Source: a virus
DNA length: 21,595 bases
Direction: 5' to 3' (one strand)
Virus record (IMG/VR): IMGVR_UViG_3300024999_000447
Coordinates: 1 to 21,595 of that record
In this document: piece after piece, positions 1 to 21,595 of the stretch
Position numbering within the stretch: position 1 is the stretch's first letter
Layout: every line of letters starts with the position of its first letter
Notes under the pieces: generated by a model
The model's input: the letters and a program-made list of their open reading frames with translations, nothing else
What the model was told of the DNA's origin: nothing
Databases searched by the model: none
Program-made: the position numbers and the translations under genes

Positions 1-493
1 GACAGGCACTTGATGCTATCAAATGCCCTTTATTTTCTCCTAAAATTGATTCTATATCACTATAGAAAGTAGGAACTCTTTCAACACCTTTATAGCTGAA
101 TAATCTCGTCCATGCTCTAGTGGATAGCTCTCTCATTTGCTCATGACCTTCATTATCCTTGGCTAAAATTAGAAAATGATAGAATTTAGGTTTTTTATTT
201 TGATCCTTCGTTTCTTCATACATTATTTCTTCATCAACTAAATATATTTCATTCCCTAGAATTGGCTTAAAATCTTTATGTATCTTATCTTTAGATTTTA
301 ATTCCTTTACTGTATTTAAAAATTTAATATGCCCAGAAACATTCTCATGGTCACTTAGTGCCATACTTCTATTCCCTAATTCATTAACATGAATAACCAT
401 ATCTTTTATTTTATTAACCGAATCACGAAAGCGAATATTACTATATTCTGAATGAACATGTAGATGTGCAAAATCTTCATCTAATATTGTCAA
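1..493 (-). CDS. dnaE: DNA polymerase III alpha subunit (DnaE-type), N-terminal PHP domain, partial
   Basis: This is the replicative polymerase of the phage, of which only the first 164 residues lie in the window; the gene runs off the left edge. The visible part is a PHP domain: FAHLHVHSEYS at residues 8-18 carries the HxH metal motif, ALSDHENVSGH follows, then KPILGNEIYLV, HFLILAKDNEG and GHLIASSAC, the order seen in the N-terminus of bacterial C-family polymerases. The start is TTG at 493, with AAAGGAG at 503-509 and 9 nt spacing; no ATG lies nearby. It is the last gene of the replication operon in the window, 55 nt after recJ. The polymerase core cannot be seen, so completeness is unknown. 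The family assignment is firm. Confidence 0.92.
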   Translation of the reverse strand, partial: MTILDEDFAHLHVHSEYSNIRFRDSVNKIKDMVIHVNELGNRSMALSDHENVSGHIKFLNTVKELKSKDKIHKDFKPILGNEIYLVDEEIMYEETKDQNKKPKFYHFLILAKDNEGHEQMRELSTRAWTRLFSYKGVERVPTFYSDIESILGENKGHLIASSAC

Positions 494-548
494 TATTTAT
501 TGCTCCTTTCCTAATAAGTAAACCACACAATAATATTTATTTCTACAT

Positions 549-2360
549 TTAAAATTTAAAATCTTTTTCCTTACTAACGTTAAAATCAATAATCTCAATT
601 TGGGGAAATTCGTTTCCATTCCATTTATTCAATGTAAATTTTCCAATGATGTCTAACTTAACTTTATTATTCTTTTTAGATAATCCGGTATGATTTTTCA
701 TAATCATCTTATTATACAATGCCTCTCCTGCGAACATTTTTATAAATACAATTTTATTGCTACCTATTATTTTTTCGAATTTGATAATATTCCTCTTTTC
801 TCCTAGCAATTGAATATCTTCTATCTTTAAATTTACATCTATAATACAAAAAATTGGTTCTTTTAATGTATTCCCCCAAATATCTGCCCATTGACCTACT
901 TGAAGAATATGCTTCTCCTTTAACCTGCCAATAGGGATTTCATAATCCACCATATAAACGTCTTCAATATCTACATCTTTAAACATTTCATTTAACTTAT
1001 CTTGTGTTTCTTGAATTTTGCTTTCTTTAATTTTAAAACCCCCTGCGTTTGGATGCCCACCTAACATTATAAAAGTATTAATTTCTCTTAAAACATCCAT
1101 AAAAGATACTACAGGGAACAAATCATAACTTCTAAAACTTCCTCCGAATACTGTTTCTTCTTCCTCATTTTTTAATTCATCTATTTTCATTTGTTTCAAA
1201 ATAATTATTGGACGTTTATAAATACTTGCTAATTTATTAGCAACCAATCCGGAAAAAGACTTTTCTAATACATTCGTAGCATTTACAATAATTACTTTAT
1301 TATCATTCAATTTTTGTGTTTCAATTATTTCTGCTATATCTTCCATTGATTTCTTAACTAACTTATCCTGTCTTGCTTTAATATTAGTGGATTCTCGAAT
1401 CATACACTCTTGTAATGTTTGTATTATAATTTCTGGTTTAGGATCTGTCTTACATTTTCTTCTTGGTTGATATTCTTTTTTCTCTTCTTTGCCTAAGAAT
1501 GCATTTATTAAATCTTTTCTTTCTTCAGCATTGCCTATTCTTGTAACTGCATTAACAAAAGGAGCAATCTTCCATCCGATAAATTTAAAATCAACGCTTT
1601 TATTATCTTCTATTTTATTTTTTACTAAGAATTGTTTCATAAATTCATTATTTATTGTTTTTAAACCTTCTATAGCTAAATATCGTGTTTCATAATTTCT
1701 CAAGTCCATAGAGTCTGCTATCATGCCTATTGCTACTAAATCTAAATTATTTTCAGCAAAATTAAATCCAAATTTTTTATCATACTCTTTAATAAATTTA
1801 TAAACTACTCCTGCACCAGACAATGTAATATTGGGATATTGACCATCTTGGCAATTAATAACTACTGCATAAGGATTAATTTCTTCTATTTCGTGATGAT
1901 CCAAAATTAGTATATCTACGTCTCTTGTTTCCACTAACTCTTTACATTGTTTAACATCTGAAGAACCTGCATCTGGTACAATCAATAAATTGAAATCATA
2001 TTCTTCAAGACTTTTCACTACAATTCCATGCACTTTCTTTTCGTTCATAGAATGTGTAATTATGATATTTGGATTAATATTCAAGATATAATTATCAATT
2101 ATTGTGCCTGATGTAGTGCCATCAACGTCCACATCAACTATAATATGTATTTTACTATTATTTTCAATGTGCCAATGAAACATGTCTAATCCTCTATTCA
2201 TATTTTTAAGCAACATTCCATCATGCAAGGAGGATTCGCTTACATTTAACATTTCTTTTGGATTTTCCACACCTCTATTTTTCAATAAAATATCCAATAA
2301 TTCATTCTCACTAATTAAATCGTAGTTTTTATTTAAAACCTTGTATTTGATATTAAACAT
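549..2360 (-). CDS. recJ: RecJ-type single-stranded DNA exonuclease (DHH/DHHA1 family)
   Basis: This DHH phosphoesterase of about 600 residues probably degrades ssDNA 5'-3' during phage recombination and repair. Seen motifs, in order: DVDVDGTTS at 76-84 (motif I), VPDAGSSD at 128-135 (II), DHH at 154-156 (III), SGAGVVYK at 181-188, AIGMIADSMDL at 210-220, VNAVTRIG at 269-276, SGLVANKLASIYKRPIIIL at 370-388, and the DHHA1 signature GGHPNAGGFKI at 434-444. The C-terminal 150 residues fit the OB-like tail of RecJ. The ATG at 2360 directly abuts GGAGG (2361-2365) with no spacer, so it is a poor start. An in-frame ATC at 2351 has 9 nt spacing and would give a protein beginning (M)KYKVLNKNYDL; see findings. 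It lies 15 nt after the AP2/HNH gene. Confidence 0.93.
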   Translation of the reverse strand: MFNIKYKVLNKNYDLISENELLDILLKNRGVENPKEMLNVSESSLHDGMLLKNMNRGLDMFHWHIENNSKIHIIVDVDVDGTTSGTIIDNYILNINPNIIITHSMNEKKVHGIVVKSLEEYDFNLLIVPDAGSSDVKQCKELVETRDVDILILDHHEIEEINPYAVVINCQDGQYPNITLSGAGVVYKFIKEYDKKFGFNFAENNLDLVAIGMIADSMDLRNYETRYLAIEGLKTINNEFMKQFLVKNKIEDNKSVDFKFIGWKIAPFVNAVTRIGNAEERKDLINAFLGKEEKKEYQPRRKCKTDPKPEIIIQTLQECMIRESTNIKARQDKLVKKSMEDIAEIIETQKLNDNKVIIVNATNVLEKSFSGLVANKLASIYKRPIIILKQMKIDELKNEEEETVFGGSFRSYDLFPVVSFMDVLREINTFIMLGGHPNAGGFKIKESKIQETQDKLNEMFKDVDIEDVYMVDYEIPIGRLKEKHILQVGQWADIWGNTLKEPIFCIIDVNLKIEDIQLLGEKRNIIKFEKIIGSNKIVFIKMFAGEALYNKMIMKNHTGLSKKNNKVKLDIIGKFTLNKWNGNEFPQIEIIDFNVSKEKDFKF

Positions 2361-2375
2361 CCTCCTTTTATTTTA

Positions 2376-3137
2376 TTAATCTGTGATTTCAACTTTGTAA
2401 TTATATAATGCTTCGTATAATTTTTGAGGAATTTTATCTTTATATTTATCCGCGATTTGCTTTGTGAGATTTTCCTTATATTTTTGATATGCTTGGAACG
2501 CTTCCAATATTGTATTATAATACCCTAAACTTTTATTTTTTCCATTGCCGTTACTACAGCTTGCATAAAATACATTGTCTCTTTTATGCCAACCTACACC
2601 AATTGAATAATTGCCTCTATGGTTTTGTCTTTTAGTAAATAATTCGTTTATATTTTTCGGAACAAGCATACAAGTTTCAGGAGAATAAATCTTATTTCCT
2701 TTTAATAATATGTCCTTATCTAAAGACATTACTTGACCTTCAACTTCGTAATAGTTCTCATTGTACCATTTGGCAAAGTTTTGAAAGTTTAACCATTCTT
2801 CACAAACTGAACATTCTTTGTAAGTTGGTTGTTTTTCTTGGAACTTTTCATTGTAACATCGTTCTAACATATGAGTCCAAGCATGATATTCTTTGCTTTT
2901 TCGCCCTTCTTTATTATCCGTTTTAAATATGCCTACTCCTAAATACCCTTGATTAAAGATACTTTTAAAATATGGATTGGTTATTTGCCCCTGTTCAAAT
3001 ACTTGATAAGTTGTTGTCTTTTTATATCCATTTTCAAATTGAACAACTATATTCCTACAATTATTATATTCTATAATTTTCATTGCTAAACCATAGGTAT
3101 TAAAATTAACTTCTCCAATTCTATCTATTTTCTTCAT
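2376..3137 (-). CDS. AP2/HNH-type phage DNA-binding protein (possible homing-endonuclease relative)
   Basis: A 253-residue protein of the phage family with an HNH-like part followed by an AP2-like DNA-binding domain. Seen: an N-terminal beta-rich part (1-70); HAWTHMLERCYNEK at 85-98; TYKECSVCEEWLNFQNFAKW at 105-124; LDKDILLKGNKIYSPETC at 139-156, which in this family stands where the nuclease core would be; then an AP2-like domain with GVGWHKRDNVFYA at 180-192 and LGYYNTILEAFQAY at 204-217. A classical catalytic H-N-H triad is not evident, so it may only bind DNA. It sits between primase and recJ, starts at the base after the primase stop codon, and has a weak ribosome site (GAG, 6 nt spacing). 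Such genes are often selfish insertions in phage replication operons. Confidence 0.7.
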   Translation of the reverse strand: MKKIDRIGEVNFNTYGLAMKIIEYNNCRNIVVQFENGYKKTTTYQVFEQGQITNPYFKSIFNQGYLGVGIFKTDNKEGRKSKEYHAWTHMLERCYNEKFQEKQPTYKECSVCEEWLNFQNFAKWYNENYYEVEGQVMSLDKDILLKGNKIYSPETCMLVPKNINELFTKRQNHRGNYSIGVGWHKRDNVFYASCSNGNGKNKSLGYYNTILEAFQAYQKYKENLTKQIADKYKDKIPQKLYEALYNYKVEITD

Positions 3138-4283
3138 CTAATTCTCACTTTCATTTTCTATTAGGTTTAATAATTCAGTTTCATCTAATAAATATCTTTC
3201 TCTATATAATTGTTCAAAGGTTTCTTTATTTTTATCTATCGGAGAATCTTTGTATGCTAAACGACTATCCCAACATAAAATAACATATAAATTACAATAT
3301 GGTGAAAGCATTCTAGAAAACTTAATTAAAGTTTTTACATAATTTAAGTATTCTTTGTGGGCTAAAATATTTTCTTTATTGTCCATTATCTCAATCTGAT
3401 ATTCTTTATCGAGAGCAATTGTGATCTCCTCAACGCCCAATGACAGCAATAAATCTCTTTGGTATAAACTAAAATTTGTACCACATAAACTAAGTGAAAT
3501 ATTATTTTCTTGACCAAAATAACTGCCAAAAAGCATAACTGCTTTTTCAGACTCAAATAATATTGCTTTTCTTATTTTTCTGATATTTTCTTGATTTTGA
3601 TATATCCCAAACAAATTGAATGCAATTGGGTATCTATAGGTTAACCTTTGGATAGTCACAGGTATATACTTCTTCCCTGAACTCACTTGATGCTGTAAGA
3701 AATTTCTTGCTCTTATACCTACTAAATTACCATGAGTATCAAAATGTGGAATTATACATTTAAATTGATTCATATAGAATTTTATTTGAAAAATATTAGC
3801 AATTTCATCTGTAATTCCTTCGGAATGCCATGACATGGGAATATAGTCATCAAACATATTCAAAATGTATTTGTTGTAAGAAGGTAGTTTTATCAATTGT
3901 TTTTCTTTTTTACGAAGATGAAGTCTTAGAAAATCTAAATCCTTATTTACCACTTCTTTCCTTTGTAGTCCTCTTTTCTTTTTGTCAAAATTGGTTATAT
4001 TTTTATATTTGCAAAGATATTTAAAAGCTTCAGGGAAGTCTACATTATTTGTTGACATAATTAAATCAAAGAGACTCATTGAACCACATGAAGTATAACA
4101 CTTGAAGATTTTACTATCTATATAATAATAAAGTTTATGACTCTTTCCTCCATGACATACGGTTGAAAAAAGTAATGCGTTGTCATTATTTTTGTCTTTT
4201 TGGGGACTCCCAGAACCTAAATCATTTAATATATTAATAACGTCTTCTGTTGTCACCAACTCCATTAATTCATCTCTGTCCAC
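3138..4283 (-). CDS. dnaG: DNA primase, CHC2 zinc finger plus TOPRIM
   Basis: Makes RNA primers for phage DNA synthesis, presumably together with the DnaB-type helicase encoded just upstream. Seen: a zinc-binding N-terminus with C43/H44 and C62/C66 around HKLYYYIDSKIFKCYTSCG; the core with GIRARNF at 189-195 and GKKYIPVT at 203-210; a TOPRIM fold with FESEKAVMLF at 243-252 (catalytic Glu in ESEKA) and ITIALDKEY at 287-295, where DKE replaces the usual DxD. At 381 residues it is shorter than bacterial DnaG and lacks an obvious helicase-binding domain. The start is GTG at 4283, with GAGTGAT upstream; it lies 2 nt after the helicase stop codon, so the two are probably translationally coupled. 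Confidence 0.88.
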   Translation of the reverse strand: MDRDELMELVTTEDVINILNDLGSGSPQKDKNNDNALLFSTVCHGGKSHKLYYYIDSKIFKCYTSCGSMSLFDLIMSTNNVDFPEAFKYLCKYKNITNFDKKKRGLQRKEVVNKDLDFLRLHLRKKEKQLIKLPSYNKYILNMFDDYIPMSWHSEGITDEIANIFQIKFYMNQFKCIIPHFDTHGNLVGIRARNFLQHQVSSGKKYIPVTIQRLTYRYPIAFNLFGIYQNQENIRKIRKAILFESEKAVMLFGSYFGQENNISLSLCGTNFSLYQRDLLLSLGVEEITIALDKEYQIEIMDNKENILAHKEYLNYVKTLIKFSRMLSPYCNLYVILCWDSRLAYKDSPIDKNKETFEQLYRERYLLDETELLNLIENESEN

Positions 4284-4285
4284 TA

Positions 4286-5869
4286 TTAATCACTCGTTTC
4301 AATAACTTTATCTTCTAATTCAATTAATGTTTTATCTATAGATATTGGTTCATAATTTTTATTAGTGCAAAACAAATCAATAGTTTTCATATTTCCTAAG
4401 TTTTGATAGCACCATATTTTTACTTCTTCAGTAATCTCACCAAATCTATTTTTATATATTGTGTAACACATATTTGGAATTAATGTTTTATTTAAACCTT
4501 TCGCTTTTGGAATTAAAGGTTGAATAAAATCAAGTTCTTTTTTTGTAGGTGCAAAAACAACTATACCTACATCTGCTTTATTTGGCAATGACCTAGCACC
4601 CTTTACAGCTCTTTGATCCCTTACACCATCTCTGCGGGCTTCATCTGTAGTTTGTGTAAATCCAAAAATAACAATATCATAATCTGTTGCCATTGTTTTT
4701 GTGTTAGAGGAAAGATTTAACAATACCTGATCTTCTCTGGCAGACATCCCTTTAGTTAATTGAACATATTCAGAAGTTAACGCTACAGTTAATTCAAGAT
4801 AATCAATAGCTAAAGCATCTAATCCTTCATTAATTTTATATCTATCTACAGTATTTCTTATGTATGCTAAATCATAATTAGGTTCATCTTCTAAAAATAA
4901 CTTTGTATTTTTAACATACTCAATGGCTCTATCTACTCTTATTTCTTCCTCTTCAGTCATGATATTTTTCTTAATTTTAAACTCTTCTACTCCACTAACA
5001 AATGCCCACATCATAGGTTCTAACTCTTCATAGATTTTCATTTCTGTCCCTATGTACAGTCCAACATTGTTTTGTCCATTTGGATTTAGAACAAAGTCTT
5101 CTTTATCAAAATCCCAAATATGAGAACAGCATATTAAAAGCAATCTCTCTATGGCTGCTCTCGTTTTCCCTTTACCACTATCTCTTGTTTCAAGAAAAAA
5201 CCCACCCTTTAATGCACCATAAGTTAGTGTATTTAGGTATTTGCTTTCTAGCCCATATCCATAACAAGGAGATTCTTTCATTTTTACTCTTAACTCATCT
5301 GCATTGTCCCCAGCTTTTCTTCGTTTTGTTGAGTCTCTTATTAAAAACTTTTCTTTAACATTAAAATTTTTCCTATCAAAGTATTGTTGAACCTCATTTA
5401 ATGTCATAGATTCAAATTTTTCTTGTTGTTGTTTAATAATTATATGGTCTATTTCATCCATATCTAACATACCAGATACGTCTGTGCCTTCACTCATATA
5501 ACTTCTTAGTAGCGATAATTTTCTCAACTTATTATAGTAATATTCATAATTTGTATTATTACCGTCTTCATATATCCCTGATAACCATTCAATGTTTTTT
5601 TCATTATCAAAAATCACTTTATATGACTTAGGATCATTTGTATTTAAGTATGTTTCTATATCTGCTATCTTTACTTCATTCAATCCTTGAAGAGATAAAT
5701 TATATACACAAGTATGAATTAATTGGTGTAGTCCATTTGGAAAATCGTCTTTATGTAACGCATATTTTTTATCTTTTAATAAATTAGGATTCTTCATTAT
5801 GCAACCCAATACCTGACAAGAGGTTCTTTTATCATGATATTTTTCAATTTGTTTTTTAGTTATCTTCAT
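4286..5869 (-). CDS. dnaB: Replicative DNA helicase, DnaB type
   Basis: Hexameric 5'-3' fork helicase, 527 residues. Seen, numbered from the chosen start: an N-terminal DnaB-like helical domain with VLGCIMKNPNLL at 20-31; then the RecA core with Walker A TRDSGKGKT at 228-236, LYIGTEMK at 272-279, Walker B ALAIDYLEL at 352-360, the sensor stretch GFTQTTDEARR, and RAVKGARSLPNKADVGIVVF, which corresponds to the conserved segment before the arginine finger. The start at 5869 is preferred over an ATG 18 nt upstream because GGGAGGAG lies at 5874-5881 with suitable spacing to 5869 only. It overlaps the upstream zinc-finger gene by 14 nt, and the primase follows after 2 nt, as expected for a replisome operon. 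Confidence 0.92.
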   Translation of the reverse strand: MKITKKQIEKYHDKRTSCQVLGCIMKNPNLLKDKKYALHKDDFPNGLHQLIHTCVYNLSLQGLNEVKIADIETYLNTNDPKSYKVIFDNEKNIEWLSGIYEDGNNTNYEYYYNKLRKLSLLRSYMSEGTDVSGMLDMDEIDHIIIKQQQEKFESMTLNEVQQYFDRKNFNVKEKFLIRDSTKRRKAGDNADELRVKMKESPCYGYGLESKYLNTLTYGALKGGFFLETRDSGKGKTRAAIERLLLICCSHIWDFDKEDFVLNPNGQNNVGLYIGTEMKIYEELEPMMWAFVSGVEEFKIKKNIMTEEEEIRVDRAIEYVKNTKLFLEDEPNYDLAYIRNTVDRYKINEGLDALAIDYLELTVALTSEYVQLTKGMSAREDQVLLNLSSNTKTMATDYDIVIFGFTQTTDEARRDGVRDQRAVKGARSLPNKADVGIVVFAPTKKELDFIQPLIPKAKGLNKTLIPNMCYTIYKNRFGEITEEVKIWCYQNLGNMKTIDLFCTNKNYEPISIDKTLIELEDKVIETSD

Positions 5870-6392
5870 TATACTCCTCCCAGTCAAAATTCAATGGCAA
5901 AGGGTTCTTATTAATTGATATCTTGTCAGCAATTTTGGTTTTTATTTGAACTGATTTTTCATTATTTTTGAAATCTTCTGCAAAATCTTGAAGATTAAAT
6001 ATTTTATTATAATGATTTTTTGCTTTATCATAAAAATAAGGTATGATTCCTAATCCAGTATCCTCCAATACCTCATTCTCTAATATTTTGTAATAATATT
6101 GTAAAGTATAATACATACCAATATTAGTATATTCATAGTCTGCTCTATAATTTTTCATTTGTTGGAACATCATGCCTGTAGGTTTATCAATATTATATAA
6201 TTTACATATGTATTCAAAAAGCAAATCCCAATCATTCTTATATAGAGCAGACTCTTCTTCTTTGATTTCCAAACAGGTTTTACAATATCTTTTTTGACTT
6301 TTAATAATTGTTTCTTCTTTCAGAAACACTTCTTCACATATAACACATTTTAATTTCTTAGGTGGTTTTTCCTTTATAACTTTTGTAACCAT
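5856..6392 (-). CDS. Zinc-finger protein of the replication operon, possible helicase-loader-like protein
   Basis: 178 residues. The N-terminus has a C16-x2-C19...C37-x2-C40 zinc finger (KCVICEEVF and RYCKTCLE). A helical region follows, with WDLLFEYICKLYNIDKPTG at 55-73, MKNYRADYEYTNIGMYYTL at 80-98 and GLGIIPYFYDKAKNHY at 118-133. The pattern looks like a conserved phage protein, but I cannot name the family with certainty. It lies directly before and overlaps the DnaB-type helicase gene, the place where many phages encode a helicase loader; that role is inference from position only. The ribosome site is GAGGTGAT with 7 nt from GAGG to ATG. A strong hairpin (6410-6441) lies just upstream. 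Confidence 0.75.
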   Translation of the reverse strand: MVTKVIKEKPPKKLKCVICEEVFLKEETIIKSQKRYCKTCLEIKEEESALYKNDWDLLFEYICKLYNIDKPTGMMFQQMKNYRADYEYTNIGMYYTLQYYYKILENEVLEDTGLGIIPYFYDKAKNHYNKIFNLQDFAEDFKNNEKSVQIKTKIADKISINKNPLPLNFDWEEYNEDN

Positions 6393-6409
6393 ATAATCAC
6401 CTCTACTTT

Positions 6410-6441
6410 AAATAGGGAGTAGATGAAACTACCCCCTATTT
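6410..6441 (-). terminator. Intergenic 13-bp hairpin, possible partial terminator or mRNA stabiliser
   Basis: On the minus strand the two arms are AAATAGGGGGTAG and CTACTCCCTATTT, pairing over 13 bp with a single G.T wobble and a 6-nt loop. It lies between the Sak4-like ATPase gene and the zinc-finger gene. Only three T follow the stem in the direction of transcription, whereas six follow it on the plus strand. It is therefore at best a partial terminator for this operon, and may instead protect or process the mRNA. Confidence 0.5.
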
Positions 6442-6454
6442 TTTATTTATGTTA

Positions 6455-7477
6455 TTATTGAACTTCTTCTAATTTAGATTCAATATCATCCCTAATGCAG
6501 ATTAGGGCTTCAAATTGTTTGGCAGTCGCTTCTCCTACTCTTCCATCTTTACCAAGATGTTCTTCAACAATTTGAACATAATCATCCACTAAATCAAGTT
6601 CATCTAATTTAGCATACATTTCTTTAATTTCCTCAACTACACTTTCAAATGTTTCTTCAACTTTACCATAGATTTTTTGTTGTTCTTCAAAACTAACTCC
6701 AATATATCCTTCTGCTTCATTTTGCTTTTTTATACCATCAATAACTGTCTTCTCTAAATTTTCTGCTGAAAATTCTTCAATATATGTATCCATATATGTA
6801 AATCTACTTCTAGCAAAATAATCATCTGTTTCAGCTAAATAAGCCGAAGAGGGAATGACCCTTCCTTTATCATCAATTCCATTAGATTCCAGATAACATA
6901 CTATATCTGCATTATCTCTAATGGGTTTGATGTTTCTTTCATCTCCTTCAATGACATATTGATCTTTCTTTTTATCTAATCTTGCATGGCCTAAGAACGC
7001 AATAGTATATCCTAAACTAATTATTCCATCAACCCAAGTCCAAACTAAATTATCATACTCTTCCCAACATCCATATCCACCATTAGCCTTACCAATTGAA
7101 TCGACATCGTATTTAGCACAAAGATAATTTTTAACATATGTTCCTATTCGTTCAATACCATCTACTACTACAGTAATTTGTTCACCACTTTGTAACAATT
7201 GAACAAAATCTTTGCCAGCTAATTTTTTCCCGTTTTTCTTCAGGTCACTCCAATTTGCTGTTTTTAATGCAATGGCTCCATTAGTTGCATTAAGTCCTTT
7301 TTCTACTGGTAAGAAAATAGGATTTTTAAACTTTGCAGATTGAGACGTTTTGCCCACGTTGTTTCCACCATAAAGGACAATTACCTTCCCTCTTAAATCA
7401 GCAGAAACATGACTAACTTGAACGTCACCTTTAAAGTTTTTTTGTAACAATTCTTGTAACTTATCGGATATTGCCAT
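6455..7477 (-). CDS. RecA-fold AAA ATPase, Sak4-like recombination protein
   Basis: 340 residues. Seen: VIVLYGGNNVGKT at 32-44 with a Walker A P-loop GGNNVGKT; FLPVEKGLNAT at 55-65; Walker B-like VVVDGIERI at 103-111; and AFLGHAR at 160-166. This order matches the phage AAA_24/Sak4 group of RecA-like ATPases, which act in single-strand annealing and strand exchange, usually with an SSB; an SSB-like gene indeed lies directly upstream. The last 90 residues form an acidic helical extension beyond the ATPase core. The start is well supported by GGAGG with 8 nt spacing. Intergenic hairpins lie on both sides, which may set its expression apart from its neighbours. Another RecA-type ATPase function cannot be excluded. 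Confidence 0.8.
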   Translation of the reverse strand: MAISDKLQELLQKNFKGDVQVSHVSADLRGKVIVLYGGNNVGKTSQSAKFKNPIFLPVEKGLNATNGAIALKTANWSDLKKNGKKLAGKDFVQLLQSGEQITVVVDGIERIGTYVKNYLCAKYDVDSIGKANGGYGCWEEYDNLVWTWVDGIISLGYTIAFLGHARLDKKKDQYVIEGDERNIKPIRDNADIVCYLESNGIDDKGRVIPSSAYLAETDDYFARSRFTYMDTYIEEFSAENLEKTVIDGIKKQNEAEGYIGVSFEEQQKIYGKVEETFESVVEEIKEMYAKLDELDLVDDYVQIVEEHLGKDGRVGEATAKQFEALICIRDDIESKLEEVQ

Positions 7478-7531
7478 TAATAAATTCCTCCAATATTCTT
7501 TTTTTTTATTATTAATATATTAAACAAGAGA

Positions 7532-7547
7532 AGGGGATTTCTCCCCT
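7532..7547 (-). terminator. Short intergenic hairpin with GNRA-type loop
   Basis: On the minus strand AGGGGA-GAAA-TCCCCT forms a 6-bp stem closed by a GAAA tetraloop. It starts about 9 nt after the stop codon of the SSB-like gene and is followed by TCTCTTGTTT. The T-run is broken, so it is a weak terminator or an mRNA processing/stability hairpin. It resembles the hairpin at 6410-6441 in position (just after a stop codon) and in its AATAGGGG arm. Confidence 0.4.
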
Positions 7548-7555
7548 ATTGTTGA

Positions 7556-8542
7556 TTAAAACTTGGGTCTTTCGCGCTTAGTAGTTTTTTCTCCACTTGT
7601 TCCTGTACCAGATCCCTTATTCATACCTTTACCTTTTTTACTATCTACAATTTCTTCATTCTTTTTTTCTTCGATTGCAACGTCTCTTTCAATTTTTGCT
7701 TGTTTAATCAATTCCATATCGAATTCCTTATCTTCATCCTCTTGAATATCTGCTCCAACGACAACTAATTCATTAATATATTCTTTATGTTCTTCTACTT
7801 TTGCTCTGCCTAAGCCTCCTCCTTTTGTAGTTTTAGTGATAATGGATTTATAATTAATGTCTCCCCATACATTAAGTGTCATTCCTTCTTCAACTTGAGC
7901 AAGAATGTCTTCTCCAAAATCGAACTCTTCACCATCATCATTTAAGATAATTCCTACAACAACTTCCATAGGAATAACTTTCCCACCATAAATAGGTGTC
8001 CATCCACTTACAATAGCTCTGCCAGTAGTTTCATCTTGTTTTATTTCTTCTTTAACAGAAGTTACGAACATTTCAACATCAAATTTTGCTTTATAATCCT
8101 CTGGTTTTATTGAAGAATCTACTGTAATATTACCAAAACCTAAGTCAATATTTACCTTTGTTTTTACTTCTTCTGTTTCTTTAATTTTAAAAATATCTTC
8201 ATTAAAGCGAGGAGTAAATTCCTTTTGTCCTTGTATTCTTACCTTTGCTACATTTTCACGATCCTCATCATTTTTACATGATGCTAAAGTTAAATAATCT
8301 TCATTAATTAATTTTTGCAATGTTTCAAACGATTTCTTAACTTTACCTTTTTTATTTTTTTCTGCTACAAAAACTTTAATTTCAATTTCTGAAAAATCAC
8401 CAGTATTGATAACTAAAGATCCATTGATATAATTTCCTTCTTTATTTTTATTTAAATTGAGTTTTTGTTCCTTAACTTCTCCAACTAAAGTAATATCATT
8501 AATTGCTTGTCGTAGTTCTGTATTGTTTTCATTGTTTTCCAT
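7556..8542 (-). CDS. Probable single-stranded DNA-binding protein (SSB-like, OB-fold)
   Basis: 328 residues. The N-terminus reads INDITLVGEVKEQKLN at 15-30, then NYINGSLVINTG at 37-48 and IEIKVFVAEKNKKGK at 53-67, in the style of phage OB-fold proteins. A second beta-rich part has TLNVWGDINYKS near residue 226, then an acidic stretch (EDEDKEFD) and a Lys/Gly-rich tail ending ERPKF. The tail lacks the acidic DDDLPF type of end found in bacterial SSBs. The SSB assignment rests on fold-like patterns and on the place, first in the replication operon and next to a Sak4-like ATPase. The start ATG at 8542 has GAAGG 11 nt upstream, and that site is buried in a 13-bp inverted repeat, see the leader entry. 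Confidence 0.5.
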   Translation of the reverse strand: MENNENNTELRQAINDITLVGEVKEQKLNLNKNKEGNYINGSLVINTGDFSEIEIKVFVAEKNKKGKVKKSFETLQKLINEDYLTLASCKNDEDRENVAKVRIQGQKEFTPRFNEDIFKIKETEEVKTKVNIDLGFGNITVDSSIKPEDYKAKFDVEMFVTSVKEEIKQDETTGRAIVSGWTPIYGGKVIPMEVVVGIILNDDGEEFDFGEDILAQVEEGMTLNVWGDINYKSIITKTTKGGGLGRAKVEEHKEYINELVVVGADIQEDEDKEFDMELIKQAKIERDVAIEEKKNEEIVDSKKGKGMNKGSGTGTSGEKTTKRERPKF

Positions 8543-8712
8543 ATGTATTAATTCCTTCTTTCAATAATTTTATTTTATTATTTATTGCGCATGATTTATT
8601 AAAATATATTGAAAGAAGGTGGACTTAATCCTCGTTTAATTGCTTTCCAACCTGTGCCAGAATTCTTCAACTAACCAATCCTTTCTACAAAATATTATTT
8701 ATTTCAACCCAC
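8543..8712 (-). promoter_or_regulatory. Structured leader of the replication operon with a sequestered ribosome site
   Basis: From the predicted transcription start near 8712 to the ATG at 8542 lies an untranslated stretch of about 170 nt. On the minus strand CCTTCTTTCAATA (8619-8607) is perfectly complementary to TATTGAAAGAAGG (8566-8554). The second arm contains the AAGAAGG ribosome site of the SSB-like gene, so the folded form should block translation. The loop is 40 nt. Upstream, TTGAAGAA (8670-8663) could pair with the blocking arm through 8 bp with one bulged base and free the ribosome site. The upstream half (8620-8690) is less AT-rich than its surroundings. I do not recognise it as a known riboswitch class. 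Confidence 0.55.
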
Positions 8713-8718
8713 TTAATA

Positions 8719-8747
8719 ATTATACCATACTACAATTATCATGTCAA
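8719..8747 (-). promoter_or_regulatory. Promoter P3 of the replication operon
   Basis: Minus strand: TTGACA (8747-8742), 17-bp spacer, TATAAT (8724-8719), preceded by TG at the extended -10 position. This is a consensus sigma-A promoter and needs no phage sigma factor. AT-rich sequence upstream could act as an UP element. It points at the leader and the SSB-like gene. Confidence 0.85.
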
Positions 8748-8804
8748 ATAATTATTTTTGCATTTACGCTTTCAAATAATGACTTAAAATTTTGATTTCA
8801 TGCC

Positions 8805-8855
8805 AAGTACCGAACCCTGAAACTCGCTTATAGCTTAATTCTTGTTTTTATACTT
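8805..8855 (-). ncRNA. Repeated structured RNA-like element, copy 1
   Basis: The 34-nt core 8811-8844 is 30/34 identical to 16351-16384 in the same orientation. On the minus strand an outer helix AAGUAU/GUACUU (8855-8850 with 8810-8805) encloses a 5-nt spacer, CAA, an inner helix GAAUU/GGUUC (8841-8837 with 8816-8812) and a small GCU/AGC hairpin. Compared with copy 2 the outer helix shows compensatory changes. It begins inside the last codons of the gene at 8848-9552 and ends about 60 bp before promoter P3, so it is a 3'-end element of that transcript. I do not recognise the class. Confidence 0.5.
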
Positions 8856-9552
8856 TTGAACATTGCGTTGCGTATTTACTAAGTCCATTAATTAATTCTC
8901 TAAACTGTGACGAATCTTTATTAGATGAATCAACGGTAATATTAATTGTGATATTCTGAACAACATTTTCAACTTTTGTTTCTTCTACTACTTTCTCAAC
9001 CTCTTCAACCCAATCCCATTCTTCTGGTTCATTGCTATTTAAAACATCTGAAATAACTCTTGCACAACCGTTACGTTGTTTAATCGCTACAATATCATAA
9101 TCATCTGATTCATCTTGAAACAAATTATCACTATAATCATCAAGTAATATTCCATCACCACTATAACCTTCAGCAATATCAATTTTATCATAGAATATAA
9201 GATCACCTTCTATATCTGGGAGTAGAGCGTACAAAACATCATTTCTCATTTTGAAAAGCATTGAACTATTTAATTCTGATTTCTTCATTTTAATATTCCT
9301 ACTTTCATTATTATTATTTTGATTTGTATTACTCTCTATGTATAACTCAAAATCTTCTGGTAAGAAAAAATCACCAAAATCATCTTCGTTGTATTTCAAA
9401 ACAATTTTTTCATGATCAATTTTATATACAAATAAATATGGTTGATTTATTTCTTTTGCCATTTTCCAAACATAACTATTGTCTAAACTACCACACATAC
9501 TCTTTGAATGAGGTACTACTTTTTGAAATATCTCAATGTCTTCTCTTTTCAT
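8848..9552 (-). CDS. Phage protein of unknown function with two small modules
   Basis: 234 residues. The first module (about 1-75) contains MCGSLDNSYVWKMAKEINQ and ends FLPEDFELYIES. The second (about 84-155) has KMKKSELNSSMLFKMRNDV followed by ILLDDYSDNLFQ and YDIVAIKQ; this resembles a common small phage module of the type 'KSxLKxGMxVxxRNG ... DDL ... DIxxV'. A Glu/Val-rich linker and a Ser/Asn-rich tail follow. No enzymatic motif is seen. The ATG at 9552 has GAGGAG at an unusually long distance of 14 nt; an ATA codon and in-frame stop directly precede it. It is 10 nt after the upstream gene, and its stop codon lies within copy 1 of the repeated RNA-like element. Confidence 0.75.
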   Translation of the reverse strand: MKREDIEIFQKVVPHSKSMCGSLDNSYVWKMAKEINQPYLFVYKIDHEKIVLKYNEDDFGDFFLPEDFELYIESNTNQNNNNESRNIKMKKSELNSSMLFKMRNDVLYALLPDIEGDLIFYDKIDIAEGYSGDGILLDDYSDNLFQDESDDYDIVAIKQRNGCARVISDVLNSNEPEEWDWVEEVEKVVEETKVENVVQNITINITVDSSNKDSSQFRELINGLSKYATQCSKV

Positions 9553-9562
9553 TATTTATCAT

Positions 9563-9748
9563 CTAACTCCTCTCAACTACCTGAAACAAATCACCATTAT
9601 CACTTTTATGAATCCAATATAATTTATCACTATCTAAATTAACTTGAATACGATAATGCAATGCAGTTTCTTCCATAATTACTCGATAAGTATATTTTTT
9701 GAATGATTTAAAATCTTTAAGGAATCTTACTTTTCTTATGATTCTCAC
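9563..9748 (-). CDS. Small basic protein, unknown function
   Basis: At most 61 residues, N-terminally basic (RKVRFLKDFKSFKKYTYRV), ending FQVVERS. I recognise no family. The only classical start in frame is GTG at 9748, but that GTG is itself part of the ribosome site TAGGTGAGA, and a TAG stop codon directly precedes it. In-frame ATC at 9742 and ATA at 9739 stand 5 and 8 nt after AGG and are better placed; ATA would give (M)RKVRFLKDFKSF. It lies 10 nt before the next gene. Confidence 0.6.
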   Translation of the reverse strand: MRIIRKVRFLKDFKSFKKYTYRVIMEETALHYRIQVNLDSDKLYWIHKSDNGDLFQVVERS

Positions 9749-9773
9749 CTACTTAATTAAGTTAACTGCTTCA

Positions 9774-10118
9774 TTAAACTATCTTATGTGTTTCACACTC
9801 TTTAATAATTTCATTTAGCCTATCAATTCTCATTTGAACTAATCCATTATAGACTTCAACACATTCCTCATATGTATTTGCATAATGTCTAGAATACACA
9901 TCCACAACTTTGCTTTTAATCATTTCGCCTTTTTTATTTAATGGAGCAAATACCCAACTACTATACTTTGGTTTATCAATTTCTGCCTTATACTTATCTA
10001 AAATAATTCCTTGTATTGGTAATTGTTTTAAGTGTGAATAATCGTAATTATTATCCTCGTTATATGCACAACCCCAAACTATAGTTTTATGTTTTAAAGT
10101 TTTTATATCTAGATCCAT
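9774..10118 (-). CDS. Conserved small phage protein, unknown function
   Basis: 114 residues, no signal peptide or membrane segment. LKQLPIQGIILDKYK at 30-44, SSWVFAPLNKKGEMIKS at 53-69 and SRHYANTYEECVEVYNGLVQ at 76-95 look like a conserved small protein of Gram-positive phages; the last part is probably helical. No catalytic motif is visible. The ribosome site GGAGG with 6 nt spacing supports the ATG at 10118. It lies 25 nt after the gene at 10144. Confidence 0.75.
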   Translation of the reverse strand: MDLDIKTLKHKTIVWGCAYNEDNNYDYSHLKQLPIQGIILDKYKAEIDKPKYSSWVFAPLNKKGEMIKSKVVDVYSRHYANTYEECVEVYNGLVQMRIDRLNEIIKECETHKIV

Positions 10119-10143
10119 AGATTACCTCCTTTTAATATTATAT

Positions 10144-10377
10144 TTATTCCTTAACAACCTCAATATCGTCATCATACATCCATATCCACTCACCCTTGCT
10201 ATCTTGAACAAATACATCAAGATCATCCCATAATGTTTGGGACTCTTCTTCACCTTTTAAAACGTTGGCCCATTTTGCCTTTTCTTCTGATGACATATCT
10301 TTGAAATATTTTGCTTCTACTAATGATCCGACAGGGATATCTTCGATAAAATCATTGGATAGAATTTTAACTTTCAT
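10144..10377 (-). CDS. Small acidic protein under its own promoter, unknown function
   Basis: 77 residues, acidic, with SNDFIEDIPVGSLVEAKYFK at 7-26, a pattern like the barrel start of small phage proteins, and a very acidic C-terminus (WMYDDDIEVVKE). I recognise no family. GAGGTGAGAAA-ATG gives a good start with 7 nt spacing. It is the first gene after promoter P2 and so is probably expressed strongly and early, as host-takeover or anti-defence proteins often are; that is inference from position only. Confidence 0.75.
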   Translation of the reverse strand: MKVKILSNDFIEDIPVGSLVEAKYFKDMSSEEKAKWANVLKGEEESQTLWDDLDVFVQDSKGEWIWMYDDDIEVVKE

Positions 10378-10422
10378 TTTCTCACCTCGTTTCTATGTAA
10401 TATGTAACTTCTCTACTTAATA

Positions 10423-10451
10423 AGTATAACATTTTCATTAACCGATGTCAA
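10423..10451 (-). promoter_or_regulatory. Promoter P2
   Basis: Minus strand: TTGACA (10451-10446), 17-bp spacer, TATACT (10428-10423) with TG in the extended -10 position. Downstream it shares TTATTAAGT-G with promoter P3. It lies in a 92-bp gap before the gene at 10377-10144. Confidence 0.85.
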
Positions 10452-10469
10452 CATATTTTATTTTTATAT

Positions 10470-10988
10470 TTATAAAATTTCTTCAAAAGTAATTTTTCTT
10501 ACATATTCTTTAATAATCTTAACACTGATTTCAACTTTATGAATTACAAAATCTTCAGGTGAATCCATATGCCTAAATTCATCAATTGCCTCTTCCTTAG
10601 TATTATATACCTCAGCTTCCTTAAAATCATTCACTTCATATTGACTATTATCAATATATTTTTTACTAGACTTATTGAACACGGTATATCCCTCTTGTGT
10701 ATTAATCATATTTAAATTCTCCTTTACATTGTTTTCTCCAATAATCTCAACTGTTGCATTTTCCATCTCTACAACTACTATATTTTCTTTAATAAGCGAT
10801 TCCGCTATTTTTTCTCTAAACACGCTCTTGTCTAACTCAAGACAATCATCATATTCACAAGCATATTGATTATCACTTATTTTATACCAAATTTCTATAT
10901 ACCATTTATTATTAAACCCATCTTGTTGAGGATTTTTGAAAATAAATTTTAATTTATTTCCTTCTTCTATTAATTTAAAATAATCCAT
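10470..10988 (-). CDS. Hypothetical phage protein
   Basis: 172 residues, soluble and acidic. The N-terminal half (KLIEEGNKLKFIFKNPQQDG at 5-24, then WYIEIWYKI at 28-36) is beta-rich. The C-terminal half has VYNTKEEAIDEFRHMDSPED at 127-146, a pattern typical of small phage modules with regular amphipathic helices. No catalytic or metal motif is seen, and I cannot name it. GGAGG with 9 nt spacing supports the start. It is the last gene before promoter P2. Confidence 0.7.
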   Translation of the reverse strand: MDYFKLIEEGNKLKFIFKNPQQDGFNNKWYIEIWYKISDNQYACEYDDCLELDKSVFREKIAESLIKENIVVVEMENATVEIIGENNVKENLNMINTQEGYTVFNKSSKKYIDNSQYEVNDFKEAEVYNTKEEAIDEFRHMDSPEDFVIHKVEISVKIIKEYVRKITFEEIL

Positions 10989-11029
10989 TTTAGTTTTCCT
11001 CCTTTATCACATGAAAATATCCTTTCAAG

Positions 11030-11341
11030 TTATCGATATGTAACTCCTTTATACTCTTTCATATCATTTTCCAATTTAACTTCTTCTTTTAATAAATATT
11101 CAATATCCAAATGTTGTAAAGCACTCATAAATCCATCCATAAAATCGTCAGGATTCCCATGAATGTTATCATTCCAATATATGATATATTTTTGATCTTT
11201 ATCAATTAGAGCAGTTTGTGCATAATCTCCGAATTGAGCATCACTAAATCTTACATCGTTAATCGACGTACACTCACCTTCATTGATTAATTCATCTAAT
11301 GTTTCTTTATTAATAATTGCTACTTGAGTTAGATTTAACAT
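11030..11341 (-). CDS. Hypothetical phage protein
   Basis: 103 residues. It starts LNLTQVAIINKETLDELINE, then a hydrophobic strand pattern (ALIDKDQKYIIYWND at 44-58) and an acidic helix (FMDGFMSALQHLDIEYLL). No membrane segment, no recognised family. The start at 11341 has GGAAAG at a rather long distance of about 11 nt. Confidence 0.65.
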   Translation of the reverse strand: MLNLTQVAIINKETLDELINEGECTSINDVRFSDAQFGDYAQTALIDKDQKYIIYWNDNIHGNPDDFMDGFMSALQHLDIEYLLKEEVKLENDMKEYKGVTYR

Positions 11342-11377
11342 TGCTTATTCTTTCCTTTCAAATGAATGTTATTTGAG

Positions 11378-11644
11378 TTATTTATTTTCTATTTTAGCAT
11401 ATGCTTTTATACATCTTTTACATGTTACATTCTTATCTTGAATATCCTGAACTCCTTCACCGACATATTGTAAACATAAACTCATATTAGATTTAAAATA
11501 TGCAATATGAATTACTCCACCTTTTGTTGCCAGAGCTTTCTTTAGATCTATTATACTTCTCACCTTTCCTCTAATGCTATCTTTTGTCTCAATAATCTCA
11601 ATTTTACTTCCATTTGCGAATTCGATATATTTATTTTCAATAAT
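11378..11644 (-). CDS. Small phage protein with an NGS-RG segment and a C-terminal Cys pair, probable AUU start
   Basis: The classical start would be GTG at 11563 (61 residues), but the same frame is open upstream to an in-frame TAA and the upstream part looks coding: YIEFANGSKIEIIETKDSIR matches the 'IxFxNGSxIxxI...D..RG' segment found in many phage proteins. Coding therefore probably begins at ATT 11644 or 11641, after GGAG at 10 or 13 nt, giving about 87 residues. The C-terminal half has VIHIAYFKSNMSLC and VTCKRCIKAY, a Cys-pair ending common in small phage proteins and probably zinc-binding. A 26-codon TTG ORF in another frame overlaps the start region and cannot be fully excluded. Confidence 0.6.
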   Translation of the reverse strand: MIENKYIEFANGSKIEIIETKDSIRGKVRSIIDLKKALATKGGVIHIAYFKSNMSLCLQYVGEGVQDIQDKNVTCKRCIKAYAKIENK

Positions 11645-11649
11645 TTAAC

Positions 11650-11946
11650 TCATTCTCCTTTCTCTCCTTTAATTAGAATATCTAAGAAACCTTTCATTTC
11701 TGGATCATCCTTTGATTGTCTAACAATAGCGTCAATATAATCCTTATCATCATTGCACATATATTGGTATATATTATTCTTAAATGTTGATAACATATGT
11801 GCTTGACCTAATTTGAAAATACTATATAGTTTTTCATAGGGATATACATCATTCATCAATCTAGTCATTTCGATATTAAATGGATCTTGACTACGTTTGT
11901 ATTCCTTATATTCTTCATGTTTTTCTATGGTTTTATTTATATCCAT
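11650..11946 (-). CDS. Hypothetical helical protein
   Basis: 98 residues, mostly charged and helical (KTIEKHEEYKEYKRSQDPFN at 5-24; YSIFKLGQAHMLSTFKNNIY at 41-60). I recognise no family. GAAGG with 6 nt spacing supports the ATG at 11946. It is the first gene after the operator-like repeats at 12054-12098. Confidence 0.7.
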   Translation of the reverse strand: MDINKTIEKHEEYKEYKRSQDPFNIEMTRLMNDVYPYEKLYSIFKLGQAHMLSTFKNNIYQYMCNDDKDYIDAIVRQSKDDPEMKGFLDILIKGEKGE

Positions 11947-12053
11947 TATTAACCTTCTTTCTTTTGGGAATTTGAGAGAGAGAAATTAATCCCTCTCACG
12001 TCAAACATAATCCGACCAAACGGACATTTTAATGTATAATTTAGTGATTCTAA

Positions 12054-12098
12054 CACTACATATAGTGTCTATTTTGAGTTTTAACACTATATGTAGTG
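12054..12098. repeat. Twin palindromic operator-like boxes in a 207-bp intergenic gap
   Basis: CACTACATATAGTG (12054-12067) and CACTATATGTAGTG (12085-12098) are exact reverse complements of each other, and each is itself nearly palindromic (CACTA-n4-TAGTG). Their centres are 31 bp apart, about three helical turns, so a dimeric regulator could bind both on one face. The gap (11947-12153) holds no gene. It also has a short TCCG-n6-CGGA palindrome near 12011-12024 and a GAGAG/CTCTC hairpin near the start of the next gene. A clear minus-strand promoter was not found; a weak TATACA lies at 12033-12038 with no good -35. Confidence 0.6.
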
Positions 12099-12153
12099 GC
12101 TTGACATTTATAAATAAGTGTGATTTATATTAGTAATTTATCAGACAACACTT

Positions 12154-12360
12154 TCACAATATTAAAATATCATCAATTTCTGTCAATCCTTTGATATTCT
12201 CTAATCCTTCCTTAATTATATTTACACCTGCTTCTATTGAATCAAGCATACTTTTAACTTCATCTTCTGGAACAAATGAATCTTTTAAAGTAAAACCAAA
12301 ATCATTATCTTTTAATTCTTCTAACGTGTATGTATTAAATTGTTTTCTAAATGAACTCAA
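12154..12360 (-). CDS. Small acidic protein, unknown function
   Basis: 68 residues, acidic, with FTLKDSFVPEDEVKSMLDSI at 23-42 and an amphipathic end (VNIIKEGLENIKGL). No family recognised. The only classical start is TTG at 12360; the good AGGAGGAG lies 20 nt upstream, and only a weak AGG is at 9 nt, so the true start is uncertain. It follows the gene at 12387 after 26 nt. Confidence 0.55.
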   Translation of the reverse strand: MSSFRKQFNTYTLEELKDNDFGFTLKDSFVPEDEVKSMLDSIEAGVNIIKEGLENIKGLTEIDDILIL

Positions 12361-12386
12361 TTTATTTAACCTGCCTTTCTCCTCCT

Positions 12387-12599
12387 TTATTTAAAATATT
12401 TCCTAAAATTTTCTACAGTACACTTACTACTAAAATTAATATCAATATCATCGTCCCATTCGATTTCAACTTCTTTTGTATTAAAGCAATTAACATCTAA
12501 ATCAGTTGCGTTTTCAATATCTACTACAATATTATCTAAACTAGAATACTTGTCATTGTGATCAATTAAATATAGTTCAATTTTATGAAGTTTTGCCAT
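12387..12599 (-). CDS. Small acidic protein, unknown function
   Basis: 70 residues with KLHKIELYLIDHNDKYSS at 3-20 and a very acidic middle (EIEWDDDIDINF), ending NFRKYFK. It looks like a small beta-rich phage protein, function unknown. GGAGG with 9 nt spacing supports the ATG at 12599, whose last base coincides with the stop codon of the upstream membrane-protein gene, so the two are probably co-translated. Confidence 0.65.
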   Translation of the reverse strand: MAKLHKIELYLIDHNDKYSSLDNIVVDIENATDLDVNCFNTKEVEIEWDDDIDINFSSKCTVENFRKYFK

Positions 12600-13066
12600 T
12601 AATCACACCCTCCACAATCACAACTACCTGAATCTCCACTTCCACCAGAATCGTATGAACTATGCGAACTACTATCATGTGAGTCATGATAACTATGTGA
12701 ACTATGATATGAATGTTTGTTACTACAATCATCTGAATCTGATGAAGAATTAATAATTCCAAAACCTATTGAAGAACTTAATAAATTATCATCATCTTCA
12801 ACATAATTATTACTCTTGCGACTTTTATTAGAGTTAGAACCATAAGTTGTTTTAGAAGTAGGTTTAGTATTTTTAGGAACATAATTCAATGGTGTATATG
12901 TTTTCTGTGATAATTTAACATCTTGCTCTTTTGATTCTTTTACTTTGATTTCTGGTTTAGAGTTAGATTGATATTTAGATTTATGTTTGGAATTGTATAG
13001 GTAATATCCTATACCTAAAGCACCTATTGCTACCATACCTGAAATTACACCTATCGTCATTGACAT
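12599..13066 (-). CDS. Single-pass membrane protein with a Ser/His/Cys-rich tail
   Basis: 155 residues. Residues 4-24 (TIGVISGMVAIGALGIGYYLY) form one membrane helix followed by positive charges (SKHKSKYQ), predicting the tail inside the cell if it is a simple N-out anchor. The middle is low-complexity. The tail (about 117-155) is made of repeated Ser/His/Asp/Tyr units such as HSYHSSHSYHDSHDSSSHSS and ends SGSCDCGGCD, with three cysteines and many histidines: a likely metal-binding tail. No known family recognised. GGAGG with 7 nt spacing supports the start. Genes directly before and after are small and unknown. Confidence 0.75.
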   Translation of the reverse strand: MSMTIGVISGMVAIGALGIGYYLYNSKHKSKYQSNSKPEIKVKESKEQDVKLSQKTYTPLNYVPKNTKPTSKTTYGSNSNKSRKSNNYVEDDDNLLSSSIGFGIINSSSDSDDCSNKHSYHSSHSYHDSHDSSSHSSYDSGGSGDSGSCDCGGCD

Positions 13067-13080
13067 TTAATTTCCTCCTT

Positions 13081-13245
13081 CTAATATCCTTTTATTTCTG
13101 TTTCTAGTAATTTATTATTCAAAACTGTGTAATATTGACCTAAAAATCTCTTAATTTCACTAATATCATAAGGGGTATACGGTTCTTTCGTTAACCATAA
13201 TTTTTCTACACTTTTAGATAACTCATAAAGTTCTTTTGCATTCAT
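13081..13245 (-). CDS. Small protein of 54 residues, unknown function
   Basis: A short ORF fills this gap: it starts MNAKELYELSKSVEKLW, continues LTKEPYTPYDISEIKRFLGQ and ends TEIKGY. It is mostly helical, with no Cys cluster or membrane segment. GGGG with about 11 nt spacing precedes the ATG at 13245. It fits exactly between its neighbours (14 nt to the next gene, 34 nt from the previous one), which supports it as a gene. Confidence 0.6.
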   Translation of the reverse strand: MNAKELYELSKSVEKLWLTKEPYTPYDISEIKRFLGQYYTVLNNKLLETEIKGY

Positions 13246-13279
13246 TATTATCAATTCCCCTTTAAATTAAATCTTAAGT

Positions 13280-13540
13280 TTAAGCATAATTATTCCATTT
13301 TATTAAAGCAGTTATTAATATGTTCATTTGTCCACGAATCCAATTTTCTAAATTTTCTTCACTATAAACTTCATCCATTTCACTATTGAATAAGGTATGT
13401 TCCAAAAAACAAATCCAATCAACATAACCTGATGAGCCATATGTAAAGCATATTCCTTCATTTTCAAATAGTTTATCAGATTCCATAATTTCTTCATTTA
13501 ATTTTTCAATTACTTTTAAATAATTTTCTGGTCTGAGCAT
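13280..13540 (-). CDS. Hypothetical phage protein
   Basis: 86 residues, mostly helical: YLKVIEKLNEEIMESDKLF at 7-25, a Gly/aromatic patch (CFTYGSSGYVDWICFLEHTL) in the middle, and NWIRGQMNILITALIKWNNY at the end. No recognised family and no clear membrane helix. GGAGG with 6 nt spacing supports the ATG at 13540. Confidence 0.7.
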   Translation of the reverse strand: MLRPENYLKVIEKLNEEIMESDKLFENEGICFTYGSSGYVDWICFLEHTLFNSEMDEVYSEENLENWIRGQMNILITALIKWNNYA

Positions 13541-13557
13541 AATTTACCTCCTCTATT

Positions 13558-13740
13558 TCAACCACACAAATTCAACATATGCTTATATTTATACTTTCTA
13601 GTTTTTCTCACTATACAATAATGGTGAAATTCTCTTTCTTTTCTTCTTACAACTTCCCTATCTGCCTCTTGTCTTATGTATGCAATAATCATTTCTGCTA
13701 AATTAATTATTTTCACTTCCTTTACTTTAAAATAATTCAC
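13558..13740 (-). CDS. Small very basic protein, unknown function
   Basis: At most 60 residues. After NLAEMIIAYIRQEADREVVR the protein is strongly basic (RRKEREFHHYCIVRKTRKYK), so it may bind nucleic acid; that is inference. The classical start GTG at 13740 has only a weak GTAGG 11 nt upstream. A better AAAGGAAGTG lies inside the reading frame, followed after 6 nt by an in-frame ATT, so the true start may be internal and non-classical; see findings. Confidence 0.5.
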   Translation of the reverse strand: MNYFKVKEVKIINLAEMIIAYIRQEADREVVRRKEREFHHYCIVRKTRKYKYKHMLNLCG

Positions 13741-13752
13741 ATATTAGAAAAC

Positions 13753-14199
13753 CTACTCTGGTTTCTTCATAAACCATCTTACAAAAAAGAAAGCATTTCT
13801 ATATTTTCTTTTATAGTCTTCAATCACTTGTTTTTGAACAGAGTCCTTATTGTATCTTTCTGTATCAAATAAATATTTATCTCTTTTGCTGATTGCTTCT
13901 TTAAGTGATTCATCTGTCTCTTCTTTTGTACTTAAAACAACATCTGTCAAATAAACCATGACATTATCTGTTCCACGCAATGCTTTTTCAATATTTACAA
14001 TCTTATCTTCTTTTACTAGGTAAAATTGATCTCCTCTATCAAGAGGTGGCTCATCTAATTCTGTCTCTATAATTGTTTCATAACTTTCGATGTCATCAAC
14101 TATTATAATGTAAGGAATTTTATTATTCCTATAACTTGAATAACTTTCAAACTTATATACCTTTTGAATGTTCTTGCCTTTGAAAATGCTTTTATTCAA
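13753..14199 (-). CDS. Hypothetical phage protein, TTG start
   Basis: 148 residues. The first part (KVYKFESYSSYRNNKIPYII at 13-32) is beta-rich, the middle acidic (IETELDEPPLDRGDQFYLV), and the end basic and helical, with FFFVRWFMKK. No recognised family. The start TTG at 14199 has GGAGAG with 7 nt spacing. It overlaps the small Cys-rich gene upstream by 8 nt, suggesting translational coupling. Confidence 0.65.
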   Translation of the reverse strand: MNKSIFKGKNIQKVYKFESYSSYRNNKIPYIIIVDDIESYETIIETELDEPPLDRGDQFYLVKEDKIVNIEKALRGTDNVMVYLTDVVLSTKEETDESLKEAISKRDKYLFDTERYNKDSVQKQVIEDYKRKYRNAFFFVRWFMKKPE

Positions 14200-14353
14200 T
14201 TATATTCTCTCCTTCTTCTCTTAACCATTCTATAATTTCACGACAATATCTATCTTCATGAACATAACAATCTTTAATTAGATTACATGATTGACAATCT
14301 AGTTTTACGATTCCATCATGAATTATTTGAAGATGTTTGTGTGTTAATTTCAT
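14192..14353 (-). CDS. Small Cys4 protein, possible zinc ribbon-like fold
   Basis: A short ORF of 53 residues from ATG 14353, or 57 from ATG 14365. It reads MKLTHKHLQIIHDGIVKLDC, then QSCNLIKDCYVHEDRYCREI, with four cysteines spaced C-x2-C-x5-C-x7-C, suitable for one zinc ion. The start at 14353 overlaps the upstream stop codon (ATGA), and the stop overlaps the downstream TTG start by 8 nt, so it sits as a coupled link between two genes. The conserved spacing of coding sequence supports it; the family is unknown to me. Confidence 0.6.
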   Translation of the reverse strand: MKLTHKHLQIIHDGIVKLDCQSCNLIKDCYVHEDRYCREIIEWLREEGENIIE

Positions 14354-14550
14354 TTCGTTTTCCATTTAATTACACTTACTTTACCATATCTATTCCATGC
14401 GTAGACAGCACCACTAAGAGCGATTAGGACTATAGTTTGTGTTAATGACCAATTATATTTAGAGTTTAGGTAATTATATATGGATGCAGATGCCATTAAA
14501 CCAATTCCGATTGCTCCGTATAGATTTACATTTTTCTTATTCATTTTCAT
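14350..14550 (-). CDS. Small membrane protein with two transmembrane helices
   Basis: 66 residues from ATG 14550, chosen because GAAGG stands 8 nt upstream; an in-frame ATG at 14586 has no ribosome site. Two hydrophobic segments are seen: NLYGAIGIGLMASASIYNYL and TQTIVLIALSGAVYAWNRYG, joined by a short loop, with a basic end (VSVIKWKTK). It is probably an inner-membrane protein. Small two-helix proteins of this kind in phages may be exclusion or holin-like factors, but nothing here proves either. It overlaps the Cys4 gene by 4 nt. Confidence 0.7.
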   Translation of the reverse strand: MKMNKKNVNLYGAIGIGLMASASIYNYLNSKYNWSLTQTIVLIALSGAVYAWNRYGKVSVIKWKTK

Positions 14551-14601
14551 AATAAAAACCTTCTTTCTTAATTTATTTTTAATCAATAATTATGTGATGT
14601 T

Positions 14602-15252
14602 TTATTCTGTCTCTTGCAAACTCATATGATAGTCAATCCAATCTTGATTCTCAAGTTTTTTCTTCACAACAATATCAAAATATTCTTTTCGCATTTCTTG
14701 TAATCCGAATTTTTCTAATCCTTTCTTTTTAAAATTTTTATTTACCATTTTAATTATCTCAGTTCTATTCATTGGATAAAGTTTAGTTAATCTGTCTTTC
14801 TCTGCTTTAGTTTCTTCCTCTAATCTAATTCTTTCAGCTTCAATTTGCTTTCTATTTTCTTCCTCTTGATCAACAATATTATCTAAATCAATCTCTAATT
14901 TATTCCATTTATTTTCCATGTGAGCAGGGATAATAACTTCTGGTATTAAAATCTCTTCTATTTCAAACATTTCATAAGGATCTTTTTCATAGTAATAATC
15001 TGAGAAATATGAACCACTTCTTTGCACTGAACGTGTTACACCAAAAGGGAATAATTGAATTTCAACATATCTTTCATCCATTTCCATTAACTGACCTTCA
15101 TCATATTTATATTGATATTTACCTTCATCTTCCCAACTATCGTCTCCAACTTCTTTAAATCCATAAATTTTACCATTATATGTATATGAAAAATCATCTA
15201 AATCAGAATCACCTAACTTTTTAACTATTAACGAAAACAAATTAATATCCAT
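14602..15252 (-). CDS. Hypothetical protein with a charged coiled-coil segment
   Basis: 216 residues from ATG 15252, preferred over the ATG at 15258 because AAAGGAG lies 7 nt before the former and only 1-2 nt before the latter. The N-terminal part is acidic and aromatic (DDFSYTYNGKIYGFKEVGDD). The middle (about 125-160) is a strongly charged helix (RKQIEAERIRLEEETKAEKD), likely a coiled coil. The C-terminal part (NRTEIIKMVNKNFKKKGLEK) is basic. No recognised family. Confidence 0.7.
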   Translation of the reverse strand: MDINLFSLIVKKLGDSDLDDFSYTYNGKIYGFKEVGDDSWEDEGKYQYKYDEGQLMEMDERYVEIQLFPFGVTRSVQRSGSYFSDYYYEKDPYEMFEIEEILIPEVIIPAHMENKWNKLEIDLDNIVDQEEENRKQIEAERIRLEEETKAEKDRLTKLYPMNRTEIIKMVNKNFKKKGLEKFGLQEMRKEYFDIVVKKKLENQDWIDYHMSLQETE

Positions 15253-15301
15253 AATCATTCTCCTTTATTATTTATTTATAATCTCAATTAAAATGAAACA
15301 T

Positions 15302-15799
15302 TTAATGGTTCAACAATTCTTCTTGTTCTTCAAGCCATTTAAGACAATTTACTGCAATGGTACATACATTATTTTCATCCCTAACTACTTTATCTAATTT
15401 ATGAATTTCACAATCAAGACATGATCCATACCAATCCCTAAATTTTGTATGTGGCATTCTAAGACAATTGATCATTTCTTTAGTTAACTTCTGAGGTTTA
15501 TTAATTTTATATGTATCAGAATTAAATCCAGTAAATTCTATAATAATAAGTCCCCTATTCTTTTCATAATAGTTAGCTGGACTAAACTCCATTCCATATT
15601 TATCATAAAAATAACTTGTTTCTTCTTGGTATTTTCCCCATTCATTATTACCTGTTAACTCTTCACCTGAACACCACGTTAAGTTTGATTTATGACAATA
15701 ATTTAAAAATTCATTTGCTAAATCATCTGTTCTACAATTGACTGCGAACTCACCTTTAATAAAATTATTCAGATGTTTTTCAATACTAAACTGTTCCAT
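15302..15799 (-). CDS. Conserved phage protein with an 'AVNCRT' domain and Cys pairs
   Basis: 165 residues. The N-terminal part FIKGEFAVNCRTDDLANEFL at 13-32 and LTWCSGEELTGNNEWGKYQE at 40-59 matches a widespread small phage domain of unknown function ('F.kGk.AV.C.T...A..Fl..C...g..W..Ge.L'). The C-terminal part has CLDCEIHKLDK and CTIAVNCL, four cysteines that may bind zinc. GGAGG with 7 nt spacing supports the start. Confidence 0.75.
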   Translation of the reverse strand: MEQFSIEKHLNNFIKGEFAVNCRTDDLANEFLNYCHKSNLTWCSGEELTGNNEWGKYQEETSYFYDKYGMEFSPANYYEKNRGLIIIEFTGFNSDTYKINKPQKLTKEMINCLRMPHTKFRDWYGSCLDCEIHKLDKVVRDENNVCTIAVNCLKWLEEQEELLNH

Positions 15800-15826
15800 T
15801 CTTTATCCTCCAATAAATCTAATTAT

Positions 15827-16288
15827 TTAACGTAAATTATTTAATTCATTAATAACTTTTGTTAAATCTATTTCTACTTCATCTAAAGTCATATACACAG
15901 CAGTATAATCATCATCTCCGAAATTATGTTCTGATAAAGAATGTGGAATATAATAACACATAATCCAACAAGGAAAACTAAATTTTTGCTTGCACGATAC
16001 CCAACTACCCCATGTATTATCATCTTTATTATTACAATGTTTTTGTTCATATGCCTCAACTTGGTTTTCATTTAAGAAATATACCCACTTAAATTTTCCT
16101 ATGTATTGTGTAAGATAGGGATTATTAATTATTTCACTGTCTATATCTTTAGACTTAATCATTCCAACTTTTTCATGTTCAAGAGCATCTTCTTCCGTTT
16201 TAAACAATCTTCCATCTTCGGTTTCATATACCTCTACATCAACTTCTTGATACACTTTGATATTTTCTTTTACTGTCTTTTTAATCAA
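15827..16288 (-). CDS. Hypothetical phage protein, TTG start
   Basis: 153 residues from TTG 16288 (IKKTVKENIKVYQEVDVEVY...). The frame is open further up to 16393, but those residues would be read from the structured RNA-like element and the untranslated leader, so they are left out. GGAGG lies 12 nt upstream, or GGAGAG 10 nt, the same layout as at the helicase gene. Seen: VYETEDGRLFKTEEDALEHE, a common phage module, then KWVYFLNENQVEAYEQKHC and a Trp/Cys-rich patch (WGSWVSCKQKFSFPCWIMCY). Function unknown. Confidence 0.65.
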   Translation of the reverse strand: MIKKTVKENIKVYQEVDVEVYETEDGRLFKTEEDALEHEKVGMIKSKDIDSEIINNPYLTQYIGKFKWVYFLNENQVEAYEQKHCNNKDDNTWGSWVSCKQKFSFPCWIMCYYIPHSLSEHNFGDDDYTAVYMTLDEVEIDLTKVINELNNLR

Positions 16289-16342
16289 AATTATCACTCT
16301 CCTCCTTTTTATTTTAAATTCCTTGGAAATCGACTTTTTAAA

Positions 16343-16398
16343 GGAAGTTACGAACCCTGAAAGTGGCCTATAGCTTGATTCTTGAAATCGCAACTTCC
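16343..16398 (-). ncRNA. Repeated structured RNA-like element, copy 2
   Basis: The core 16351-16384 is 30/34 identical to copy 1. On the minus strand GGAAGUUGC (16398-16390) pairs with GUAACUUCC (16351-16343) over 9 bp, with one G.U pair that would be an A-C mismatch in a plus-strand RNA, so the minus-strand RNA is the likely active form. Inside are the inner helix GAAUC/GGUUC (16381-16377 with 16356-16352) and a GCU/GGC mini-hairpin. It lies between two genes, 13 nt after the stop codon of the gene at 16412, and ends about 55 nt before the next start. Three U follow the stem, so weak termination is possible. Confidence 0.55.
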
Positions 16399-16411
16399 TG
16401 AAATATGAGAA

Positions 16412-16678
16412 TTAATCTACATTTGTTCCAATACAATTTGGAATTACTTCACACTCATTCATAATTTTTCTCCAAGATGTCATTTCCCCTTCATCTTCAA
16501 ATTCAACATCCAATGTTTTATTATCAACTAAATTAATAGTAAAACCATATTCAAATTGTGATTCGTCTTCTCCACAATAATCATGAACAAAGTAATCAAT
16601 TGCTTGAACAAGATTATTTGCTAAAATCCAATGCTCGTAATCACCATCATTAAATTTGTATAATTTTAACTCTTCCAT
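16412..16678 (-). CDS. Small conserved phage protein, unknown function
   Basis: 88 residues. KLYKFNDGDYEHWILANNLV at 5-24 and AIDYFVHDYCGEDESQFEYG follow a pattern seen in small phage proteins ('YeF.d.dY..WI.A.N...A......Y'), and the C-terminus (EDEGEMTSWRKIMNECEVIP) fits the same family. No catalytic motif. GGAGG with 9 nt spacing supports the start. It is followed by copy 2 of the RNA-like element. Confidence 0.7.
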   Translation of the reverse strand: MEELKLYKFNDGDYEHWILANNLVQAIDYFVHDYCGEDESQFEYGFTINLVDNKTLDVEFEDEGEMTSWRKIMNECEVIPNCIGTNVD

Positions 16679-16706
16679 TTATGTATTCCTCCTAATATTT
16701 ATTTTA

Positions 16707-17000
16707 TTAATCAACTCTTATATCTAGTTGACAGAATGGACAATTTGCATACTCATGAAAAATATCATGTTCTCCACAATACAAAAACCCTACTTTTGGA
16801 GCAAATCTATCAAATGCTACTAATAAATCAAAATAATCTTTCCCACTAATTTTTGCAATAATATTCAATATAGGCATTCCTGCATCCTCTTCTAACCATT
16901 TTCTTTCACTATCATATCCCCCTCTAAAAAATTCCTCTCTTGTGTATGTAGCAACAAACTCTAATGGTGTTTTATATTTAAGCGTAATTTTCTTTTTCAT
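16707..17000 (-). CDS. Small protein with a C-terminal Cys/His cluster
   Basis: 97 residues. The basic N-terminus (KKKITLKYKTPLEFVATYT) leads into a helical middle. The end (CGEHDIFHEYANCPFCQLDI) has C-x2-H...H...C-x2-C, a probable zinc site. No recognised family. The start ATG at 17000 has GAGGAGAG at about 10-12 nt. It is the second gene after promoter P1. Confidence 0.7.
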   Translation of the reverse strand: MKKKITLKYKTPLEFVATYTREEFFRGGYDSERKWLEEDAGMPILNIIAKISGKDYFDLLVAFDRFAPKVGFLYCGEHDIFHEYANCPFCQLDIRVD

Positions 17001-17026
17001 TAATTATACACTCTCCTCAATTTTAT

Positions 17027-17278
17027 TTATTCATCACCTATACGAGTATTACAATTACAATCAGAATAATCTTCTACATCTATCAGTGGACACCACTCTG
17101 GGAAAGAATATCTATCAGTTTCATTATGTATTAATTGATAGTTGTGATTTCTCGTTTCTGTAATTCTATATCTATATTCGCTAAAACGCACACCACCTCT
17201 ACCTTTTGCATTATGGTTAGCAGAAACATTAGGACAGTTTAAACAAGATGTAACTTCTTGAGTATATAATTTAATAAT
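17027..17278 (-). CDS. Small Cys-rich phage protein with a probable AUU start
   Basis: 82-83 residues in a frame that has no ATG, GTG or TTG at its beginning: TGA TAA is followed directly by ATT ATT at 17278 and 17275, with AAAGGGTGAT as ribosome site (6 or 9 nt spacing). The product reads (M)IKLYTQEVTSCLNCPNVS, then a Gly/Arg-rich stretch, FSEYRYRITETRNHNYQ, and YSFPEWCPLIDVEDYSDCNC near the end. The combination of a CxxC pair and 'FPxWCPL' occurs in many small phage zinc proteins, so this is very probably a real gene. It is the first gene after promoter P1. Confidence 0.7.
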   Translation of the reverse strand: MIKLYTQEVTSCLNCPNVSANHNAKGRGGVRFSEYRYRITETRNHNYQLIHNETDRYSFPEWCPLIDVEDYSDCNCNTRIGDE

Positions 17279-17344
17279 TTATCACCCTTTCATCAAAACC
17301 TTCGAAAGAAATATTTCAAATGAATTTATTTACCTCTTGTTAAC

Positions 17345-17374
17345 ATTATAACATACAACCATAATATATGTCAA
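17345..17374 (-). promoter_or_regulatory. Promoter P1 of the small-gene block
   Basis: Minus strand: TTGACA (17374-17369), 18-bp spacer, TATAAT (17350-17345) with TG in the extended -10 position. It lies in the gap after the helicase gene and points at the small genes from 17278 downwards. About 55 nt of leader precede the first gene. Confidence 0.85.
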
Positions 17375-17390
17375 ATATTTATTTTACGAT

Positions 17391-19967
17391 TTATACAATT
17401 CCCTCTACAATCTTTTTACCTAACTTACTAGCAGTACGAATAGTATCGTTATCTTCCAAACATACATCAAACTGACCGACAATTGCTTTACTCTCAGCCA
17501 TCTTTCTTTGAAATCTTTTAATAATTGCATTCTCACATGAATTATCATAATAGAAATGAAAAATCCTATTCTCATCTGTGCTATTTGCCCGATAACCCCT
17601 TCTATTAGATTGACTAACGACATTGACATGATAACTAGGCATGAGGTTTATATATGTTGGAATAAAAACAAGGTTTACACCCACTTGAAGCAATTTAGCA
17701 TTCGATATCAATACTTGAAAATCATCTTTCTTTTTCTCAAGCAAATCTTTTCTCTCGTATGTAGGAACGCTTGTCTTTAAAACAAAACATTTGATATTAT
17801 TTCTTGTCAATAAAGATTCAATTCTTTTTGAAATAGTGTCGCCTTGCATATACTCTCCACCGTTGTTAAAATCAACATATATACAAACTTTTCTGTTCTC
17901 AGAAACTTCTTGCAAAACCCTATCTAATATAGCCTGTTCTTTTGGAAGAATACAATCATCAATACATTTTGGTTGAATAGTTTTACTATTCTCTTCGCCA
18001 TTGTTAATTGTAATACTATCCCAATTAAATGGATTATTAATATAATGTTTTACAATAGAATCCTCATACATTTTAGCATTAAAAGCATTTGCTGATTTAA
18101 TATCACTCCATAGATTGCTCTCTAAGCGTTCCATTTCATCAGTTTGATGTATTTGTACATAGACTTCTTTTAAGTCCGGCAGATCCTTTCCTAAATCTTC
18201 TAATGTGGCAAATATATAGTTCTCAACAAGGTATTTAGAAAAAGTTATTGGGTTGATTCCTTCAATTTCTTTATAATCGCTATCTTTAATTTCGCTTCGG
18301 CCTGATCTGTAATATTCGCCATCTTTCTTTTTAGATACTGCCATCAATGTTCCATATGCTTTAATAAATTCTTCTATTTCCATGACATCATTTGCTTTGA
18401 GTTTATTTGGTAATAATCCTAATAAAAGGTTAAATAATGAGCTACTATATCCATTATTACTTGTGCCTGAAAGTAAAATTATCTTTTTTGCATAATTAAA
18501 TAATGTTCTGGTTGAATTTCCGATAATTGTATTCGATGAGTTAGATTCGTGAATTTCATCGCAAATTACAGAATCAAAATGAATATTTTTGGTCTTTATA
18601 AATCTAATTAAACTACTTTTCTTTGTCTTATCATATGTACTTTGCCATAATACGGCATCACAATTTGAACATTTATAATTTGATTTCTTTGGATTCCCTT
18701 GAAAGTCTTTTTTAGTAAAGAAAACATCTTCCTTTTTCCTTAACTCATTTTGTAAAGGTCTTCCACAGTCAGGGCAACATGCTATAGTTATTTTTTCTTT
18801 AACTTCTTTAATTGTTGAATAACTATAATAACCACCACTTTGGACTTCTTTTTTGTACTTTATTTCCATAGTCTTAATATTTACACCAGATATTCTTTTT
18901 GCATCTAATTTAAAGGTTTCTTTCCCAACAAGAAAATAAGTTGGTTTATCAAATTTTAACTGATTCTTATTATAGATATTAATAAACTCTGATGTTTTCT
19001 TGATGATGTGAATATCTACTTTATCGCCAATACTATTTTTTATTTCATCTTTCCATTGAGTTAAAGTAATTGCTGGAGCAACAATTAATGTTACATAGTT
19101 TTGTTTATTGGGATATAAATGACAATGATTTGCTTTAGTTGAACAAGTGCTTTTACCCGTTCCCATCTCAGCAGCCAAGTATACGAATCTACTTCGTTTT
19201 AATACTTCTAACATAGACTGAATTATAGGAACTTGACCATCAAATGGTTTCATCTTTCCTTCAAACATTTTCTGATTAATATTATTAGGATCAAATAAAA
19301 CTCTAACGTTTTGCTTCAATCTCTCTTTAATAGGATTTAAAAATGCAAATATATACTCTTGAACATCTTCAATTGTACTCCAATCAAAATCTTCCTCGTA
19401 TCCAACTAAAGTCAAAGCATTTAAACTCTGCTTAAACCAAGTAATATTTATTTTATAAACTTTTAAATCTAAATACATTGGACTATTAGTATAAACCGTA
19501 CATTCACTAACACATCCATAACTACTACTATAACTGCTTTTATATTTTAATTGTTCAATTTCATCCTTATCTAAAATCAAACCAACAATTTCACTAGTAA
19601 CAGGCAAATAATGAATATTTCTTAAATACTTTGTGATAATCTCATTCTTATCTTCATTGTTCCAATTTATACAATAATCATTAATTTTAGTATTGTAAAT
19701 AATTGTATGAGTTAAATCATTTTCCATTCTGTCAGATTTATATCTATAATGATTTTCTCTACCATACAATGATTGTTCAAAGAATATATCTTCTCTATCA
19801 CGCAATGAAATATGGTAAGAATGAGAGATTAAATCAGAGCATATTTTTCTGTTTTTAATATGTAAATCGCATAGAGATATTAATATTGGATTGCCTGAAT
19901 CTAAAATTACTAGATCAGAATTACAATTGATAGTATTTTTATCTGTGGTTCTTAGGTATGGTACCAA
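17391..19967 (-). CDS. Large SF2/SNF2-like ATPase (helicase or translocase) with an inserted zinc finger
   Basis: 858 residues. Numbered from TTG 19967: a long N-terminal region of unknown function; Walker A AAEMGTGKST at 265-274; TLIVAPAITLTQWKDEI (motif Ia); an inserted Cys4 zinc finger (C398/C401, C433/C436); VICDEIHES with DEIH at 470-473; LLSGTSN at 498-504 (motif III); and in the second RecA domain LLQVGVNLV near 759 and QSNRRGYR at 786-793 (motif VI). This fits a SNF2-type DNA translocase. The TTG start is preferred over ATG 20015, which lies inside the methyltransferase gene without a ribosome site; GGAGGAGAG lies before the TTG. It follows the methyltransferase gene by 1 nt, so the two probably act together, as helicase-methyltransferase pairs do in phage anti-restriction. 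Confidence 0.8.
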   Translation of the reverse strand: MVPYLRTTDKNTINCNSDLVILDSGNPILISLCDLHIKNRKICSDLISHSYHISLRDREDIFFEQSLYGRENHYRYKSDRMENDLTHTIIYNTKINDYCINWNNEDKNEIITKYLRNIHYLPVTSEIVGLILDKDEIEQLKYKSSYSSSYGCVSECTVYTNSPMYLDLKVYKINITWFKQSLNALTLVGYEEDFDWSTIEDVQEYIFAFLNPIKERLKQNVRVLFDPNNINQKMFEGKMKPFDGQVPIIQSMLEVLKRSRFVYLAAEMGTGKSTCSTKANHCHLYPNKQNYVTLIVAPAITLTQWKDEIKNSIGDKVDIHIIKKTSEFINIYNKNQLKFDKPTYFLVGKETFKLDAKRISGVNIKTMEIKYKKEVQSGGYYSYSTIKEVKEKITIACCPDCGRPLQNELRKKEDVFFTKKDFQGNPKKSNYKCSNCDAVLWQSTYDKTKKSSLIRFIKTKNIHFDSVICDEIHESNSSNTIIGNSTRTLFNYAKKIILLSGTSNNGYSSSLFNLLLGLLPNKLKANDVMEIEEFIKAYGTLMAVSKKKDGEYYRSGRSEIKDSDYKEIEGINPITFSKYLVENYIFATLEDLGKDLPDLKEVYVQIHQTDEMERLESNLWSDIKSANAFNAKMYEDSIVKHYINNPFNWDSITINNGEENSKTIQPKCIDDCILPKEQAILDRVLQEVSENRKVCIYVDFNNGGEYMQGDTISKRIESLLTRNNIKCFVLKTSVPTYERKDLLEKKKDDFQVLISNAKLLQVGVNLVFIPTYINLMPSYHVNVVSQSNRRGYRANSTDENRIFHFYYDNSCENAIIKRFQRKMAESKAIVGQFDVCLEDNDTIRTASKLGKKIVEGIV

Positions 19968-19968
19968 A

Positions 19969-21324
19969 TTAATTACTCTCCTCCCCTCCAAGTTCTTTAA
20001 TAATAAGTTTCCCATTATCTGAACACAAAATATTAAGATAAGGAAGGCTCATTTTGATAATTTTAGTTTCTGTAACATTTTCCCCATTATCATCTTTATA
20101 TTTACTTACTTCCTTCTTCTCAATACTCTTTGTACCTCCAATAGCCACATGTTTACCAGTACCATCTTCTAAAGATATTTCTCCATTAATCATTCCAGAT
20201 GCTAAGAGATTACTAATTTCACCTAATTTAAGTGGTTTAGGAACAACTAATTTCTCTTCACCTAAGTCCTTTAATTCAGTGATTCCTTTTACCCATTTCC
20301 ATATTGAATCATTTTTGCTAATATGAGTTTCAGGAGATTCAGTATATTTATTGTTTTCTTTTGCAGTTTCATAATCAATATAAGGATAATTCATTGATTG
20401 ATATATGTTGTATTGTCTGATGTTAAATTCTGGTTCTGATAGGATTATTTCTTTTACCTCATTGTATTGTTTAGTGAAATCCATTGCTTGCATAGTGTTT
20501 GTGAGGTCATAAGGATGGCGTTTGAGATGAGCAATGAAAATGTATTGTTTGAATTTAGCATATTCTTCTCGATTTGTTTTATATATTGAGTTTTTGAGGA
20601 TGTCAAAGTTTTTAGATAAGATGTCTAAAGAATCTAGAAAATCATCTTTACGAATTACAAATGCAATATATCCTGATTTATAGTCCTTTGATGTTGTGGG
20701 ATTGTATATGATTTGTCTATCTAACAACATTTTTAAGTAGTGTCGAACATTTCTTATTGAGACAGTTTTTCCATTGCTATCAGTTGTTAAAGTTTTCCCA
20801 TAGGGAGGGTTGAACAAAAATAAACTACATATATTTTTCCCGATATTTAACTCTTCGAATGAAGAATTATAACAATCATCAATATTTGTATTATTTTTTG
20901 CAGTTTCAAATCTGTTGCTCTCTAACTCGTTAGCGACAAGAAGAAAGTTATTGCTGTTACTTTTCTTGGGAATAAAGGACTTCATTACGTCTAACCAGTC
21001 TCCATTTCCTGCAAAAAGATCAAAAACTGTGATAGGAAATTTATCTCCATGTCCTAAAGTATATTCACAATTATTTTTAATCATGTCATATTGCTTTGTA
21101 TTTAACCAATAATCATAATAAACATAGTCCATAGGAATATTATGGTTGAGATATTGTTCGGCTAATTCTTGATATATACCTTCTTTTATATAATAATCCT
21201 TAAGGGCATTTTTCTTTAACCAATCAATATCAATTCTTCCGAGAAGTCCTAGCAATCTGTGTGTTTCTTGGGATGCCGTAGGGTAAAATTGGAGTTTACC
21301 TTCTGCTGCTAAACTATTTCCCAT
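19969..21324 (-). CDS. SAM-dependent DNA methyltransferase-like protein (N6-adenine type motifs)
   Basis: 451 residues. Seen: the N-terminal segment AAEGKLQFYPTASQETHRLL at 6-25, like the 'YPTP' segment of phage and mobile-element methyltransferases of the DUF6094 type (my recollection of the family); SAM-binding motif I VFDLFAGNGDWL at 100-111; ANELE at 131-135; and catalytic motif IV FNPPYGK at 171-177. The C-terminal 200 residues show no motif I know and may be a target-recognition or partner-binding part. The ATG at 21324 has only a weak ribosome site (GAGTTGAT). Its target, and whether it still methylates, cannot be read from sequence. It sits between a lipoprotein gene and the SNF2-like ATPase gene. 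Confidence 0.75.
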   Translation of the reverse strand: MGNSLAAEGKLQFYPTASQETHRLLGLLGRIDIDWLKKNALKDYYIKEGIYQELAEQYLNHNIPMDYVYYDYWLNTKQYDMIKNNCEYTLGHGDKFPITVFDLFAGNGDWLDVMKSFIPKKSNSNNFLLVANELESNRFETAKNNTNIDDCYNSSFEELNIGKNICSLFLFNPPYGKTLTTDSNGKTVSIRNVRHYLKMLLDRQIIYNPTTSKDYKSGYIAFVIRKDDFLDSLDILSKNFDILKNSIYKTNREEYAKFKQYIFIAHLKRHPYDLTNTMQAMDFTKQYNEVKEIILSEPEFNIRQYNIYQSMNYPYIDYETAKENNKYTESPETHISKNDSIWKWVKGITELKDLGEEKLVVPKPLKLGEISNLLASGMINGEISLEDGTGKHVAIGGTKSIEKKEVSKYKDDNGENVTETKIIKMSLPYLNILCSDNGKLIIKELGGEESN

Positions 21325-21333
21325 TTAATCAAC

Positions 21334-21595
21334 TCATTTCTTTTTGGTTGTACTAGATTTAGTATTTGGACTTAAAGTAGAACTAGATTTGGGAGGAGTA
21401 GATGGTTTAGTTGTGCTAGGAGCAATAACACCAGTTTTAGGCACAACTTTTTTCTTATGTTTTGTTTCGCCCCAGTCGTCCATATCCAAAACTTCATCTT
21501 CAAACCAAGACATTTCTTCTTCATCATCGGTTTGAACTTGCTGTTGAGGTTGTTGAATTTTATTAGATTTGGCTCCGCAACCGGACAATACAAGA
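21334..21595 (-). CDS. Probable lipoprotein, N-terminus cut by the window edge
   Basis: The frame is open to the window edge. Its first visible residues read LVLSGCGAKSNK, a textbook lipobox (L-S-G-C) at the end of a signal peptide that lies outside the window. A TTG inside this segment (21588) could be mistaken for the start. After the lipid-bearing Cys come a Gln-rich stretch (IQQPQQQVQ), an acidic part (TDDEEEMSWFEDEVLDMDDW) and a Thr/Ser/Pro/Lys-rich tail, typical of a flexible extracellular stalk. Phage lipoproteins can block superinfection or DNA injection; here that is inference. It ends 9 nt before the methyltransferase gene. Confidence 0.7.
   Translation of the reverse strand, partial: LVLSGCGAKSNKIQQPQQQVQTDDEEEMSWFEDEVLDMDDWGETKHKKKVVPKTGVIAPSTTKPSTPPKSSSTLSPNTKSSTTKKK

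Follow-up and report, generated by a model that had tools for sequence, protein, structure and literature searches.

Two copies of a conserved core behind stop codons

The window, that is, the whole stretch of DNA analysed here, is a 21.6-kb IMG/VR phage fragment with an SPbeta-like replication module whose DnaB-type helicase shares about 30% identity with YorI of the SPbeta phages, and every real gene in it lies on the minus strand. Two of these genes end beside a repeated element. The first (8848..9552, minus strand) encodes a 234-aa protein of unknown function, and its stop codon (8848-8850) touches copy 1 (W1), which runs on the minus strand from 8855 to 8805 (RNA 5'-AAGUAUAAAAACAAGAAUUAAGCUAUAAGCGAGUUUCAGGGUUCGGUACUU). 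The second (16412..16678, minus strand) encodes 88 aa and ends about 13 nt ahead of the outer helix of copy 2 (W2; minus strand, 16398-16343; RNA 5'-GGAAGUUGCGAUUUCAAGAAUCAAGCUAUAGGCCACUUUCAGGGUUCGUAACUUCC), and both this gene and the copy 2 element are present in the relative L017. Downstream of copy 1, a perfect sigma-70-type promoter (TTGACA-17-TATAAT; 8719..8747, minus strand) lies ahead of an SSB-like gene. The interval between this promoter and the SSB-like gene holds a 23-codon ORF, MKNSGTGWKAIKRGLSPPSFNIF (8599-8670, minus strand), with related short ORFs at the equivalent position in L018 (MLIKMTSFGMKPIKRNKGPSSFNIF), L019, and L023; it may encode a small conserved protein or serve as a leader peptide. 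L020, a close relative of the window, carries an insertion of a TnpB-like gene (IS605 OrfB-type, by eye) close to where the short ORF ahead of the SSB-like gene ends (L020:2400-3700).

The conserved cores of copy 1 (CAAGAAUUAAGCUAUAAGCGAGUUUCAGGGUUCG; 8811..8844) and copy 2 (CAAGAAUCAAGCUAUAGGCCACUUUCAGGGUUCG; 16351..16384) were found on the minus strand to be identical at 30 of 34 positions, as a sequence-only reading of this stretch had described, and a repeat search grouped both copies as one family of 40 nt with 85% identity. Because a relaxed core pattern (up to three mismatches) gave exactly two matches in the window vs 0.00 expected in shuffles, the repeat is far beyond chance. That reading had also drawn an outer helix around each core, and the arms do pair as it wrote them, i.e. 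8850-8855 with 8805-8810 and 16388-16399 with 16342-16353. On the minus strand, the putative helix of copy 1 joins the 5' arm AAGUAU (8850..8855), which overlaps the stop codon of the upstream gene, to the 3' arm GUACUU (8805..8810), and that of copy 2 joins AGGAAGUUGCGA (16388..16399) to UCGUAACUUCCU (16342..16353) in 11-12 pairs, more than had been proposed. When compared with shuffled flanks, the outer helix of copy 2 stood out (p = 0.002), whereas that of copy 1 was at chance level (p = 0.46), and the entire fold of copy 1 was no better than shuffles (z -1.32). Copy 2 folds with -21.3 kcal/mol (z -5.15) on the minus strand and with -16.1 kcal/mol (z -2.46) on the plus strand; since all real genes lie on the minus strand and copy 2 folds better there, the minus strand was taken as the RNA strand.

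Relatives of the element in other phages

About nine further copies were recognised, by sequence alone, with a model built from four copies (R1) and with pattern scans, in five phage contigs related to the window (G001, G002, G009, G010, and G012, called G1, G2, G9, G10, and G12 below). They are the ortholog of copy 2 (L017/G2:62673), G1a (L013/G1:14985), G1b (G1:30581), G9a (G9:173556), G9b (G9:76650), which is inverted relative to the genes, G10a (G10:72778), the G12 copy (G12:33923), and the weaker G10b (G10:39538) and G10c (G10:31050), and all but the G12 copy come from metagenome 3300024999. The best-conserved stretch across the copies is AAGAAUNAAGCUAUARGC, in which N is any of the four bases. 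Full-length relatives of copy 1, alignable over up to 57 nt, were found at G9:149907, G10:113422, and G2:27819. Pattern scans, exact and relaxed, mostly hit coding sequence by chance in contigs richer in G+C, and these matches were discarded, and an apparent member in G15 was rejected because it is coding on the opposite strand. In the exact scans of IMG/VR and 85,000 bacterial genomes, the remaining matches were mostly coding or chance; the 49 core matches in the bacterial genomes are close to the chance estimate and include at most two possible members. A second model, R2, gave no match in nine bacterial genomes, which is weak evidence with 150 candidates scored per genome.

Copy 1 is absent at the corresponding site in five relatives (L017, L018, L019, L020, and L021) and was therefore gained or lost recently, which is what a functionless, recently duplicated intergenic fragment would lead one to expect. 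The core, however, is found again in several phage contigs whose flanking sequences are otherwise unrelated, and the shuffles give zero expected matches, so that a mere duplicated fragment is very improbable. The element is real and previously uncatalogued, and it lies just behind stop codons in a group of related phages.

The sequence-only reading had argued against a conserved peptide, and the homologues bear this argument out. A relative, G2:27819, does lie within an ORF of 30 codons that a plausible ribosome-binding site precedes, but the frame in question (KNQAIGHFQGS) is interrupted by a stop in copy 1 (AAT TAA), core position 7 takes all four bases (CAA, TAA, AAA, GAA), the start codon is missing in several members, and in one overlapping ORF seven of nine changed codons are nonsynonymous. 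The element is thus unlikely to encode a peptide, and conservation of this particular short frame deserves hardly any credence. In the family formed by G2:27819, G10:113422, and G9:149907, an ORF of 22-30 codons (MEISKIKIVAGVGFQGSAHGIKHVF...) is overlapped in two of the three phages; the nonsynonymous share of its changed codons makes coding constraint on it doubtful.

Helices and folding

The ortholog of copy 2 in L017/G2 folds strongly (z -6.0 vs z -5.2 for copy 2) and keeps the outer helix with one G.U changed to A-U. Strong outer helices of three unrelated sequences surround one core in W2/G2, in G9a (AAAGUCCAA/UUGGACUUU), and in G12 (GAAUUGUCAUU/GAUGGUAAUUC), and a flanking-stem test on nine loci gave a combined p of about 3e-5, with the signal coming mainly from W2, G9a, and G12. 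The inner helix is 82% paired in a 15-sequence alignment and shows a few double changes (C-G to U-A in three sequences and C-G to A-U in one). These observations favour the earlier proposal that the window copies are a cis-regulatory RNA or a small RNA whose fold is conserved.

Several results speak against such an RNA. The outer helix was not found in G1a and G10a. G2:27819 and G10:113422, both closely related to copy 1, have GCACAU or GUACAU in place of the right arm GUACUU, and the left arm shows no change to match; this is in part the outcome, homologues with helices that do not covary, that the sequence-only reading had named as refuting it. Folding is unexceptional in most members, most measures in the 15-sequence alignment, pair changes among them, did not clearly rise above shuffles, and among 25 members the gene-sense and antisense strands fold equally well (Wilcoxon p = 0.39). 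Nor do the members have a downstream gene in common. Copies 1 and 2 thus do not serve as the proof of compensatory change for which they had been taken, the copy 1 helix being at chance level and its close relatives uncompensated. The evidence for an RNA conserved in shape is mixed, and a conserved fold is not established for the family, although the subset with strong helices (W2/G2, G9a, and G12) could have one; as an account of the whole family, a cis-regulatory or small RNA of this kind appears doubtful. From the initial proposal of an unrecognised cis-regulatory, processing, or small RNA, an unrecognised conserved element, probably non-coding, is retained, and its covariation is borne out only in part.

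Placement at gene ends

The placement of the element was surveyed with R2 over 606 kb of the phage group; this model was partly trained on these members but did not use orientation. Among 25 members with gene context, window copies included, 18 are sense and 7 antisense relative to the genes beside them, and each of the 15 best R2 members is sense (15/15). Of the 18 sense members, about 11 begin at most 30 nt from the stop codon upstream, and some overlap it. The upstream gene is common to W2 and G2 but differs for G1a, G1b, G9a, and G12, and the downstream genes vary as well, which indicates that the element is not tied to one gene. A separate motif, AATACATAA, is strongly overrepresented in the intergenic regions of G1, G2, G9, and G10 on the coding strand (31 occurrences vs 3 antisense, with 3.5 expected).

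The site of copy 1 is occupied by a different hairpin in L017 (UGUUGCUACAUAAGGGUUUGCGG) and L021 and by no recognised element in L018, L019, and L020, and in the comparison with L017 the homology of the window stops 16 nt past copy 2. This swap or absence of hairpins at one site and the break behind the other fit cassettes that are exchanged at gene ends.

Because of the sense bias and the placement at stop codons, a role at the 3' end of the transcript is the likeliest one, and our preferred reading, held tentatively, is a dispersed intergenic gene-boundary (3' untranslated) element of SPbeta-like phages that acts in the transcript and has been spread between gene ends by recombination. Each element would consist of about 35 nt of conserved sequence, often inside an inverted repeat whose own sequence is free, at or shortly behind the stop codon of a gene; in the transcript it may serve mRNA ending, processing, stabilising, or protein binding, and its copies would be duplicated and swapped between gene ends via recombination. 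The family itself, its placement, its sense bias, and the differing outer inverted repeats around one core are observed; the function in RNA and its mechanism we infer, against observations that point the other way, namely the lack of a terminator match, the lack of strand preference in folding, the inverted members (G9b; 7/25), and the common-type copies near origin repeats described below, which suggest a role in DNA.

A common hairpin of phages and plasmids

An uncatalogued hairpin of the form AAACCCUUG(A/C)UACAUAAGGGUUU is common in Firmicutes phages and plasmids, and, beside the window type, a second form, AAACC(C/A)UUGCUACANNAGGGUUU, occupies several gaps of the phages of the window group. 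Near-identical hairpins occur in phages of S. thermophilus, S. pneumoniae, Bacillus, Paenibacillus, and Leuconostoc, in 79 IMG/VR stretches, and on plasmids. A search with the real loop returned 197 records (163 of them covered to 80% or more) vs 63 (15) and 3 (0) with two scrambled loops; the loop sequence itself is therefore conserved.

The window type is joined to the second form, at orthologous gaps of G12, G9, and G10, through a chain of intermediates (W2-G12, p = 0.0005; G12-G9:34654, p = 0.0005; G9:34654-G10:22282, orthologous), by which the window copies can be aligned with the common type (AAACCCUUGNUACAUAAGGGUUU); the differing hairpins of L017 and L021 at the copy 1 site were counted towards this link too. 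A model of the common AAACCCUUGNUACAUAAGGGUUU hairpin that contained no window-type sequences (R3) listed neither window copy up to E = 10. Since the common-type model misses both copies, we only infer, through these sequence intermediates, that they belong to the common type.

The common type is very often found at gene ends: in 38 of 52 non-redundant IMG/VR cases a gene 3' end lies within 150 nt, and in 19 of 52 within 30 nt. The genes ending there include those for primases (5/36), integrases, terminases, and YonO-type polymerases (PF05183), classes absent among the families listed for the shorter control genes, a comparison made in PHROGs. In BUCT082, an SPbeta-like phage, a common-type element (6861-6887) precedes the HU gene. 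It also lies near integrases and in origin-like regions with direct repeats, and at least three direct-repeat copies are found near 17% of the elements vs 3% of control gaps, which were unmatched for gap length. As individual cases, the common hairpin adjoins direct-repeat arrays (iterons) in an origin-like region of Streptococcus phage 128 (L244:1496-1680) and stands beside iterons in origin-like regions of small Klebsiella, Enterobacter, and Acinetobacter plasmids (L332, L333, and L337).

The origin and integrase contexts, together with the inverted members and the equal folding of both strands, make a site acting at the DNA level the main rival to the transcript-end role. The element would then be a partly palindromic motif in double- or single-stranded DNA for a replication, recombination, or packaging protein, and its adjacency to stop codons would be a by-product of its intergenic location. 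In its favour are the common-type relatives near integrases and those in origin-like regions that adjoin direct repeats (in phages of Streptococcus, Leuconostoc, and Bacillus and in small iteron plasmids). We consider a DNA-level site rather unlikely, given the sense bias (18/25) in the phage group of the window and the fact that the gene-end neighbours are not just primases and integrases but also terminases, YonO-like RNA polymerases, and others; moreover, the relatives at origins would bear on the window copies through their presumed membership in the common type. A broader proposal, to which we give a low probability, treats the window copies as a diverged offshoot of a single undescribed element (AAACCCUUGNUACAUAAGGGUUU and its relatives) with a very wide distribution. 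This element would mark the ends of genes as well as origins in the phages and plasmids of many groups of bacteria, and a conserved host factor may recognise it as RNA or as single-stranded DNA.

If confirmed, the gene-boundary element would offer a sequence through which to study how SPbeta-like phages mark off and reshuffle their numerous small genes. It would also draw attention to a hairpin that is widespread at the gene ends and origins of phages and plasmids, is missing from Rfam, and is open to deletion and testing in Bacillus subtilis SPbeta.

Comparison with known systems

The sequence-only reading knew no riboswitch or ribozyme class with this core and, in agreement with it, a search against Rfam 15 gave no match at the gathering threshold; lax thresholds on the copies, their relatives, and common-type members yielded nothing credible. 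The nearest approach was a weak match of copy 1 to the Pistol ribozyme (RF02679; 16.7 bits, E = 0.27), far under the gathering score of 34.5, and copy 2 was not matched. A literature search for the hairpin sequence returned unrelated matches only. The 150-kb phage contig G010, which also carries window-type elements, contains a clear skipping-rope RNA (RF02924, 70.8 bits; L177:9994-10073, minus strand).

The element resembles intrinsic terminators in being a hairpin directly behind a stop codon, but no U tract follows either window copy and no terminator was predicted, which disfavours an ordinary intrinsic terminator for these copies; members of the common type that are flanked by A/U could terminate transcription in both directions.

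PeSLs, reportedly mobile regulatory cassettes of T4-type phages, are similar in being dispersed intergenic stem-loops between small accessory phage genes, where gene content changes. In a PeSL-type cassette promoter and stem-loop would move together, whereas no promoter module shared with the window-type elements was found; of the two window copies, copy 1 alone has a strong promoter behind it. A promoter tail (CATAAAA) common to the elements was considered and rejected, as CATAAAA-type tails are not enriched. PMC5467207 describes the YonO promoter sequence as yet to be determined.

A further likeness is to the common hairpin AAACCCUUG(A/C)UACAUAAGGGUUU: its G:C stem is lost in the window copies, but the central GCUA(C/U)A position, the placement at gene ends, and the intermediates connect the two.
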